From Nakamurella flavida (lineage in GTDB: Bacteria; Actinomycetota; Actinomycetes; Mycobacteriales; Nakamurellaceae): a stretch of 64,000 nt of DNA. A model generated the notes under the pieces. That model was not told the origin of the DNA. It made no database searches and saw only the letters and a program-made list of their open reading frames with translations. Shown here piece by piece: positions 1 to 64,000 of the stretch; the first letter of the stretch is position 1; every line of letters starts with the position of its first letter. The position numbers and the translations under genes are program-made. Location of the stretch: positions 2,131,501 to 2,195,500 of the forward strand of contig NZ_JAUSQV010000001.1 in the NCBI RefSeq assembly GCF_030811475.1, in the 5' to 3' direction.

Positions 1-70
1 CCCCGGAGGCGTAGGCGGTGGTGCAGCAGTCGCATCGACCGGAGCGGGTGGCGGGAACGGGAGCGGTCAT
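1..70 (-). CDS. N-terminal fragment of a small Cys-containing protein (cut by window edge)
   Basis: An ATG at 70-68 on the minus strand is preceded by a good Shine-Dalgarno (GAAGGA about 6 nt upstream). It opens a frame that runs off the left edge. The visible residues begin MTAPVPATRSGRCDCC, with a Cys-rich CDCC cluster suggestive of metal binding, and nearly every codon ends in G or C, as in real genes of this genome. Only 23 residues are visible, so no family can be named. The start is inferred from the ribosome binding site and codon bias. Confidence 0.45.
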   Translation of the reverse strand, partial: MTAPVPATRSGRCDCCTTAYASG

Positions 71-482
71 CGGAGATCCTTCAGGCAGGGGGCGGGGGGG
101 GCGGCGGTACGGGGACGACGCCGCAGGAGGAGGAACGCCGGCGCCGACCGGCACGGGGGGCGCGGTTCGGTGCGGTTCGGTGCGGTTCAGGGGGGCCGCG
201 GATCGCGGCGGTGTCCATCGGAGAGCGGGGCCGCGAGCAGGAGCGTCAACGGGGCGGGCACGGGAACGGGCACCGGCACGACGAGGGGGCGGCATCCGCC
301 TCGGCGTCACGAGAGGGACGACGAGCGGGGAGGAGGTCGGGCGCCCGGCGGGATCGACCGGCGGGGCAGTTCCTCGGTGGTGACCCGAGACTACCCGGCG
401 AGCGGCCGATCGGCGCCGGTCGTGGGATGCGTCTCCATCCCGACATCGGCCCGGGAGCGGGTCGGAGGGGGTTGCGACAGGG
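71..482. other. Intergenic stretch, no supported gene
   Basis: About 410 bases between the truncated gene at the left edge and the tRNA. The sequence is very G-rich on the plus strand. Open frames here have no recognisable protein content or ribosome binding site. The only structure seen is a short 10-bp tandem repeat (listed separately). It probably holds the promoter of the leftward gene at 1-70. Confidence 0.5.
161..190. repeat. 10-bp tandem repeat, three copies
   Basis: Three head-to-tail copies of a 10-base unit (consensus TGCGGTTCGG). The first copy starts with C and the last ends CAG instead of CGG. It lies in non-coding DNA with no known function, and may simply reflect replication slippage. 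Confidence 0.6.
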
Positions 483-555
483 AGCCGCCGAGGGGACTTG
501 AACCCCTAACCGCCCGATTACAAGTCGGGTGCGCTACCAATTGCGCCACGGCGGC
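483..555 (-). tRNA. tRNA-Thr (anticodon TGT)
   Basis: The minus strand folds as a full cloverleaf: acceptor stem GCCGCCG pairing with CGGCGGC, a D arm with GCGC...GCGC, an anticodon arm CCCGA-CTTGTAA-TCGGG that puts TGT at the anticodon, and a T arm GGGG-TTCAAGT-CCCC. Discriminator base is U. The 3' CCA is not fully encoded: the next bases are CC followed by C. TGT reads ACA and, by wobble, other Thr codons. Confidence 0.95.
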
Positions 556-672
556 CGGCCGGACGCAGGACGTCCGGATACGGCTGATCGAGCCTATCGG
601 GGCGTGGGCCACCACCGGTACGTGCCCACGCCCCCGACCGCCCACCCGGGGCGATCGGCTCGCCGGCGACGG

Positions 673-2601
673 TCAGCCGCCCGCCGCGGCCGGCGGGACC
701 TCGGCGGCGGTGGTCGGCGCCGCCGTCGTGGAGGGCGTGGCGCGCGCCGGCGCCGGGGCGCAGACGATGTTCTGCTGGCCGTTGTAGACGGTGGTGAAGT
801 TCTCGCGGCGGATCTCCGCGCCGTTGAGGTCCCGGATGATCCGGGTGTCCACGATCGAGAAGCCGTTCGTCCCGCCCGAGGCGCTGCACGATTCGCCGTA
901 GGGGATCACGACGCGTTCCGGCGGGGTCGTGTCGAACCGGTCGCCGGTGACGGACTCGACCTCGACGTGCTTGGTCCCCCACAGCCGGACGGTGATGTCG
1001 TCCGGGGTCCAGATGGTCTGGATGAGGACGCCGGTCGGGTAGTCGTTGGAGAAGGCCATGTCGATCTCGCCGTCGTAGACGGTCGCCTCCCGGCCCGGGG
1101 GGTACCGGGAGATGTAGAACGAGTGCGGCGTGTGCGTCACGTCGCCCATGCCGGCGAAGTACCCGGCGTTGTAGAGCGTGGTGGAGAACTGGCTGATGCC
1201 GCCGCCGACCGCGCTGGAGATGCGGCCCTCCTGGATGACCGCGGCCGGCACGTAGCCCTCGGCGCTGGTCCGCTGGCCGGTGAAGTCGTTCAGGGAGAAC
1301 GTGGCGCCCGGCTGCACGATGGCGCCGTTCACCTTCTCGGCCACCACCCGGATGTTCTCGCCGGAGTTCGACGCGAAGCCGCCGGTGGTGAACTCGCCGA
1401 TCACCTCGTTGATCCCCAGCGCCTGGACCTGTGCGGTGCTCAGCGCCGGCGCCGCGGACACGTAGACCACCGGGACGGCGCGCGCCGCGGGGTCGGCCGC
1501 CAGGACGGCACCGGACATCGCCGCCTGGGTGGCGTTCCAGTCGACGGTGCGGCCGTCCGTGCTGGGGGTGATGACGGGGGCGTCGGCGACGATGGCCACC
1601 GACGCATCGGCCGGGGCGGTCTGCGTGGCCTCGACCTGGGGGGTGACCGGGGCGCGGAGGGTGGCGGTGTCGACCGCGACGGTGAACCCGTCCGCGGCGT
1701 CCGGGGTGACGGTGGTGACCGCGGCGATGTCCGCGGCGGTCCGCTCCACCGTCGTGCCACCGGCGTCCAGCACCAGCGGTGCGGAGACCGCGGCACGCAG
1801 CTGATCGGCCGCCGCCTGCGTGGCCTGCGCCCCGGCCCGGACGGGCGACTGGACCAGGGGCAGGGTGGCCGCCTGGAACGCCTGCGGGCCGGCCCGCCAG
1901 GCCTGCTCGAGTGCTGCGGCGGCCGCCGGCACGTCGATGGCCGACCCGACGACCGGATCGACCTGCACGACGGTGGTGCCGTCCAGCCGGACGTCCCCCT
2001 CCACGGCCGCGACATCGGTCGCCGCGGCCGTGCTGGTCAGCCAGCCGGTGAAGGCGGCGTCGTCGATGCCGACCTGCGCGTCGACCGTCCGCTCGGTGAA
2101 GAAGGACCGCACCCAGGACACCGGGTCGGCGGCGCGCAGCGGCGCGGCGGCCACGGTCGCCGCGACGTCGTAGGTCAGACCGTTGTCCTGCGGGACGAAC
2201 TCGACCGGGCCGGACGCCGTCTGCAGGGTCACCGAGGCGCCGTACGTGTCGCCGCCGAGGTGGTCGGCGAGCTGGGTCCGGGCCTCCTCGGGGGTGAGAC
2301 CGCCGACCTGCACGCCGCCGATGCTCGTGTTGCGTTCGATCTCGCCGCTGGTCGTGCCCAGGTTGATGAGGTAGAGCAGGGCCACCACACCCACCAGCGC
2401 CCCGACCACGGCGGCGACGACGACCCCGGGACGGCGGCGGGCGGACGTGCCGCCGGGCTCGTCCGACCGATCCGGCTCGCCCTGTCCGACGGACGGATCG
2501 GCTGCCGCATCCTGCACCGGGACGGTGCCGTCCCCCTGCGCCGGGCGGTCGGGTTCCGGGCTCTCGTGGTCGATGGGCCCGGGCACTCGATCGTCGCTCA
2601 A
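673..2601 (-). CDS. VanW family membrane-anchored cell-wall protein
   Basis: A 642-residue protein. The first ~60 residues are acidic and Pro-rich and presumably cytoplasmic. One membrane helix follows (about 61-85, VVVAAVVGALVGVVALLYLI), then a long extracytoplasmic part. Residues ~90-370 look like tandem putative peptidoglycan-binding (PG_binding_4-type) repeats. The VanW domain (~380-520) contains the family-like stretches GATFSLNDFTG and GGGISQFSTTLYNA. The C-terminus is a low-complexity Thr/Ala/Pro tail. VanW proteins sit near glycopeptide-resistance genes in some bacteria, but no van genes are here and the biochemical role is unknown. Likely a surface protein contacting peptidoglycan. 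Start chosen at the ATG giving the full N-terminal region. Confidence 0.85.
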   Translation of the reverse strand: MSDDRVPGPIDHESPEPDRPAQGDGTVPVQDAAADPSVGQGEPDRSDEPGGTSARRRPGVVVAAVVGALVGVVALLYLINLGTTSGEIERNTSIGGVQVGGLTPEEARTQLADHLGGDTYGASVTLQTASGPVEFVPQDNGLTYDVAATVAAAPLRAADPVSWVRSFFTERTVDAQVGIDDAAFTGWLTSTAAATDVAAVEGDVRLDGTTVVQVDPVVGSAIDVPAAAAALEQAWRAGPQAFQAATLPLVQSPVRAGAQATQAAADQLRAAVSAPLVLDAGGTTVERTAADIAAVTTVTPDAADGFTVAVDTATLRAPVTPQVEATQTAPADASVAIVADAPVITPSTDGRTVDWNATQAAMSGAVLAADPAARAVPVVYVSAAPALSTAQVQALGINEVIGEFTTGGFASNSGENIRVVAEKVNGAIVQPGATFSLNDFTGQRTSAEGYVPAAVIQEGRISSAVGGGISQFSTTLYNAGYFAGMGDVTHTPHSFYISRYPPGREATVYDGEIDMAFSNDYPTGVLIQTIWTPDDITVRLWGTKHVEVESVTGDRFDTTPPERVVIPYGESCSASGGTNGFSIVDTRIIRDLNGAEIRRENFTTVYNGQQNIVCAPAPARATPSTTAAPTTAAEVPPAAAGG

Positions 2602-2702
2602 CGCGGCTCCTCAGCAGACTCGACCGTCGGGGTGATGACCCCGGACACGTTCGACCGGCACGCACAGTGCCGGCAGGGCCATTGTCCCCGACGGTCGACG
2701 CC

Positions 2703-3302
2703 TCAGATCGCGGCCGGTTCCCCCCGGAAGCCGGTGCGCTCGGCCACATCGTCCCCGTGCCGACCGGCGACGGGCCCGGAGTCCTGCTCCGGGAGCGGCA
2801 CCGGCGCACCGCCGGCCTCCGCCGCGGTGCCCACGAGGATCTCCCGGCACTCGGCCGGAGACACGTTCATCAGGGCGGCCAGGGCCAGGATGGCGCCGTC
2901 GTCCAACGTCATCGCCGAGGCCGACCCCCCACCGGACCGCAGCTCGAACCACCGACGGACGGGCGCGAGACGCGGATCCTCCGCCTCCATCACCTCGTCG
3001 ATGTCGACCGTCACCGACCCGGTTCCGGCGGTGCTCTGCCACCGGCCGATACCCCGTTCGGCCATGTTGAGCAGACCGCCCAGGTCCTCCCCCAGTGCCC
3101 GGGCGATCACCCACAGCACGTCGATCCGCAACGAGCGGTGACCCGTCTCGTAGTTCGCCAATGCCGCCTTGCTCACCAGCCCCCCGGTGCGCTGTGCGAC
3201 GTCCGCCTGCGTCAGCTTCTGCCGACGCCGGGACTCGCGTAACGCGCGACAGACAGCTGCAGCGAACAGCTCCTGTGTGTGCGCGTCGTACGCCTGTGAC
3301 AC
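2703..3302 (-). CDS. XRE/BldD-like helix-turn-helix regulator
   Basis: A 199-residue protein with an N-terminal XRE helix-turn-helix at about residues 18-80 (KLTQADVAQRTG...SKAALANYETGHRSL). A less conserved C-terminal half follows, with a short helical segment (DGAILALAALMNVSPAECREIL). The layout, an XRE domain plus a ~100-residue tail, resembles actinobacterial BldD-type regulators, but I cannot assign it to BldD itself. It is leftward and separated from vanW by ~100 bp. Its promoter region contains an unusual lower-GC stretch and a perfect palindrome at 3394-3411, which could be an autoregulatory site. Confidence 0.8.
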   Translation of the reverse strand: MSQAYDAHTQELFAAAVCRALRESRRRQKLTQADVAQRTGGLVSKAALANYETGHRSLRIDVLWVIARALGEDLGGLLNMAERGIGRWQSTAGTGSVTVDIDEVMEAEDPRLAPVRRWFELRSGGGSASAMTLDDGAILALAALMNVSPAECREILVGTAAEAGGAPVPLPEQDSGPVAGRHGDDVAERTGFRGEPAAI

Positions 3303-3772
3303 AACGGACCCCCGTCAATCGTCGGTGCGGGAACGCGGTGTTCCCGGTCGAGCGCCCGCGTGATGTCGAGTGACCCACCCGGCCGTAAGCCCAGGTGGGT
3401 GATCACCCACCACGGAACGTACGACGCTCAAACATTTCTACCACAGAGTAGCCGATTTTTGACTCTTTTGGAGCAATCGGCACCACTTGACGTAACCGTT
3501 ACGACGACTTCATGGCGGATAGTCATGGTGTCCACCCCCAATGCCCACTATCGGTGGCGGTTGGTGACGGAGCGACTACCTGGACCTCGGTCACAGAGGG
3601 TATCTCCGGCGCAGATCGTCGGGAACCCCAGGGGTACTCCAGGCGACCGTCGGGTGAACCCGGCAGCCGGCGACCACGGAGCGCGCACTGCGGCTCACCC
3701 GGTATGAGCGTTCACAAGGACGAGTCCGAGATCATGTCGACGGCCCGGTCGGGGGTCGACGGGCGGCCGACC
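3303..3772. other. Long intergenic region, locally low in GC
   Basis: About 470 bases between the XRE gene (reading left) and the 3' end of efeB. It contains no convincing gene: an open frame on the plus strand at 3360-3707 uses many A/T-ending codons, unlike real genes here. The part around 3420-3530 is clearly less GC-rich than its surroundings, as expected for promoters. Two perfect inverted repeats lie in it, at 3394-3411 and 3491-3503. Confidence 0.6.
3394..3411. promoter_or_regulatory. 18-bp perfect palindrome upstream of the XRE gene
   Basis: GGTGGGTGA followed directly by its reverse complement TCACCCACC, about 92 bp upstream of the XRE start codon. Its symmetry and position suggest a binding site for a dimeric regulator, possibly the XRE protein itself. 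A second, smaller inverted repeat (CGTAAC-C-GTTACG) lies at 3491-3503. Function is inferred from position only. Confidence 0.5.
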
Positions 3773-5086
3773 TCAGACCAGGTCGCCGAGCAGACCCTTG
3801 CCGAACCAGTCGCCCGCTCCGCTCACCCCGGGCGGGCAGGCCCACAGGCCGCCGCCGATGTGCGCGATGTACTCGTTCAGGGCGTCGGACCGGCCGAGGC
3901 GGGTCTGGATGGCCTTGAACTGGGTCTGCGGATCTCGCTGGAACGCGATGAAGAAGAGCCCGGCGGCCAGCTTCCCGGTATCCGGGTCCTGTCCGTCGGT
4001 GTAGTTGTACCCGCGCCGCAGCAACCGCGCCCCGCCGTTGGTCTCGGGGGCGGCCAGCCGCACGTGGGAGGCCACGTCGATGACCGGCTTGCCGTCGGCC
4101 TGGGCGGCGAAGTCGATCGGGGTGAACTCCTCACCGCCGGTCAACGGGGCACCGCTGGACTTCGTCCGCCCGAAGATGCGCTCCTGGTCGGTCAACGGGT
4201 CGGTGTCCCAGGACTCGATCTCCATCCGGATCTTCCGCGCGACCAGGTAGGAGCCGCCGGCCATCCACGCCGTCGGACCGGCGTCCGCGGCGGCGGGCAC
4301 GAACACCTGCTCCTGCACGGCGGTCACGTCGTCGGCGTGGATGTTGTTGGTGCCGTCCTTGAACCCGAACAGATTGCGCGGCGTCACCTGGCCCGCCCCG
4401 GTGGCCGAGGCGCGCCCGAAGCCGAGCTGGGACCAGCGCAGCACCGCCGTGCCGCGCGCCGCGCGCACCATGTTGCGGATCGCGTGGAACACCACCTGCG
4501 GATCATCGGCGCAGGCCTGGATGCACAGATCGCCGTCGGACAGACCCGGCTTCATCACCGCGTCACCCGGGATGGTGCCGAACGGCGTCAGCTCGGGGGG
4601 CATCCGGTCGGCCAGGCCGAACCGGTCGTCGAACAGCGACGGCCCGAACCCCACCGTGATGGTCAGCGAGTGCGGGCCGAGATCCTCCGCCTCGCCGGTG
4701 TCGAACGGCGGCTGCTCGTCGCGCACCGGGGAATCGCTGACCGGCCTCCCCGCGGTGAACCGGGCCGCCATCGCCGCCCACCGGCCGAGCATGCGCGCCA
4801 ACTCCTGCACGTCGGTCGTCGTCACGTCCAGCGAGGCGAACATCAACCGTTCCTGCTGCGCGGTGGTGATGCCCGCCTGGGTCGAGCCGTAGAACGGCAC
4901 CACCGCGGCCGCCCGGTCCACCGACGCCGCACCCAGGTCCGCCGTCGCGGCCTGCGCCACCGGGGCGGCGGTGGCCTCCCGGATCCCGAAGCCGGCGGCG
5001 CCGCCGACGGCCAGACCGGCGGTCGCCGCTGCGGCACCACCGAGGAAGCGGCGGCGGGACGGCCCGGGTTCGCGGGTGGGGCTCAT
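3773..5086 (-). CDS. efeB: Tat-exported DyP-type heme peroxidase EfeB
   Basis: A 437-residue dye-decolorizing peroxidase, last gene of the efeUOB iron-uptake operon. It is thought to act outside the membrane, oxidising Fe(II) or handling heme iron for delivery to EfeO/EfeU. The N-terminus has a twin-arginine signal (SRRRFLGG, about residues 10-17) followed by an Ala/Gly-rich hydrophobic stretch. The DyP signature GFKDGTNN carries the distal Asp of the GxxDG motif. VASHVRLA supplies the probable proximal heme His, and RRGYNY lies in the usual C-terminal position. I chose the ATG at 5086 because it places the Tat motif at the N-terminus; a longer frame continues upstream but overlaps efeO. Confidence 0.93.
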   Translation of the reverse strand: MSPTREPGPSRRRFLGGAAAATAGLAVGGAAGFGIREATAAPVAQAATADLGAASVDRAAAVVPFYGSTQAGITTAQQERLMFASLDVTTTDVQELARMLGRWAAMAARFTAGRPVSDSPVRDEQPPFDTGEAEDLGPHSLTITVGFGPSLFDDRFGLADRMPPELTPFGTIPGDAVMKPGLSDGDLCIQACADDPQVVFHAIRNMVRAARGTAVLRWSQLGFGRASATGAGQVTPRNLFGFKDGTNNIHADDVTAVQEQVFVPAAADAGPTAWMAGGSYLVARKIRMEIESWDTDPLTDQERIFGRTKSSGAPLTGGEEFTPIDFAAQADGKPVIDVASHVRLAAPETNGGARLLRRGYNYTDGQDPDTGKLAAGLFFIAFQRDPQTQFKAIQTRLGRSDALNEYIAHIGGGLWACPPGVSGAGDWFGKGLLGDLV

Positions 5087-5157
5087 GACTCTCCGAGACA
5101 GGCGGCGGGGCGGACGTGCGGCGGTGGAACGGGTCGAACGGTGGAACGGACCTTCGA

Positions 5158-6417
5158 TCAGGTGGTGATCTTGGCCGAGATCGCCGACAGCGGCTCCTGC
5201 ACGGCGAGCAGGGCGTCGGTCAGCGTCTTCTTGTCCTCGGTCGTGAGCTGGTCGTACGGCCGCCAGCCACCCAGCGCCGCCGGGTCGCGGTAGGCGGACA
5301 GGGTCGTGGTCAGCGCGTCGAACTGGGACGAGATCTGCGGGACCAGGGTCGGGTCGATGACGTCCAACGCGGGCTTCAGGGTGGCGAAGGCCTGCAGCGA
5401 ACCCTCCACGTTGGCCTCGAAGTCGAGCAGGTCGATACGGCTGTAGGCCTCCTCCTCGCCGGTGATCTTGGAGGCCAGCACCTCGTCGAGCAGGCCGGAG
5501 GCACCGTTGGCGATCTCGAAGGCCTGGTAGCCGCCGGAGCCGGCGGTGGTGGCCGCGGACAGCTCGGCCGCCTTGCTCTGCAGCTCGGCGCAGTCGGCCA
5601 CGAGCTGGTCGGCCAGTTCGGTCAGTCCGTCGGTGGTCCGGTCGACGAACAACGCCTTCTCGATGGGGTGGAAACCGGTCCACGGGGTGCCGGCCTCGAC
5701 GTCGCCCTCACGCAGGTCGATGGCCGGGTCCAGGTCGGGGAACGACTCCGCGACGGGCTCGATGCGCTCGTAGAACGGGCGGGCCTTGGCGTACGCCTGC
5801 TGGGCGGCGGCCAGGTCACCGGCCCGGATCGCGTCGGCCAGCTCCTGCACGGGCGGCAGCAGGAACTCGATCTGGTCGTCGACGTAGGTGGCGTAGTCGA
5901 CGGTGGCCTGGGTGAGCAGGGCGCCCACGTCACCGCCCTGCTCCTGCGCCTGTCCGCCGGTCACCGTGAACGCCCGGCGCTCGGTGGACCCGCCCGGGCA
6001 GTAGATCTCGTAGGAGCCGCCGTCGAGCCGGGCGGAGAAGGTGCTGTCGAAGCCGGGCGCCAGGTTCTCCCGCTCGCCGACGATGCGCTGGTCGGAGACC
6101 AGTTCGACCTCGGTCACCCCCACCGCGTCCAGGTTGGTGACCGTGAAGGTGACGGGGCCGGCCGGCACGGTGTCCGGGCTGGCGGTGCAGCCGTCCGCGT
6201 CGGAGACGGTCACCGTGACCTGACCGTCCACGGCCGGCGTCGAGCTCCCGGTCGAGCCGGCCCCGCCGGACGACTCCGCGGCGGACGTGGCCGCCGAGGT
6301 GGCCGCGCCGGTGGAGGCGGCCGGGCTCGACCCGCAGGCTGCCAGGGTGAGGGCGGTCAGGGCGGCGGCCGTGACGGCGACGGGGCGCCGGACGGAGCCG
6401 GGACGGTGGATGCGCAT
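5158..6417 (-). CDS. efeO: Iron-uptake lipoprotein EfeO (cupredoxin plus M75 domain)
   Basis: A 419-residue protein with a lipoprotein signal (LTALTLAACGSS, lipid-accepting Cys at about 28) and an Ala/Ser linker. A cupredoxin-like EfeO N-domain follows (~70-155), then a C-terminal imelysin/M75-type helical domain (~170-419). The helical domain has FHPIEKALF, which resembles the HxxE metal-binding motif of EfeO/imelysins. EfeO is the extracytoplasmic partner that passes iron to the EfeU permease. It lies between efeU (72 bp gap) and efeB (71 bp gap) in the same direction, the standard order. A GGGAG ribosome binding site precedes the ATG. Confidence 0.93.
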   Translation of the reverse strand: MRIHRPGSVRRPVAVTAAALTALTLAACGSSPAASTGAATSAATSAAESSGGAGSTGSSTPAVDGQVTVTVSDADGCTASPDTVPAGPVTFTVTNLDAVGVTEVELVSDQRIVGERENLAPGFDSTFSARLDGGSYEIYCPGGSTERRAFTVTGGQAQEQGGDVGALLTQATVDYATYVDDQIEFLLPPVQELADAIRAGDLAAAQQAYAKARPFYERIEPVAESFPDLDPAIDLREGDVEAGTPWTGFHPIEKALFVDRTTDGLTELADQLVADCAELQSKAAELSAATTAGSGGYQAFEIANGASGLLDEVLASKITGEEEAYSRIDLLDFEANVEGSLQAFATLKPALDVIDPTLVPQISSQFDALTTTLSAYRDPAALGGWRPYDQLTTEDKKTLTDALLAVQEPLSAISAKITT

Positions 6418-6489
6418 GCGAACTCCCAGGGGTGGGCGGCCGGAGCCGCTCGGGGTGTGACGGGGGGGGTGGCTCGGGGGCGGGATGGC

Positions 6490-8220
6490 TCAGGAGCGGG
6501 TGACGCTCGGCGCCGGGATCTGCGGGGAAGCCGCGACGGGCGGCCGTCGGTCGGGAGCGGGCCCGGACCCGGTGACGACGCGGGACCGGCGGCGGCCGAC
6601 GAGGGCGGCGGCGATCAGCAGGGTCACCCCGAACACCCCGACCAGGGCGGGGACGACCTGACCGAGCACCTGGTGCTGATCCCGCTGGCCGGCGGCGGCC
6701 CGGGCCAGCGCGACCTGGTCGGCGCGCACCTGCTCGGTCCAGCCCGCGGTGAGCGAGGCGACGTCGCCGACGGGGATGGTGCTGCCGGCCGGGGTGGTCA
6801 CCCGCAGTGCGGTGGTCCGGGCCAGGTCGACGCCGAGGATCTCGCCGGAGACCGGGTCGATGCGGACGGTCGCCTGCGTGGTGTCGACGTAGGCGACGGC
6901 CATCGCGGTGTCGGCGTCGCCCGACCGGAGGCCGACCGGGAAGCGGCCGCCGTTGGCCGCAGCCACCTGGGTGCCGGTCACCGTGGCGGGCAGACCGGCC
7001 GCCACGACAGCGTCGGCGTCCAGGGCCGTCCCCGCCGCAGAGCCGATCAGGTCGACCGCGGCGAGGCCGCCGACGGTGTCCGCCCCGCCGACCGTCAGGG
7101 GCACGGTGATGGTGGACGCCCCGCCGTCGACGGTGGCGGTGATCTCGGCCTGCACGGTGCTACCGGGGGTGAGCGCGAGGCGGCCGGTGTCGCCGGCGGT
7201 CAGACCGGACAGCTGCACCGACGCCGTCCCGTCGACGCTCGCGTCGGCCTGGCCGGCGGTCGCCCGGGTGCCGGCCAGCGCGGCCGGTCCGGCCGGGGCG
7301 CCCGCCTGCACCAGCGGGGCGGGGGCGGACGGCGCCAGCACGGCGAAGGCCAGCGCGAGCACCAGGGCGCCGGCGCCGACCCCGGCGAGCAGCCGCCGCA
7401 GACCGGCCGGGCTCGGCATGCGCTTCACCGGCCAGAGCACGACGGCCAGCATCGGCACGACGTAGAGCACCCAGGCCAGCACCTCGACCAGGGGCATCGC
7501 CGAGCGGATGCCGAGCATCCCGGTGAGCAGGGACTCCACGACCGAACCGGGCCGGGCCACGGCGGACAGGTCGACCGCCTGCTGCTGGCCGCCGGTGAGC
7601 CAGCCGGCCTCGTAGGCCGCGCGCAGGGTGCTCATCACCAGGCCGCCGGCCACCAGTACCAGCACCACCCCGGTGATGCGGAAGAAGCGGGAGAGGTTGA
7701 GCCGGACCCCGCCGCGGTAGATGAGGTAGCCGAGCACGATCGCCAGGGCGAGCCCGAGCACGATGCCGACGACGGCCTCGACGGGCGACAGCGCGGACTG
7801 GAACGCGGCGAGCAGGAAGACCGCCGTCTCGAAGCCCTCCCGGATGACGGCCAGGAAGGCCATCGACGCCAGGGCCAGCGCCGACCCACTGGCCAGCGCC
7901 GATCCGGCGGCGGCCTGGAGATCGCCGCGCAGGTCCCGGCTGTGCCGCCGCATCCACAGCACCATGTAGCTGATCATCAGCACGGCGACCGCGGCCACCA
8001 CGCACTCGAGCATCTCCTGCTGGCGCTGCGGGAGACCGGCGTTGACGACCTGCAACCCGATGCCGACGGCCAGGCAGAGCAGCACCGCGGCGCCCACTCC
8101 GACCCACATCCGCACCAGCGCGTCGCGACGGCCGCTGCGGGTCAGGAACGCGGCGATGATGCCGACGATGAGCGCGGCCTCGAGGCCCTCGCGGAGCCCG
8201 ATCACGAACGTCGCGAGCAT
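6490..8220 (-). CDS. efeU: FTR1-type high-affinity iron permease EfeU with long C-terminal extension
   Basis: A 576-residue membrane protein. Residues 1-285 form the FTR1/EfeU permease with two REGxE iron-binding motifs, REGLEAAL (about residue 9) and REGFETAV (about residue 127). Typical EfeU ends near 280. Here a further helix (~300-320), a ~200-residue soluble region rich in Thr/Val/Ala, and a final membrane helix (~525-545) follow. The extension probably faces outward and its role is unknown. It is the first gene of efeUOB. The ATG is preceded by GGAG. A probable iron-repressor box lies 68 bp upstream at 8288-8306. Confidence 0.9.
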   Translation of the reverse strand: MLATFVIGLREGLEAALIVGIIAAFLTRSGRRDALVRMWVGVGAAVLLCLAVGIGLQVVNAGLPQRQQEMLECVVAAVAVLMISYMVLWMRRHSRDLRGDLQAAAGSALASGSALALASMAFLAVIREGFETAVFLLAAFQSALSPVEAVVGIVLGLALAIVLGYLIYRGGVRLNLSRFFRITGVVLVLVAGGLVMSTLRAAYEAGWLTGGQQQAVDLSAVARPGSVVESLLTGMLGIRSAMPLVEVLAWVLYVVPMLAVVLWPVKRMPSPAGLRRLLAGVGAGALVLALAFAVLAPSAPAPLVQAGAPAGPAALAGTRATAGQADASVDGTASVQLSGLTAGDTGRLALTPGSTVQAEITATVDGGASTITVPLTVGGADTVGGLAAVDLIGSAAGTALDADAVVAAGLPATVTGTQVAAANGGRFPVGLRSGDADTAMAVAYVDTTQATVRIDPVSGEILGVDLARTTALRVTTPAGSTIPVGDVASLTAGWTEQVRADQVALARAAAGQRDQHQVLGQVVPALVGVFGVTLLIAAALVGRRRSRVVTGSGPAPDRRPPVAASPQIPAPSVTRS

Positions 8221-8287
8221 GATTCTCCGGTGTCCTGACGGTGGGGGGCCTGGCCACTAGCGGCTGCAGACCTGAGCTGAGCCTAGG

Positions 8288-8306
8288 CTTGGTTAGGGCG
8301 ACCTTA
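8288..8306. promoter_or_regulatory. Probable IdeR/DmdR iron box controlling efeUOB
   Basis: The core GGTTAGGGCGACCTTA (8291-8306) matches 12 of 16 positions of the actinobacterial IdeR/DmdR consensus GGTTAGGCTAACCTAA. It sits 68 bp upstream of the efeU ATG, where a repressor would block the promoter when Fe(II) is plentiful. The same interval may also overlap the promoter of the divergent def gene. No experimental support; motif comparison by eye. Confidence 0.65.
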
Positions 8307-8359
8307 CACCCGGCGACGGCGACCGAACCGGCCCCGGCGGCCACGTAATCTCTGCACCC

Positions 8360-8929
8360 ATGAGCATTCGCCGCATCGTGATCGTCGGGGAGCCCGTGCT
8401 GCACCGGCCCACCCGCCCGGTCACCGTCTTCGACCAGGAGCTGGCCGACTTCGTCGAGGACCTCTTCGACACCAACACCGCGGCCAACGGGGCCGGACTC
8501 GCAGCCAACCAGGTCGGCGACGACCGCCGGGTGTTCGTCTACGACTGCCCGGACGGCGGCGAGCGCCGCCGCGGCTACGTGGTGAACCCGAGCATCACCA
8601 CCTCCGGGGTGCCGGAGACCATGCCCGACCCGGACGACGACTACGAGGGCTGCCTCTCGGTGCCGGGCGAGAACTTCCCCACCGGGCGGGCCGAGTCGGC
8701 CACCGTGACCGGGGTCGACGTGCACGGCGAGCCGGTCGAGGTGTCCGGCACCGGGTTCTTCGCGCGCTGCCTGCAGCACGAGGTCGACCACCTCGACGGG
8801 TTCCTCTACCTGGACCGCCTCGTCGGCCGGAACGCCCGGGCCGGCAAGCGGGCGGTGCGGGACAACGGCTGGGGCGTGCCCGGGCTCTCCTGGCTGCCCG
8901 GGTCGGATCCGGACCCGTTCGGCCACTGA
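8360..8929 (+). CDS. def: Peptide deformylase
   Basis: A 189-residue metalloenzyme that removes the formyl group from the N-terminal Met of new proteins. All three family motifs are present: [10 protein letters not shown] (44-53), EGCLS (96-100, metal-ligand Cys98) and HEVDH (140-144, two ligand His and the catalytic Glu141). Length is normal. The ATG has no obvious Shine-Dalgarno close upstream, so it may be translated from a short leader. It is divergent from efeU, and the two genes share a ~140 bp promoter region. Confidence 0.95.
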
Positions 8930-9009
8930 TCTCCTCGATCCGTCCGACCACCGGTCGTGTGCGCCTGCACACGCACGGGGGTGTCCACCGGCCCGGATAG
9001 GGTCGGGGG

Positions 9010-11319
9010 GTGCCGATCACCACCCCTGGAACCGTGTCCGAGCCCGAGTCCGACCCGAGCGGGACGACCGGAACCGGGCAGGTGACCCACCAGGCCGAGA
9101 TGGTCATCGTGGCCAACCGCCTCCCGTTCGACCTCGAACAGCAGCCCGACGGCACCACCCGTGCCCGGCAGGCGCCGGGCGGTCTGGTCACCGCCCTGGC
9201 CCCGATCCTGTCCCGCCGCCAGGGCGCCTGGATCGGCTGGCCGGGAACCCCCGACGTCGACCTGGACCCCACCGAGAACGACGGCATCAGCCTGTTCCCG
9301 GTGCGGCTGTCCCAGGCCGAGGTGGACGACTACTACGAGGGTTTCTCCAACGACACCCTCTGGCCGCTCTACCACGACGCGGTCAACCCCTCCACGTTCG
9401 ATCGCAGCTGGTGGGAGTCCTACCAGGCGGTCAACCAGCGGTTCGCCGAACGAGCCGCGGAGGTCGCCGCGCCCGGTGCGACGGTGTGGGTGCACGACTA
9501 CCAGCTGCAGCTCGTCCCGCAGATGCTCCGGCGGCTGCGGTCGGACGTGCGGATCGGCTTCTTCCTGCACATCCCGTTCCCGCCCGTCGAGCTGTTCATG
9601 CGGCTGCCGTGGCGGCAGCAGATCATCACCGGCCTGCTCGGGGCCGACCTCATCGGTTTCCACCTCCCCGGCGGGGCGCGCAACTTCGTCCGGCTGGCCA
9701 AGTCGCTCGTCGGGGTGTCCACCACCGGGACGACGACCATGCAGTTCGACGGCCGCACCATCCGGGCCGGCGCGTTCCCCATCTCCATCGACTCCGCCGG
9801 GCAGGCCTCGCTCGCCGCCACCCCCGAGGTGCACGAGACGGCCCGCCAGCTCCGCAAGGACCTGGGCAATCCGGCCAAGATCATCCTGGGGATCGACCGG
9901 CTCGACTACACCAAGGGCATCGACGTCCGGCTCCAGGCGTTCGAGGAACTGCTGCTGGCCGGTGACCCGTCGGTGCAGGACGCGGTGATGATCCAGGTCG
10001 CCACCCCCAGCCGGGAACGCATCGGCTCCTACATCCGCATGCGCGAGGACATCGAGCGGCGGGTCGGGGCCATCAACGGCAACCACGGCCGGATCGGCCG
10101 CCCCGCCGTGCACTACCTGCACCAGTCGCTCCCCCGCGAGGAGCTCGCCGCGTTCTACGTGGCCGCCGACGTCATGACGGTGACCCCGCTGCGCGACGGG
10201 ATGAACCTGGTGGCCAAGGAGTACGTGGCCTGCCGCGTCGACGGCGGCGGGGTGCTGCTGCTCAGCGAGTTCACCGGTGCGGCGCGCGAACTGCGCACCG
10301 CGCTGCTGGTGAACCCCTACGACACCGACGGGGTGAAGGAGGGGCTCCGCACCTCGCTGACCATGCCGACGGTGGACGCGCGCCGGCGGATGCGGGCCAT
10401 GCGCCGGCAGGTGCTCACCCACGACGTCGACCGCTGGGCGGCGGCGTTCCTCTCCGAGCTGGAGGGCACCCGGGACGTGCTGGCCGAGGCGGCCGGGCGG
10501 CTGTCCGAGGACGTCGTCGCCGCGATCAGCCAGATCAGCGAGACCGAGCGGCTGCTGGCCGCCACCGACTTCGACGGCTGCCTGGCCCCGATCGTCGACG
10601 ACCCGGCCTCGGCCCGGGCCCTGCCCGAGTCGCTGCAGGCGCTCCAGACCCTGGCCGCCATCCCCGGGACGGTGGTCGCGGTGGTCTCCGGGCGGGCGTT
10701 GAGCGTGCTGACCGAGCTGCTCGGTGAGACCGCCAACCTGCAACTGGTCGGCAGCCACGGCGCGGAGACGGGCGCCGGGGAGGGCGCCACCCCCGGCCGG
10801 CCCGGGTCGGCGATGACCGAGGAGGAGGGTCGCCGGCTGACCCGGCTGCGCCTGGAGCTGCAGCAGATCACCGCGGAGTACCCGAAGGTGCGCCTGGAGC
10901 TCAAGCCGACCGGTATCGCGGTGCACCTGCGCGGCCTGGACGACCGGGAGGCCGCCGCCGTGGCCGAGCTGATCGAGGAGCCCGCGAGCTGGCAGGGCGT
11001 GCACCTGCTGCGCGGCAAGAAGGTGCTCGAACTGACGGTGGTCACCACCGACAAGGGCCGGGCGCTGCGTCGGCTGTCCCGCGAGTTCCACTGCACCGCC
11101 ACCCTGTACATCGGGGACGACATCACCGACGAGAACGCGTTCGGTGTGCTCACCGCCCCGGATCTGGGCATCAAGGTCGGCAACGGCCGGACCGCGGCCG
11201 ACGTCCGGATCGCCGACCCGAACCGGGTCGCCGACGTGCTCCGGGTTCTCGCCTCCTCCCGGCAGCGGGCCGCTGCCCGCCGCTCGCAGGACGCAGCCCA
11301 GGGGGACGGCGAGAGCTGA
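9010..11319 (+). CDS. Fused trehalose-6-phosphate synthase/phosphatase (OtsA-OtsB)
   Basis: A 769-residue two-domain protein that should make trehalose from UDP-glucose (or another NDP-glucose) and glucose-6-phosphate in two steps. Residues ~30-490 are a GT20 synthase ([48 protein letters not shown]). Residues ~510-760 are a HAD-type trehalose phosphatase with nucleophile motif DFDGC at 520 and [10 protein letters not shown] at about 702. In most actinomycetes the two activities are on separate genes, so the fusion is notable. The start is a GTG at 9010; an internal ATG just before VIVANRLPF (about residue 31) is an alternative that would remove a low-complexity N-terminus. Confidence 0.92.
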
Positions 11320-11335
11320 CCGACCTGCGTCCCGC

Positions 11336-12409
11336 TCAGTGCCGGGGCGCGGCGGTGGTGCGGCCCGGGACGAACGTGGTCGGCAGGGTGATGCGACGCC
11401 CCTGGGCACTGCGCGCCGGGTCCATCATCAGCCGGCCGGCGTGCCGGCCCTTGTCGGTGACCGGCTGCTCCATCGTCGTCAGGCCGGCCTCGACCGCCGA
11501 AGCGATCCCGTCGAACCCGATGACCGAGACGTCCTGCGGCACCCGCTGCTGCCGGCGGACCAGTTCGCGGATCACCCCGACCGCCAGCACGTCCGACGTC
11601 GCGATGACGGCGGTGATGCCCGGGTCCAGGGCGAGCACCTCGGCCGCGGCGGAGGCGCCGGAGTCCTCGGTGTGGTCGAACCGTTCCACCACCGGGATCC
11701 GGTCCCAGGCCACCCCGGCGGCCTCGAAGGCCTGACGCAATCCGGCCAACCGGTGCCGCTGCACGTGATAGCGCGCGTTCTCCTGCCGGACCAGGTCAAC
11801 CGGGCCGTCCCGATTCACCCGGCCGAGCCGCATGCAGACCACGCCGACCCGCCGGTGACCCAGGCGGACGAGGTGGTCGGCCATCTGGCGGGAGGCGGCC
11901 CGGTCGTCGATGCCGACCAGATCGACCCCGGGGACGAACGGCTGGTCGCAGATGACCGCCGGGACCGGCCGGCCCAGCGCGGCCGTGAGGTACGGGTCGT
12001 CGTCGGGCATCGAATAGGCCACGAAACCGTCGACCGCGGCACCGGACACCGCGGCGATGTCGTCCGAGCCGGGTGTCGCCGGGACGAGGAGCAGCCCCAC
12101 CCGGGCCGAGTCGCACTCCAGGGCCAACCCCTCCAGGAAGGCGACGGCCGCCGGGTCGCGGAACGCGTAGGAGACCTGCTCGGCGAGCAGCAGACCGATC
12201 GCGCCGGCCGTGCGGGTGCGTAGCGAGCGTGCCACCGGGTCCGGCCCGGGATAACCCAGCCGTCGGGCCGCCTCCATGACCCGGGCGCGGAGCCGCGGGG
12301 AGAGCTGGTCGGGTCGGTTGTAGGCGTTGGAGACGGTGGTCCGGGAGACACCGAGCTCGGCGGCCAGCGACGCCAGGGTGGCGGGCGGCCGGGAGCCGTG
12401 TCTTTCCAT
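11336..12409 (-). CDS. LacI-family transcriptional regulator
   Basis: A 357-residue regulator with an N-terminal LacI helix-turn-helix (SLAAELGVSRTTVSNAYNRP, about residues 10-33) and a periplasmic-binding-protein-like sensor domain (~65-350). The start at the ATG 12409 places the DNA-binding helix at the N-terminus; the frame extends upstream without sensible content. It is divergent from the sugar ATPase gene at 12700. The 290-bp gap between them holds an AAACGTTT palindrome typical of LacI operators, so this protein may control the ATPase gene. Effector unknown. Confidence 0.88.
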   Translation of the reverse strand: MERHGSRPPATLASLAAELGVSRTTVSNAYNRPDQLSPRLRARVMEAARRLGYPGPDPVARSLRTRTAGAIGLLLAEQVSYAFRDPAAVAFLEGLALECDSARVGLLLVPATPGSDDIAAVSGAAVDGFVAYSMPDDDPYLTAALGRPVPAVICDQPFVPGVDLVGIDDRAASRQMADHLVRLGHRRVGVVCMRLGRVNRDGPVDLVRQENARYHVQRHRLAGLRQAFEAAGVAWDRIPVVERFDHTEDSGASAAAEVLALDPGITAVIATSDVLAVGVIRELVRRQQRVPQDVSVIGFDGIASAVEAGLTTMEQPVTDKGRHAGRLMMDPARSAQGRRITLPTTFVPGRTTAAPRH

Positions 12410-12588
12410 GCAAGAAAGGTAGTGGGACGGGCGGGGCGGTCGCACCACCCGACCGGGCCGGGACCTCGCGCTCGGGGCACCCGCAACGGCACGTCCCGCC
12501 CTCGGTCGGGTGAATCGGGTCCGCCCGCCGCCGTCCAACCCACCACCGCGGGCGACCGGCACCCACCCGTCGCCCGACGGATGCGCGG

Positions 12589-12600
12589 GAAAACGTTTAC
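12589..12600. promoter_or_regulatory. LacI-type operator candidate between lacI and msiK
   Basis: The 8-bp palindrome AAACGTTT (12591-12598) sits in a GAAAACGTTTAC context. It resembles LacI-family operators with a central CG step. It is 100 bp upstream of the sugar ATPase start and 180 bp upstream of the divergent lacI start. Assignment is by pattern and position. Confidence 0.5.
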
Positions 12601-12699
12601 CGACACCCTTCCGTCACCGACGGCCAGAGGTTAATGTCGGCCGCGAGAAGGCTGCGCCGTGGCGCGTGGCCGCGGTTCGACGAGGAACAGGAGCCAGAC

Positions 12700-13836
12700 A
12701 TGGCAGAGGTCCAGTACGAAGAGGCATCCCGCGTCTACCCGGGCAGCCCCCCGGTCCGCGCGGTCGACCGGCTGAACCTGGACATCGTCGACGGCGAGTT
12801 CCTCGTCCTCGTCGGCCCGTCCGGTTCCGGCAAGTCCACCGCGCTGCGCATGCTCGCCGGCCTCGAGGACGTCAACGAGGGCAAGATCATCATCGGCGGC
12901 CGCGACGTCACCCACGTCCCGCCGAAGAACCGCGACATCGCGATGGTGTTCCAGTCCTACGCGCTGTACCCCCACATGACCGTGGCGGAGAACATGGGTT
13001 TCGCGCTCAAGCTGCGCGGGGTCAACAAGGCCGAGATCGCCACCAAGGTCCGTGAGGCCGCCGGCCTGTTGGACCTGGAGAAGTACCTGGACCGCAAGCC
13101 CAAGGCCCTGTCCGGTGGCCAGCGCCAGCGCGTGGCCATGGGCCGCGCCATCGTGCGCGAGCCCTCCGTCTTCCTCATGGACGAGCCGCTGTCCAACCTC
13201 GACGCCAAGCTCCGCGTGGAGACCCGCGCGAACATCGCCGAGCTGCAGGCCCGGCTGGGGACCACCACCGTCTACGTCACCCACGACCAGGTGGAGGCCA
13301 TGACCATGGGCCACCGCGTCGCGGTGCTCAAGGACGGCATCCTGCAGCAGGTCGACACCCCCCGGAACCTCTACGACCAGCCCAGCAACGTCTTCGTGGC
13401 CGGCTTCATGGGCTCCCCGGCGATGAACCTGGTGACGGTCCCGCTGACCTCCGAGGGCGCCCAGCTGGGCGAGACCACCGTGCCGCTCCCCCGCGAGCTG
13501 ATGTCGGAGGCCTCCAGCAAGGGCCTCAAGGAGGTCATCTTCGGTGTGCGCCCGGAGAACTTCACCCTCTCCGGCCAGGGCATCCCGGTCACCGTCGACC
13601 TCGTCGAGGAGCTCGGCGCCGACGCGTTCGTGCACGGGCACTCCCCGGACGGTGGCCGCCTGGTCATCCGGATCGACGCCCGCCAGTCGCTGACCCAGGG
13701 CTCGACCATCCGCGCCACCCCGACCGACCCGGAGCACCTGCACCTGTTCGACCCGAGCACCGGCCTGCGGCTGTCCAGCTCCCGGGCCGTGCCGGCCGAC
13801 GCCGTCGCCGGTGGCAGCACCAGCCTGAGCAAGTAG
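12700..13836 (+). CDS. msiK: MsiK/UgpC-type multi-sugar ABC importer ATPase
   Basis: A 378-residue ATPase with Walker A GPSGSGKST (~39-47), Q-loop FQSYALYP, signature LSGGQRQRVAMGRA, Walker B VFLMDEP and switch His in YVTHDQ. A C-terminal TOBE/regulatory domain (~240-370) follows. It is a stand-alone gene with no permease or binding protein beside it, as for MsiK, which energises several CUT1 sugar importers in actinomycetes. The CUT1 operon at 56.4-64 kb shows no ATPase gene and is a plausible client. The ATG at 12700 is preceded by GGAGCC; a longer frame from 12634 adds 22 atypical residues. It is followed by a strong terminator. Confidence 0.9.
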   Translation: MAEVQYEEASRVYPGSPPVRAVDRLNLDIVDGEFLVLVGPSGSGKSTALRMLAGLEDVNEGKIIIGGRDVTHVPPKNRDIAMVFQSYALYPHMTVAENMGFALKLRGVNKAEIATKVREAAGLLDLEKYLDRKPKALSGGQRQRVAMGRAIVREPSVFLMDEPLSNLDAKLRVETRANIAELQARLGTTTVYVTHDQVEAMTMGHRVAVLKDGILQQVDTPRNLYDQPSNVFVAGFMGSPAMNLVTVPLTSEGAQLGETTVPLPRELMSEASSKGLKEVIFGVRPENFTLSGQGIPVTVDLVEELGADAFVHGHSPDGGRLVIRIDARQSLTQGSTIRATPTDPEHLHLFDPSTGLRLSSSRAVPADAVAGGSTSLSK

Positions 13837-13874
13837 TCCCCGGGCCGGACCAGGGCCGGCCGAAGCACCCCGAC

Positions 13875-13907
13875 GGGCCGGGAGCATCCACGTGATGCTC
13901 CCGGCCC
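13875..13907 (+). terminator. Strong hairpin terminator after msiK
   Basis: A perfect 13-bp stem, GGGCCGGGAGCAT (13875-13887) with its reverse complement at 13895-13907, around a 7-nt loop. It starts 39 bp past the msiK stop codon. There is no clear U-tract, as is usual for actinomycete terminators. The next gene reads leftward towards it, so it may serve both directions. Confidence 0.8.
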
Positions 13908-13977
13908 TCCGTCGTTCGCGGGGGCCGGCCGACCGGCGCAGGCCCGGTCGGTCGGTGCCGGGTCGGACGGTGCCGGG

Positions 13978-14184
13978 TCAGACGATGCGGACGGACTTCC
14001 CGTCCAGGCCGACCACGTCCCCACGGTGCAATTGGCGGCCCCGGCGGATGTCGACCTCGCCGTTCACGGTGACCAGTCCGTCGCCGAGCAGGTCCTTGAC
14101 CTCGGCTCCGGTGTCCACCGCGCCGGCCAGCTTGAGGAACTGCCCGAGCCTGATCATCTCGCCGGTGATGCTGACCTCGTCCAT
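13978..14184 (-). CDS. Small S4-domain RNA-binding protein
   Basis: A 68-residue protein made almost entirely of one S4 RNA-binding domain (IRLGQFLKLAGAVDTGAEVKDLL, then DGLVTVNGEVDIRRGRQLHRGDVVGLDG). It resembles the YbcJ/YaaA-type stand-alone S4 proteins. RNA target unknown. The length is typical for the family. It lies 18 bp downstream of the frameshifted ferredoxin-like gene, in the same direction, and could be in one transcript with it. Confidence 0.85.
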   Translation of the reverse strand: MDEVSITGEMIRLGQFLKLAGAVDTGAEVKDLLGDGLVTVNGEVDIRRGRQLHRGDVVGLDGKSVRIV

Positions 14185-14202
14185 GCCGGCATTCTCCCCC
14201 GG

Positions 14203-14690
14203 TCAGCCGGGGAGCAGCGCCCGCAGCCGCGGCGGCAGGTCGGCCAGGCGGGGAGCGGTGCGGCGGATCCACGCGGCCAGGGCCCGGTCGCCAGGGGGGT
14301 CCAACGGCCCCAGCACGACCGGAGGGGACGTCCAGGTCAGCGTTCCCGGTACTGCCGGACCGGTCGACGGGTGGGCGTGACCGACGGTGGCCACCGGTCC
14401 GAGCGGACAGCGCCCCTGGCAACCGGTGGAGATCAGCACCGCCCGGGCCCGCTCCCGCACGGCGGCGCGCAGGGCTTCCCCACCGGCCGGGTCGGCTTCG
14501 CCACCGGTGCCCGCGGCGGACGGCGCAGACCGGCGCACCGGTGTCCGACGCAGACGGCCACCACCAGCAGGGGGTCGGCCGCGGCCGGTATCGCTACCGC
14601 GACGGGTGCCGGTGCCGACGGGCGGCGCCCATGGCCCCGGTCGCGTGGGCTGTCCCCACCCTCGGCCCGCCGGCCGTGCCTCCTGCGCAT
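14203..14690 (-). pseudogene. Thioredoxin-fold [2Fe-2S] ferredoxin-like protein, apparently frameshifted
   Basis: Two overlapping frames together spell one small [2Fe-2S] protein. The upstream frame starts at the ATG at 14690, behind an excellent GGGAGG site, and encodes LLVVAVCVGHRCAGLRR, holding the first cysteine pair. The downstream frame (GGEALRAAVRERARAVLISTGCQGRCPLGPVATVG) holds the second pair and runs to the stop at 14203. Joining them needs a -1 shift, or one missing base, in about 14490-14530. Codon bias is good on both sides of the switch. No obvious slippery heptamer is seen, so a recent mutation or sequencing error is likelier than programmed frameshifting. It is divergent from the TRIC gene with a Zur-like site between. 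Confidence 0.6.
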
Positions 14691-14739
14691 GACGCCTCCC
14701 GAACGGACCGTCCTCGACCCCTGCACACCCTAGTGCTTA

Positions 14740-14754
14740 TGGTAATCGTTCTCA
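14740..14754. promoter_or_regulatory. Zur/Fur-like operator 1 (ferredoxin-like/TRIC intergenic)
   Basis: On the minus strand this reads TGAGAACGATTACCA, matching 11 of 15 positions of the actinobacterial Zur-type palindrome TGAAAATGATTTTCA. It lies in an AT-richer patch 46 bp upstream of the TRIC ATG and 50 bp upstream of the divergent ferredoxin-like ATG, so it could control both. It resembles the sites at 15504, 18121 and 28076. Confidence 0.55.
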
Positions 14755-14800
14755 CCACAGCGGTGTCCGGATGGTGCCGGCGATGCGGTAGAGAAGGGCC

Positions 14801-15451
14801 ATGCCCAGCGCTTCCGTCCTGTTGCTCGTGCTGGATCTCATCGGCACTTTCGCCTTCGCGCTGAACGGGGCACTGACCGCGATCCGGACGGCGCACGTCG
14901 ACATCGTCGGCGTCATCACCCTGGGTGCGATCACTGCGGTGGGCGGCGGGATCATCCGGGACGTGCTGCTCGGTGCCCTGCCGCCGGCCACCTTCCGCGA
15001 CTGGCGTTATCTGGCCGTGGCCACCGCCGGCGGCCTGCTGGTCTTCCTGTTCTTCCGCGCACTGTCCCGGATCATCCGGGTCATCGACGTCCTGGACGCC
15101 GCGGGGCTGAGCCTGTTCGCGGTGACCGGCGCCGGCCGCGCCCTGCAGCTCGGCGGGGGGCCGGCCCAGGCGATCCTGCTGGGCGCGATCACCGCCGTGG
15201 GCGGCGGCACGCTGCGCGACGTGCTCGTCGGCCGGGTGCCCGGGGTGCTGAGCAGCGGGCTCTACGCGATCCCGGCCCTGGTCGGGGCGGCGATCGCCGT
15301 GCTGGGCTCGAGCGGGGGTGACGGCCGACTCGGCCTGGTGGCCGCGGTGATCGCCGCCGCGGTCTGCTTCGGGATCCGACTGGTCGGCCTGCACTTCGAC
15401 CTGCAGGCACCCCGACCACGGGGCCTGCGACCCGACGTCGACCGGGACTGA
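14801..15451 (+). CDS. TRIC/UPF0126-family membrane protein
   Basis: A 216-residue integral membrane protein of the TRIC-type cation channel family (formerly UPF0126), made of two homologous three-helix repeats plus a last helix. Each repeat carries the glycine-rich AVGGGxxRDVLxG motif (GAITAVGGGIIRDVLLG about residues 46-62, GAITAVGGGTLRDVLVG about 128-144). Family members form trimeric cation-conducting channels; the physiological ion in bacteria is uncertain. The Zur-like site 46 bp upstream places it among the metal genes here, but that link is inferred. Confidence 0.88.
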   Translation: MPSASVLLLVLDLIGTFAFALNGALTAIRTAHVDIVGVITLGAITAVGGGIIRDVLLGALPPATFRDWRYLAVATAGGLLVFLFFRALSRIIRVIDVLDAAGLSLFAVTGAGRALQLGGGPAQAILLGAITAVGGGTLRDVLVGRVPGVLSSGLYAIPALVGAAIAVLGSSGGDGRLGLVAAVIAAAVCFGIRLVGLHFDLQAPRPRGLRPDVDRD

Positions 15452-15503
15452 CGCGCGGCGGACCACGGCGAAGACCATCAGGTATCTTCGCCGCGATCAG
15501 GAT

Positions 15504-15518
15504 TCATTATCGTTATCA
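15504..15518. promoter_or_regulatory. Zur/Fur-like operator 2 (upstream of DUF1490-ATPase unit)
   Basis: Reads TGATAACGATAATGA on the minus strand. It is built of GATAAC/GATAAT hexamers like Fur-family boxes and shares 10 of 15 positions with operator 1. It ends 29 bp before the DUF1490 start codon, overlapping where the promoter should be. Which Fur-family repressor binds cannot be told from sequence alone. Confidence 0.5.
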
Positions 15519-15547
15519 GGCGTCGTGGACGTCGGAACGGAGAACCC

Positions 15548-15832
15548 ATGCCTCTCGGACATCTGGCCGGCCGGGCCGCGGCCGCCCTGGCCAGCGGCAT
15601 CGCCGGTGCGATCGTCGTCGACCGGGTCAAGTCCGGATCGGGGCGGCGCCCCCTGCGCGGGGCGGCCGTGGCCGTCACCACCTGGGGGATCAGGGCCCGC
15701 CGATCGGCCGAGACCGGAGCGGAGAACGTGCGCCTGGCCACCGGGGACATCGTCGCCGAGGCCCGCGAACGGGTCGGTGAGCAGGCTCCCCCGCCCACCG
15801 TGGGCGGGACCCACGGTGATCACGAGCACTGA
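15548..15832 (+). CDS. DUF1490 (PacL-like) membrane metal-binding protein
   Basis: A 94-residue protein with an N-terminal membrane segment (LAGRAAAALASGIAGAIVVD), the conserved middle VAVTTWGIRARRSAETGAE and VAEARERVGE, and a His/Asp/Glu-rich C-terminus (THGDHEH) suited to metal binding. This is the layout of mycobacterial DUF1490 proteins such as PacL1 (Rv3269), which scaffold and support the P-ATPase CtpC in zinc tolerance. As in mycobacteria, the ATPase gene follows directly; here it overlaps by 17 bp, so the two should be co-translated. A CGGAG ribosome binding site precedes the ATG. Confidence 0.85.
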   Translation: MPLGHLAGRAAAALASGIAGAIVVDRVKSGSGRRPLRGAAVAVTTWGIRARRSAETGAENVRLATGDIVAEARERVGEQAPPPTVGGTHGDHEH

Positions 15833-18047
15833 CCCGGTGGGACGGGATCTCCGGACCGCGCGCGCCGCGCGGGCCGTCGGAACCGTGGACGCCGTCGAGG
15901 CCGGGCTGACCGCGTTCGTGCGGTCCGACCACGCCGGGCGGCGACGGCTGCAGGTGGACGGCATCCGCGGCGCCACCGCCCGGGCCGTCGCCCTCGAGGA
16001 CGCGGTCGGACCGTTGCGCGGGGTGCGGGCCGTGCAGGCGTTCCCCCGGACCGGCGCCGTCCTGGTCTGGTACTCGGCGGCCTCGCTCGACGAGGACGCG
16101 CTCACGGCCGCCGTCGCGTCCGCGGGTGCGGTGTCGCCCGCCGCGGTGGCCACCCGGCTGCCCCGCTCGGCCGACGTCACCGGATCGGATCTGGTGCGGA
16201 TGATCGTGGGCGGTGCCGCGCTCATCCTCCTGGGTGGGCGCCGGTACGTTCTGCGCCGCCCCCCGGCGCTCGGCCCGACCAGCCGACTGTTCGCCTCCGG
16301 GGTCACCCTGTTCACCGGCTACCCGTTCCTGCGCGGGGCCGTCGCCGCCCTCCGCGGGAGACGCACGGCCGGCACCGACGCCCTGGTCTCCGCCGCCACC
16401 ATCGCCTCCTTGCTGCTGCGGGAGAACGTCGTGGCGCTGACCGTCATCTGGCTGCTGAACATCGGCGAGTACCTCCAGGATCTGACCCTGCGCCGCACCC
16501 GGCGGGCCATCGCCGACCTGATCACCGGGACGGCGGACACCGCGTGGGTCCGGGTGGCCGACGACCTCGAGCAGCAGGTCGCGACCGACACCCTGCGGGT
16601 CGGTGACGAGGTGGTCCTCCACGAGCACGTGGCGGCGCCGGTGGACGGGGTGGTGATCGACGGGGAGGGCATCGTCGACCAGGCGGCGATCACCGGCGAA
16701 TCGCTGCCGGTGGCCGTCGCGGTGGGCACCACCGTCCACGCGGGCAGCGTGCTGCTGCGGGGACGCATCGTCGTGCGGGCCACCGCGGTCGGGTCGGACA
16801 CGGCCGTCGGCCGCATCATCGACCGGGTCGAACGGGCCCAGGACGACCGGGCGCCCATCCAGACCGTGGGCGACACGTTCTCCCGCCGGTTCGTGCCCGC
16901 GTCCTTCGCACTGTCCCTGCTCACCCTGGTGCTCACCCGGGACGTCCGGCGGGCGATGACCATGCTGCTCGTCGCGTGTCCGTGCGCGGTCGGGTTGTCC
17001 ACGCCCACCGCGATCAGCGCAGCCATCGGCAACGGCGCCCGTCGCGGCATCCTGATCAAGGGCGGCTCGCACCTGGAGCGGGCGGCGCAGGTCGACGCCC
17101 TGGTCGTCGACAAGACCGGTACCCTGACCACCGGGCGTCCGGTGGTGACCAACGTGGTGTCGTTCAGCCCGCGGTGGGAACCCGAGCAGGTGCTCGCCTA
17201 CGTGGCCAGCTCGGAGATCCACTCCCGACACCCGTTGGCGCAGGCGGTGATCCGTTCCACCGAGGAGCGGCACATCGTCATCCCGTCCCACGAGGAGTGC
17301 GAGGTGCTGCTCGGCCTGGGCATGCGTACGCAGGCCGACGGTCGGGTGCTGCTGCTGGGCAGCGTGGAGCTGCTGCGCGCCGAGAAGGTGCGGATCCCGG
17401 CCAAGGCGAAGGGCTGGGTCACCCGGCTCCAGCAGGAGGCGGAGACACCGCTGCTGCTCGCGGTGGACGGGAAGCTGGTCGGGCTGGTCAGCCTGCGGGA
17501 CACCGTCCGTCCGGAGGCGCGGGAGGTGCTGGCCCGGCTCCGCCGGGACGGGATCCGCCGAATCGTCATGCTCACCGGTGACCACCCGGACACCGCCGCC
17601 GCCGTCGCGGCCGAGCTGGGTGTCGACGAGTGGCGGGCGCAGGTGATGCCGGAGGACAAGCAGGACGTGGTGCGGGCCCTGCAGGAGCAGGGGCACGTGG
17701 TGGCCATGGTCGGCGACGGCACCAACGACGCCCCCGCCCTGGCCCTGGCCGACATCGGCATCGCCATGGGCCTGGCCGGGACGGACGTCGCGGTGGAGAC
17801 CGCCGACGTCGCGCTGGCCGGGGACGACCTGCACCGACTGCTCGATCTGCGGGAGCTGGCCCGCCGCACCATCGGGGTGGTCCGGCAGAACTACGGCCTG
17901 TCCATCGCCGTCAACGCCGTCGGGCTGGCCGTGGGGGCGGGCGGGGCACTGTCCCCGGTGATGGCCGCCATCCTGCACAACGCCTCGTCGGTGGCCGTGG
18001 TGGGCAACAGCTCGCGCCTCACCCGATACCGACTGCCACCCGACTGA
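15816..18047 (+). CDS. P1B-type metal-transporting ATPase (CtpC-like)
   Basis: A 743-residue heavy-metal ATPase. The N-terminus is a divergent HMA-like domain (~40-105) without a CxxC pair. Then come membrane helices, actuator motif TGESLP, transport-site CPC motif (about 388-390, LLVACPCAVGLSTPTA), phosphorylation motif DKTGTLT (Asp about 432), the P1B His-Pro pair (SRHPLAQAV) and the hinge GDGTNDAPAL. Adjacency to DUF1490 points to the CtpC group, for which zinc or manganese export has been proposed. I chose the GTG at 15816, which overlaps the DUF1490 gene by 17 bp; the frame is open further upstream but only as a shadow of DUF1490. A terminator follows. Confidence 0.88.
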   Translation: MITSTDPVGRDLRTARAARAVGTVDAVEAGLTAFVRSDHAGRRRLQVDGIRGATARAVALEDAVGPLRGVRAVQAFPRTGAVLVWYSAASLDEDALTAAVASAGAVSPAAVATRLPRSADVTGSDLVRMIVGGAALILLGGRRYVLRRPPALGPTSRLFASGVTLFTGYPFLRGAVAALRGRRTAGTDALVSAATIASLLLRENVVALTVIWLLNIGEYLQDLTLRRTRRAIADLITGTADTAWVRVADDLEQQVATDTLRVGDEVVLHEHVAAPVDGVVIDGEGIVDQAAITGESLPVAVAVGTTVHAGSVLLRGRIVVRATAVGSDTAVGRIIDRVERAQDDRAPIQTVGDTFSRRFVPASFALSLLTLVLTRDVRRAMTMLLVACPCAVGLSTPTAISAAIGNGARRGILIKGGSHLERAAQVDALVVDKTGTLTTGRPVVTNVVSFSPRWEPEQVLAYVASSEIHSRHPLAQAVIRSTEERHIVIPSHEECEVLLGLGMRTQADGRVLLLGSVELLRAEKVRIPAKAKGWVTRLQQEAETPLLLAVDGKLVGLVSLRDTVRPEAREVLARLRRDGIRRIVMLTGDHPDTAAAVAAELGVDEWRAQVMPEDKQDVVRALQEQGHVVAMVGDGTNDAPALALADIGIAMGLAGTDVAVETADVALAGDDLHRLLDLRELARRTIGVVRQNYGLSIAVNAVGLAVGAGGALSPVMAAILHNASSVAVVGNSSRLTRYRLPPD

Positions 18048-18065
18048 GCGGTCGCACCGCATCCC

Positions 18066-18098
18066 GAGGGCCCGGGCGCATTCCGCGTCCGGGCTCTC
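18066..18098 (+). terminator. Hairpin terminator after the P-type ATPase
   Basis: GAGGGCCCGG (18066-18075) pairs with CCGGGCTCTC (18089-18098), a 10-bp stem with one G-U pair and a 13-nt loop. It begins 18 bp past the ATPase stop and separates that unit from the CobW-like gene. Confidence 0.65.
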
Positions 18099-18120
18099 CG
18101 CGTCCCCTGCTACGCTCTAT

Positions 18121-18135
18121 TGCAACTGATTCTCA
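18121..18135. promoter_or_regulatory. Zur-like operator 3 (upstream of CobW-like gene)
   Basis: TGCAACTGATTCTCA on the plus strand matches 12 of 15 positions of the actinobacterial Zur consensus. It is 18 bp upstream of the CobW-like start codon. On the minus strand its first 11 bases, TGAGAATCAGT, are identical to the site upstream of znuA (28076), strong evidence that one repressor binds both. Confidence 0.65.
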
Positions 18136-18153
18136 TTACTGTGCGGAGAGACC

Positions 18154-19209
18154 ATGACCGTTCCGGTGACCATGCTGTCGTCGATCGACACCGTGCTGCG
18201 GGACACCGCGGTGTTCTCGGTGCTGACCGATCTGCCCGGGACGGGGGTGCTCCGGCAGGATCTCGACCCCGCCGCCGGCACCCTGCGCCGGGTGATCAGC
18301 GATGTCACCGGCATCGCCCAGGACGAGACGATCCTCCTGGAACACACCTGCCTGGGCTGCGCCGTCCGTGCCGACCTACTGCCCGCCCTGCGGGACATGG
18401 CCGCGTCCGGCCGGTGGGAGCGCATCGTGGTGGCCCTGCCCGTGTCCGCGGAATCGGCCGCCGCCAGTCACGCCCTGTGCGATCCGCGGGACGCCGCCGA
18501 ACTGGGCGTGGCCCTGGCCAGCGTGGTCACCGTGCTGGACACCGACACCGCGGCCCACGACGTGATGGGCGAGGACCTGCTCGCCGACCGCGCCCTGGCC
18601 CTGTCCGTGGACGATCGGAGGTCGGTCGGCGAGGCGCTGGCCGCCCAGATCTCCCACACCGACCTGGTGCTCACCGTCGGCGCCGACGAGGTCGGCACCA
18701 CCCTGGCCGACCACCTGCGCGGCGTCCGCTCGCACCGGTTCCCGCTGTTCGGGCTCGACCCGGCGGAATGGTTCACCCCCCGGCACGTGGCCGCCCACGC
18801 CCGGGCCCGGCTCGACCCCCGCACCGTCGCCCCACCCGCCGCGGCGAACGCGCACGGCGTGTGGAGCCTGGACCTGTCCAGCCGCCGCCCCCTGCATCCG
18901 GAACGGTTCGTCGCACGTCTCGGCGCCCTGTCCGGCGGCCGGGTGCGTTCCCGGGGCCGGTTCCGGCTCGCCACCCGACCCGACACCGTCGGCGTCTGGA
19001 ACGGCGCCGGCGGACAGCTGTCCATCGGCGATGCCGGCGGATGGCAGGGCTTCACCCCGTCCACCCGCCTGGTCTTCACCGGCCTGGACGAGCACCGCGC
19101 CCGGATCACCCGCGCCTTCGCCGAGTCACTGCTCACCGATGCCGAGCTCGCCTCGGCCGACTGGCCCGGCCGGGCCGACGGCCTGGACGACTGGCTCGGC
19201 GCCCGCTGA
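18154..19209 (+). CDS. CobW-like protein with degenerate P-loop (Mrf/Rv0106-type)
   Basis: A 351-residue COG0523-related protein. The metal-binding loop HTCLGCAVRADLLPAL (about 67-82) corresponds to the CxCC region of CobW metallochaperones, and a CobW_C-like domain (~245-340, RRPLHPERFVARL, SRGRFRLATRP) closes the protein. The expected Walker A is absent: at that place the sequence is VTMLSSIDTVLRDT, so GTP binding as in normal CobW is unlikely. Mycobacterial Rv0106/Mrf proteins are similarly degenerate and act in zinc-starvation ribosome hibernation. The Zur-like operator upstream fits that role, but no alternative ribosomal protein genes are adjacent. Confidence 0.78.
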   Translation: MTVPVTMLSSIDTVLRDTAVFSVLTDLPGTGVLRQDLDPAAGTLRRVISDVTGIAQDETILLEHTCLGCAVRADLLPALRDMAASGRWERIVVALPVSAESAAASHALCDPRDAAELGVALASVVTVLDTDTAAHDVMGEDLLADRALALSVDDRRSVGEALAAQISHTDLVLTVGADEVGTTLADHLRGVRSHRFPLFGLDPAEWFTPRHVAAHARARLDPRTVAPPAAANAHGVWSLDLSSRRPLHPERFVARLGALSGGRVRSRGRFRLATRPDTVGVWNGAGGQLSIGDAGGWQGFTPSTRLVFTGLDEHRARITRAFAESLLTDAELASADWPGRADGLDDWLGAR

Positions 19210-19238
19210 GCCGCCCGGCTCCCGGGCGGAAGCCGGGA

Positions 19239-20261
19239 TCACCGGCAACCGCAGGAATCACGTCGTCGGAGCTCCGTGGTGAATCGCACCGTCTCCGCGG
19301 GCCGGTCGGGTTCGGCGATGCGCCGCAGGAGCAGGGCGACGCTGGCCGCGCCGATCCGATCGGTCTGCTGGGCCACGCACGTCAACCGGGGGGAGAACAG
19401 GTCGGCCCACGGAAAGTCGTCGAACACGCCCAGGGCGATGCCCTCCGGCGGGACGATCCCGCGGGCCCGGAGCGCCTGCATGATGCCGATCGTCATGCGG
19501 TTGTTGCCGGAGAACAGCGCGGTGGGGGGATCCGGATGGTTCAGCAGTGCGTGAGTGGCCTGCTCGGCCCGCGTCTCGTCGGAGTGCCCGGGTTCGATCA
19601 GGGTCGGATCGAGCGGGAGTCCGGCGGAGTCCAGCGCCGCCCGGTAGCCGGCAAGTCGCTCCTCGGTGGTGGAGCTCCCGGCCTGCCCGCAGACCATCCC
19701 GATCCGTCGGTGGCCGTGGTCGATCAGGTGGCGGACGACCGCGATCGTCGCGTCGTAGTTCTCGGTCCCCGAGAAATCGTGGCCGCCCACCCCGTGACCC
19801 AGGTCGAACCGGTCGACGAACACCGTGGGCACCCGCTGGTCACGCACGACCTGCAGGGCCCGACTGGGATCCCCCGACGGCTGCATGAGCAGACCGTCGA
19901 CCTTGCGGGTGCACAGGTTGAGCACCGAGCGGTACTCGAGCTCCGACTCGTCGCGGTGATCGGCGAGCAGGAGGCTGTACCCGTTGGCGACCGTGGCGTC
20001 CTCGATCGAGGTGACCACGTCGTTGAAGTAGGGATTCATCACCGCCGACATGATCAGTCCGAAGGTCTGGGTACGACCGGTCCGCAGCGACGCCGCCGCC
20101 CGGTTGCTGACGTAGTCCAGCGAGGCGATCGCGCTCTCCACCCGCTCACGGGTCTCCTCCCGGACGAAGCGGGTGCCGTTCAACACGTGCGACACGGTGG
20201 CCACCGATACCCCGGCCTGCCGTGCGACGTCCTTGATGGTGGACAGGCGTATCTCTCCCAT
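19239..20261 (-). CDS. LacI-family regulator of the adjacent sugar importer
   Basis: A 340-residue LacI regulator: helix-turn-helix IKDVARQAGVSVATVSHVLNGT (about residues 8-30), hinge and a sugar-sensing domain with typical strands (TFGLIMSAVMNPYF, GLLMQP, RIGMVCG). It is downstream of, and in the same direction as, the rhamnose/AI-2-type transporter genes, separated from them by a strong terminator. It probably binds the 22-bp palindrome at 25129-25150. The C-terminus ends CGCR. Confidence 0.9.
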   Translation of the reverse strand: MGEIRLSTIKDVARQAGVSVATVSHVLNGTRFVREETRERVESAIASLDYVSNRAAASLRTGRTQTFGLIMSAVMNPYFNDVVTSIEDATVANGYSLLLADHRDESELEYRSVLNLCTRKVDGLLMQPSGDPSRALQVVRDQRVPTVFVDRFDLGHGVGGHDFSGTENYDATIAVVRHLIDHGHRRIGMVCGQAGSSTTEERLAGYRAALDSAGLPLDPTLIEPGHSDETRAEQATHALLNHPDPPTALFSGNNRMTIGIMQALRARGIVPPEGIALGVFDDFPWADLFSPRLTCVAQQTDRIGAASVALLLRRIAEPDRPAETVRFTTELRRRDSCGCR

Positions 20262-20269
20262 CGACCCGG

Positions 20270-20303
20270 GGTCGGGGGGGCGGCTCCCACCGCCCCCCCG
20301 ACC
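20270..20303 (-). terminator. Very stable hairpin between the binding-protein gene and lacI
   Basis: A perfect 14-bp stem, GGTCGGGGGGGCGG (20270-20283) with its complement at 20290-20303, and a 6-nt loop. It sits 9 bp past the stop of the leftward substrate-binding protein gene and just before the lacI start, so it should end or reduce transcription from the transporter operon into lacI. Confidence 0.75.
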
Positions 20304-20311
20304 TCGACCTG

Positions 20312-21358
20312 TCAGAAAGAGAAATCTTTCATGTTCTCCGGCGTCACGATGGTGGGCTCGCCCAGCAGGACCGTGCCGTTGTCGCCGACGGTGAACTCAC
20401 CCAGGCCGTCGACGCTGTACTTCGTCCCCGCCTTGGGTTCGATCTTGCACTGGGCGTACTGCTGGGCGGTGGCGAAGGTCAGCGTGCCGAGGTTGGTCAC
20501 GTTCCACCACACGTCCTGGACGTTGCCGGTCTCGATGTACTGGCTGACCAGGGACACCGGGCCGAGACCGGAGATCTTCACCCGGCCGAGGTCACCGCTC
20601 TGCGACAGCGCCTCCGACGCGGCCGGCAGCCCGATACCGGCGGGGACGATGATGCCCTTGAGGTCGGGATAGGCCTGCACGAGTTCCTTGGCCTTCTGGG
20701 CGTTGACGTCGGCCTTCTCCTCGCCGTACGCCACCGTGACGAGCTTCATCTTCGAGTACTTGCTGTCGTTGGCCAGCTTGTCCTTGATGCTCTCGATCCA
20801 CGCGTTCTGGTTGACGGCGGTCTGGGTCGAGGACAGGATCGCGAAATCCCCCTCACTGCCGATCATGTCGGCCAGCGACGCCAGCATCTGATCACCGATC
20901 TTGCTGGTGTCGGCCTGGTTCAGGAAGAAGGCACGCGAGTCGGTCGCGACATCGGAGTCCCAGGCGATGACCTTGATGCCGGCTTCCTTGGCCTTGGCCA
21001 GCGCGGCCGAGGCACTGTTCAGGTCGCTGCCCGAGATCGCGATGACGTCGACGTCCTGGGAGATCAGCTGGTTCACGAACGGGATCTGGGCGGCGCCCGT
21101 CGCGTCGCTGGGCGAGGTGTAGATGACCGTGGACCCGTCCTTGGCCGCGGCCGCCTCGACGGCCTTCTGCACCGTCACCATGTACGGGTCCGTCCCCAGC
21201 TTGGGGATCAGACCGATCTTGATCGGGCCGTCGGTGCAGTCCGCGGAGGCGCTCCCGGCGGCCTCGGAGGTCGTGCTCCCGGCATCCGCGGCGCAGCCGG
21301 CCAGCGAGAACGTCAGCAGAGCCGCAGCTCCCAGTGCCAGGGGGATGGATCGCTTCAT
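20312..21358 (-). CDS. Rhamnose/AI-2-type sugar ABC binding lipoprotein
   Basis: A 348-residue lipoprotein (signal ending LTFSLAGCAAD, Cys about 22) with a periplasmic-binding-protein type I sugar-binding fold (IGLIPKLGTDPYMVTVQKAVEAAA...). The overall pattern, including the C-terminal VTPENMKDF, resembles RhaS/LsrB-type binding proteins, so L-rhamnose is the favoured ligand; autoinducer-2 or another sugar is possible. The ATG at 21358 has a good AAGGG site and starts the signal peptide. It follows the permease gene in the same operon after a 94-bp gap. Confidence 0.85.
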   Translation of the reverse strand: MKRSIPLALGAAALLTFSLAGCAADAGSTTSEAAGSASADCTDGPIKIGLIPKLGTDPYMVTVQKAVEAAAAKDGSTVIYTSPSDATGAAQIPFVNQLISQDVDVIAISGSDLNSASAALAKAKEAGIKVIAWDSDVATDSRAFFLNQADTSKIGDQMLASLADMIGSEGDFAILSSTQTAVNQNAWIESIKDKLANDSKYSKMKLVTVAYGEEKADVNAQKAKELVQAYPDLKGIIVPAGIGLPAASEALSQSGDLGRVKISGLGPVSLVSQYIETGNVQDVWWNVTNLGTLTFATAQQYAQCKIEPKAGTKYSVDGLGEFTVGDNGTVLLGEPTIVTPENMKDFSF

Positions 21359-21452
21359 GGTGGGCCCTTCGTGGGTGGACATGGCGACCGCCGTGGGTGG
21401 CGACCGCCCAGGGGGGGTGGGGCGAGGAGACCGACGCGCGTGCTGCGTCCGG

Positions 21453-22457
21453 TCAGCCGGCTTCGACGCCCAGCGTCGGTACGGGGCGGCGGCGTTCGCG
21501 GACGGAACCGAGTAGGCGCTGGGAGAGGTTTGTGACCAGGAGGGACGCGATCAGGACTCCGCCCACGGCGATGCCCTGGGTGTAGCCGCTGACGTTCATC
21601 AGCTGCAGTGACTTGCGCAGCGAGAGGATGAGGATGCTGGCCAGGACGACACCGGTGATCCGGCCCTTGCCGCCCAGCACGCTGACCCCGGCCAGGAACA
21701 CGACCGTGATGACGTCGAGTTCCAAACCCTGCGCGCCGTCGGGCGCGACCTGGCTGGTGATACCCATGTTGATCATGCCGGCCAGGCCGGCCATGACGCC
21801 GGAGACGAGGAACAGGACGAAGCGGATCCGGGCGACCCGAACCCCGCTGTACCGGGCGGTCTCCGGATTGCCGCCGATGGCGTAGATGCGCCGACCGACC
21901 TTGCCGCGGTGCAGCACGATCCCGAAGACCACCGCGAGCACGACGAAGGGCACGATCGCCCAGGGGATCGACAGCCCGGGGATGTTGTCGTTGCCGAGCA
22001 CGGTGAAGAAGTCGGGCAGCGGCGAGATCGGGGTCCCCCCGAGGAGGACGTAGCACAGCCCCCGGAACAGGGCCAGGGTCCCGAGGGTGACCAGCAGGGC
22101 GGGCAGCCCGAGCACGGCGACGAAGAAGCCGTTGATCGCGCCGCACAGCAGACCGGTGACCAGCGCGGCCACCACGACCATCGGGACGGACAGTTCGGCC
22201 CGGATGGCCAGACCCGCGGCGACCGAGGAGAGCCCGGCGATGCTGGCCACCGAGATGTCGATGTCACGGACGATGACGAGCAGGGCCAGCGGCAGGGCCA
22301 TCAACGCCGCGGGGGCGAACGTGGCCAGGCCGGTGGAGATGCTGAAGGGGCGGGTGAAGCCCGGCACCAGTGCCGCTGCCACCAGGAGCATCACCACCAC
22401 CAGGACGAACAGGATGAACTCCCAGGAACGGAGCTTGGTCTTGACCGTGGTCAGCAT
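21453..22457 (-). CDS. Sugar ABC permease (RbsC/RhaQ type)
   Basis: A 334-residue membrane protein of the BPD_transp_2 family with about eight to ten helices. Family stretches include LVIVRDIDISVASIAGLSSV, LGLPALLVTLGTLALFRGL and GVSVLGGKGRITGV. It shares one base with the stop codon of the upstream fused gene (TGATG), so the two are translationally coupled. With the permease half of that protein it should form the heterodimeric channel of the importer. Confidence 0.9.
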   Translation of the reverse strand: MLTTVKTKLRSWEFILFVLVVVMLLVAAALVPGFTRPFSISTGLATFAPAALMALPLALLVIVRDIDISVASIAGLSSVAAGLAIRAELSVPMVVVAALVTGLLCGAINGFFVAVLGLPALLVTLGTLALFRGLCYVLLGGTPISPLPDFFTVLGNDNIPGLSIPWAIVPFVVLAVVFGIVLHRGKVGRRIYAIGGNPETARYSGVRVARIRFVLFLVSGVMAGLAGMINMGITSQVAPDGAQGLELDVITVVFLAGVSVLGGKGRITGVVLASILILSLRKSLQLMNVSGYTQGIAVGGVLIASLLVTNLSQRLLGSVRERRRPVPTLGVEAG

Positions 22458-25069
22458 CAGCGCACTCCCCGGGTGCTGCGGCGGGACAGCAGCGTGTCGA
22501 CGAGAACGGTGAGCAGGATGGCTCCACCGAAGAAGGCCTGCAGGTAGGACGGATTGATCCTGGCCACGGTGATGGCGTTCTGGATGATGATCAGGGTGAT
22601 GGTGCCCAGCAGGACGCCGAGGACGGAGCCCGTGCCACCGCGCAGGGACACCCCGCCGACGACGACCGAGGCCACCAGGGTGAGTTCAAGCCCGTACGCG
22701 AGCTGGCCGTCGACGGTCGCGAAGTGGGAGGCCCACATCGCGCCCGCGAAGCCGGCAAGCGTGCCGGAGATGACAAAGGCGGTGAAGGTACGGGCCTTGG
22801 TCCTGATGCCGATGAGGTCGGCCCCGGCGGGGTTGGACCCGGTGGCGTAGACGTCGCGGCCGACCCTTGTGGTCCGCAGGAAGACCGCGAACACGATGAA
22901 CAGCAGCAGGCCGATGTAGACCAGCAGGGAGACCCCGAGGAACCGGCCGGCCGTCCAGGCCAACCATCCGGGCGGCACCATGCTCGAGGAGATCTGGCGA
23001 CCGCTGGACAGGATGGCGTCGATCCCCCGGAAGATGGCCAGCGTCCCCAGCGTGACCACGATCGACGGCACCCGGCCGTAGGCGATGATCACGCCGTTCA
23101 CCGCACCGCAGACCAGACCCACCGCGATGGCGACCGCGATGCCCAGGACGGCGGGTGCGTCGGGCAGTGAGCTCATCGTCCAGGCCGAGACGTACGCCGA
23201 CAGCCCGATGACGGACCCCTGGGAGAGGTCGATGTTCCGGGTCAGCATCACCGTCATCTGACCCAGGCACGCCACCCCGTACAGCGCCGTGGTCACCCCG
23301 AGATCGCCGATGTTCGACGCGCTCACCAGGTTGGGGTTGATCAGTCCCAGCGGTACCAGGATGGCGGCGACGGCGATCAGCAGCCCGAACTCGCGCCGGG
23401 CGAGGGCCTTGCGCCACCACTGCCGCCGACCCGGGCTCTCCCCCACGCTGACCAGCTCGGACTCCTGCCGGGCCTCGAGGGCCCGCACATCGGCGGTGGT
23501 GGTGGTGCCGGGCTCACGACCCGCGACGAGCAGGCCGGTGGCGGCCAGTCCGATGTCGATCTGGTTGGCGTGCTCGGCGTCGAACTCCGCGGTGATCCGG
23601 CCCTGGTGCATGACGTAGATCCGGTCGCAGGTCCCGAGGAGCTCGGGCATGTCCGAGGAGATCATCAGGATCGCCAGGCCCTGCTCGGCCAGCTCGGCAA
23701 TGATGTGGTGGACCTCGGCCTTGGCCTGGATGTCCACCCCCTGGGTGGGTTCGTCCAGGATCAGCAACCGTGGCCGGGTGGCCAGCCACTTGGCCAGCAC
23801 CACCTTCTGCTGGTTGCCGCCCGAGAGGTTGCCGATCGGCTGGGCGTAGCCGGCGAACTTGAGCCGCATCCGCTGCAGCGGCCCGTCGACCAGGGCGAAC
23901 TCGGCGCGCCGCCGGATCAGACCGGCGCGGGACGCCTGGTCCAGGACGGGCAGGGTCGCGTTGTCCAGGATGGAGAAGTCCTCGATGATGCTCTGGCCAC
24001 GGCGGTCCTCGGACACGTAGGCGATGCCGTGCGCCAGAGCGGCCGCGGGCGAGGCGATCCGCACCGGCTTGCCGTCCAGCTCGACCGTTCCGGTGGCGAC
24101 CTTGTCGATGCCGAAGACGGCCCGCGCCACCTCCGTCCGTCCGGCACCGACGAGGCCGGCCAGGCCGACGATCTCACCGGCACGGACATCGAGGTCGATG
24201 CCCGAGAAACGACCGGTGACGCCGAGATCACGCAGGCGCAGCACGATGTCGCCGATCGTGGCGACCTTCGGGGGGTAGATGTCGGTCAGCTCCCGGCCGA
24301 CCATCAGTTCGACGATGCGGTGCTCGTCGGTGTCGGCGGTCACGAGGTCGGCGACCCGACGACCGTCACGCATCACGGTGACCCGGTCGGAGACGGCCAT
24401 GATCTCCTCCAGGCGGTGGCCGACGAAGAGCATGGCGACCCCGCGAACCTTCAAATCCTGGATCACCGTGAACAGCCGCTGGGTCTCCCCCATGGTCAGC
24501 GAGGCGGTGGGTTCGTCCAGGATCAGGATCCGGGCATCGAAGGCCAGCGCCTTGGCGATCTCCACCAGTTGCTGCTCGGAGGTGCTGAGCTGGCCGGTGG
24601 TCATCACCGGGTCGACCTGCAGGCCCAGGATCTCCAACCAGCGGCGCGATTCCCGGCTCATCCGGGCGTGGTCCAGCAGACCGAACCGGGTGGTCAGAGG
24701 TCTTCCGGCGTAGACGTTCTCGTAGATCGGCAGATCGGGGAACAGGCCGGGGTGCTGGTGGACCACGGCGATACCGAGATGCTGGGCGTCCAACGGCGTG
24801 CGGAGCGCCACATCCTCACCGTTGACCCGGATCTGACCCTCGCTGGGTTGGTAGACGCCGCCGAGCATCTTGACGCAGGTGCTCTTGCCCGCACCGTTCT
24901 CACCGACCAGGGCGAGCACCTCCCCGGCCCGGAGTTCCAGGGACACGTCCCGGACGGCGTAGACGGTGTCGAAGCGCTTGGATACGCCGACGAGTTCGGC
25001 CGTCGCGCGGTCGCCCTCACCCAGAGCGACGGCGCCGCCCTCGTCCGGGTGTCGAGTGGTGCTGGTCAA
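22457..25069 (-). CDS. Fused double ABC ATPase plus permease of a sugar importer
   Basis: An 870-residue protein joining two functions normally on separate genes. Residues ~25-510 are a tandem sugar ATPase: the first domain has a canonical Walker A (VGENGAGKST), the second the usual degenerate one (GLVGAGRTE) but a full LSGGNQQKV signature. Residues ~545-870 are a BPD_transp_2 permease (LTRNIDLSQGSVIGLSAY, VVVGGVSLRGGTGSV). Fusions of this kind are known for rhamnose-type importers. No ATG fits; the start is taken as TTG at 25069 with GAGGA five bases upstream. It is first in the operon, 60 bp downstream of a LacI-type palindrome. Confidence 0.9.
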   Translation of the reverse strand: MTSTTRHPDEGGAVALGEGDRATAELVGVSKRFDTVYAVRDVSLELRAGEVLALVGENGAGKSTCVKMLGGVYQPSEGQIRVNGEDVALRTPLDAQHLGIAVVHQHPGLFPDLPIYENVYAGRPLTTRFGLLDHARMSRESRRWLEILGLQVDPVMTTGQLSTSEQQLVEIAKALAFDARILILDEPTASLTMGETQRLFTVIQDLKVRGVAMLFVGHRLEEIMAVSDRVTVMRDGRRVADLVTADTDEHRIVELMVGRELTDIYPPKVATIGDIVLRLRDLGVTGRFSGIDLDVRAGEIVGLAGLVGAGRTEVARAVFGIDKVATGTVELDGKPVRIASPAAALAHGIAYVSEDRRGQSIIEDFSILDNATLPVLDQASRAGLIRRRAEFALVDGPLQRMRLKFAGYAQPIGNLSGGNQQKVVLAKWLATRPRLLILDEPTQGVDIQAKAEVHHIIAELAEQGLAILMISSDMPELLGTCDRIYVMHQGRITAEFDAEHANQIDIGLAATGLLVAGREPGTTTTADVRALEARQESELVSVGESPGRRQWWRKALARREFGLLIAVAAILVPLGLINPNLVSASNIGDLGVTTALYGVACLGQMTVMLTRNIDLSQGSVIGLSAYVSAWTMSSLPDAPAVLGIAVAIAVGLVCGAVNGVIIAYGRVPSIVVTLGTLAIFRGIDAILSSGRQISSSMVPPGWLAWTAGRFLGVSLLVYIGLLLFIVFAVFLRTTRVGRDVYATGSNPAGADLIGIRTKARTFTAFVISGTLAGFAGAMWASHFATVDGQLAYGLELTLVASVVVGGVSLRGGTGSVLGVLLGTITLIIIQNAITVARINPSYLQAFFGGAILLTVLVDTLLSRRSTRGVR

Positions 25070-25128
25070 TGGTCATCCTCACCGTCGAGTGACACTCCGT
25101 GCTCTGCCGGACGCGACGCTAGACCATC

Positions 25129-25150
25129 AAATCGTTTACGTAAACGATTT
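25129..25150. promoter_or_regulatory. 22-bp perfect palindromic operator of the sugar importer
   Basis: AAATCGTTTAC (25129-25139) followed directly by its exact reverse complement. The central GTTTACGTAAAC with a TpACGTpA core is typical of LacI-family operators. It lies 60 bp upstream of the fused ATPase-permease gene and is almost certainly the operator for the LacI regulator encoded at 19239-20261. Confidence 0.85.
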
Positions 25151-25262
25151 TCTTACGACGTCAGCACCGACCGCGGCGCAAACCCTCGGTTCGGCCGGCA
25201 CGACGCGGGGTCCGTGACGTCCGCCCGCGGGGAGCTGCATGGCGGCCGCCGCATGACGACGA

Positions 25263-25287
25263 AGCCCCCCACCACCGGTGGGGGGCT
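25263..25287 (-). terminator. Hairpin terminator after znuB
   Basis: AGCCCCCCACC (25263-25273) pairs perfectly with GGTGGGGGGCT (25277-25287) around a 3-nt loop. It sits 13 bp past the stop codon of znuB, at the end of the leftward zinc importer operon. Confidence 0.75.
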
Positions 25288-25300
25288 CTGTGCTGACCGC

Positions 25301-26194
25301 TCAGACCGGCTCGGGCGCCGGATCGAACCGGTCGGCCTCCCGGCGACTCCACCCGCGCCGCGCGCGTTGCGCGCCGACGAACCGGCAGATCAGCCAGATG
25401 GTGAACGAGATGGTGGTGATGTACGGGCTGATGGGCAGGCTCCCGCCCAGCGCGAGCAGGATCCCGCCGACCACCGAGATCAGCGCGAACACGGTGGAGA
25501 GCACCGGCACCCAGAGCGCGGACGCGGTCACCCGCATGGCGGCGGCGGCCGGGGTGACCAGCAGGGAGAGCACCAGCAGTGCCCCGACGATCTGCACGGA
25601 CATGGCCACCGTCAGGCCCAGCACGATCATGAACACCGGCGACAGGGCGCGGACCGGGACGCCGCGGGCCGCAGCGATCTCCGGGTCGACCGAGGCGAAC
25701 ATCAGCGGGCGCCACATGATGGCGAGAGCACCGAGGACGACGACGGCGACCCCGCCCAGCCAGAACAGCTGGGGGTCGTCGACCGCGACGATCTGACCGA
25801 GGAGCAGGCCGAACTTGTTGGCCGAGCGGCCCGGGTACAGGGCCAGGAACAGCACCCCGAGCCCGAGCCCGAAGGGCATGAGCACGCCGATCACCGACGA
25901 CCGGTCCCGGGCGCGGACCCCGAGCACGCCGATGATGAGCGCCGCGGCCAGCGAGCCGACCACCGAGCCGACGACAACGTTCAAGCCCAGCAGCAGGAAC
26001 AGCGCCGCCCCGGCGAAGGACAGCTCGCTGATGCCGTGCACGGCGAACGGCAGGTCGCGCATCATCACGAAGACGCCGATCAAGCCACCCATGATGCCGA
26101 GCAGCGCGCCGGCGATGATCGAGTTGTGCAGCAGCGCGAGCAACTCGCCGTAGTTGTCGAAGTTGAACATCTTGTCCCAGATGCTCGGGGTCAC
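25301..26194 (-). CDS. znuB: Zinc/manganese-type ABC importer permease ZnuB
   Basis: A 297-residue membrane protein of the ABC-3 metal permease family with about eight helices. Family segments include GGLIGVFVMMRDLPFAVHGISELSFAGAA and QIVGALLVLSLLVTPAAAA. It moves the metal across the membrane with ZnuC as motor. It starts at a GTG that overlaps the znuC stop (GTGA), so it is coupled to znuC. Zinc is inferred from the Zur-like site upstream of the operon; the family also includes manganese importers. Confidence 0.9.
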   Translation of the reverse strand: MTPSIWDKMFNFDNYGELLALLHNSIIAGALLGIMGGLIGVFVMMRDLPFAVHGISELSFAGAALFLLLGLNVVVGSVVGSLAAALIIGVLGVRARDRSSVIGVLMPFGLGLGVLFLALYPGRSANKFGLLLGQIVAVDDPQLFWLGGVAVVVLGALAIMWRPLMFASVDPEIAAARGVPVRALSPVFMIVLGLTVAMSVQIVGALLVLSLLVTPAAAAMRVTASALWVPVLSTVFALISVVGGILLALGGSLPISPYITTISFTIWLICRFVGAQRARRGWSRREADRFDPAPEPV

Positions 26195-27081
26195 GTCCGC
26201 CTCCTGCGCCCGCCCGCGACGACCCGCTGATCCACCTCGGTGGCGGCGTGGTCGTCGTGCGACTGGTGGTGCACCGCGTGCAGTTCGGTGGAGGGCACGA
26301 CGATGACCCGGCCCTGCGTCCGGAAGACCTCGACCGGGGCCTGGTACAGCTCGGTCAGGGCCTCACTGGTCAGCACCTCGTCCGGCGGCCCGGCCCGGAA
26401 CCGCCCACCGGCCAGGTAGAGCACCTGGTCGACGTAGGGCAGGACGGCGTTGACGTCGTGGGTCACGAAGAGCACCGCGGTGTTGGTGCGGCGGCGCTGC
26501 TCGTCGATGAGGGCGGCGACCTCGCGCTGATGGCGCATGTCCAGGGCGGCCAGCGGTTCGTCGCACAGCAGCAGGGCGGGATCGGAGGCCAGCGCCTCGG
26601 CCACCCGGACCCGTTGCAGCTCCCCGCCCGACAGCATCGACACCGGGGCCTGGGCGAATGCGGACGCCCCGACCGACGCCATCAGCGCGTCGATCCGGGC
26701 GGCGTCGGCGCGGCGGCGGGCGCCGAACGCGACCGGCATCCCCCACCGGTGCCCGTCCAGGCCCATCCGGACGACATCCCGGGCCTTGACCATGGTCGCG
26801 GAGTCGATGGCCACCCGCTGCGGCACGTACCCGACGCGGGTGTCACCGCGGCTCACCGGGCGGCCCATCACCCACGCCCGGCCGGCGGTCAGCGGCTGGG
26901 TGCCGAGCAGCACGCGCAGCAGGCTGGTCTTGCCGGAGCCGTTGGACCCCAGGACGGCGACGAACTGACCCTGCGGGACGTCCAGGTCGAGGTCGTGCCA
27001 GAGCGCGTGCGAACCGTAGGACAGGCAGGCGCCCCGGAGTCGGAGCGCCTGCCTGTCCTCGGGAGCCTGCGGATCAGCCAC
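26191..27081 (-). CDS. znuC: Zinc-type ABC importer ATPase ZnuC
   Basis: A 296-residue ATPase: Walker A LGSNGSGKTS (~45-54), signature LSGGELQRVRVAEAL, Walker B LLLCDEP, switch His in FVTHDVNAV. The C-terminus is longer than usual and ends in a His/Asp-rich tail (HAVHHQSHDDHAATEVDQ), which could bind metal. It starts at a GTG and overlaps znuA by 8 bp. The first ~60 bp of the gene hold a perfect 15-bp inverted repeat (27018-27059), which is unusual inside a coding region. Confidence 0.9.
   Translation of the reverse strand: MADPQAPEDRQALRLRGACLSYGSHALWHDLDLDVPQGQFVAVLGSNGSGKTSLLRVLLGTQPLTAGRAWVMGRPVSRGDTRVGYVPQRVAIDSATMVKARDVVRMGLDGHRWGMPVAFGARRRADAARIDALMASVGASAFAQAPVSMLSGGELQRVRVAEALASDPALLLCDEPLAALDMRHQREVAALIDEQRRRTNTAVLFVTHDVNAVLPYVDQVLYLAGGRFRAGPPDEVLTSEALTELYQAPVEVFRTQGRVIVVPSTELHAVHHQSHDDHAATEVDQRVVAGGRRRRT
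27018..27059 (-). promoter_or_regulatory. 15-bp perfect inverted repeat inside the znuC 5' end
   Basis: AGGACAGGCAGGCGC (27018-27032) and its exact reverse complement (27045-27059) flank a 12-nt loop, within codons ~8-22 of znuC. In RNA this would be a very stable hairpin just after the znuC start and after the znuA stop. It could lower znuC translation or cause partial termination, letting znuA, the binding protein, be made in excess. The function is inferred. Confidence 0.6.
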
Positions 27082-28048
27082 CGAGGGCCGTGTCCAGGGC
27101 GGTGAGGTTCGACCCCATCCAACCCAGGTAGTCCTGCCCGGCGGGCAGGGTCTCGGTCACCGGGACCACCGCGATGCCGTTGTCCTTCGCCGCCTGCAGG
27201 ACGGCCTCGGTCTGCGGGCCGGAGGTCTGGGAGTTGTAGACCAGGGCGTCGACCTTCTTGTCGGCGAACAGCGCCAGGGTCTGCTGCAACACATCGGCGG
27301 GCACGTCGGTCTCCTGCTCGATGGCTTCGGCGAACGCGTCCGGGGTGAGGTCGTCGAGGCCGGACGCGTCGAGCATATAGACCGGGACGGGCTCGGTGAT
27401 GGCCACGGGGGCGCCGTCGTGGGTCGCCTTGATCTGCTGTTCCTGGGCGATCAACGCGTCGACCTTCCCGCTGAACGCGGTGGCGTTGGCCCGGTACTCG
27501 GCGGCATGGGCCGGGTCGGCGGCGGCGAGGTCGTCGGCGATCGCCGCGGCCACCTTCTGCACGGTCGGGAAGTCGTACCAGACGTGCTCGTTGAGTTCGT
27601 CGCCGCTGTACCCGGCGACCTCGACGGCGTTGACCACGGTGGCGTTGCCGCCGCTGGAGGCCATCATCGTGTCGACGAAGTCGTCGTACCCGCCGCCGTT
27701 CTCGACGACCAGGGCCGCCTTGGAGAGGGCGAGCTGGTTCTGCGCGTTCGCCTCGTAGGAGTGCGGGTCGGCGGACGGGTCGGAGATGAGCGACAGCACG
27801 TCGACATGGGTGCCGCCGATCTGCTCGGCGACGTCGCCCCACACGTTGGTGGAGGCGACGACCTGCACGGTGCCGGCCGACGCCGCGGCCGCCCCCGAAC
27901 CCGTGGTGTCCGAACCCGCGGTCGCAGCCGACGGGGTGGTGCTCGACGAACCGCAGGCGGAGAGCACCACCACGGCGACGGCGAGACCGCCCACCACCCC
28001 CGTGACCCGTCCGCGTGCCCGGGATGTCCCGATCGACCTGCCCATCAT
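27074..28048 (-). CDS. znuA: Zinc-type ABC importer binding lipoprotein ZnuA
   Basis: A 324-residue cluster A-I metal-binding protein: lipoprotein signal (VVVLSACGSS), then VVASTNVWGDVAEQIGG, SDPSADPHSYEA with a ligand His, NEHVWYDFPTV with a second conserved His, and a C-terminal half with DALVYNSQTSGPQTEAVL. It lacks the long His-rich loop of some ZnuA proteins, so it resembles the AztC/manganese-zinc type. It is first in the znuACB operon. The ATG at 28048 (one of two tandem ATGs) is preceded by GAGGGTGG, and a Zur-like site lies 27 bp upstream. Confidence 0.9.
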   Translation of the reverse strand: MMGRSIGTSRARGRVTGVVGGLAVAVVVLSACGSSSTTPSAATAGSDTTGSGAAAASAGTVQVVASTNVWGDVAEQIGGTHVDVLSLISDPSADPHSYEANAQNQLALSKAALVVENGGGYDDFVDTMMASSGGNATVVNAVEVAGYSGDELNEHVWYDFPTVQKVAAAIADDLAAADPAHAAEYRANATAFSGKVDALIAQEQQIKATHDGAPVAITEPVPVYMLDASGLDDLTPDAFAEAIEQETDVPADVLQQTLALFADKKVDALVYNSQTSGPQTEAVLQAAKDNGIAVVPVTETLPAGQDYLGWMGSNLTALDTALGG

Positions 28049-28075
28049 CGACTGCCACCCTCGCTGTAATCGGAC

Positions 28076-28090
28076 TGAGAATCAGTCTCG
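28076..28090. promoter_or_regulatory. Zur-like operator 4 (upstream of znuA)
   Basis: TGAGAATCAGTCTCG on the plus strand, inside the wider imperfect palindrome GACTGAGAATCAGTC. Its first 11 bases match the minus strand of the CobW-like operator at 18121-18135 exactly. It is 27 bp upstream of the znuA start. This is the best anchor for calling the group a Zur regulon, since znuACB is a classic Zur target. Confidence 0.65.
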
Positions 28091-28148
28091 ACAGACTAGC
28101 GAAGTCCAGGGCCGGGGAGAAATCGGCGGCCGGCCACCCCGTCGGTCG

Positions 28149-28382
28149 TCACGGGGCCGGTCGTCCCAGGGCTCGCGGTGTGTCCGGGCCGTCCAGCAAC
28201 TGCCCGACGAACTCGTCGACCTCGACCCCGGCCCGGTCGGCGCGTCGCCGGAGATCGGTCGCGGCCGCGGCGGCCGAGGCTCCGGTCAGCGCCATCAGGA
28301 TCCCGACGGCGCGACCGCGCCGCCCGCACCTGGTCACCCCGGCGACCAGACGACCGGCGGGATCGGTGTCCGCGGCGCTCAT
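28149..28382 (-). CDS. Small ANTAR-domain protein without sensor domain
   Basis: A 77-residue protein that is essentially one ANTAR domain (RAVGILMALTGASAAAAATDLRRRADRAGVEVDEFVGQLL). ANTAR domains bind paired RNA hairpins and prevent transcription termination. Most have an attached GAF or receiver domain, which is missing here. It may dimerise with the neighbouring GAF-ANTAR proteins or be a degenerate paralogue. Its ATG has no clear ribosome binding site but overlaps (ATGA) the stop of a small upstream open frame, so coupled translation is possible. Confidence 0.6.
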   Translation of the reverse strand: MSAADTDPAGRLVAGVTRCGRRGRAVGILMALTGASAAAAATDLRRRADRAGVEVDEFVGQLLDGPDTPRALGRPAP

Positions 28383-28494
28383 CGGAGGTCGGCCACGGTG
28401 GACGGCCCGGACGGCGCACGGCCGGGCGGCCGCCCGGAGGGCGGGCCGAAGGGCGGGCCGAAGGGCGGGCCGAAGGTCTCGGGGGGAGGGGGCA
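28379..28494 (-). CDS. Possible 38-residue Pro/Gly-rich small ORF coupled to the ANTAR gene
   Basis: The ATG at 28494 follows a GAGGA site by five bases, and the frame ends in an ATGA overlap with the ANTAR-only gene. The product begins MPPPPETFGPPFGPP and contains three FGPP repeats made by a 12-bp DNA tandem repeat. Codons end almost only in G or C. No family is recognised. It could be a leader that drives translation of the ANTAR gene, or chance coding in a repeat. Confidence 0.3.
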
Positions 28495-28755
28495 TGTCGG
28501 TCCTCGGAACGGGCTCCGGCGCACTGCTCCCCGGGGCGACGCCTGGGCCGACTGTCCGACCCGACGCCCTCGACACTAAACCCGGCTGCGGCGCGGGGAG
28601 TCGTCCCGAGGTTCTGATTCAGGCAGATCGGGGTGATGCCCCTGGAAGAGTGAGCCCAGGCATGGAATGGTGACGTTCACCCGTCGGAACGTGAGCGGAC
28701 CGCACGGGCGTGCGGCGGGGACCCCGGGAGAGCCGGGGCCGGTACGGGGGTCGCC
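28383..28755. other. Intergenic region between the divergent ANTAR genes
   Basis: About 370 bases holding the 12-bp repeat, the doubtful small ORF at 28379-28494 and presumably the promoters of both flanking ANTAR genes. From about 28575 to 28755 I see no gene, only a possible promoter region of the rightward GAF-ANTAR gene at 28756. Confidence 0.5.
28439..28474. repeat. 12-bp tandem repeat, three perfect copies
   Basis: Three exact head-to-tail copies of GGGCGGGCCGAA. Because the unit is a multiple of three, it keeps any reading frame; on the minus strand it gives FGPP repeats in the small ORF at 28379-28494. The copy number could vary between strains. Confidence 0.85.
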
Positions 28756-29577
28756 ATGAACGTGGTCGAGGAGTTCGCCGCCGCGATGGACGCCGTCACC
28801 GGACGCTCCCGCGCCGAGCATTCCGCGCTGCTGCCCAACAAGCTCGCCTGGGCGTGCGTCCGGGTCCTCGGGGTCAGCGGCGCCAGCCTCAGCGTCAGCA
28901 CCGATCCCGACCTGCGCATCCCGCTGGGCGCGAGCAGCGAAGCCGCCAGCACCGCGGAATCCCTGCAGTACACCACCGGGACGGGCCCCTGCCTGGACGC
29001 CCACGCCACCGGTGTCGCCGTCCTGGCGCCCGAGCCCGTGCTGGCCCGACGCTGGCCGGTCTACCACCTGCACCTGGTCCACCGCACGGCGTTCCGGGCT
29101 GTGCACGCCCTCCCGCTCCGCGGTGGACTGACCGGGATCGGCACCCTGGACCTGTACTTCGAGTCCGACGCCGCCCTCGCCGCCCACGATCCCCGCGCCG
29201 CCGAGGCGGTGGCCGATGCCGTCGCAGCGGCCCTGCTGGCCGACCCGGCCGCCGCCGGGACCGGTGAGCCGATCTGGCTGAACTCGCCCCTTGCCCGGGC
29301 CCGGACGACGGTGGCCATCGCGGTCGGCATGGTGGTCATCGACCAGGACCTGTCCCCCGCGACCGCGCTGGAACTGATCCGCGGGCACGCCCGGGGGCTG
29401 GAGTCCACCGTCGACCTGATCGCCCGGCAGATCGTCGACCGCGCCCTGACCCCGGCCGCACTCACCGCGGACGCACACACCGCGGCGATCGCAGCCGGCG
29501 GCTCACCCGTCCTCGACCTACCTGTCGCGGACGACGGGCCCATGCCGCTGACCACCACGGACGTCCAGCCGCACTGA
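28756..29577 (+). CDS. GAF-ANTAR regulator 1
   Basis: A 273-residue protein with an N-terminal GAF sensor (~15-165; TTGTGPCLDAHATGVAVLAPEPVLARRWPVY is the usual GAF-ANTAR core) and a C-terminal ANTAR-like segment (~178-235; RARTTVAIAVGMVVIDQDLSPATALELIRGHARG). The last ~35 residues are not conserved. The ANTAR part is more divergent than in its neighbours, with AVGMVVIDQ replacing the usual IGILMAR. Signal and RNA targets unknown. First of a run of five GAF-ANTAR genes. Confidence 0.82.
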   Translation: MNVVEEFAAAMDAVTGRSRAEHSALLPNKLAWACVRVLGVSGASLSVSTDPDLRIPLGASSEAASTAESLQYTTGTGPCLDAHATGVAVLAPEPVLARRWPVYHLHLVHRTAFRAVHALPLRGGLTGIGTLDLYFESDAALAAHDPRAAEAVADAVAAALLADPAAAGTGEPIWLNSPLARARTTVAIAVGMVVIDQDLSPATALELIRGHARGLESTVDLIARQIVDRALTPAALTADAHTAAIAAGGSPVLDLPVADDGPMPLTTTDVQPH

Positions 29578-29627
29578 ACCTCCGGGCCGGCACGTGAGCG
29601 CCCGGGCCCGACCGTGCTCGAACCGGC

Positions 29628-30356
29628 TCAGTCCTCGCGCAGGGACGCCCCGGCCAACACCTCCCGGGCGATGTCGATGAGCGGCCGGTCCTGGGCGAAG
29701 GCGGCCGCCCGCAGTTCGGCCAGCGCGGCGTGCACGGAGATGCCGTGGCGCGCGGCGACCATGCCCGTGGCCCGGGGCACCTCGATCTCCCCGATGCCCC
29801 GCTCGTCCTCGCCCGGCCCGGCGAACAGCTCGGAGCGGGTGAAGTCGTCCATCACCGAGTGGGCGGCCGCGTCGGCGAGCAGCAGGGCCGTGGCCAGCTC
29901 CTCCGGGGCCAGCACACCGGGAGTGGCGCGGTACAGCTCCAGGACGCCGAACGGGACGGCGCCGATCTGCAGCGGGAAGGCGAACACCGCCGCCACCCCC
30001 AACCCCAGCGCCTCGCGGGTGAACAAAGGCCAGCGCCTCGCCACGTCCGGTGCGGTGAGATCCGGTTGCAGAACGGGGATGCGCAGGCGATAGGCGTCCC
30101 GGCACGGACCCTCCCCGACCACGAACTGGATGTCGTCCAGCCGGGCGACCACGGGGTCGGTCGCGTGCAGGAGTTCCTTGGTCACCAACGAACCGCGGAC
30201 GGTGACCGCGGCTCCGTCGACGGGAAGCAGGGTGACGCATCGCCGGCACAGCTCGACGGTCCGACCGATCGGCATGCCGCCGGCCCAGACCTCGTCCGGC
30301 GTACCCAGCTGCATCCGGGGTTCCGCTCCGGTCTGCTCTCCCTCGGATCCGTGCAC
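29628..30356 (-). CDS. GAF-ANTAR regulator 2
   Basis: A 242-residue protein: GAF domain (~20-165; FVVGEGPCRDAYRLRIPVLQPDL and FAFPLQIGAVPFGVLELYR), followed by an ANTAR-type C-terminus (~175-235; ATGMVAARHGISVHAALAELRAAAFAQDRPLIDIAREVL). I chose the GTG at 30356 with a GAAAGGGGGA site. The frame is open far upstream, but only as an antisense shadow of the next genes. It is convergent with regulator 1 and divergent from regulator 3. Confidence 0.82.
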   Translation of the reverse strand: MHGSEGEQTGAEPRMQLGTPDEVWAGGMPIGRTVELCRRCVTLLPVDGAAVTVRGSLVTKELLHATDPVVARLDDIQFVVGEGPCRDAYRLRIPVLQPDLTAPDVARRWPLFTREALGLGVAAVFAFPLQIGAVPFGVLELYRATPGVLAPEELATALLLADAAAHSVMDDFTRSELFAGPGEDERGIGEIEVPRATGMVAARHGISVHAALAELRAAAFAQDRPLIDIAREVLAGASLRED

Positions 30357-30605
30357 CCCGTCCCCCTTTCGGCGGTGCGGCCCCGCCCCGACACGCCGGG
30401 TCGGGCACCGATGCGACAAGCGTGCCGATCCACAGCTTGTCACGCAAGCTGCACCCGGTGACGGTCCCGGACTAGTGTCGTGACCACCACGAACGGACCG
30501 CCCGGCCGTGCCGTCGGCCGGGCGGCACGCCCGGCCGGATCCGAGGCTCGAGACCTGCCGACCTCCCGGGTCGGCGGGCGGACGACACAGGCGGGGGCGG
30601 GATCG

Positions 30606-31385
30606 ATGACGGAGCCGGAATCCGCCGGGGCTAACATCTCCCCGGACGCGGTGCGCCGGGCGCTCGACGCCCTGCCCCAGGACGCGTCGCGCCTGGTCCA
30701 GGAGCTGGCCCGGCAGGTCGACAGCGAGGCCGCCCTGATCGAGATCATGCAGCGTGCGTCGGCCGAGGCCGTCCGGCTGATCGCGGACGTCAGCTGGGCG
30801 GGCGTCACGGCCCACGTCGACGGGGTGCCGTTCACCGCCGCGCACACCGACGCCCGGATGCTGGTCATCGACGAGGGCCAGTACCACGAGGGCGACGGTC
30901 CGTGCCTGCGGGCGATGCGGACCGGGCAGACCATCTGGATGTCCCTGGACGACGTCCGCCAGGTCTGGGCAGATCTGGCCGAGGTCGCCGACCGGATCGG
31001 TGTGCGGGCGTTCCGGGCCGAACCCCTGCACGCCCGGGACACGGCCGTGGGCGCTCTCAATCTCTACAGCGAACGCGACGGCGGACTCCGGCAGCCCGAC
31101 ATGGCCGTGCTCACCGTGCTGCGCCACTTCCTGGACCGGGGCTTCACCGAGTACTCGGCCCGGCAGCCCGGTGAGGATCAGGCCGTCCTGATCCGGGAGG
31201 CCGCCCGGGCCCGGGTGGTGATCGGCCGCGCGACCGGCGTGCTCATGGCCCTCCGGGGGCTCGACCAGGACACCGCGCGGGAGGAGTTGACCCGGCTGGC
31301 CGCCGAACAGGACGTCGACGTGGTGATCGCCGCCCAGGACGTCATCGATCGGCACCTGCCGCCCCGGGATCGCGACAGCCGCTGA
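30606..31385 (+). CDS. GAF-ANTAR regulator 3
   Basis: A 259-residue protein with GAF domain (~20-180; YHEGDGPCLRAMRTGQTIWM, AEPLHARDTAVGALNLYS) and a well-kept ANTAR domain (~198-250; RVVIGRATGVLMALRGLDQDTAREELTRLAAEQDVDVVIAAQDVI). The ATG at 30606 is chosen over an upstream GTG because it has a G-rich ribosome binding site and the extra 42 residues are low-complexity. The 249-bp gap to regulator 2 should hold two divergent promoters. Confidence 0.85.
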   Translation: MTEPESAGANISPDAVRRALDALPQDASRLVQELARQVDSEAALIEIMQRASAEAVRLIADVSWAGVTAHVDGVPFTAAHTDARMLVIDEGQYHEGDGPCLRAMRTGQTIWMSLDDVRQVWADLAEVADRIGVRAFRAEPLHARDTAVGALNLYSERDGGLRQPDMAVLTVLRHFLDRGFTEYSARQPGEDQAVLIREAARARVVIGRATGVLMALRGLDQDTAREELTRLAAEQDVDVVIAAQDVIDRHLPPRDRDSR

Positions 31386-31553
31386 CCGGCGGCAGATCCG
31401 GATCCCCTCGCCCCGGGTGGTTGCACCCTCCCGCTCCGACGCCGTACCGCTATCCTCTGAGACGGGTTCGACACCAGCCCGACCGTTGCTCACCCACGGC
31501 GGATGGTCCTGCGCTCGCGCACCCTGTCCGTCGCTCGCCTCCGGAGCGATCGC

Positions 31554-32225
31554 ATGACTGGTTCCCCCTTCGCCCTCCCCGCCGGCATCCCGCACCCCGC
31601 CCCCACCGCCCCGGATGCCCCCGGTCGACCCCGGGTGGGTGTGGCCGCCGCCCTCGAACGCCTGCACGTGCTCACCGGTCGGGACGCCGGTGACCGCCGG
31701 TCCGCCGGCACGATGATGGACGAGCTGGTCCCCGTGCTCGTCCCCGCCCTCGCCGACCGGTGCGCGGTCGAGCTCCTCCCCGCCTCCTCCCCGACCCCGC
31801 CCGCCGAGCGCGCATCCGGTTTCCTCGTGTTGACTTTCACCTCCGACATCGACACGGATGTCCGCGGCGTGGTGCGGTGCAGCTGGGACGGGGACCATCT
31901 GCCCTCGGACGCCGACGTCGCCGTCATCCGGGCCATCGTCGACCAGTGCGTCCTGCTCGCCGATCAGTCTCGCCTGACCGAACGGATGGACCAGCTGCAC
32001 GTGCACACCGAGCAGCTCCGGGCCGCGGTGGAGTCCAACCGCCGCATCGGTGCGGCCATCGGGGTCCTGATGGTGCGGTCGTCGCTGACCGAGGAGGCCG
32101 CCTTCGACGCTCTGCGCCGGGCCAGCAACACCGCCAACCGCAAACTGCGGGAGGTCGCCGACGAGGTGATCTACACCGGAGCGCTGCCCGAACGGCAGAG
32201 CGCCCACCGCGCTCCGGCGCACTGA
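31554..32225 (+). CDS. GAF-ANTAR regulator 4
   Basis: A 223-residue protein. The first ~150 residues look like a shortened, divergent GAF domain (DELVPVLVPALADRCAVELLP, GVVRCSWDGDHLPSDADVAVIRAIVDQCVLLADQ). The ANTAR domain (~160-212; NRRIGAAIGVLMVRSSLTEEAAFDALRRASNTANRKLREVADEVI) is canonical. The ATG at 31554 is preferred for its GGAG site seven bases upstream; an ATG at 31503 would add 17 residues. It is followed after one base by regulator 5, so the pair is one operon. Confidence 0.82.
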   Translation: MTGSPFALPAGIPHPAPTAPDAPGRPRVGVAAALERLHVLTGRDAGDRRSAGTMMDELVPVLVPALADRCAVELLPASSPTPPAERASGFLVLTFTSDIDTDVRGVVRCSWDGDHLPSDADVAVIRAIVDQCVLLADQSRLTERMDQLHVHTEQLRAAVESNRRIGAAIGVLMVRSSLTEEAAFDALRRASNTANRKLREVADEVIYTGALPERQSAHRAPAH

Positions 32226-32226
32226 C

Positions 32227-32973
32227 ATGTCACGGCCGGGCGAGGCCCAGCCGTTCGACCCCGGCGTGCCCCCGCCCCCCGGCGAAGCGCCCGACCGGCG
32301 TCCCGGGCCCCGGGTCGACGTGGCCCGTGTGGTCCACGGCCTGCAGGCGCTCGACGCGGACCCCGATCCCGTCCTCGTGCTGCTCCAGGGCATCGGGGAC
32401 GTCCTCGTCCCGGCGGCCGCCGACCGGTGCGTGGTGGAGCTGTTCCCCCGGGAGGGCCGGGCGGGTATGCGCACCGAACACGGCGGGGACGTCGCGGAGC
32501 GACTGACCCCGATCTTCGCTCCGCCGGCGCGGTCGGCGACCGCACGGCGCCTGGTCCGGCGACGGGACCGGGTGAGCGTCGGTTTCGTCACCGCCGGTCT
32601 GGCCGAACCCTCCTCGCGCGGGTCGGTGACCTGCCGGTGGGACGACGGGCACGTGCCGACCGAGCAGGAGGCCGAACTCATCCAGTTGGTCGTCGATCAC
32701 TGCGTGCTCGTCCTCTACCGTCAGCGCCTGGCCGAGTCGCTCCGCTCGGCCCGGCTCCGCGCCGGGACGCTGCAGAACGGGGTTCGCGACACCCTGCAGA
32801 CCGGCGCCGCCGTCGGGGTGCTGATGGCCCGGTACGGCCTGAGTCAGGAGCGGGCGACCGACCTGCTGCACCGCAGCGCGTTGTCCGGCGGGCGCAGCAT
32901 GGGCGAGACCGGGGAGACCGTCCTGCGGACCGGGGAACTTCCCGGTGGCATCCGCCCGCCGGCCGGCCCCTAG
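32227..32973 (+). CDS. GAF-ANTAR regulator 5
   Basis: A 248-residue protein built like regulator 4, to which it is clearly related (DPVLVLLQGIGDVLVPAAADRCVVELFP, GSVTCRWDDGHVPTEQEAELIQLVVDHCVLV). It ends in an ANTAR domain (~185-240; GAAVGVLMARYGLSQERATDLLHRSALSGGRSMGETGETVL). One base separates it from regulator 4, and the two probably arose by tandem duplication. It converges on rlmB with a 16-bp gap. Confidence 0.82.
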   Translation: MSRPGEAQPFDPGVPPPPGEAPDRRPGPRVDVARVVHGLQALDADPDPVLVLLQGIGDVLVPAAADRCVVELFPREGRAGMRTEHGGDVAERLTPIFAPPARSATARRLVRRRDRVSVGFVTAGLAEPSSRGSVTCRWDDGHVPTEQEAELIQLVVDHCVLVLYRQRLAESLRSARLRAGTLQNGVRDTLQTGAAVGVLMARYGLSQERATDLLHRSALSGGRSMGETGETVLRTGELPGGIRPPAGP

Positions 32974-32989
32974 AACTCCACCCCCGGGG

Positions 32990-33973
32990 TCAGCCCCGAC
33001 CGGCCTCGACCCGACGGCGCCGGGCGACCTCGGCCAGCACCACACCGGTGGCCACGGACGCGTTCAGCGACTCCACCGTGCGGGCCATCGGGATGGAGAC
33101 GGTGACGTCACAGACGGTGCGGGTCAACCGGGCGAGCCCACGCCCTTCGGACCCGACCACGATGACCAGCGGGCTGGTGGCCAGCTCGAACGTGTCGGTG
33201 TCCATGTCCCCGTCGGCGTCCAGCCCGGCGATCATCAGGCCGGCCGCGGCCAGGTCCTTCAGGGTGCGGACCAGGTTGGTGCAGCGCGCCACGCGCAACC
33301 GCGCGGCGGTGCCGGCCGAGGTGCGCCAGGCCGAGGCGGTGACGCCGGCGCTGCGCCGTTCCGGCACAATCACGCCGTGCGCGCCGAAGGCGGCGGCGGA
33401 CCGGATGATCGCGCCCAGGTTGCGGGGGTCGGTGACGCCGTCCACCGCGACGAGCAGCGGGGCCCGGCCGGAGTCCTTGGCCCGGGCGAGCAGGTCGTCC
33501 GGGTGGGCGTAGGTGTAGGGCGGCACCTGCAGGGCCAGGCCCTGGTGGATGGCGTTCCCGGTGAGCCGGTCGAGCTCGGGCCGGGCGACCTCCATCAGGG
33601 CGATGCCCTTGTTGCCGGCGAGCGCGACCGCCTCGGCCAGCCGTTCATCGGTGTTCACGCCCTGGGCGAGGTACAGCGCGGTGGCCGGGATGCCGGCCCG
33701 CAGCGCTTCCACCACGGGGTTGCGGCCGACCACGGTCTCCGGCAGCTCGCGGGTCTCGCGGCGGGGGCGGGCGGCGGCGGTGCCGGCCGGGGCGTCCCGG
33801 CGGGCGGCGGCCGCGGCGCGCCGGGCGGCGGGATGCCCCTTGCGCTCGACACCGGGAGGGGTGGGGCCCTTGGGCTTGATCGCCCGACGGGACTGGCCGC
33901 CCGAGCCGACCACCGCGCCCTTCTTGGTGCCGGTCTTGCGGACGGCGCCCTTGCGCTGGGAATTGCCGGCCAT
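32990..33973 (-). CDS. rlmB: 23S rRNA 2'-O-ribose methyltransferase (TrmH/SpoU family)
   Basis: A 327-residue SPOUT methyltransferase. The first ~100 residues are a basic, low-complexity tail common in actinobacterial members. Then come the SpoU substrate-binding domain ([14 protein letters not shown]) and the catalytic knot ([55 protein letters not shown]), with the three family motifs. The probable role is methylation of a 23S rRNA guanosine, as for RlmB. The ATG at 33973 has an ideal AGGAGG site. Confidence 0.9.
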
Positions 33974-34081
33974 GGTGTTCCTCCTCGTCAACGTGCTCGC
34001 GCCGGGGCGCGGGCACCGCACAGATGGTACGGGGCGCAGGGCGGGGAGCAGGTATGCCGGGAACGGCGACGGGTCGGTGGG

Positions 34082-34945
34082 TCAGCGTCCCACGGCCAGG
34101 TGCAGCCGGGCGAAGGAGAGCGATTCGGCCAGGTCGTACTCCCGGTCGGCGTGATCGGACCCGCGGGTGGAGATCTCGACGACGACCGATCCGTCGAACC
34201 CCTGGGCGGCCAGCCCCTCCAGCACCTCCGCGCACGGCTGGCCGCCGCGGCCGGGCACCAGGTGCTCGTCGCGCACCGATCCGGACCCGTCGGCCAGGTG
34301 CAGGTGGCCCAGGCGCCGCCCCATCGCCGCGGCCATCTCCCGGGCGTCGTTCCCGGAGGTCGCGGTGTGCGACAGGTCCAGGGTGAACCAGCGGTGCCCG
34401 GCCGAGACCGGGTTCCAGTGCGGGCGGTAGGTGTTCACCAGCAGGCCGCGCACCTGGGCCGGGAACATGTTCTCCACCGCGATGCGCACATCGGTGCGCG
34501 TCTGCAGCTCGGCGACGGACTCGGTGAAGCTCGCCGCCGCGGCGCGCTGCCACACGAACGGCGGGTGCACCACCACGGTCTGCGCACCGAGCTGTTCGGC
34601 CATCCCGATCGACCGGGCCAGCTTGACCAGCGGATCGGTCGACCAGACGCCGGCGGTGATCAGCAGGCACGGGGAGTGCACCGACAGGACGGGCACCTGG
34701 TAGTGGTCGACCAACGCGGCCAATCGCTCGGCGTCCTGGCTGGCCGGCTCGGTCTGCACCATGATCTCGATACCGTCGTACCCGAGGTCGGCGGCGAGGC
34801 TGAATGCGGCCGCGGTGGGTTCGGGATAGACCGCGGCGGTGGACAGGCCGATCCGTACCTCGGGCACCCGGACCGCGGGTCCGGCCGGATCCGGCCCGGG
34901 CACCGACGTCCCCGGGGGGCGGACGCCCGGCGCGGGGCCGCTCAT
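34082..34945 (-). CDS. Sugar phosphate isomerase/epimerase-like TIM-barrel protein
   Basis: A 287-residue protein of the AP-endonuclease-2/xylose-isomerase-like TIM barrel superfamily (GLSTAAVYP, LGYDGIEIMV, VHSPCLL, VVVHPPFVW, VENMFP, LDLSHTATSG, GHLHLADGSG, VVVEIS). Metal-ligand-like His, Glu and Asp residues lie at the strand ends. The substrate is unknown. It starts 17 bp after regX3 and is likely in the same transcript. Confidence 0.8.
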   Translation of the reverse strand: MSGPAPGVRPPGTSVPGPDPAGPAVRVPEVRIGLSTAAVYPEPTAAAFSLAADLGYDGIEIMVQTEPASQDAERLAALVDHYQVPVLSVHSPCLLITAGVWSTDPLVKLARSIGMAEQLGAQTVVVHPPFVWQRAAAASFTESVAELQTRTDVRIAVENMFPAQVRGLLVNTYRPHWNPVSAGHRWFTLDLSHTATSGNDAREMAAAMGRRLGHLHLADGSGSVRDEHLVPGRGGQPCAEVLEGLAAQGFDGSVVVEISTRGSDHADREYDLAESLSFARLHLAVGR

Positions 34946-34961
34946 CGGTGGGCCTGGCTGA

Positions 34962-35642
34962 TCACGGCTCCATCTTGTACCCGAGACCGCGCACGGTGAT
35001 CAGATGCCGGGGGTCGGCCGGGTCCGGTTCGATCTTGGAGCGCAGCCGCTTCACGTGCACGTCCAGGGTCTTGGTGTCCCCGACGTAGTCCGCGCCCCAC
35101 ACCCGGTCGATCAACTGCCCACGGGTGAGCACCCGCCCGGAGTTGCGGATCAGGTACTCCAGCAGGTCGAACTCCTTGAGCGGCAGGGCGATCTGCTCGC
35201 CGTGCACGCTCACCACGTGCCGCTCCACGTCCATCCGGACGGGCCCCGCCTGCAGCACCGGGTTGCCGGCCTCCTCGGCGTCGCTGCCCCGCCGCAGCAC
35301 GGCGCGGATGCGGGCGATGAGCTCCCGCGTCGAGTACGGCTTGGTGATGTAGTCGTCGGCGCCGAGCTCCAGCCCGACGACCTTGTCGATCTCGCTGTCC
35401 CGGGCGGTCACCATGATCACCGGCACCGGTCCCCGGGTGCGCAGCTGCCGGCACACCTCGGTCCCGCTCATCCCGGGCAGCATCAGGTCCAGCAGCACGA
35501 TGTCGGCCCCGTGCCGGTCGTACTCGTCCAGCGCCGCCGGGCCGGTGTCGGCGATCGCCGTGCTGAACCCCTCCTTGCGGAGGAGGAAGGCCAGCGGATC
35601 GGCCATCGACTCCTCGTCCTCGACGATCAGGACCTTCGTCAC
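34962..35642 (-). CDS. regX3: Response regulator RegX3
   Basis: A 226-residue OmpR-family response regulator: receiver domain with acidic pocket EDEE, phospho-acceptor Asp52 (LLDLMLPG) and Lys in DDYITKPYS, then a winged-helix DNA-binding domain (~130-226). Sequence and position beside senX3 and gpm identify the actinobacterial phosphate-response regulator RegX3. It starts at a GTG overlapping the senX3 stop (GTGA), so kinase and regulator are translationally coupled, with a GAGGAG site upstream. Confidence 0.93.
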   Translation of the reverse strand: MTKVLIVEDEESMADPLAFLLRKEGFSTAIADTGPAALDEYDRHGADIVLLDLMLPGMSGTEVCRQLRTRGPVPVIMVTARDSEIDKVVGLELGADDYITKPYSTRELIARIRAVLRRGSDAEEAGNPVLQAGPVRMDVERHVVSVHGEQIALPLKEFDLLEYLIRNSGRVLTRGQLIDRVWGADYVGDTKTLDVHVKRLRSKIEPDPADPRHLITVRGLGYKMEP

Positions 35643-36874
35643 GACGACACTCCTCGGTTCTCTGCGGGGACGGCCGGGGTGGATCCGGCCCGCGACTCGG
35701 TGGCCGGGACGAGCTCCCCGGCAGGAGGGCGGTGCTCGGTCGGCGACGGCGGGCCGTCGACCGCCGGAAGCACCAGGGTGAAGGTGGATCCGGTTCCCGG
35801 CCGGCTCCACAGCGTCGCCGCCCCGCCGTGGTTGGCGGCGATGTGCTTGACGATCGACAGGCCGAGACCGGTGCCGCCGGTGGCCCGGGAACGGGCGGGG
35901 TCGATGCGGAAGAACCGTTCGAAGACCCGTTCGTGCAGGTCCTGGGCGATGCCCGGGCCGCGGTCGGTGACGGCGATCTGCACGTGACCGCCGCGGACGG
36001 TGCGGGTCACCGAGACCGGGGTGCCGGCCGGCGAGTAGTGGATCGCGTTCTCCACCAGGTTGGTCAGCGCGGTGACCAGCAGGGCCCGGTCGCCGCGGAC
36101 CAGCAGCCCCGACGGGTGGTCGGTGGCCACGGTGATGTCGGCCTGCTCCGCGCTGGTCGCCGTCCGGTTCAGCGTCTCCTCGACGACCTGGTCGACCTCG
36201 ACGACGGTGGGCTCCGGGATCGGCTCGGTGCTCTGCAGGCGGGACAAGGTGATCAGTTCGGTGACCAGCGCGGCCAGCCGGCGGGCCTCCCGGTTCATCT
36301 GCCCGGCGAAACGGCGGACCGTGTCGGGGTCGTCGACCGCGTCCAGCACGGCCTCCGAGAGCAGGGCGATGGCCCCGACCGGGGTCTTGAGCTCGTGCGA
36401 GACATTGGCGAAGAAGTCGCGCCGGACGGCCTCGAGACGCTGGGCCTCCGAGTCGTCGAACGCGGACACCATCACCATGCCGCCTCCCAGGGAACGGGCG
36501 ACCGCGTGCACCGTCCGGGACGGAGCCCGGGCCACTCCCACGACGCGGGCGGACTGAAGCACGCCCAGGGAGAGATCGACGACCTCGCCGGAGATGGTGG
36601 CCCGGCTGGCCCCGGACACGACGGCGGGCAGTGCCTCGCCGTGCCGCACCACGCCCAGCTCGTCCGCGCGCCCGTTGCTGAGCACGACGAGCCCGTCGGC
36701 GTCCAGGATCAGATACCCGGTCTCGGAGCGGGCGAGGACCTCGTCGGCCAGGGACAGCGGTGCCGCGCCGACCTCGTCGGAGCGGGTCGCCCGCCGGGAG
36801 AGCACCACGGCGCAGACCAGCCAGCCGATGAGCGCTCCGCCCAGGGCGGCGAGCAGATATCCGACTCCCGACAC
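35639..36874 (-). CDS. senX3: Sensor histidine kinase SenX3
   Basis: A 411-residue membrane kinase: N-terminal membrane segment (~5-26), PAS-like region (~45-140), HisKA with phospho-acceptor His160 (FFANVSHELKTPVGA) and HATPase domain (NLVENAIHYSP, DRGPGIAQDLHERVFERFFR, GTGLGLSIVKHIA). The C-terminal ~40 residues are a Pro-rich tail. SenX3 controls RegX3 in response to phosphate limitation in mycobacteria and relatives. The partner phosphate-uptake genes are not in this window. Confidence 0.93.
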   Translation of the reverse strand: MSGVGYLLAALGGALIGWLVCAVVLSRRATRSDEVGAAPLSLADEVLARSETGYLILDADGLVVLSNGRADELGVVRHGEALPAVVSGASRATISGEVVDLSLGVLQSARVVGVARAPSRTVHAVARSLGGGMVMVSAFDDSEAQRLEAVRRDFFANVSHELKTPVGAIALLSEAVLDAVDDPDTVRRFAGQMNREARRLAALVTELITLSRLQSTEPIPEPTVVEVDQVVEETLNRTATSAEQADITVATDHPSGLLVRGDRALLVTALTNLVENAIHYSPAGTPVSVTRTVRGGHVQIAVTDRGPGIAQDLHERVFERFFRIDPARSRATGGTGLGLSIVKHIAANHGGAATLWSRPGTGSTFTLVLPAVDGPPSPTEHRPPAGELVPATESRAGSTPAVPAENRGVSS

Positions 36875-37003
36875 ACCCAGGATGGTAGGGCGCCGTGTCG
36901 CGCACCCCGGACGTTTCCCGGCCCGTCCCCGCCCGGTGGGCCGCCCATCAGGCCCGGGTGCGCAAGGTTTCAGCCCCCGTTCACCGGGGCGTCACCCGGT
37001 GGG

Positions 37004-37046
37004 TCCGCCCCGACCGGTCCGCGCCCGACCATCCGGTCGGGGCGGA
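37004..37046 (-). terminator. Long hairpin terminator after gpm
   Basis: TCCGCCCCGACCGG (37004-37017) pairs perfectly with the complement at 37033-37046 (14 bp), with a 15-nt loop. It starts 8 bp past the stop codon of the leftward gpm gene and separates it from senX3. Confidence 0.75.
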
Positions 37047-37054
37047 GCCGTGGA

Positions 37055-37798
37055 TCAGCGGCCCTGGTTGGCCACGGCGGTGATCGCGGCGGCGGCCGCG
37101 GCCGGGTCCAGGTACTGCCCGCCCGCGGTGACCGGGCGCATGTCGGCGTCCAGGTCGTAGCGCAGCGGGATCCCGGTCGGGATGTTGACCTTGGCGATGG
37201 CCTCGTCGCTGATCCCGTCGAGGGTCTTGACCACGGCGCGCAGCGAGTTGCCGTGCGCGGCGACGAGGACCGTCCTCCCGGCACGCAGGTCGTCGAAGAT
37301 GTCGGCCTGCAGGTAGGGGACGAGACGGGTCACCACGTCCTTGAGGCACTCGGTCTTCGGGGCCGCATCACCCAGGTCGGCGTACCGCGGGTCACCGGCC
37401 TGCGAGTAGGTGTTCGTGTCCGAGATGGGCGGCGGCGGGACGTCGTAGGAACGGCGCCACAGCATGAACTGCTCCTCGCCGTACGTCTGCAGGGTCTCCT
37501 TCTTGTCCTTGCCCTGCAGGTCGCCGTAGTGCCGCTCGTTGAGCCGCCAGGACCGCCGGACCGGGATCCATCCGCGGTCGGCCGCGTCCAGGGCCAGGTT
37601 GGCCGTGGTGATGGCCCGACGCTGCAGCGAGGTGTGCACGACATCGGGCAGGACGCCGGCCTCGGCCATCAGCTGTCCGCCGCGGGCCGCCTCGGCCGTG
37701 CCCTTCTCCGACAGCGGGACGTCCACCCAGCCGGTGAACAGGTTCAGCGCGTTCCAGGTGCTCTCACCGTGACGCAGCAGGATCAGGGTCGCAGTCAT
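37055..37798 (-). CDS. gpmA: 2,3-bisphosphoglycerate-dependent phosphoglycerate mutase
   Basis: A 247-residue glycolytic enzyme interconverting 3- and 2-phosphoglycerate. It has the phosphohistidine motif LRHGESTWN (His10), [16 protein letters not shown] and the second catalytic His in [10 protein letters not shown]. Length is normal for dPGM. The ATG at 37798 is used because it places the catalytic His at its usual position; an upstream in-frame start adds 19 atypical residues. It is next to senX3-regX3, as in mycobacteria, but has its own terminator. Confidence 0.94.
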
Positions 37799-37882
37799 GG
37801 CGGTCAGTCTGCCGCAGGTCGCCGGAGGGGCCCAACACGGGTCACGCCGGGCCATCGGAGGACCGCCCGGCCACCCGGCCGC

Positions 37883-38986
37883 TCATTCGGTGGCCGGACC
37901 TGCGGCCGGGCCTCTTGCGGACCGCGCCGCCCGGCGGGACCTTCCCCGCAGCAGCCACCACGCCGCCCACCCGGCCACCAGCAGCACGGGCAGGAACGGC
38001 AGCAGCGCCCCGAGGACCGCGGCCAGCCCGGTGAGCAGGGCGGTGACCGCGCCCCACCCGTTGGCCAGACCGGTGACGAACGCATTCCGCTCCGGCTCGG
38101 CCACCACGACCTCGGGGGCGCCGTCCGCCACGGTCGCGGTGATCGCGACGCTGATGGTAGCCAGGTCGACCTGCCCGCCGAGCGCGGCGACCTGCCGCTG
38201 CCAGGACTCCAGCTCGGCCTCGCGGGCGGTCAGCTCGGACTCGATGGCCAGCACGTCCCCGATGGCCTGCGCCCCGGCGAGCAGCTGCCGGACCCGCGCG
38301 ACGCTGGCGGTCATGGTGTCCACCCGGCTCTGAGCGTCGACCAGCTCGGCGGTGACGTCGGTGGCGGATTCGGTCGAGGAGGTGACGGTGCCCAGGGCGG
38401 CCAACGTCCCCCGCGCCTGGTCGTAGGCGGCCGTCGGCACCCGCAGGGTCAGTTGGGCACTCGCTTCGTCGTCGGTGGCGGCGGCGACGAACCCGCCCAG
38501 CCCGGCGACCGTGCTGCGGGCGGAGCTCACGGCGGCGGCGAGCGCGGCCGCGCGGTCCCGGTCCCGGGCGGCCCGGTCCTCCGCGTCGGACCCGGTGGCC
38601 GCCGGGGCGGGTACGTCGAGTCGGACCCGCAGGTCGGCCGTCCGGATGACCGATCGTGCGGTGGTGGCCTGTGGTGCGACGTCGGGCGCGGACCCGGGCG
38701 CGACACCGGGAGCCTCCGCGGCAGCTCCGCCGGCGGCGGCCGACGCGGACCCGGCCGCCGAGGACGCAGCCTGTGCCGGAGCGGCCTCCGCCGGTCCGGC
38801 CATGGTCGAGGCGGCCGCGAAAGTCTCCATGGCGGGGGCCACGGCGGAGGTGGAGGACGCCTGGCCGGTGCACCCGGCGGCGGCGAGGACGAGCCCCGCG
38901 GAGAACACGGCGACCCCGGAGATCAGGGCGGCGCGGAACCGGGACGGGCGGACCCGGGACGGGCGGGCGGTGTGCGGAGCGGCCAT
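37883..38986 (-). CDS. DUF4349 lipoprotein
   Basis: A 367-residue protein: lipoprotein signal (VFSAGLVLAAAGCTGQ, Cys about 39), a long Ala/Ser/Pro linker (~40-110), then the DUF4349 domain (~110-330) with TADLRVRLDVP, a coiled-coil-like helix (VTAELVDAQSRVDTMTASVARVRQLL...ELTAREAELESWQRQVAAL) and a C-terminal membrane helix (~325-347) followed by a basic end. A protein anchored by both lipid and C-terminal helix is expected on the outer face. Its function is not known. Confidence 0.85.
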   Translation of the reverse strand: MAAPHTARPSRVRPSRFRAALISGVAVFSAGLVLAAAGCTGQASSTSAVAPAMETFAAASTMAGPAEAAPAQAASSAAGSASAAAGGAAAEAPGVAPGSAPDVAPQATTARSVIRTADLRVRLDVPAPAATGSDAEDRAARDRDRAAALAAAVSSARSTVAGLGGFVAAATDDEASAQLTLRVPTAAYDQARGTLAALGTVTSSTESATDVTAELVDAQSRVDTMTASVARVRQLLAGAQAIGDVLAIESELTAREAELESWQRQVAALGGQVDLATISVAITATVADGAPEVVVAEPERNAFVTGLANGWGAVTALLTGLAAVLGALLPFLPVLLVAGWAAWWLLRGRSRRAARSARGPAAGPATE

Positions 38987-39149
38987 GACGGAACCGTCTT
39001 CCCCCGGGGCGCCGGTCGCGCCCGTTCACCGCTCAGACGGAGGTGCGGGCCCGTGGGGGTGCAGGCGGGCCGGTCACGATCCGGACACACCTGCGGACGG
39101 GCACCCGATCCCGGCCGTCAGGAGTCAGACGGCGGCGGGGACACCCGGA

Positions 39150-42100
39150 TCAGGCGACGCGACACCCGGACGACCGGGAGGTGCGCCGGCCCGCGGGACG
39201 ACCGGCCGGCAGCGCGGCGACCGTGTTCACCGGACCGGTCGGTGCGGTGGGCCCGGCGGGCGAACCGTCGGCGGGGTCGGTGCAGGACGGCTCCGGCGAG
39301 GTGGTGACCGGGGCGGCGTCGACGGGGACCGGCTCGGGGCACGTCTCGGGCGCCGTGGTGGTGGCGTCGGGCGTGCTCGTCACCGGCGGGACGGTGCTGG
39401 TGGAGGCGTCGGTGCTGCCGGCGGTGGGCGCCGGGAAGGTTGGCGCCTCGGTGCTCGGGACGGCGTCCGTGGTCGGGACGGCGTCGGTCGTCGGCACGGC
39501 GTCCGTGGTCGGGGCGGCCTCCGTGGCCGACGTGTCCGTCGACGGGTCGGTGACGGTGCCCTCCGCGGCTCCGGACGTGCTCTCCCCGGTCGACACCGGC
39601 GTCTCGGAGGTCACCGCCGGGGGCTGGACCGGAGTCGGGTCCGAGGTCGGCGCGGTCGAGGTCTCCGGCGCCGGTGCGGAGGTGGCCGGGGTGGTCTCCG
39701 GGGTGACGACCGGGTCGGTCGCCGGCGCGGGCGGGGCGGGCGCCGGCGCCGGGACGGCCGGTGCCGGGGTGGGCGCCGCGGGTGACGGCGCCACGGGGGC
39801 CGGGGTCGGATCGGGGACGGGTAGCAGGACCGGCGCGGGCCGGGTGCTCTCCGGGACGACCACGCGGCGGGGCGGGGCGGGGGTCGCGGACCGGGTGGGG
39901 GCCGGGGTGGGCGAGGCGTACGGCGAGGTCGAGCTGCCGGCGAGGAACGGGTAGGCGGTCTGGGCCGGAGCGGTGGTCGACGAGGTCCAGTAGCGGTGGA
40001 CCTGCGCGTCGGCGTCGCTGCGCCGCATCGGACCGACGTGGATGGGCTGACCCACCGTGGACGCCTCGAGGATGTAGCGGACACCGCCGATGGTGCCGAG
40101 GTAGATCGCCACGTGGCCCGGGAACCCGACGACGTCACCGGGCAGGGCCTGGTCCCAGGGGACGCTGAGACCGGCGGCACGCTGGCTGCCGGAGTTGCCG
40201 GGGATGGAGAACCCGGCCTGGCCCAGCACGTAGGCGGTGAGCCCGGAGCAGTCGAAACCGATCTGCGGGCCGCAGCTGTTGAGCTCGCCGCCGCCGCGGG
40301 TGCAGCCGTTGTTGGGTCCGGCACCGGACCCGCCGCCGCCCCAGACGTAGGGCAGGCCCAGGGTGGAGAACCCGGCGGCCAGACCGGCGGCCATGGCCGG
40401 GCTCGGGGCGGTGATGGCCTTCCCGGCGAGCACCTTGTCGACGTACGGGCTGTTCGGGATGGTCACGCTGACCCCGCGGGCGATGACCGAGCCGGCCGCG
40501 CCGCCCCCGGTCGAGCCGAAGTACTTGCGGAACAGGAAGAAGAAGTTCCGGTTGCCGTACGCCGAGCAGGCGTCGCCGGTGGACGGGTAGGACGCCAGCG
40601 CGGCGGCGTTCGGCTGGTACGGCGTGTAGTTGTACAGCGAGGCCGTCGCGGTGTTGGTGATGGTCACCGGGGCGCTGCCGCAGCCGGACTCGGCCACGTT
40701 CCACAGGATGTCCACGGTCTGCCCGGCCCGGTAGTTGTACTTCTCCGGCTGAACCTTGTAGCGGGCCCACTGCTTGGCCATGCCGTAGCCCTGGTTGAAG
40801 AACCCGGCGTACGCGGGGTCGCAGTTGGCCGTGCCGCCGGGGCCGGTGTCCGGGCAGTGCCAGCCCCAGGCCGCCTGGTAGCTGTTCATCGTGGTGTCGG
40901 TCCGGGTGAGCAGCCCGGACTCCTTCTGCAGGGTGGTCAGCATGACCTGCGGGTTGACCCCGCAGGCGACGGAGAACTTGACCAGGACGGTGGCGACGTC
41001 CTCGTTCACCCCGCCGCGGTAGGCCGCGCAGAACGCGTCCGCGGGCTGGTCGGGGGTGCTCAGGCGCAGCGAGCGCAGGCAGGCCGGTCCGGAGCAGGCG
41101 GCGTTCTGGGTGTCGACGAACTGGCGCACGGCGTCCGTGCTCATCGCCGTCGTGTCGTAGAAGACCTCGTCGGAGATGATCGTGCCCGGGTCGAACACGG
41201 TGCCGGCATCGGTCAACGTGGCTGCGGCGCTGCCGTCGGCCAACGTGTCGACCGTCGTGCAGGCCAGGGTGTCGGTGGGGGCGGCCGGAGCGGTCCCGGC
41301 GGTCGCGGAGATCTCCGTCGGGGCCGGCGATACGGCCTGGGCCGGGGCGGTTCCGAGCAGGGAGTCGGTCAGCGCGCCGGCCAATCCGGTCCACCGGGCG
41401 GCGGACTCCCCGTCGGTGATGCGCTGGGCGGCCTCGCCGAGTTCCCAGTCCTGGCGGGTGTCGGTGTCGTAGCCGGGGACGACCCGGACCAGTTCGGTGT
41501 AGAAGGCACGGGCGGCTGCGGCCGGGTCGGTCCGGTCACCCTGGGAGTAGAGCCCGGCCTGCGGCGCGGCGGCGGCTGCGATCAGCGGGGCCCAGGACCG
41601 GTTCAGCACCTGCGGCTGCAGACCGGATCGCGCCATGGCGACGGCGAGGGCGATCTCCACCCCGCGGCGGGTGATCCCGGCCCGCTCGCCGACGGCGACC
41701 ACGGTGGCGGCCGTCCGCACCTGCTCGGTGGTGAGTCCGACGCCGGCGTACTCGACCCGCGGGACCGAGCCGGAGCCGACTCCGGTCAGCGTCCGCAGCG
41801 GATCGGCGGCCGCGGCGGCGGGCGCAGCAGCGGGAGCGGCGGAAGCCGAGGAGACGGCGGGGGTGAGCTGGGTCGGCAGGGCGGGAACGGCGAGCAGGTC
41901 CGCCGGAGCGACGGCGGGGGCGGCGGCCGGCACGGTCGGCACAGCCGGCACGGTCAGCGCCGCCTGCGCGACGGTGGGTCCGGTGGGGCACGGGTTGGTG
42001 GCCGGGGTCCCGGCCGTCCCGGTGGTCCCGGCGGGGGCGACGGCCGAGACGGCGGCGCCGACCCCGTCCCCGACGGCCGGGTCGGCGAGCGCGGAACCGG

Positions 42101-42263
42101 CCAGCGCCGAGGCCATGGCGGCGGCCACGAGCAGGGCGAGGGTGGAGCGGAAGCCGGTGCGGCCGGCCCGACGCAGTCGGCCCCGGAACGGGGACCCGGA
42201 CGCCGTCGCCGTGGGTGTCGCGCGGTGGAGCGACCCACCGAGCTCGTTGTCCCCCACGGTCAC
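39150..42263 (-). CDS. Large secreted NlpC/P60 cell-wall hydrolase with lysozyme-like domain and repetitive tail
   Basis: A 1037-residue exported protein. Signal peptide (~38-61), then an Ala/Val-rich region with a helical domain (~165-310). A lysozyme-like actinobacterial domain (~360-600; TIISDEVFYDTTAMS, VNPQVMLTTLQKESGLLTRT) precedes the NlpC/P60 domain (~630-770), which has catalytic Cys in GFDCSGLTAYVLGQAG and His in FPGHVAIYLG. The last ~250 residues are low-complexity Pro/Thr/Ser/Ala with TTDAVP repeats, probably spanning or binding the wall. It should cut peptidoglycan stem peptides. The start is GTG at 42263; a GTG two codons later is equally possible. Confidence 0.85.
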   Translation of the reverse strand: MTVGDNELGGSLHRATPTATASGSPFRGRLRRAGRTGFRSTLALLVAAAMASALAGSALADPAVGDGVGAAVSAVAPAGTTGTAGTPATNPCPTGPTVAQAALTVPAVPTVPAAAPAVAPADLLAVPALPTQLTPAVSSASAAPAAAPAAAAADPLRTLTGVGSGSVPRVEYAGVGLTTEQVRTAATVVAVGERAGITRRGVEIALAVAMARSGLQPQVLNRSWAPLIAAAAAPQAGLYSQGDRTDPAAAARAFYTELVRVVPGYDTDTRQDWELGEAAQRITDGESAARWTGLAGALTDSLLGTAPAQAVSPAPTEISATAGTAPAAPTDTLACTTVDTLADGSAAATLTDAGTVFDPGTIISDEVFYDTTAMSTDAVRQFVDTQNAACSGPACLRSLRLSTPDQPADAFCAAYRGGVNEDVATVLVKFSVACGVNPQVMLTTLQKESGLLTRTDTTMNSYQAAWGWHCPDTGPGGTANCDPAYAGFFNQGYGMAKQWARYKVQPEKYNYRAGQTVDILWNVAESGCGSAPVTITNTATASLYNYTPYQPNAAALASYPSTGDACSAYGNRNFFFLFRKYFGSTGGGAAGSVIARGVSVTIPNSPYVDKVLAGKAITAPSPAMAAGLAAGFSTLGLPYVWGGGGSGAGPNNGCTRGGGELNSCGPQIGFDCSGLTAYVLGQAGFSIPGNSGSQRAAGLSVPWDQALPGDVVGFPGHVAIYLGTIGGVRYILEASTVGQPIHVGPMRRSDADAQVHRYWTSSTTAPAQTAYPFLAGSSTSPYASPTPAPTRSATPAPPRRVVVPESTRPAPVLLPVPDPTPAPVAPSPAAPTPAPAVPAPAPAPPAPATDPVVTPETTPATSAPAPETSTAPTSDPTPVQPPAVTSETPVSTGESTSGAAEGTVTDPSTDTSATEAAPTTDAVPTTDAVPTTDAVPSTEAPTFPAPTAGSTDASTSTVPPVTSTPDATTTAPETCPEPVPVDAAPVTTSPEPSCTDPADGSPAGPTAPTGPVNTVAALPAGRPAGRRTSRSSGCRVA

Positions 42264-42537
42264 GCCGTTCCCCCTGATGTCGACTGCACGAGTCCCCGGT
42301 GCCGGAGTCCTGCGCGCACGAGCCGACGACCCGGAGCGGGACGCAGGGAAGGGGCGGTCATGCCGACATCACGAGTCTAGGGACAGGCACCGACGGGCAC
42401 ATCCCCTTGACCGGGTAACGGTTGATGACGTTTTCCCTGCTGTCCGTGAGATCCGAGCTGTCCGTCGTGTCGACGACACGATCCAGTCGTTGACCGGGGG
42501 TGCATCGTCGCTGACGGTGAGTATGCACCCGGAACGA
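42264..42537. other. Intergenic region upstream of the NlpC/P60 gene
   Basis: About 270 bases between ybjN and the hydrolase gene, both reading left. It contains a 17-bp inverted repeat at 42465-42481 (TCGTGTCG-A-CGACACGA), 57 bp past the ybjN stop, which could be a terminator or an operator. The rest should hold the promoter of the hydrolase gene. I looked for a c-di-AMP riboswitch, common before actinobacterial wall hydrolases, and could not support one. Confidence 0.45.
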
Positions 42538-43029
42538 TCAGCCGTCGGCAGGCTCGACCGACACCAGGTGCCGGAAGGCGGCGAGGTTGCGGACCGACTC
42601 GCCGCGGGAGGTGCGCCAGGCCCACTCCCGCCGGATCGCGCCGGCGAACCCGCGTTCCAGGATGGGGTTGAAGTCGGCGTCGGAGGCCTGCAGCAGGACC
42701 CCCAGCACGGTGTCCAGCTCGGCCGTGGTGAGCGTGTCCCGGCCGAGCCGGCCGACCAGGTGGATGTCACCGACGGCGTCGATCGAGTAGGCCACCGAGC
42801 GGAGCTTGGCGTTGCGCTGCAGGAGGTACCGGTAGACCCCCTCGGCGTTCTCGTCCGGGGCCCGGCAGACGAAGGACTCGACCAGCAGATCGCGACGCCC
42901 GAGGATCAGCCAGACCAGCGTGCGCTGGCGCCGCTCCCCGGGCAGGGTCAGCAGGAACGCGTCCTGCTCCGTGCGGTCGGCCGGGACCTCCAGCTCGGCG
43001 AGGGCGGCGGCGAGCTCGTCGCCGTTCAT
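42538..43029 (-). CDS. YbjN-domain protein
   Basis: A 163-residue YbjN-family protein ([48 protein letters not shown], then [12 protein letters not shown]). The fold resembles type III secretion chaperones; the cellular role in actinobacteria is unknown. The ATG overlaps the mshA stop (ATGA), so it is co-translated with mshA, the same pairing as in mycobacteria (Rv0486-Rv0487). Confidence 0.88.
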
Positions 43030-44342
43030 CGGCTGCCCACCCGCTCGCCCGTCCCGGCCGGGACGGAGCGGCCGGGATGGCGGGCGGCCGCTGCGTCCGC
43101 GATGGCCCGCCGGTAGGTGTCCAGCAACTTCTCCACGGTGTGCTCCCAGGAGAACGCGGCGGCCTGTCGTACGGCGCCGGCCGACAGCCGTTCCCGCAGG
43201 GCGGCGTCCCGGCAGATCCGGCCCAGGGCGTCGGCCCAGTCGCGGGCGTCGTGGCCGGGGAGCAGCAGGCCGCTCTCGTCGTCGCGGACGGCCACGGTCA
43301 GCCCGCCCCGGGCGGCGGCGACCACCGGGGTGCCGACGGCCTGGGCCTCCAGGGCCACCAGCCCGAACGACTCGTTGTGGCTCGGCACCCCGACGACGTC
43401 GGCGGCGCGGAAGTACTCGGCGAGCAGCTCGGGCGCGACCGGTGGACGGAACTCCAGTCGATCGGCCACCCCCTCGGCGGCGGCGAGCTCGCGCAGGCTG
43501 TCCGGGGAGGTGGTGACCGAACCGGACACCCCACCGACGACGACGAGTCGCCAGCGGTCGTCCGGCGACCGGCGGTGCAACTCGCCCAGCGCCCGGACGA
43601 GCACGTCGGGGGCCTTGAGCGGCTGGATGCGGCCGGCGAAGACGATCAGCCGGGCGTCGGCGGGCAGGCCGAGCCGAGCACGGGCCCGGGATCGGTCGCC
43701 CGGGCGGAACACGTCGGTGTCCACCCCGGGGGCGACCACGTCGACGCGGGCCGGGTCGGCCCCGTACAGCTCGATCAGTTCCCGGGCCTCGGTCGCGGTG
43801 TTGGCGACCAGGCGGTCGGCCTCGACGACGACCTGCTCCTCCCCGACGACCCGGCCGAACGGTTCGGGGCGGTCGCCGTCGGCCAGCGCGGCATTCTTCA
43901 CCTTGGCCAGGGTGTGCGCGGAGTGCACGAGCGGGACGGCCCAGCGGTCCTTGGCCAGGTACCCGACCTGGCCGGAGAGCCAGTAGTGGGAGTGCACGAG
44001 GTCGTAGTGGCCGGGCTCGCGCGCGGCCTCGGCCCGCAGCACTCCCGCGGTGAAGGAGCACAGCTGCCCCGGCAGGTCGATCTTGTCCAGCCCCTCGAAG
44101 GGGCCGGCGACCACGTGCCGGACGAGGACCCCGGGATGCCAGTGCACCACCGGCGGCTGGTCGGACCCGGTGGCGCGGGTGAAGATCTCGACCTGCACGC
44201 CGCGGTCGGCCAACCGGCGCGCGGTCTGCGCCACGTAGACGTTCATCCCGCCGGCGTCCCCGCCGCCGGCCTGGGCCAGCGGGGAGGTGTGCAGGCTGAT
44301 CAGCGCGACCCGGTGCGGGAGTGACGACTGTTCCGCACTCAC
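43026..44342 (-). CDS. mshA: D-inositol-3-phosphate glycosyltransferase MshA
   Basis: A ~438-residue GT4 glycosyltransferase for the first committed step of mycothiol synthesis, joining UDP-GlcNAc to inositol-3-phosphate. It carries the signature N-terminus [42 protein letters not shown] and the sugar-nucleotide motif [19 protein letters not shown]. It shows that the host makes mycothiol, a thiol of actinobacteria. I chose the GTG at 44342 for spacing to an AAAGGG site; an upstream GTG at 44363 would add seven residues. Confidence 0.93.
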
Positions 44343-44483
44343 CGGAGGACCGCCCTTTCCCACCCTCGATCCGTCGCGCGAGACCCGGACAACGGCCCCG
44401 GCGGACGGCCGGCGCCCGCCGGATCCTGCCCCGTCACGGTACGCGGGCCCGTCCCCGCACGACCGCTCGGTCCCGAGCCCGGA

Positions 44484-45776
44484 TCAGATCTTGGACAGCG
44501 CCTTCCACTCGTCCCAGCTGTAGCTCCAGTCGTAGATGGCGTCGGCGTTCGTCATCGGTGTCCCGGTGTTGCTGACTTCGACCGGGTCGCCGTACAGCGC
44601 GGAGTTGTAGTAGTCCTCCGCGTCGCCGGGCCCCATGTTCACGCAGCCGTGGGAGACGTTCGCCTTGCCCTGGAACTCGACAGACTTGAGGTTCTCGTGG
44701 ATGAACTCGCCGTTGTTGTTGATGCGCACGGCCCACTTCTCGTCCACACCGCAGTAGTCGAACTGCTGGTTGCACATCGAGAACACCGGAAACTTCTCGG
44801 TCACCACGTGGATGCCGCTGACCGTGGCCCGCCCGGGGACCGACTCCTTGCCGTAGGAGACGGGGTAGTTCTTCACCACGGCGCCGTCGACCTTGACCAC
44901 CATGCGGAAGGTGTTGACGTCGGCCTCGACGATCTGGGCGCGCCCGATGGTGAAGTCCGACGAGATGTCCTCCCGGCCCCAGGCCGTGCCGTAGTCGACC
45001 CCGTTGAGATCGGCCTCGAAGTGCACGTTGGTGTAGGCGGGCCAGTACTCCTTGGGGCGGAAGTGCACGATCGACTGCAGCGTGCCGTTGCCCTGGATGT
45101 CCTCGTCCTGCAGCCAGCCCCAGGACCCTTCGATGTCGCCCTTGTCGGTGGTCACGTGCAGCGTGGCCTGGGCCGCGGCCTTGTCGGTGACCTGCCCGGC
45201 GAAGGTGATGATGAGCGGAGCGGCCACGCCGACGGTGGTGCCGGTCGGGATGTTGAACGCGGCCCGCATGGTCTCGGTCGGGTTGACGGTCGACATCTGA
45301 CCCTGGATGGGGGTCGTCGCACCGTCGGCGGCCACCGCGGTGCCGGCGAAGGTGTAGGTCGTGTTGTAGGCGAGCCGATCGGTCAACGTCCAGGTGGCCC
45401 CGTCCTCGGCGATCTCCCCCTTCACCTCGACGCCGTCATCGGCCTTGACGGTCAGTTCGCCGATCTTGGCGGAGAACACGGTGATGGTGATGGGGTCGTT
45501 CGGGGGGAGGTCGGTGCTACCGAACGCGGGCAACGCGGACACCCGCACCTTGGTCGCCAGGTCACCGGCAGAGCTGGTCGCCGGGGCCGACGAGGCGCCG
45601 AGCCCGGGCGCGGTGACGCCGCTCGAGGTGGCCTGTGCGGTCACCGTGACGACGACCTCGTTCGAGGACGAGCAGGCGGTCAGGGCCATCAGCCCGGCAG
45701 CCGCGACGGCCGCCACCGCCGCCCAGCGGGGGCGGCCACCGGCCGGTCGTCGACGGGCGGGGGTCGATCGGAACAT
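44484..45776 (-). CDS. L,D-transpeptidase lipoprotein with Ig-like domains
   Basis: A 430-residue lipoprotein (AAAGLMALTACSSS). Residues ~60-270 look like two Ig-like domains, as in mycobacterial LdtMt2 (ITVFSAKIGELTVKADDGVEVKG...; LIITFAGQVTDKAAAQATLHV). The YkuD catalytic domain (~275-415) ends with SHGCVN, catalytic Cys about 378. These enzymes make 3-3 cross-links in peptidoglycan. The ATG at 45776 starts the signal peptide; the frame runs ~50 residues further upstream without merit. Confidence 0.92.
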   Translation of the reverse strand: MFRSTPARRRPAGGRPRWAAVAAVAAAGLMALTACSSSNEVVVTVTAQATSSGVTAPGLGASSAPATSSAGDLATKVRVSALPAFGSTDLPPNDPITITVFSAKIGELTVKADDGVEVKGEIAEDGATWTLTDRLAYNTTYTFAGTAVAADGATTPIQGQMSTVNPTETMRAAFNIPTGTTVGVAAPLIITFAGQVTDKAAAQATLHVTTDKGDIEGSWGWLQDEDIQGNGTLQSIVHFRPKEYWPAYTNVHFEADLNGVDYGTAWGREDISSDFTIGRAQIVEADVNTFRMVVKVDGAVVKNYPVSYGKESVPGRATVSGIHVVTEKFPVFSMCNQQFDYCGVDEKWAVRINNNGEFIHENLKSVEFQGKANVSHGCVNMGPGDAEDYYNSALYGDPVEVSNTGTPMTNADAIYDWSYSWDEWKALSKI

Positions 45777-46060
45777 GCGTCTCCCTGTGTGCTGCGTCCT
45801 GCCGGGTGCTGCGTCCAGTCGGCTGTCCCGCCGACGGGCGACGAACCGGACATCGGTGACGATCAGTGCCGGGACCTGCGGTGATGGGACGCGCAGGGGG
45901 CCACGGCAGCCGACGTGAGGACCACGGTACGGCCCCACCCTGGGAGAGAAGGATCAAGAACTGATCACGACCGGCGGGCCCGGGCCTCCCCGGAACGGCA
46001 CGGAACGACACCCGACGACGGAGCGCGAGTGGCTGTCACGGAGCGCACCCGGGACGACGA
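45777..46060. other. Intergenic region
   Basis: 284 bases between the end of the SorC-controlled operon and the L,D-transpeptidase start, both reading left. Likely contains the transpeptidase promoter. No gene, clear operator or perfect hairpin was found by eye. Confidence 0.4.
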
Positions 46061-46711
46061 TCAGCGCGCTGCGACTGCGGCGGTGACGGCCTCGAAGTGT
46101 TCGGCGGCGGCCACGGCGTACTCGTCGGCGAGCATCGTCTCGAGCAGGGCGGGTTCCAGGGTGAAGTCGACGATGCCGCCGGCGGCGAGCTCGGCGACCT
46201 CGTCCGGGGTGGCGAACCCTGCGGCGAGGATGCCGACCCCGGTGCCGGCCAGGATGCGGGCCATGGCCAGGGTGGTGGCCGCCCCGTCCCGGCCGTGCCG
46301 GGTCATCGGAGCCACGTACGGGGCGACGGAGTGCGCGCCCGCGGCCACGGCGAGCTGGGCGTGGGTGGCGTGGTGCACCGCGGTGATCAGCACCGGCACG
46401 CCCTCCCCGGACAACCGCGCCGCTGCGGTCAACCCGGCGCGGGTGGCCGGGATCTTCACGATGACGTCGTCACCGAGGGCGGCGATCTCCCGGCCGTGGG
46501 CGGTGACGGCGTCGGCGTCGTCGCCCAGGGTCTGGAAGTACACCCGCCGCGCCCCGGCGGCGGTGAGCCAGCGGTGGACGACCGGGAGATCGGCACGGCG
46601 GTAGCCGTTCCGGGCGAGGATCTCCGGGTTGGTGGTGACCCCGGCGAACAGCCCGGTGTCCAGCAGGGACTCGACGACCGGGCGGTCGGCGGAGTCGATG
46701 TAGAGGGCCAT
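46061..46711 (-). CDS. Transaldolase-like (fructose-6-phosphate aldolase type) protein
   Basis: A 216-residue class I aldolase of the short transaldolase/FSA family. The Schiff-base Lys is in DDVIVKIPATRAG (about residue 84), with VTTNPEILAR near the start and VAPYVAPMTRHG in the middle. FSA-type enzymes cleave or form ketose phosphates using dihydroxyacetone or related donors. It is the last gene of the SorC-controlled operon, 36 bp after the kinase gene, so its substrate should be the phosphorylated sugar made there. Confidence 0.85.
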   Translation of the reverse strand: MALYIDSADRPVVESLLDTGLFAGVTTNPEILARNGYRRADLPVVHRWLTAAGARRVYFQTLGDDADAVTAHGREIAALGDDVIVKIPATRAGLTAAARLSGEGVPVLITAVHHATHAQLAVAAGAHSVAPYVAPMTRHGRDGAATTLAMARILAGTGVGILAAGFATPDEVAELAAGGIVDFTLEPALLETMLADEYAVAAAEHFEAVTAAVAAR

Positions 46712-46747
46712 GACGGGCTCCGTGCTTCTCGTCGGGTCGCGGGCGGG

Positions 46748-48232
46748 TCAGGACGGGCGGTCGGCGCCGCGCCAGTCGGCCAGCGGGGTGTACCGCGGAT
46801 CCAGCCCGACGGCGCGCTCCACCCGGGGCTCGATCGTGGACGTGGTCGGCGGGCACCAGGCGTCCCGGACCCGGGTGACCGGTCGCCCGGTGAGCACCGC
46901 GGCGGCCTGGACGCACGCGCCGCGCGCGGTGGCCTCGGGGGCGTCACGGGTGTGCACCGGTCGGCCGAGCTGGTCGGCCAGCACCTGCCGGTAGGCGGTG
47001 GACCGCGCTCCCCCGCCGGCGGCGACGATCTCCCCGCCGGTGGCGATGCCGGCCCCGGTGAGGGCCTGGTGGCCGCGGACGATGCCGCTGATCACGCCCT
47101 CGACGACGGCGAGCGCGAAGTCCTCGCGGGTGAGGTCGGTGGTCAGCCCGGCTAACAGTCCCTCGGCGGCGGGCCGGGCCGGGCTGCGCTCCCCGTCCAG
47201 GTAGGCGACGAGGACGGGGCGGCGCCGGGACGGGTCGGCGGCCAGCGCGAGGTCGCCGAGCTCGGGCGGGGTGACCCCGAGGACGCGGGCGAACGTGTCG
47301 GTGACCTTGGTGCAGTTCAGCGTGCAGACCAGCGGCAGGTACCCGCCCGCGGCGTCGGCGACCCCGTCCACCCAGCCGGAGGTGTCGTGCACGGAGTCCG
47401 GGGTGGTGGTGAGCACGACGCCGGAGGTCCCGAAGCTGTAGGCCACGTCGCCGGGCCGCAGGCCGAGCCCGAGCGCGCCCAGGTGCTGGTCACCGCCGCC
47501 CGCGCCGACCATCACGTCGGTGCGCAGGCCGAGCTCGGCCGCGGCGGACGCCTGGACGGTGCCGGCGGTCTCGTCCGGCCCGAGCACCCGGGGCAGCGCG
47601 GCCGCCCAGTTCAGGTCGGCCGAGACGAACCGCTCGAGGATCTCGGTCAGCCAGCGCCCCTGGGCCGCGGCGTAGTACCCGGTGCCGGACGCCTCCGAGC
47701 GGTCGGTCACCTTCTCCCCGGTCAGGCGGAAGGTCAGGTAGTCGTGCGGCAGCAGCACGGTGCGCAGCCGGGCCAGGTTCGCCGGCTCGTGCTCGGCCAG
47801 CCACGCGAGCTTGGTGACGGTGAGCGCGGCGGACGGGGTGAGGCCGATGGCGGCGACCCAGTTCGCCGCGCCGTACTCCGCCACCAGCCGGGCGGCCTGC
47901 GGGCCGGAGGTGGTGTCGTTCCACAGCTTGGCCGGACGCACCACGGTGTCGTCGGCGTCCAGCACGACCATGCCGTGGCACTGCGCGCCGACGCTGACCG
48001 CGTCGATGTCGCCCGCGTCGATCCCGGCGTCGGCGCAGGCGGCGGCCAGGGCGGCGGTGAGCGCCGACCACCAGCGGGCCGGGTCCTGTTCGCTGACCGG
48101 CGGATGGGTGACCGGGTGCGGGGCGCCGCCGGAGCCGAGCAGGGCACCGTCGTCGGCCCGGCGGATCTCCACCGTGCAGGACTGGGTGGAGCTGTCGATG
48201 CCGGCGACGAGCAGCCCGTGGGTGCCGCTCAT
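46748..48232 (-). CDS. xylB: FGGY-family sugar kinase, xylulokinase-like
   Basis: A 494-residue FGGY kinase: N-terminal ATP-binding motif GIDSSTQSCTVEI, VSVGAQCHGMVVLD, the hinge GAGGGDQHLGALGLG with FGTSGVV, and the C-terminal GGEIVAAGGGARSTAYRQVLADQLGRPV. It is most like D-xylulokinase, making xylulose-5-phosphate, though related ketose or pentulose substrates are possible. The ATG at 48232 overlaps the stop of the SIS gene (ATGA); the frame is open much further upstream but only as a shadow. Confidence 0.88.
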   Translation of the reverse strand: MSGTHGLLVAGIDSSTQSCTVEIRRADDGALLGSGGAPHPVTHPPVSEQDPARWWSALTAALAAACADAGIDAGDIDAVSVGAQCHGMVVLDADDTVVRPAKLWNDTTSGPQAARLVAEYGAANWVAAIGLTPSAALTVTKLAWLAEHEPANLARLRTVLLPHDYLTFRLTGEKVTDRSEASGTGYYAAAQGRWLTEILERFVSADLNWAAALPRVLGPDETAGTVQASAAAELGLRTDVMVGAGGGDQHLGALGLGLRPGDVAYSFGTSGVVLTTTPDSVHDTSGWVDGVADAAGGYLPLVCTLNCTKVTDTFARVLGVTPPELGDLALAADPSRRRPVLVAYLDGERSPARPAAEGLLAGLTTDLTREDFALAVVEGVISGIVRGHQALTGAGIATGGEIVAAGGGARSTAYRQVLADQLGRPVHTRDAPEATARGACVQAAAVLTGRPVTRVRDAWCPPTTSTIEPRVERAVGLDPRYTPLADWRGADRPS

Positions 48233-48933
48233 CGGCCGGCCCCGGCCGGCGCGTCCAGGGTGAGCGGCGGCAACGCGTCGGGCGCCTCGTGCAGCTGACC
48301 GACGGCTCCGGACGGGTGGCTGTGCAGCACCTGCTCCCAGCCGTAACCGCGCAACCGCATGAGGACCAGCGCGAGCGCGTCCCCCCAGGCCGCGGTGACC
48401 AGCGTCGACCCCATGGCGATGACCTCCCCCGGGTCGACGCCGAGCGGGCTGGTCAGGGTGACGACGAGATCGGCCAGGGTGCCGAGCTCGGACTCCGGCG
48501 CAGCGGTCAGCGCGATGACCCGGGCCCCGCGGGCCTGCACCCGGGTGGTCAGGTCGTTGATCTCCCGCGAACCGCCGCCCCGCGAGATGGCCACGACGAT
48601 GTCGCCGTCGCGGACGGCACCCATCGTGCCGTGCAGGGCGTCGGCGCCGGGCAGGTGCACCGAGGGGGTGCCGCAGACCGAGAACAGGTGGGCCATCCGG
48701 CGGGCGATCGCCCCGGAGGTGCCGGCTCCGGTCACGAAGACCATGCCGGTGCAGTCGAAGAGCCAGCGCGCGGCCTGCAGGAAGGTGTCGTCGAGCTGGT
48801 CGGCGACGGCGAGCACGCCCGCCGCCTCGCGCCGGATCGCCTCGCGGGCCTCGGCGAGAACAGTGCCGGCCGCCTCGTTCTGTGGCGTCTGCTGTGGCAT
48901 CTGCTGTCCGGCCGTCTGCTCGGGGTGGGTCAC
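48229..48933 (-). CDS. SIS-domain sugar phosphate isomerase/regulator
   Basis: A ~234-residue protein with one SIS domain (~55-200): VFVTGAGTSGAIARRMAHLF, LHGTMGAVRDGDIVVAISRGGGSREINDL and VIAMGSTLVTAAWGDALALVL. It is closest in style to KpsF/GutQ-like or 6-phospho-3-hexuloisomerase-like proteins, which interconvert ketose and aldose phosphates. The GTG at 48933 is preferred, with an AGGAAGCAGG site; a start at 48963 would overlap the ATPase gene by 16 bp. Confidence 0.8.
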   Translation of the reverse strand: MTHPEQTAGQQMPQQTPQNEAAGTVLAEAREAIRREAAGVLAVADQLDDTFLQAARWLFDCTGMVFVTGAGTSGAIARRMAHLFSVCGTPSVHLPGADALHGTMGAVRDGDIVVAISRGGGSREINDLTTRVQARGARVIALTAAPESELGTLADLVVTLTSPLGVDPGEVIAMGSTLVTAAWGDALALVLMRLRGYGWEQVLHSHPSGAVGQLHEAPDALPPLTLDAPAGAGR

Positions 48934-48947
48934 GGTTCCTGCTTCCT

Positions 48948-50537
48948 TCACGCCGCGTCCCACGCGGCTTGGCGGAGGTCGACCACGGAGAGCTCCGCGG
49001 CCGGCCGGGTACGGCCGTCGCAGCGGCCCGAGCTGAACGTGACGACATCGTCGGCGACGTCCAGGATCTCTTCCTCCTCACTGGATACCACCACCACCGT
49101 CATGCCCTGCCGGTGGGCCAGGTCCTTGAGCAGCCGGTGGATCTCGGACTTGACCCCGATGTCCACGCCCTTGGTCGGCTCGTCCAGCAGCAGGACCCGG
49201 GGGCGCTGGGCCAGCGCCCGGGCGAGCAGCACCTTCTGCTGGTTGCCCCCGGACAGGCTGACCACCGGGGCGGCCCGGTTGCCGCGTACGTGCAGCAGGT
49301 CCATGTACTCGGTCGCGGTACGGCCCAGCGCGCGCTTGTCCAGCAGCCCGAGGCGGGAGAAGCGGTGCAGGATCGGCAGGACGACGTTCGTGGCGGAGTC
49401 CAGTCCGGGCACGATGCCGTCGGTCTTGCGTTCCTCGGTGAGGTAGACGAGCCCGGCCCGGGCGGCCTGCGCGGGGTTGCGCGGCCGGAACTCCCGGCCG
49501 TCCAGCCGGACGGTGCCGCCCTGCACGGTGTCCAGGCCGACCAGAGCGCGCAGCAGTTCGGTGCGGCCCGACCCGATCAACCCGTACAGCCCCAGCACCC
49601 GGCCCGGTCGCGCGCTCAGGCTGACGTCGCGCAGCGCCGCGGTGGCCAGGTGGTCGACCTGCAGGGCGACGGTGCCGTCCGGCCGGTCGGACGCCGCGGA
49701 CGGCGCCGGGACATGCCCGGGGGCACCGGCCGGGTCGGTGGGCGTGCCCTCGTCGGCCCGGCCCTCCTGCAACAGGTGGACGGCGGCCTCCTCCCCCGCG
49801 ATGGCCCGGACGACGTCGGCCCGGTCCACCGTGCGGGCGGACCCGGCGATGCGCACCCGCCCGTCCACCAGGGCGACCACGGTGTCGGCGACCTGGTACA
49901 GCTCGTCGAGCTTGTGGTCGACGAGCAGCACGCCGATCCCGGTGGTGCGGGCCAGCTCCCCGACGGTGTCGAGCAGCCGCACCACCTGTTCCCCCTCCAG
50001 CGAGGTGGTCGGCTCGTCGAGCAGCAGGAACCGTGATCCCCGCTGGGTGGCGATGGCGATCTCCAGCAGCTGCCGGGTGGCCACGGGGTAGTCGCCGAGC
50101 CGGCGGTCCACGTCGACCTGGACGTCGAACCGTTCGACGAGTTCCCGCGCGGCACGGCGCATCCGGTCCCGGGACAACTGCCCGAACCGACGGATCTCGT
50201 CGCCCAGGAACACGTTCTGGGTCACGGTGAGGTTCGGCAGCAGCGACAGCTCCTGGTACACCGTGGAGATCCCGGCGGCCAGCGCGGCCGCCGGGCCGGT
50301 GAGCGCGAGCGGGACGCCGTCCACCTCGATCGTCCCCTCGTCCGGGCGGACCGCCCCGGACAGGCACTTGAGCAGGGTCGACTTGCCGGCCCCGTTGTGC
50401 CCCACGAGCCCGACCACCTCACCGGGCCGGACGGTCAGATCGACCCCGGCCAGAGCGGGGACTCCCGCGTAGCGCTTGACGATGCCCGTGGCCCGGAGTC
50501 CCCCCTGCCCGGTGTCGTCGACCGTCCGGTCCGCCAT
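48948..50537 (-). CDS. Ribose-type sugar ABC importer ATPase (double domain)
   Basis: A 529-residue RbsA-like protein with two ABC domains. Domain 1 has a full Walker A (GHNGAGKST) but a weak signature (YPVATRQLLEIA). Domain 2 has a degenerate Walker A (GLIGSGRTE) but a full signature (LSGGNQQKV) and Walker B (VLLLDEPTKGVD). This asymmetry is normal for the class. An inter-domain insert at ~265-290 is Pro/Ala-rich. It starts one base after the binding-protein stop, so it is co-translated. Confidence 0.9.
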   Translation of the reverse strand: MADRTVDDTGQGGLRATGIVKRYAGVPALAGVDLTVRPGEVVGLVGHNGAGKSTLLKCLSGAVRPDEGTIEVDGVPLALTGPAAALAAGISTVYQELSLLPNLTVTQNVFLGDEIRRFGQLSRDRMRRAARELVERFDVQVDVDRRLGDYPVATRQLLEIAIATQRGSRFLLLDEPTTSLEGEQVVRLLDTVGELARTTGIGVLLVDHKLDELYQVADTVVALVDGRVRIAGSARTVDRADVVRAIAGEEAAVHLLQEGRADEGTPTDPAGAPGHVPAPSAASDRPDGTVALQVDHLATAALRDVSLSARPGRVLGLYGLIGSGRTELLRALVGLDTVQGGTVRLDGREFRPRNPAQAARAGLVYLTEERKTDGIVPGLDSATNVVLPILHRFSRLGLLDKRALGRTATEYMDLLHVRGNRAAPVVSLSGGNQQKVLLARALAQRPRVLLLDEPTKGVDIGVKSEIHRLLKDLAHRQGMTVVVVSSEEEEILDVADDVVTFSSGRCDGRTRPAAELSVVDLRQAAWDAA

Positions 50538-50538
50538 G

Positions 50539-51669
50539 TCAGCCGACCTCGCCCGGTGCGGGCGTCTCGCCGTTCACGAAGAGCTTGAGCGGGCGCAGGA
50601 TCTCGGCCTCGGGGGTGCCGCCGCCGAGCCAGCCCTGGATCTGCTCGACCACGCGCTTGCCGTAGTCGGCGGGCTCCTGGGCGACGCAGGCCGGGTAGGC
50701 GTCGGTGAGCGGCTCCTCGGAGGCGCAGAACCCGTACACCTTGACGTTCGCGTTGCCGGCGATGGCCTGCAGGGCCCCGTAGGACGCCGGGCCGGTGCTG
50801 GCGAACAGCACGCTGACGTCCGGGTTGCCCTGCAGCAGTTCGGTGGTGGCCTGCAGCGACACGTCCGGCTTGACGTTGCCGTCCACCTCGGCGACGACGC
50901 TCGCGTTCGCATCGGGGGCGATGGCGTCCTTGAAGCCCTGGTCGCGCACGACGACCGGGATCTCGTCGGGCTCGGTGATCAGCCCGACCTTGAACGCGGC
51001 GTCGGCACCCAGGTCCTTGAGCACCTGCTCGCCGATCTGCCTGCCGCCGGCGGCGTTGTCGGCGCCGAGGTACTGCACGATGCTCGCGCCCTGCGAGGAC
51101 AGCGCGTCCGGGTCGACGGTGACGTTGACGGTGAACACCGGCACGCCGGCGTCGTTGGCCGCCTTGACGATGGCCGCGGCCGGTTCGGACTTGACGGCGT
51201 TGAGAGCCAGGGCGCAGGGCTGCTTCTGCAGCATGGCCTGCACCTGGCCGAGCTGGGTGGCGTCGTCGTCGTTCGCGATCTGCACCTCGATCGTGTAGCC
51301 GGCGGCGGACCCGGCGTCCTCGAAGCCCTGCTTCATGGCGACGTAGTACGGGTTGGTCAGGTTGGGCAGGGCCACGGCGATGTACGGGCTCGCCTCGTCG
51401 CACGCGGCGGGCCGCGGGATGGCGGCGGCCGCCGCCCCACCTCCGCTGGATGCGGAGCTGGAGCCGGCCGAGCTGGAGGCGGCCGAGCTCGAGCCGCTCG
51501 CCGCACTGCTCGTCGCGGCACTGCTGGAGGCCGCACTGCTGGAGGCGGCACTGCTGGTCGCGGTGGGGGCCGCGCTGGAGGTGCTGGCGCCGGTGTCCAG
51601 TCCGCCGCAGGCGGCCAGGGAGAGGGACGCGGCCGCGAGGAGCCCGGTGAACGCGATGCTTCGTCGCAC
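50539..51669 (-). CDS. Ribose-type sugar ABC binding lipoprotein
   Basis: A 376-residue lipoprotein: signal LAAASLSLAACGG (Cys about 20), then a ~50-residue Ser/Ala/Thr linker, then a type I periplasmic-binding fold (YIAVALPNLTNPYYVAMKQGFEDAG). It captures the sugar for the RbsABC-type importer. The GTG at 51669 has an AAGGAAGG site. The linker is made of degenerate repeats and is a likely site of length variation. Ligand unknown; the flanking pentose-phosphate enzymes suggest a pentose, pentulose or pentitol. Confidence 0.9.
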   Translation of the reverse strand: MRRSIAFTGLLAAASLSLAACGGLDTGASTSSAAPTATSSAASSSAASSSAATSSAASGSSSAASSSAGSSSASSGGGAAAAAIPRPAACDEASPYIAVALPNLTNPYYVAMKQGFEDAGSAAGYTIEVQIANDDDATQLGQVQAMLQKQPCALALNAVKSEPAAAIVKAANDAGVPVFTVNVTVDPDALSSQGASIVQYLGADNAAGGRQIGEQVLKDLGADAAFKVGLITEPDEIPVVVRDQGFKDAIAPDANASVVAEVDGNVKPDVSLQATTELLQGNPDVSVLFASTGPASYGALQAIAGNANVKVYGFCASEEPLTDAYPACVAQEPADYGKRVVEQIQGWLGGGTPEAEILRPLKLFVNGETPAPGEVG

Positions 51670-51685
51670 GGTTCTGCCTTCCTTT

Positions 51686-51744
51686 GGGGGGTGGGGGGTG
51701 ACTGCCGGGTGGGGGGTGGGGGGTGATTGCCAGGGGGAGGTGGG
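51686..51744. repeat. G-run repeat upstream of the binding-protein gene
   Basis: Seven or more runs of three to six G on the plus strand, including two copies of a GGGTGGGGGGTGA(C/T)TGCC unit. The G strand could form G-quadruplexes; the transcript of the leftward operon would carry the C-rich complement. It lies in the 106-bp gap between the permease stop and the binding-protein start, just before the ribosome binding site. Confidence 0.6.
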
Positions 51745-51775
51745 TCGGTGTCCGGTGGTGCGGAGGGTGCCGGGG

Positions 51776-52828
51776 TCAGGGCGCGGCACGGGCGGCGTCG
51801 AGAGTCCCGACCGCCTTCTCCGGGCCCGGTGGTGCGGACGGCCCGGTCGGCGGCCCGCCGCCCGGGCGGCCCAGGAGCCGACCGAGGTCCCGGAAGGACA
51901 GCCGCCGGCGCACGGTGTCCAGGCTGACGCCGATGAGGATGATGACCCCGATGACCAGGGGCTGCCAGAAGCTCTCGACCCCGATGACGTTCATGCCGTT
52001 GGAGACGGTGGCGATCAGCAGGGCGCCGAGGACGGCCCCGAGGATCGTGCCGATGCCACCGAAGAGGGACACGCCGCCGACCACCGCGGCCGCGATGGAG
52101 AAGAACAACTCGTTGCCCGATCCCGCGGTCGGGTAGCCGACCATGAGCCGGCTGGTGGTGATGAGCCCGCCGAAGGCCGCGCACAGTCCGCTGATCGCGT
52201 AGACCAGAATCGTGGTGCGGCCGATCTTGATACCGGCCAGCCGGGAGGTCTCGGCGTTCCCGCCGACGGCGTAGATGTGCACGCCGGTGGCCGTCCGGCG
52301 GAGGACGACCGTCAGCACCACCGCGGCGATCACCACGAGCACCACGGGCATGGGGACGCCGTAGAGGGACCCGCGTCCGATGATCGCGAAAAGCTGCTCG
52401 CGCACCGGCACCGAGCTGGCCCCGGTGAGGATCTGCGGGATGCTCGCCGCGATGCCGAACGTCGCGAAGGTGACGATGAACGGCGGCAGCCGCAGGTAGT
52501 GGATGACGGCGCCGTTGAAGACGCCCACGGTGACCCCGGCGACCAGGGCGATGAGCGCGGCCACCGGCCAGGACGCCCCCTCGCGCATGGCGATGGCGGC
52601 GAGCATCCCGGTGAGGGCGACGTTGGAACCGGTGGACAGGTCGATCCCGCCGGTCAGCAGCACGAAGGTCTGCCCGAGGGCGAGGAAGGCGATCACGGCC
52701 CCGTTGAGCAGCAGGACCTGGAAATTACCGACGGTGCCGAAGTTGTCGGACAGCAGGCTCAGGGTCAGCACGACCACGATCAGGATCCCGAGGATGCCGA
52801 TCTCGTCCGGGATTCGCCGCTTGGTCAC
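51776..52828 (-). CDS. Ribose-type sugar ABC permease
   Basis: A 350-residue RbsC-like membrane protein (LALGQTFVLLTGGIDLSTGSNVALTGML, LPPFIVTFATFGIAASIPQIL, VVGGVSLFGGIGTILGAVLGALL), about ten helices, with a ~40-residue Pro-rich cytoplasmic tail. It is the first gene of the leftward operon permease-binding protein-ATPase-SIS-kinase-aldolase. GTG start with an excellent AAGGAGG site. A SorC-type palindrome lies 17 bp upstream. Confidence 0.9.
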   Translation of the reverse strand: MTKRRIPDEIGILGILIVVVLTLSLLSDNFGTVGNFQVLLLNGAVIAFLALGQTFVLLTGGIDLSTGSNVALTGMLAAIAMREGASWPVAALIALVAGVTVGVFNGAVIHYLRLPPFIVTFATFGIAASIPQILTGASSVPVREQLFAIIGRGSLYGVPMPVVLVVIAAVVLTVVLRRTATGVHIYAVGGNAETSRLAGIKIGRTTILVYAISGLCAAFGGLITTSRLMVGYPTAGSGNELFFSIAAAVVGGVSLFGGIGTILGAVLGALLIATVSNGMNVIGVESFWQPLVIGVIILIGVSLDTVRRRLSFRDLGRLLGRPGGGPPTGPSAPPGPEKAVGTLDAARAAP

Positions 52829-52844
52829 TCGCGCCTCCTTGCGC

Positions 52845-52864
52845 TACCGCTCATATGAGCGTTA
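52845..52864. promoter_or_regulatory. Palindromic SorC-family operator candidate
   Basis: CGCTCATATGAGCG (52848-52861) is a perfect 14-bp palindrome, extended to 20 bp with one mismatched pair (TAC...TTA). It lies between the divergent sugar permease and sorC genes, 17 bp from the permease start, the expected place for the SorC regulator to control the operon. Confidence 0.7.
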
Positions 52865-52959
52865 CTCTCGCTCGTCTGTGCCACCCTAGGAGGGCGGCTC
52901 GGGGACGACAAGCCCCTTCGGTCACGAAGACGTCACGACTGTGCGGGGAGGATGCTCGG

Positions 52960-53922
52960 ATGAGCGGCGACGGAGCGCTGGCCGAACGGCGGCTGATCAC
53001 CTCGGTGGCCCGGCGCTTCTACCTGGACGACATCTCCAAGGTGCAGATCGGCCAGGAGTTCGGGCTGTCCCGGTTCAAGGTGGCCCGCCTGCTCGAACAG
53101 GCCCGGTCGACGGGCATCGTCACCATCACGCTGGACGACGGCGGCCTGCCGGACGACCCGCTGTCCGCCCGTCTGCGCGAGCACCTGCAGCTCGCCGAGT
53201 GCCTGGTGGTGGGCACGCACGGCGGTGACGTCGAGGCCCGCCGGCAGGTCGGCGGCGCCGCGGCGGCACTGCTCACCGACACCCTGGGCGACGGGGACGT
53301 GCTCGGCCTGGCCTGGGGTCGGACGATCACCGCGATGACCACGGAACTCCGCTCCCTGCCGCCGGTCTCGATCGTGCAGCTCACCGGGGTGGTCGGGGCC
53401 GACCTGACCGAGTCGCCCGTGGAGGTGGTGCGGCGGGCGTCGCGCCGCGCGGGCGGGCAGGCCCATGCCATCTTCGCCCCGCTGCTCCTGCACGACGCGG
53501 CCACCGCGGCCGGGCTGCGCCGGCAGCCCGATGTCGCGCAGGCACTGGCGCTGTTCTCCCGGATCACCGTGGCCTTCGTCGCGGTGGGATCGTGGGACCC
53601 GCCGATCTCGCAGCTGCGCGAGGTGATGACGCCGGAGGACCGTGCGGAACTGGAGCGCCAGGGTGTGCAGGCCGAGGTGGCCGGCGTGCTCATCGACGCC
53701 GACGGCACCCTGGTCGGGCGGGAGATGGCGGAACGGTGCCTGTCCATCACCGCCGCACAGCTGGCCGCCGTCCCCCGCGTGGTCGCCGTCGCGGCAGGGG
53801 CGGCCAAGGCAGCGGCGGTGATGGCGGTGACCCGGTCCGGGCTGATCTCGGCCCTGGTCGTCGACCGCGCACTGGCGGAGGCACTGCTGGCCATGCCTTT
53901 TCGAGCGGACCCCCCGGCATGA
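52960..53922 (+). CDS. SorC-family sugar-responsive regulator
   Basis: A 320-residue regulator: N-terminal helix-turn-helix (DISKVQIGQEFGLSRFKVARLLEQARSTGIVTI, about residues 24-58) and a SorC/DeoR-type phosphosugar-binding domain (~60-315). Its sequence fits the family (GDVLGLAWGRTITAM, VSIVQLTGVVGAD, ITVAFVAVGSW). Effectors of this family are usually phosphorylated sugars. The ATG at 52960 follows GGGGAGG. It overlaps the epimerase gene (ATGA) and is divergent from the transport operon it should control. Confidence 0.9.
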   Translation: MSGDGALAERRLITSVARRFYLDDISKVQIGQEFGLSRFKVARLLEQARSTGIVTITLDDGGLPDDPLSARLREHLQLAECLVVGTHGGDVEARRQVGGAAAALLTDTLGDGDVLGLAWGRTITAMTTELRSLPPVSIVQLTGVVGADLTESPVEVVRRASRRAGGQAHAIFAPLLLHDAATAAGLRRQPDVAQALALFSRITVAFVAVGSWDPPISQLREVMTPEDRAELERQGVQAEVAGVLIDADGTLVGREMAERCLSITAAQLAAVPRVVAVAAGAAKAAAVMAVTRSGLISALVVDRALAEALLAMPFRADPPA

Positions 53923-54539
53923 CCCGTCGCGTGGCGGTCTCCCTGTGGTCGGTGCCGGAGCCCGCCCAGGACCCCACACTGAGCACGCTGCGGACCGCGG
54001 GCCTGGACCACGTGCACTGGGACCTGACCGACGGGGTGTTCGCCGCCGCCGGCGGCTTCCCGGCCGATCGCGCCCGCACGCTCACCGCCGCGCACGGCCT
54101 GCGCGCCGAGGCCCACCTCATGGTCACCGACCCGCTCGCCCACGTGGACGCCTGGACCGACTTCTGCGAACTGGTCGTGGTGCACGCCGAGACACCGGAC
54201 CACCTCGCCGCACTCCGGCGCATCGAGAAGCGCGGCGCCCGCGCCGGTCTCGCCCTCTCCCCCGGGACCCCGGCCGACGTCGTGCCGCCCGGTGAGCTGG
54301 CCGTGCTGGTGATGAGCATCGTCCCCGGGCAGGCCGGATCCACCTTCACCCCGAGCACCCTCGGCACGGTCCGCGAGCTGCGAACCGGCGACCCCGACCG
54401 GCTGGTCGGACTGGACGGCGGAGTGCAGCGCCGCCACCTCGACGACATCCGGCAGGCCGGTGCGTCCTGGTTGGTGAGCGGGACCGACCTGACCGGCGCG
54501 GGCGATCCGGCCGGGTGGTTGGCGGACGCGCGCGCCTGA
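53919..54539 (+). CDS. Divergent ribulose-phosphate 3-epimerase family protein
   Basis: A 206-residue TIM-barrel epimerase. Catalytic elements survive in altered form: HWDLTDG (usual HIDVMDG), AHLMVTDP, VVVHAET, ALSPGTP (usual ALNPATP), VLVMSIVPGQAGSTF (usual MSVNPGFGGQ) and VGLDGGV. The changes suggest a relative such as an allulose- or other ketose-6-phosphate 3-epimerase rather than housekeeping Rpe. It is translationally coupled to the SorC regulator gene (ATGA). Confidence 0.82.
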   Translation: MTRRVAVSLWSVPEPAQDPTLSTLRTAGLDHVHWDLTDGVFAAAGGFPADRARTLTAAHGLRAEAHLMVTDPLAHVDAWTDFCELVVVHAETPDHLAALRRIEKRGARAGLALSPGTPADVVPPGELAVLVMSIVPGQAGSTFTPSTLGTVRELRTGDPDRLVGLDGGVQRRHLDDIRQAGASWLVSGTDLTGAGDPAGWLADARA

Positions 54540-54596
54540 GCGGGCCGAGGCCACCGTGTCTCGCGAGTCCGGGCCGGGGCTGCAGGGTCTCCCCGA

Positions 54597-55169
54597 TCAC
54601 GGCCCCAGGGCGCGCGTGACGACCAATCGGAGCGCGGCGCGGCGCCGTTCGTGGTCGGCCCCGCCGTCCGCGGCCGATGCGGTGTAGGTCGCGCTCACCG
54701 GTGACCAGGTGCCGGCCAGCGCGATGACCAGGGAGTACACCTCGTCCGGCCGGATGCCGGCGAGGATGCGGCCCTGCTCCTGCGCCCGGGCAATCGCCCG
54801 GTTCTTGGGCTCGGACAGCTCGCGGTGGCCGCTGAGCAGATCACCGGTCGGCACCCGTTCCAGCCGGTTCCAGCTCGCCAACCGGACCAGTTCCGGTGCG
54901 GCCAGGTAGGAGTCGTACAGGCGGACGGCGTAGCCCGGGAGGTCGTCGGCGTCGAACGGCACGGAGTCGACGATGCCGTGGAGCTGATCGTCGAAGACGG
55001 CGTCGAACAGGCCGTCCTTCGACCCGAACCAAGCGTACATCTGGGCCTTGTTCACCCCGGACGACGCCGCGATGCGGTCCACCCGTGCCCCCACGATGCC
55101 GTGCTGGGCGAACTCCGCCGCGGCCGCCGCGAGCAATCGCCGCCGGCTCGCCTCCCCGTCCCTCACCAT
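54597..55169 (-). CDS. TetR-family regulator
   Basis: A 190-residue TetR protein: N-terminal helix-turn-helix (SRRRLLAAAAAEFAQHGIVGARVDRIAASSGVNKAQMYAWFGSKDGLFDAV cut across residues ~8-55) and a C-terminal ligand-binding helical domain. The ATG at 55169 is chosen; a TTG 15 bases upstream would overlap the operator. It is divergent from the SDR gene at 55210, with a perfect palindrome in the 40-bp gap. Confidence 0.88.
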   Translation of the reverse strand: MVRDGEASRRRLLAAAAAEFAQHGIVGARVDRIAASSGVNKAQMYAWFGSKDGLFDAVFDDQLHGIVDSVPFDADDLPGYAVRLYDSYLAAPELVRLASWNRLERVPTGDLLSGHRELSEPKNRAIARAQEQGRILAGIRPDEVYSLVIALAGTWSPVSATYTASAADGGADHERRRAALRLVVTRALGP

Positions 55170-55182
55170 CGCCCGAGCATAC

Positions 55183-55198
55183 AACCAACTAGTTGGTT
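55183..55198. promoter_or_regulatory. 16-bp palindromic TetR operator
   Basis: AACCAACTAGTTGGTT is perfectly palindromic and lies in the 40-bp gap between the divergent tetR and SDR genes. This is the usual arrangement for a TetR repressor controlling itself and its neighbour. The site is 11 bp from the SDR start, so the SDR transcript may have a very short leader. Confidence 0.85.
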
Positions 55199-55209
55199 AC
55201 CATGGTCGC

Positions 55210-56175
55210 ATGACACGGATCCGGAGTGAGTTCAGCAGTAGGTCCACCGCCCTGCAGGTGGTGGACGGCGTCGACCTGGCCGGGCGACGGGCCGTCGTGA
55301 CGGGCGCTGCCTCGGGCATCGGGGTGGAGACCGCCCGCGCGTTGGCCCACGCCGGCGCCCAGGTGACCCTCGCCGTGCGGGACACGGCCGCCGGGGAGCG
55401 CGTGGCCGCCGACATCGCCGACTCCAGCGGCCGGACGGACCTCGTCGTGGCCCACCTCGATCTCGCCGACCTGGCGAGCGTCGACGCGTTCACCCGGGCC
55501 TGGCAGGGCCCGCTGCACATCCTGGTCAACAACGCCGGGGTGATGGATTCCCCGCAGGGGCGGACGGCGCAGGGGTGGGAGACCCAGTTCGGCACCAATT
55601 ATCTCGGTCACTTCGCGCTCGCCACCGGTCTGCACGGCGCGCTGGCCGCCGCCGGCGACGCGCGCATCGTGGCCGTCTCCTCCAGTGGTCACGCCGCCTC
55701 GCCGGTCGTCCTGGACGACCTGTTCTTCGATCGTCGCCCGTACGACCCCAACCTGGCCTACGGGCAGTCGAAGACGGCCGATGCCCTCTTCGCCGTCGAG
55801 GCCAGCCGCCGGTGGGCCGCCGACGGGATCACCGCCAACTCGCTGGATCCGGGTGGCATCTGGACCCCGCTGCAGCGCCACTGGAGCCCGGAGCGCCGCG
55901 CCGCCGCGGAGGAACAGGCGCGGGGGGCGGCGGCGGCGGGCCTGTTCCACATGAAGTCGACCGAACAGGGCGCGGCCACGTCGGTCTTCCTGGCCACGTC
56001 CCCGCTCGTCGCCGGCATCGGCGGCCGGTACTTCCAGGACTGCCAGGAGGCCGAGGTCGTGTCGGAGCTCAACGGACTGGACGGCGTCCTCCCGCACGCC
56101 CTGGACCCGCAGGCGGCCCGGCAGCTCTGGGACGTCAGCGAGCAGCTGATCACCCGGGCCAGGACGACCGCCTGA
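55210..56175 (+). CDS. Short-chain dehydrogenase/reductase
   Basis: A 321-residue SDR of the retinol-dehydrogenase/oxidoreductase-like group: cofactor motif TGAASGIGVETA (about residues 35-46), NNAGVMD, catalytic Ser in AVSSSGHAA and the YGQSK Tyr-Lys pair. Cofactor is probably NADP(H). Substrate unknown. The ATG at 55210 gives the expected N-terminus; no ribosome binding site is seen, so translation may start near the mRNA end. Controlled by the divergent TetR protein by position. Confidence 0.9.
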   Translation: MTRIRSEFSSRSTALQVVDGVDLAGRRAVVTGAASGIGVETARALAHAGAQVTLAVRDTAAGERVAADIADSSGRTDLVVAHLDLADLASVDAFTRAWQGPLHILVNNAGVMDSPQGRTAQGWETQFGTNYLGHFALATGLHGALAAAGDARIVAVSSSGHAASPVVLDDLFFDRRPYDPNLAYGQSKTADALFAVEASRRWAADGITANSLDPGGIWTPLQRHWSPERRAAAEEQARGAAAAGLFHMKSTEQGAATSVFLATSPLVAGIGGRYFQDCQEAEVVSELNGLDGVLPHALDPQAARQLWDVSEQLITRARTTA

Positions 56176-56372
56176 AGTGCGGCGAGGAGTCGACCCAGGG
56201 CCCGCGTGCACGGACGAATTGCTCAGTCGGTCGCGCATCGACGCCGTGGCACCGGCGCCCCGGCCGGTGGTCTCGGAACGGTGGGCCGAGCCGGTAGTGG
56301 GGTCCCGACGCGCCCGAGGGGGGGCAAGAATCGGCCTACCCGACTCGACTTCCCTCAGAGGAAGTGCCCGGG

Positions 56373-57878
56373 TCAGGCCGCCGGGACCAACCTGCCGTCG
56401 ATACGCCGCGTGAGGTCGGTACGGCCGTCCTGGAGCACCGGCGGCAGCAGACCCTGCGGCATGTCCTGGAAGCTCACCGGGGTGAGGAACCGGCGGATCG
56501 AGGTGGGGCCGACCGACGTGTGCAGCGAACCCGTGGTGGCCGGCCACGGGCCACCGTGGTGCATCGCCCAGGCGACGGCCACACCGGTGGGCCAGCTGTT
56601 CATGATGATCCGGCCGCACCGGTGCCGCAGTCGGTCGACGACGGTGCCGGCCAGTGCGATGTCCGACTCGTCGTCCAGATCCGCGTGCACCGTCCCCGTC
56701 AGGGAGCCGGGCAGGATCGAGGACAGGGATGCCAGTTGTGTGGCCACGGTGGTCGAGTCGGTGTCCTCGTAGGTGATCAACAGCGTGGCCGGGCCGAAAC
56801 GTTCGGCGAGATATGCGTCCGGCGCTGCGATCACGTCCGCGAGCCGCACGGAACCGAGCCACGGCCCGGCCGACTCGACGGTGCTCCTCGCATCGTGGTC
56901 GACGAGAACGCCCGGCAGCTGACCCAATTCCGCGGTCCCCTGGACGAATGCGCGGCCGATGCTCTCGGTGAGCAATGCACCGGTGTCCATCCCGGACAGG
57001 TGGGCGGTGACGGCATCGCCCAGTCGGGCCGATGCCGGCACGGCCACGACACCGGGTTTGGTGCAGAACTGCCCCCGTCCGAGGGTGAAGGAAGCGGCCA
57101 ACCCGCCGGCGATCTGTTCGCGCTGGTGGCGGGCGGCGGCGGGCAGGACCACGACGGGGTTGACGGAGCCGAGTTCGCCGTAGAACGGGATGGGGTCCGG
57201 CCGGTCCTGCGCGACCGACAGCAGTTGCCGGCCCACGTGCTCCGACCCTGTGAATGCGCCTGCTTTCACCCGCGGATCGGCCAGAGCCTGCCGGCCGGCC
57301 TGCTGTCCGGTGAATCCGATGATCCAATCCGGCGGCGCCCCGGCGGCCCGCAGGGCCGTGCGGGCGACCTGCAGGGTCGCCCAGGACAGCTCCGGGTGAC
57401 CGGAGTGGATCTTGAGCAGCACGGGACAGCCGGCCGCCCAGGCGGCAGCGGTGTCTCCACCCAGGACGCTGAAGGCGAACGGGAAGTTGCTCGCCGCGAA
57501 GACCACCACGGGCCCGACGCCTTGGAGCATCCGGCGCAAGTCGGGCCGGGGCGGAGTCTTCTCGGGGTCGGCGTGGTCGATCGTCAGCTCGTAGCAGCTG
57601 CCGTCGAGGGCAGCCGCGGCAAGCAGGCGCAACTGCCCGGAGGTCCGCGTCACTTCCCCGCTCAGCCGGGCGGGGGTCAGATGGGTCTCCCGCTCGGCGA
57701 TTCCGACGAGGTGGTCCGCTGCGGCGTCCAGCGCATCGGCCACCGCGGTCATCCAGGAGGCCCACATGGACGGCTGGGCGTCTCGGGTCGAGAAGTACAC
57801 CTCCTGACCACGTCCGATCAGGGCATCGATGGTGGAGGTCGAGGAGGTGGCCGGGGCGGTCGAGACGTCAACAGGCAT
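56373..57878 (-). CDS. NADP-type aldehyde dehydrogenase, 2-oxoglutarate semialdehyde dehydrogenase-like
   Basis: A 501-residue aldehyde dehydrogenase: catalytic Cys in GRGQFCTKPG, catalytic Glu in YGELGSVNP, and FAASNFPFAFS near the cofactor site. QFCTKPG with ELGSVNP is typical of the type III 2-oxoglutarate semialdehyde dehydrogenases that end non-phosphorylative sugar-acid pathways. It overlaps the enolase gene by 11 bp and is the last gene of the operon. An alternative substrate is lactaldehyde, the end product of one rhamnose route. Confidence 0.88.
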   Translation of the reverse strand: MPVDVSTAPATSSTSTIDALIGRGQEVYFSTRDAQPSMWASWMTAVADALDAAADHLVGIAERETHLTPARLSGEVTRTSGQLRLLAAAALDGSCYELTIDHADPEKTPPRPDLRRMLQGVGPVVVFAASNFPFAFSVLGGDTAAAWAAGCPVLLKIHSGHPELSWATLQVARTALRAAGAPPDWIIGFTGQQAGRQALADPRVKAGAFTGSEHVGRQLLSVAQDRPDPIPFYGELGSVNPVVVLPAAARHQREQIAGGLAASFTLGRGQFCTKPGVVAVPASARLGDAVTAHLSGMDTGALLTESIGRAFVQGTAELGQLPGVLVDHDARSTVESAGPWLGSVRLADVIAAPDAYLAERFGPATLLITYEDTDSTTVATQLASLSSILPGSLTGTVHADLDDESDIALAGTVVDRLRHRCGRIIMNSWPTGVAVAWAMHHGGPWPATTGSLHTSVGPTSIRRFLTPVSFQDMPQGLLPPVLQDGRTDLTRRIDGRLVPAA

Positions 57879-59022
57879 AACGGTTCACGGCTTCCTCGTC
57901 GAGGGTGATCCCGAAGCCGGCGGCCGACGACGGGGTGATCCGACCGGCGTCCGGGAATGCGGCGCCGTGCAGAACGGTGGGGGCGGTGTCCCAGGCGGCT
58001 CCCTGAGCGGTGCCCACGAACCACTCCGCCGGGTGATCGGGACAGCGGGCGGACACCAGCGGCAGGGAGAAGGGCCCGGCGCCCAGGTGCGGAGCCAGGC
58101 GCGAACGGGCTGAGGGTCCGAGTCCGGCAACCGGTGTGCGGTCGGCCAGGTCGGCCAGGCGCAGGGCCGCGGTGAGTCCTCCGCACCACATGACGTCCGG
58201 TTGCCAGATGCCCACCCCGGCGGCGGCGAGCGCCAGGAACTCGTGCGGGTGGGTCAGGTGTTCACCGCCGGCGATGGGTACCGGCGCAGCGTTGACCACC
58301 GCCGGCAGGTCTCCGGTGTGATCCGGGGGCAGCGGCTCTTCCAGCCAGGTCAGCCCGGCGGCGTGCAGTGCGGGCGCGACCTCGGCCACGAACGCCGGTG
58401 TCCAGCCCATCCACGCATCTGCCATCAGGGCGGCTTCGGGCCCAGCCTCCACCCTGGCCCGTTCGAGCACCCGGCTGACCGCCTCGACGGCGGAAGGCCC
58501 GTCCCAGGGGCCGCGGGGCATACCGATCTTCACCGCCGGGAAGCCGGCCGCGACGAACTCGGCGACCCGGTTGCCGGTGGCGTAGACCGGTATCTCGGTT
58601 CCGGTGCCGCCCAGGAGTGCGGTGACCGAAACGCCTTCTGCGTGCCCCCGCATGTCCCACAGAGCGAGATCCAGCGCGGACCTCGCCATCGCGGCCAGGC
58701 CACCGGTCCCGTACGGGTAGCACGCCCGGCGCAGCCGGTCCCATTGGGCCGCGATGTCGGTGGGGTCGGTCCCGACCAGCAGGGGGCCGAGGTGTTCGCG
58801 CAGCAGCGCCGCGACGGCCTGCCCGCCGTGGGTCATCCCGATGCCGCGGAGAGGTCCGGCGCTGATCTCGACCAACACCTCCCCCATGGACCCGTACCAG
58901 CTGGACCGCCGGTGCCGGTGGGCCGGGACGGCGTCCATCGGTGAGGTGATCTCGGCCGAGGCCAGGACGGTCGGGACGGCCAGTGCCGCCACCCTGACCC
59001 CGTCGATCTGCGGCACGCTCAT
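57868..59022 (-). CDS. Enolase-superfamily sugar acid dehydratase, L-rhamnonate dehydratase-like
   Basis: A 384-residue enolase-superfamily protein. Similarity to L-rhamnonate dehydratase is visible in SGGxDLALWD-like SALDLALWDMRG, ADAWMGW (metal Asp), WLEEPLPPD (metal Glu), GGEHLTHPHEF (metal Glu, His) and IWQPDVMWCGGLTAAL. A dehydratase of this type turns a sugar acid into its 2-keto-3-deoxy form. The ATG at 59022 overlaps the stop of the oxidoreductase gene (ATGA). Other aldonate substrates cannot be excluded. Confidence 0.85.
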   Translation of the reverse strand: MSVPQIDGVRVAALAVPTVLASAEITSPMDAVPAHRHRRSSWYGSMGEVLVEISAGPLRGIGMTHGGQAVAALLREHLGPLLVGTDPTDIAAQWDRLRRACYPYGTGGLAAMARSALDLALWDMRGHAEGVSVTALLGGTGTEIPVYATGNRVAEFVAAGFPAVKIGMPRGPWDGPSAVEAVSRVLERARVEAGPEAALMADAWMGWTPAFVAEVAPALHAAGLTWLEEPLPPDHTGDLPAVVNAAPVPIAGGEHLTHPHEFLALAAAGVGIWQPDVMWCGGLTAALRLADLADRTPVAGLGPSARSRLAPHLGAGPFSLPLVSARCPDHPAEWFVGTAQGAAWDTAPTVLHGAAFPDAGRITPSSAAGFGITLDEEAVNRYAC

Positions 59023-60266
59023 GGTCGGGCTCTCCCGAATTCCGCGGGCACCACCGGTCCACCGTCCCGGCCCGCCCGCGCCACCGCCTCGACCAGGGCC
59101 ATGGCCCGCAGCCCGGTCGCCGCGTCGACCTCGGGGGTGCCGCCGCCGCGGACCGCCGTCACGAAATCCGCGAGCTCGATGGCCACCAGGGTGCCGTCGA
59201 TGTACGCGAAGTCCCCCGCGCCGGCCACGGTGCGCGCATCGCCCCACAGGCCGGCCTCCACCGGGGGCAGCGACCAGGCGGGGCCGTCGTCCGGGTCCGC
59301 CAGGGCGGCCAGCTCCTCCCGGCCGACCACGGCACCGTCCAGGGTGACCCTGGGCAGCGAACCGGATCGGTCGGGGGGCAGTTCGATGGACCCTGCCGCA
59401 CACCAGATGGTGCGTTCAGCACGCCGCAGGCCATGAGCGGCCTGGTGTTGCACCCATTGGCCCACTGCACCGCCGGTGAAGGACAACAGGGCCGCCAACA
59501 CGTCGTCCGCGTCTGCTTCGACGGTCTCCGGCAGTTCGGGGGTGAAGCGGTCGTAGAAGGCCGAGGAACCGACCGTCATGGTGCTGGCCCGTCGCCGGAT
59601 CGGTTCCTCCAGCCTGGTGATCCCGCCCAGGACGGCCGCGACCGGTCCGAGCAGGTACTCCAGCACGTCCGCGTTGTGCACGGCGACGTCCAACAGCAGC
59701 CCACCGGATTCCGCGCGATGCCGCCAGGGCGTGAGCTGGATGGCATCGGCACCGGTGAACACCTGGTCGAGCACGAAGCGGGGACGGCCCAGACGCCCTG
59801 ACCGCAGAACAGAACGCGCCCACCGGTTGACCGGTTCCCGGCGGACGTTCTCGGCCACGGCCAGCACCACCCCTGCCGCGTGGGCTGCCCGCATCGTCTC
59901 CACGCCGGAGTTCACGTCGGTGGTCAGGGGTTTCTCCACCAGGATCGACACTCCGGCAGCGACCAGCTCGGCACAGATGGAGGCGTGGGCGATGGTCGAA
60001 CTGGCCACGACGGCACCGTCCACGGCCGCCGCGGCGAGCCCGGCGGCGATCGAGCCGGCCACGGCGGGCCGGTGCCCCGTTGCCTCGGCCACCTCATCGG
60101 CCAGGGCCTGCGCCCGCTCCCGGACCTGATCGACCAGACAGCTGAACCGCACCTGGGAGCCGTCGAAGCCCTCGTGTCCGATGCCCACGAGCCTGCTCAG
60201 ACCCGCGACATAGCGCCGGCCCATCCCGCCGCAACCGATGAGCATCAACTCCATCGGACGCACCAT
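59019..60266 (-). CDS. Gfo/Idh/MocA-family oxidoreductase
   Basis: A 415-residue NAD(P)-dependent sugar oxidoreductase: Rossmann motif LIGCGGMGRRY (about residues 9-19), the family EKPLTTD with the conserved Lys, and GGLLLDVAVHNADVLEYLLG with the catalytic-type Asp/His. It probably oxidises the sugar taken up by the operon to its lactone, feeding the dehydratase. It starts at the ATG at 60266, 58 bp after the GH39 gene; a second ATG four codons on is possible. Confidence 0.88.
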   Translation of the reverse strand: MVRPMELMLIGCGGMGRRYVAGLSRLVGIGHEGFDGSQVRFSCLVDQVRERAQALADEVAEATGHRPAVAGSIAAGLAAAAVDGAVVASSTIAHASICAELVAAGVSILVEKPLTTDVNSGVETMRAAHAAGVVLAVAENVRREPVNRWARSVLRSGRLGRPRFVLDQVFTGADAIQLTPWRHRAESGGLLLDVAVHNADVLEYLLGPVAAVLGGITRLEEPIRRRASTMTVGSSAFYDRFTPELPETVEADADDVLAALLSFTGGAVGQWVQHQAAHGLRRAERTIWCAAGSIELPPDRSGSLPRVTLDGAVVGREELAALADPDDGPAWSLPPVEAGLWGDARTVAGAGDFAYIDGTLVAIELADFVTAVRGGGTPEVDAATGLRAMALVEAVARAGRDGGPVVPAEFGRARP

Positions 60267-60324
60267 CCCCCCGGCATCGCTACCGCGGTGCTCGCGAAGG
60301 AAGTTGCGACGGCGTCCGGCCCGC

Positions 60325-61947
60325 TCACGCGGGCGTCTCCAGGTCGAACTCGAGGAGCACCATGCCGTGCATCGGGACTGCGACGGTGAGCCGGCCGCCG
60401 TCTTCCCCCGGCTCGGCGATGACCGGTTCCCAGGTCAGCATGCCCTCGCTGCGGAGTTGCTGGACCTGACCGGCATCGGGCCAGGCGGGCCGGCCGAGCC
60501 GTTCCCAGGCGCGGTAGGTGTTGCCGTGCCGCGCATCCAGCCGTGACATGCGCAGTGCGCCGGCGGCCGGAAGGTGGACGGTGAGCTCCGCGTCGCCCTC
60601 CGCCCACCAGTTGTCGTGGTGATTCGTGAGCAGCACGCGCATCACCGCACCGTCACTGCCCCCGAGGGCCGCCACCTCACCGGCGGCATCACCCCGTACC
60701 TCGATGGGCAGGCGCGGCAGGCCGGTGAGGGACTCGAGCATCCGCAGGCCGTTGAGAATCGGCTTCTCGACGTCGTCGTTGTCCAGCAGCGTCCGGTTCC
60801 CCTCGAACCAGCGCTTCCCTTCCATGTAGAACGCCCAGTGGGTGATCTGCTCGACCGAGTCGAAACGCTCGTCCTGCAGGTCGTGGATGAGCCGGGCGAC
60901 GAACGAGGGGTAGTACTCGGAATTGGTGACTCCGAAGGAGGGGTTGTCGAACTCGCCGTAGACGGTCCCGACGGCGGGATCGCACTCGTCCACCAGCACC
61001 GGGAGATCGGCGAGCTCGGGATGCTTCGCGATGACCGCCAGGTTCCGGGAGATGTCCTCGAGCATGACCGCGCGGGAGGGTGTCTGACGCTCGGCCGGGG
61101 TGAAGTGGTCGTAGTGGCGCCGCGGGTCGTAGTGGGCCCCCTTGGTGTGGAAGGACAGGAAATCCGGGACTGTGTCGTGGTCGATCGCGTTGCGGCAGAA
61201 CCGGTCGAGCTCGGTCGAGCCGTGGGCAGTGGTGGCCGGTCCGCCGATCTGCCCGTCGGGCAGGACGTCGCGGAACGCCCGGCACGTGACGTCCCACAGC
61301 CGCATGTATTCCTCCCAGGTCCCCTTCCAGTAGTTGGGGATGTCCGGCTCGTTCCACATCTCGAACCGCCAGCCGGCGACGGCCGCGCGGCCGTACCGCT
61401 CGATGAAGTGGTTCACCAGAGCCCGGACGAGGTCGGACCATTGCTCCTCGTCGGCCGGCGGGTACTTCCAGTTGCCCAGCTCGTAGTCCTCGTAGCCGAC
61501 GTCCGCTCCCGGTTCGAAGCCGGCGCTGCGGCTGCTGATGCGGGACAACTCGCGGGGCATGAACCCGAGCTCGACCAGGGGTGTCCCGCCCCCGGCAGTG
61601 ATCGCGTCGTAGGTGGCGTCCAGGATGTCCCAGCGGTACCGGACGGACCCGTCCGGTAGGCGATGGAAGACGTCGCCGGACCCCCATGCCGGGATGGACC
61701 ACCCGTTCCCGCTGGTCAGGGTGTTGTGCATACGGATGCTGAAGCCGGCGGGGAGGACGTCGTCACCCAGGAGAGCGAGCAGACCGACGCCCCGACGGGT
61801 CGAGGTCCAGTTGAGTTCGTCATAGCCGACCCCGTGCCAGAGCCGACGCACCGGCCCGGCCGTCTCCCCACCGACGTACACGGCTGCGGTCCTCGAGTTC
61901 CGCTTCGCCCCGTTCGTCGTGACCACGGCCTCGTTCGTGATCGTCAC
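60325..61947 (-). CDS. Glycoside hydrolase, GH39-like
   Basis: A 540-residue cytoplasmic enzyme (no signal peptide) with a GH39-type TIM barrel. FEMWNEPDIPNYWKG supplies the acid/base Glu after the NEP motif, and VLVDECDPAVG is the likely nucleophile Glu. A C-terminal beta domain (~430-540) follows. GH39 includes beta-xylosidase, iduronidase and rhamnosyl or arabinosyl hydrolases, so the exact bond cannot be read. The GTG at 61947 overlaps the binding-protein stop (GTGA). It probably splits an imported disaccharide. Confidence 0.83.
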   Translation of the reverse strand: MTITNEAVVTTNGAKRNSRTAAVYVGGETAGPVRRLWHGVGYDELNWTSTRRGVGLLALLGDDVLPAGFSIRMHNTLTSGNGWSIPAWGSGDVFHRLPDGSVRYRWDILDATYDAITAGGGTPLVELGFMPRELSRISSRSAGFEPGADVGYEDYELGNWKYPPADEEQWSDLVRALVNHFIERYGRAAVAGWRFEMWNEPDIPNYWKGTWEEYMRLWDVTCRAFRDVLPDGQIGGPATTAHGSTELDRFCRNAIDHDTVPDFLSFHTKGAHYDPRRHYDHFTPAERQTPSRAVMLEDISRNLAVIAKHPELADLPVLVDECDPAVGTVYGEFDNPSFGVTNSEYYPSFVARLIHDLQDERFDSVEQITHWAFYMEGKRWFEGNRTLLDNDDVEKPILNGLRMLESLTGLPRLPIEVRGDAAGEVAALGGSDGAVMRVLLTNHHDNWWAEGDAELTVHLPAAGALRMSRLDARHGNTYRAWERLGRPAWPDAGQVQQLRSEGMLTWEPVIAEPGEDGGRLTVAVPMHGMVLLEFDLETPA

Positions 61948-63281
61948 TGCTGACCCGCGATCGCCTTGAGTTCGCCGTCCAGGGTGGTGACCGCCCCGTC
62001 GACGGTCTGCGCTCCGGTGAACACGTCCAGGACCGCCTTGCTGAACAATGCCTTGCCCTCGGCCTCGCCGAGGTAGGGCACATTGCCGTAATCCGGTCCG
62101 CCGTACCGCACGGCGGTCTGGAGTTGTTCGATGAGCACCTTGAGGTTGGGGTCGTCGGTGAAGAAGGGGTCCGCCGCCAGCTCCTTGGTCACCGGGAGGG
62201 CGGCGCCCTTGGTGGCCTTGACGTACTCGCCGTACCACGTCGGATCGAACAGGTAGTTGATCAACGCCTTGGCATCCTCCGGTGCCTGCGTGCCGGCGAA
62301 GGCGAACAATTCGAATCCGCCCAGGAAGGACCGGGAAACATCACCGGCCTTCGGCACCGGGGTGAGCACCGCACCGATGTTCTCCGAGAGGGAGGGGTCG
62401 ATGGTGTTCAACGCGAGCAGCACCTCACCGTTGGCCCAGTACATCGCCGACTTCTTCTGCGCGAACAACTGGGTGACGTCATTGTTCTTGTAGGTGGGGA
62501 AAGCTGCGGGGATCGCCCCGGCGTCGTACATGTCCTTGAGCAACTGGAGCGCGGCGCGGTGTCCTTCGGTGTCCGCCGAGATCTGTCCCTGGGCATCGAG
62601 CAGCGGCGCGCCGGCAGCGGTTGCCAGGGGGATGAACAGCTGGCCGGGCTGGGGACCCTCCGGCCCGAACAGGAACCCGAACTGGTCATCCCCGCGGGTG
62701 GTCGCCTTGGCCACGGCCAACCATTCGTCCCAGGTGGTGGGAGGCTCGACGCCGGCCTGCTCCAGCAGATCCTTGTGGTAGAAGAGCACCCTCGTCTCCA
62801 CGTACCACGGCACGCCGAAGGTGGCGTCCTCGTACACCACGAAGGCGTCCTTCTGCAGGTCGAGCAGCCGATCCTCCAGGCCGGCGAAGACGTCGTCGAT
62901 GTTCAGCAGGTTGCCCGCCGCTGCGAACCCGAGGGTGACATCGGGGCCCTGCTGGCCGACATCGGGTGGGTTGCCGGCCGCCAAAGCGGCCTGCGTCTTC
63001 TGCACGGACTCCTGGAAGACCAGGAATTGCGGGGTGACCGTGGTCCCCCGCTCGGCGTCGAAGGCGGCCAGACGCTCGATGATGCGCGGTTGGCGAGCAC
63101 CGTTGTCCTGGGTCTCCCGCGTCCAGAACTCGAGCGCCGCACCGGCCGTGGCGCCGGAACCTGCCGCTGCACCGGCCGGCGCGGTCGAGGTCGAGCAGGC
63201 GGCGAGCCCACCCAGGGCGGGGATCGCGGCGAGCGCCGACATCGCCTGCAGCAGTTGACGTCGGTTCATCTGGTGGGTCAC
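61944..63281 (-). CDS. CUT1-type carbohydrate ABC binding lipoprotein
   Basis: A 445-residue family 1 extracellular solute-binding protein: signal with RR and lipobox (MNRRQLLQAMSALAAIPALGGLAACS, cut at Cys ~30), then a maltose/oligosaccharide-binding fold (EFWTRETQDNGARQPRIIERLAAF, GVPWYVETRVLFYHKDLLEQAGVEPPTTWDEW). The GTG at 63281 has AGGAG six bases upstream; the ATG four codons later is an alternative. The ligand is probably the glycoside cleaved by the GH39 enzyme. Confidence 0.9.
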   Translation of the reverse strand: MTHQMNRRQLLQAMSALAAIPALGGLAACSTSTAPAGAAAGSGATAGAALEFWTRETQDNGARQPRIIERLAAFDAERGTTVTPQFLVFQESVQKTQAALAAGNPPDVGQQGPDVTLGFAAAGNLLNIDDVFAGLEDRLLDLQKDAFVVYEDATFGVPWYVETRVLFYHKDLLEQAGVEPPTTWDEWLAVAKATTRGDDQFGFLFGPEGPQPGQLFIPLATAAGAPLLDAQGQISADTEGHRAALQLLKDMYDAGAIPAAFPTYKNNDVTQLFAQKKSAMYWANGEVLLALNTIDPSLSENIGAVLTPVPKAGDVSRSFLGGFELFAFAGTQAPEDAKALINYLFDPTWYGEYVKATKGAALPVTKELAADPFFTDDPNLKVLIEQLQTAVRYGGPDYGNVPYLGEAEGKALFSKAVLDVFTGAQTVDGAVTTLDGELKAIAGQQ

Positions 63282-63307
63282 GAGGGCTCCTGAGAAGACG
63301 GGCGGGG

Positions 63308-64000
63308 TCATCCTTTGACCCCGCCGGCGGCCAGCCCACCCACGAGGTGGCGCTGGAAGAGCAGGAAGACGGCGACGATCGGGATCGTGGTGAGGGTGGC
63401 CATCGCGAACAGGCCGCTGTAGTCCGCGGTGAACTGCTCGATGAACGAGGCCAGACCGGTGGACAGCACCCGCTTGTCGCTGTCCTTGATGAGGATGAAG
63501 GCGAACAGGTACTCGTTCCAGGCACTGACCATGGCCAGCGTCGCCGCAGCCGCGATCCCGGGCCGGGCCAGCGGCAGCACGATGCGGAACAGCACCCCCA
63601 GGTGGGTACAGCCGTCGATCCTGGCCGCCTCCCCCAGTTCCTCCGGGATGGAGAGGAAGTAGCCCCGCAGGAACCACACGACGAAGGGGAGGTTCGTGGT
63701 GCTGTAGGCCAGGATCAGACCGAGGTAGGAGTTGGTCAGGTTCAGGTTGACCAGCACCACGAACAGTGGGATGACCAGCAGGACCCCGGGGAAGAGCTGG
63801 ACGATCAGCAGGGTCATGCCGAAGGCCCGCCGCCCCACGAACTTCAGCCGGGCCAGGGCGTAGGCGCCGGTGATGCCGAAGATGATCACCAGAACGGTGG
63901 TGGCCGTCGAGACCAGCAGAGTGTTGAAGAACTGCTGGACGAAGGGCGTGCTGGGTGAGGTCAGCACCCGCCCGAAGTTCCCGAGGGTCAACGAGCTGGG
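63308..64000 (-). CDS. CUT1-type carbohydrate ABC permease (MalG-like), 5' end beyond window
   Basis: At least 231 residues of a MalG-type permease whose N-terminus lies past the right edge. About five helices are visible, with the EAA loop EELGEAARIDGCTHLGVLFRIVLPLARPG that docks on the ATPase. A partner MalF-type permease is expected just upstream, outside the window. No ATPase gene is seen in the operon, fitting use of the shared MsiK at 12.7 kb. Confidence 0.9.
   Translation of the reverse strand, partial: PSSLTLGNFGRVLTSPSTPFVQQFFNTLLVSTATTVLVIIFGITGAYALARLKFVGRRAFGMTLLIVQLFPGVLLVIPLFVVLVNLNLTNSYLGLILAYSTTNLPFVVWFLRGYFLSIPEELGEAARIDGCTHLGVLFRIVLPLARPGIAAAATLAMVSAWNEYLFAFILIKDSDKRVLSTGLASFIEQFTADYSGLFAMATLTTIPIVAVFLLFQRHLVGGLAAGGVKG

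Follow-up and report, generated by a model that had tools for sequence, protein, structure and literature searches.

The question raised by this locus is how a run of ANTAR-type genes came to lie between the genes of a ZnuA-like zinc-binding protein and RlmB, and what its products might do there. The window is the whole stretch of 64,000 nucleotides of Nakamurella flavida DNA that was analysed. According to its open reading frames and profile matches, positions 28149 to 32973 are filled by six ANTAR-type frames (R1 to R6; strand order -,+,-,+,+,+) with no other gene between them, and a preliminary description of the DNA was thus correct in reporting a six-gene cluster of mixed orientation without intervening genes. 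The features, with ANTAR residues numbered here and throughout as in EutV, are the following.

ZnuA-like zinc-binding protein, 27074..28048, minus strand: flanks the array on the left and bounds the insertion there, with NCBIfam metal-binding matches
R1, 28149..28382, minus strand: ANTAR-only frame of 77 aa, probably a remnant, with A at position 164
R2, 28756..29577, plus strand: GAF and atypical ANTAR domain, L164 and R172, with a linker rich in P and G
R3, 29628..30314, minus strand: GAF and atypical ANTAR domain, L164 and F172
R4, 30606..31385, plus strand: GAF and atypical ANTAR domain, R164
R5, 31503..32225, plus strand: ANTAR domain with a presumably unbroken coil, F164, R168 and NRK at 175-177, the N-terminal part having no Pfam match
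R6, 32227..32973, plus strand: paralogue of R5, T164
RlmB, 32990..34021, minus strand: flanks the array on the right and bounds the insertion there, matching TIGR00186

The RlmB assignment was made with 198.8 bits (cut-off 160.15), and every NCBIfam metal-binding match of the ZnuA-like protein lay below its cut-off. For R4 the earliest candidate start was a GTG at 30480, and the ATG at 30606 was preferred. The stop codon of R5 and the start codon of R6 are separated by 1 nt. The frames R2 to R6 are open with host-like codon usage, and an NCBIfam search of these five gave no match at E 0.01.

Using the Pfam ANTAR profile (PF03861; length 54, curated cut-off 27.3 bits), the domain was confirmed in four of the six proteins, R5 (61.7 bits), R4 (34.6), R6 (28.3) and R3 (28.1), whereas R1 (23.0) and R2 (17.5) aligned with part of the domain or with most of it and stayed below the cut-off. 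GAF domains were matched by Pfam in R2 (23.7 bits), R3 and R4; R5 and R6 gave no GAF match at E values up to 10 and R1 gave none either, so that the five GAF-ANTAR proteins of the preliminary description were reduced to three. As to the decayed core that it ascribed to R1, this frame is fragment-like, covers profile positions 14-48 and has the weakest coding score of the array (0.12, compared with 0.21-0.41 for R2 to R6); R1 is probably the remnant of an ANTAR gene, with weak similarity to an R2-type protein (43% over 54 aa, E 1e-4). AlphaFold models were considered for R4 and R6, and both contain a C-terminal three-helix ANTAR bundle. In the R4 model (pLDDT 81.7) this bundle follows a GAF domain resembling the solved GAF domains 3hcy and 3o5y (Foldseek TMt 0.70 and 0.68), and in the R6 model (mean pLDDT 57.4) it follows a helix at 146-203 that is confident from about residue 171, the N-terminal part being poorly resolved.

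Of the RNA contacts known from EutV, the aromatic residue at 164 together with the basic contacts R168 and NRK 175-177 is found in R5 only, which itself departs from EutV at 142 (N instead of R) and 149 (I instead of K). R2 and R4 have no basic residue at 175-177. For comparison, ANTAR domains of the genus were aligned (177 domains, after 4 of 181 had failed to align and were dropped): in 140 of them residue 164 was F, W, Y or H, in 36 it was another one, with a similar hydrophobic core in both groups. Several domains whose residue 164 is L or M reached 55-63 bits and kept NRK, and in the sampled loci 23 of 85 otherwise canonical-like domains had no aromatic residue at this position, from which a non-aromatic 164 would not by itself signify a failed domain or lost RNA binding. 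The lysines 143 and 147, which make trans contacts in EutV, were not specially retained in atypical domains.

The number of P and G in the 34 residues before the ANTAR domain was used as a proxy, and no more than a proxy, for an interrupted coiled coil, giving 0 for R5, 2 for R6, 3 for R4 and 5 each for R2 and R3 (canonical mean 1.65, range 0-6). The mean was 4.9 for the R2/R3 clade, compared with this canonical value, and proteins of the R2/R3 type seem to have no unbroken coiled-coil helix. As measured by this proxy, the interrupted linkers speak against R2 and R3 forming heterodimers by way of a coiled coil, an idea that was considered weakened.

How the array arose was addressed with the phylogeny and with the same junction in congeners. 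The tree included R2 and left out R1, one gene with a stop codon and the two pieces of one frameshifted gene. R5 and R6, taken for a recent tandem duplication in the preliminary description, share 32% identity over 222 aa and form a three-member clade that includes a gene of another species; they are old paralogues. The proposal of an array evolving by duplication is supported for this pair and not for R2, R3 and R4, which belong to older subfamilies with relatives elsewhere: R2 falls into an atypical clade of 18 rows, and R3 groups with the sequence G011:2493125 (support 99). Since ZnuA and RlmB still adjoin in 7 of the 16 congeners with no ANTAR domain between them (117-1,623 bp separate the matched parts, and at 3 of the 7 the gap contains another open frame), the array is an insertion at this junction, and all 16 congener loci that were read lack it there. 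A mobile element was also considered and rejected, because the only tRNA of the window (480-556) is distant from the array and a repeat search of 27900-33200 revealed no repeat at its two edges of the kind that would mark such an element.

ANTAR genes were described as normally scattered, and this does not hold in the genus. In the 15 genomes with hits, that of N. flavida included, 36 neighbour pairs were counted within 3 kb compared with 1.7 expected at random (the raw count of 37 was corrected for a single frameshifted gene, and the test ignores shared ancestry); this genome alone has 21 ANTAR matches and 8 such pairs compared with 0.28 expected.

R3 is a member of a subfamily for whose genomic arrangement we coined the label type-B pair, defined as a canonical GAF-ANTAR gene with an R3-type gene immediately upstream. 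This arrangement was found at 93 of 120 places (75 of 86 genomes) within the order to which N. flavida belongs, and the figures for other orders are 84 of 103 places and 71 of 83 genomes; viewed from the partner, 85 of 118 best matches carry an R3-type gene upstream, and the pairing is therefore not strict. All 71 scorable R3-type domains (2 of 73 could not be scored for 164 and 172) have F or Y at 172, and 14 have F164. Across 17 paired loci the mean pairwise identity of the R3-type ANTAR domain equals that of its partner (0.54 vs 0.53; GAF 0.49 vs 0.52), and this domain is therefore not decaying there. The HQ motif at 146-147 was kept in 37 of 48 paired and 5 of 25 unpaired R3-type proteins, in a test that ignores shared ancestry, and is missing from R3 itself. 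The canonical type-B partner had no match in this genome at E 1e-25; R3 is here without it and consequently cannot work as its relatives may. Beyond ANTAR, any one family occurred next to the type-B pair in at most 4 of 20 loci, as determined with a crude gene caller that missed some pair members. In a second arrangement, type A, a canonical gene is immediately followed by the atypical one for 6 of 8 atypical matches, and for a seventh the two are divergent neighbours; it is not strict either, 4 of 10 genomes with the canonical type-A protein showing no atypical type-A match. No description of the R3-type/canonical pair was found in searchable open-licence papers.

RNA targets were sought in several ways. 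Dual hexaloops (A1/G4), proposed as a check, did not exceed chance across the window, where 5 were counted compared with 7.6 expected (2-22 in simulations), and none occurred upstream of 19 R3-type genes (0.35 expected). Rfam at the gathering threshold returned only the tRNA from the window, and a scan of 27900-33150 gave no promoter-like and one terminator-like site, near chance. As a separate observation, single A1/C4 hairpins were counted after R3-type genes 9 times compared with 1.4 expected, in one of 14 comparisons and in related coding DNA.

The gene content, the insertion, the residue states, the interrupted linkers and, in relatives, the pairing of canonical with atypical genes are results of the analysis. 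We infer every protein contact, RNA target and signal in the following reading, to which as a whole we tentatively assign a probability of roughly 0.36. The locus would be an island peculiar to this species, with five intact ANTAR-family genes and one remnant that stem from two or more lineages and were inserted between ZnuA and RlmB. R5 would be its one likely RNA binder, dimerizing through its coiled coil and reading an RNA hairpin with F164 and the basic loop. R6, translated from the next start codon, would probably pair with R5 by way of the matching coil, its own contact surface being weakened. R2, R3 and R4 would be GAF sensors whose ANTAR bundles have no stacking aromatic at 164 and, in R2 and R3, no continuous coil; most likely they would act on canonical ANTAR proteins, either assembling with them by GAF or ANTAR surfaces or competing with them, which we prefer to separate homodimeric antiterminators. 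Such mixed-team action is what we can best infer from the sequences. The preliminary suggestion of heterodimers gains some weight from the frequent tandem arrangement of atypical and canonical ANTAR genes in actinomycetes and from the close spacing of R5 and R6. It is conceivable, though rather unlikely, that actinomycetes generally use a heteromeric ANTAR regulator encoded by at least two kinds of tandem pair, in which an atypical GAF-ANTAR protein (with an aromatic residue 172, mostly without one at 164, and with no continuous coil) senses and a canonical GAF-ANTAR protein binds RNA, and that the array is a rebuilt version with orphaned sensing subunits around the one canonical reader R5.

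Alternatively, each intact protein could work as a homodimer on an RNA of its own, as an antiterminator or a regulator of translation, the atypical domains reading a different loop, in the R3 type by means of the aromatic 172. This possibility, which we consider doubtful, fits the strong conservation of the R3-type ANTAR domain, the invariant F or Y at the position where M172 of EutV plugs the hexaloop (PMC8934654), and the canonical-like domains without an aromatic 164; the interrupted linker before the ANTAR domain, the frequent pairing with canonical genes, the missing basic residues of R2 and R4 and the hexaloop counts in the window and upstream of R3-type genes speak against it. The array could also consist of inserted paralogues that are decaying, of which R5 may still function. 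That R1 is fragment-like, that R1 and R2 score below the ANTAR cut-off, that R3 has neither HQ nor partner and that the congener loci read have no array at this site would agree with such an outcome, yet it is unlikely given the open frames and host-like codon usage of R2 to R6, the strongly conserved GAF part of the R4 family and the occurrence of R3 and R4 types side by side also in two further genomes (G011 and G159) and in Rhodococcus sp. G-MC3. Least probable, in our view improbable, is co-location without any functional link, at a junction that tolerates insertion: although the family is abundant in this genome, the orientations are mixed and the neighbours of the type-B pair are not conserved, neighbour pairs are in clear excess over the genus, and Couchioplanes, Kibdelosporangium and Sciscionella also have arrays of 4-5 ANTAR genes.

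If many ANTAR proteins are indeed partners and not readers of RNA, regulator counts and target searches would have to change, and the conserved pair would offer a small two-gene system open to testing. Many actinobacterial genomes encode several ANTAR proteins, yet most have no more than 1 to 3 predicted target RNAs; in fewer than 30% of species ANTAR proteins occur without any predicted RNA (PMC8164766).

Among known systems, EutV of Enterococcus faecalis (REC-ANTAR; PDB 6WSH/6WW6) has the ANTAR bundle in common with the array and shares the aromatic 164 and R168 with R5; in contrast to EutV, the array has no REC domain, R1 to R4 and R6 no aromatic 164, R5 neither R142 nor K149, and the window no dual-hexaloop excess. 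PAL of Nakamurella multipartita (PAS-ANTAR-LOV; PDB 6HMJ), probably of the same genus and with an ANTAR segment identical to one in a genome of our set (G002; 50 of 50 residues), is likewise a one-component sensor with an ANTAR domain. It is a single light-sensing protein with another domain order (PMC7496416), whereas the array has GAF-type or unassigned sensors. R2, R3 and R4 share the architecture of actinobacterial GAF-ANTAR proteins (PF03861 and GAF), from which they differ by atypical contact residues and by their place among six ANTAR-type frames in less than 5 kb. The type-B pair is represented here by its upstream subfamily, as R3, and differs in having its canonical partner encoded alongside.

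Six ANTAR-type frames, termed R1 to R6 from left to right, occupy window positions 28149-32973, which bears out the cluster reported in the preliminary description:

28149-28382, minus strand: R1, ANTAR-type frame
28756-29577, plus strand: R2, ANTAR-type frame with GAF domain (Pfam; ANTAR below cut-off)
29628-30314, minus strand: R3, ANTAR-type frame with GAF domain (Pfam: ANTAR, GAF)
30606-31385 (possible start 30480), plus strand: R4, ANTAR-type frame with GAF domain (Pfam: ANTAR, GAF)
31503-32225, plus strand: R5, ANTAR-type frame (Pfam: ANTAR)
32227-32973, plus strand: R6, ANTAR-type frame (Pfam: ANTAR)

Consecutive frames are separated by 373, 50, 291, 117, and 1 nt, and the array is flanked by a ZnuA-ZnuC-ZnuB-like transporter operon beginning 100 nt to its left and by the RlmB gene ending 16 nt to its right. 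The same description counted five GAF-ANTAR proteins; using the Pfam models, ANTAR was confirmed above the cut-off in R3, R4, R5, and R6 and fell below it in R1 and R2, and GAF was found in R2, R3, and R4 only. R1 is short, aligns to ANTAR only in part, has the lowest coding signal of the six and is weakly similar to a protein of the R2 type (the subfamily resembling R2); it is best read as a remnant. Direct repeats with a 12-nt step lie just 5' of its start (28413-28470) in a region without coding signal. R5 and R6 have a C-x-W motif in common (C126/W128 of R5) in an N-terminal part without a Pfam family match.

The ZnuA-RlmB adjacency was retained in 7 of 16 congeners (117 to 1,623 bp between the matched parts), with a non-ANTAR open frame in the gap at three of these loci; in the other nine the two genes were not seen adjacent (moved, turned, cut by the stretch end, or ZnuA unrecognised). 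Since seven congeners keep these neighbours and no ANTAR domain was seen between them in the 16 loci, two of them short, the six frames are an insertion in this lineage. One congener locus (L035) carries an ANTAR domain outside the interval. In a tree of 178 proteins, from which R1 was left out, R2, R3, and R4 fell into a single 24-row group (support 92) made up largely of atypical proteins, the nearest to R3 and R4 being two adjacent genes of genome G011, and R5 and R6, whose join the tree program flags as linking long branches, clustered with a gene of congener G002 in a separate group (support 97). In BLAST, R2 scored best against a different gene of the same genome (39%). Genes of the R3 and R4 types also adjoin each other in tandem in G011, divergently, like R3 and R4 themselves, in G159, and convergently in Rhodococcus sp. 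G-MC3; no R3-type gene was seen next to the remaining R4-type genes of the genus.

The profile search returned 21 ANTAR matches in the 4.32 Mb chromosome carrying the window, R2 lying outside these, and 181 matches in 15 of the 17 genus genomes searched, its own included. ANTAR genes had been described as normally scattered, which does not hold here: 37 neighbours lay within 3 kb of each other (one of them a single frameshifted gene) vs. 1.7 expected at random places with each draft genome handled as one piece, and clustering is therefore a habit of the genus rather than special to this locus. Domains below 45 bits were clustered more often than stronger ones (23/39 vs. 37/142; p 2e-4, shared ancestry ignored). 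Arrays of four or five ANTAR genes were found in Couchioplanes caeruleus, Kibdelosporangium aridum, and Sciscionella marina, that of C. caeruleus being of comparable size (five domains in 3 kb, L253:5697-8700). An ANTAR segment of G002 is identical to PAL of Nakamurella multipartita (50/50 residues), which points to Nakamurella as the probable genus. The window's own genome also holds a four-gene ANTAR group (L038:7639-12969, about 402.6-408.0 kb of G000:C1) that includes a complete type-A pair (described below), and a canonical gene convergent, end to end, with an R2-type gene (L058:4685-5071, G000:C1 564684-565070); a similar pair occurs in G011 (1521552/1521900).

According to the EutV-RNA structure report (PMC8934654), Tyr164 stacks on the conserved hexaloop G4, Met172 plugs the loop, residues 142, 149, 160, 168, 173, 175, and 177 contact RNA, and each dimer engages a single hexaloop at any one time. 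When 177 of the 181 genus domains were aligned to EutV, position 164 was F, W, Y, or H in 140, non-aromatic in 36 (22 L, 7 R, 7 others), and a gap in one. Within the window R5 alone combines F164 with NRK at 175-177, and even in R5 the R and K of EutV at 142 and 149 are replaced by N142 and I149; the other frames carry A (R1), L (R2 and R3), R (R4), and T (R6) at 164. Non-aromatic domains were somewhat more clustered (18/37 vs. 40/140; p 0.03), and their hydrophobic core (148, 150, 163, 167, 182, 185) resembled that of aromatic ones. I, M, V, L, or G replaced the aromatic in 23 of 85 canonical-like domains (loci L063-L080, L197-L291); the EutV structure thus makes the stacking aromatic look more universal than it is. 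L or M at 164 also occurs in some domains of the genus that score 55-63 bits and retain NRK.

The R3 query matched 87 of 298 genomes of the order at E 1e-20. Excluding the window's own place, a single kind of canonical (EutV-type) GAF-ANTAR gene came next downstream of the R3-type gene, in the same orientation, at no fewer than 93 of 120 places in at least 75 of 86 genomes (median distance 68 bp). Outside the order, where 345 genomes of the class were searched with an R3-type query, the same partner followed at at least 84 of 103 places in at least 71 of 83 genomes. Of 20 apparently unpaired places that were read, two hold the pair. The converse is looser, with an R3-type gene upstream of 85 of 118 best partner matches, and no conserved neighbour genes were seen by a crude gene caller around 20 of these type-B pairs. 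R3-type proteins had F or Y at 172 in 71/71 scorable cases and a non-aromatic 164 in 57/71; partners had F or Y at 164 in 20/20 and 14/14. HQ at 146-147 was retained in 37/48 paired vs. 5/25 unpaired R3-type proteins (p 4e-6, ancestry ignored); R3 of the window has P-R instead. At the site of the canonical coiled-coil helix, R3- and R2-type proteins have a proline/glycine-rich stretch (mean 4.9 in the 34 residues before the domain, n=18, vs. 1.65 in canonical proteins, n=129), and by the same proxy for an interrupted coil the order loci gave 4.5 for R3-type proteins (n=19) vs. 2.0 for partners (n=17).

The type-A pair, a strongly conserved canonical protein with a weak one, occurs in the genus as well as in five other genomes out of 183. 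Of its eight atypical matches, six lay immediately downstream of the canonical gene, one was divergent to it, and one was close to the start of a contig; in another four genomes the canonical protein was present but no atypical match was found. Because the weak proteins form a clade separate from the R3 type, in a tree whose deep branches are poorly resolved, the linkage of atypical to canonical ANTAR genes seems to have arisen at least twice.

In the R4 model (23 relatives in the alignment; pLDDT 81.7) a helix connects a GAF domain to an ANTAR bundle. Its GAF part resembles GAF domains of solved structure (TMt 0.70 and 0.68), and the top-ranked whole-chain matches, quorum-sensing regulators and phytochromes, fitted poorly. 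R4-type proteins of congeners (G005:C1:3018976, G001:C1:3898373) have a strongly conserved GAF domain and a further eroded ANTAR domain, lacking even glycine 150. In the R6 model (R5 as sole relative; pLDDT 57.4) the ANTAR bundle is preceded by a long helix, modelled with confidence from roughly residue 171 onward, and the N-terminal part has no resolved fold; in both R5 and R6 this part may be a decayed GAF domain.

Our overall explanation, to which we assign a probability of only about 0.36, is that R5 is the likely RNA reader, that R6, one nucleotide downstream, would partner it via a shared coil, and that R2, R3, and R4 are sensors whose most likely route of action is via canonical ANTAR proteins; the contacts between proteins in this scheme are inferred. 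Nearly as good, and likewise tentative, is that the atypical domains are independent regulators reading other RNA, the R3 type via residue 172; the canonical-like domains without an aromatic and the NRK-retaining L/M-164 domains favour it. Dual hexaloops of the A1/G4 type, the targets anticipated earlier, were not in excess in the window (5 vs. 7.6 simulated, range 2-22); one lies antisense within R5 (32041-32091, minus strand), and none was found upstream of 19 R3-type genes (0.35 expected).

Decay of the array is likely for R1 and possible for R2 and R3. Across 17 paired loci the atypical ANTAR domain was as conserved as that of its partner and better conserved than the GAF domain of the same protein, so it is under constraint there, and the same canonical-like and 55-63-bit domains weaken the reading of a non-aromatic 164 as loss of function.

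No description of ANTAR clusters or of canonical/atypical tandem pairs was found in an open-licence library, and one may exist elsewhere. ANTAR proteins are an established family, of which this pairing and residue pattern seem to form a new variant.
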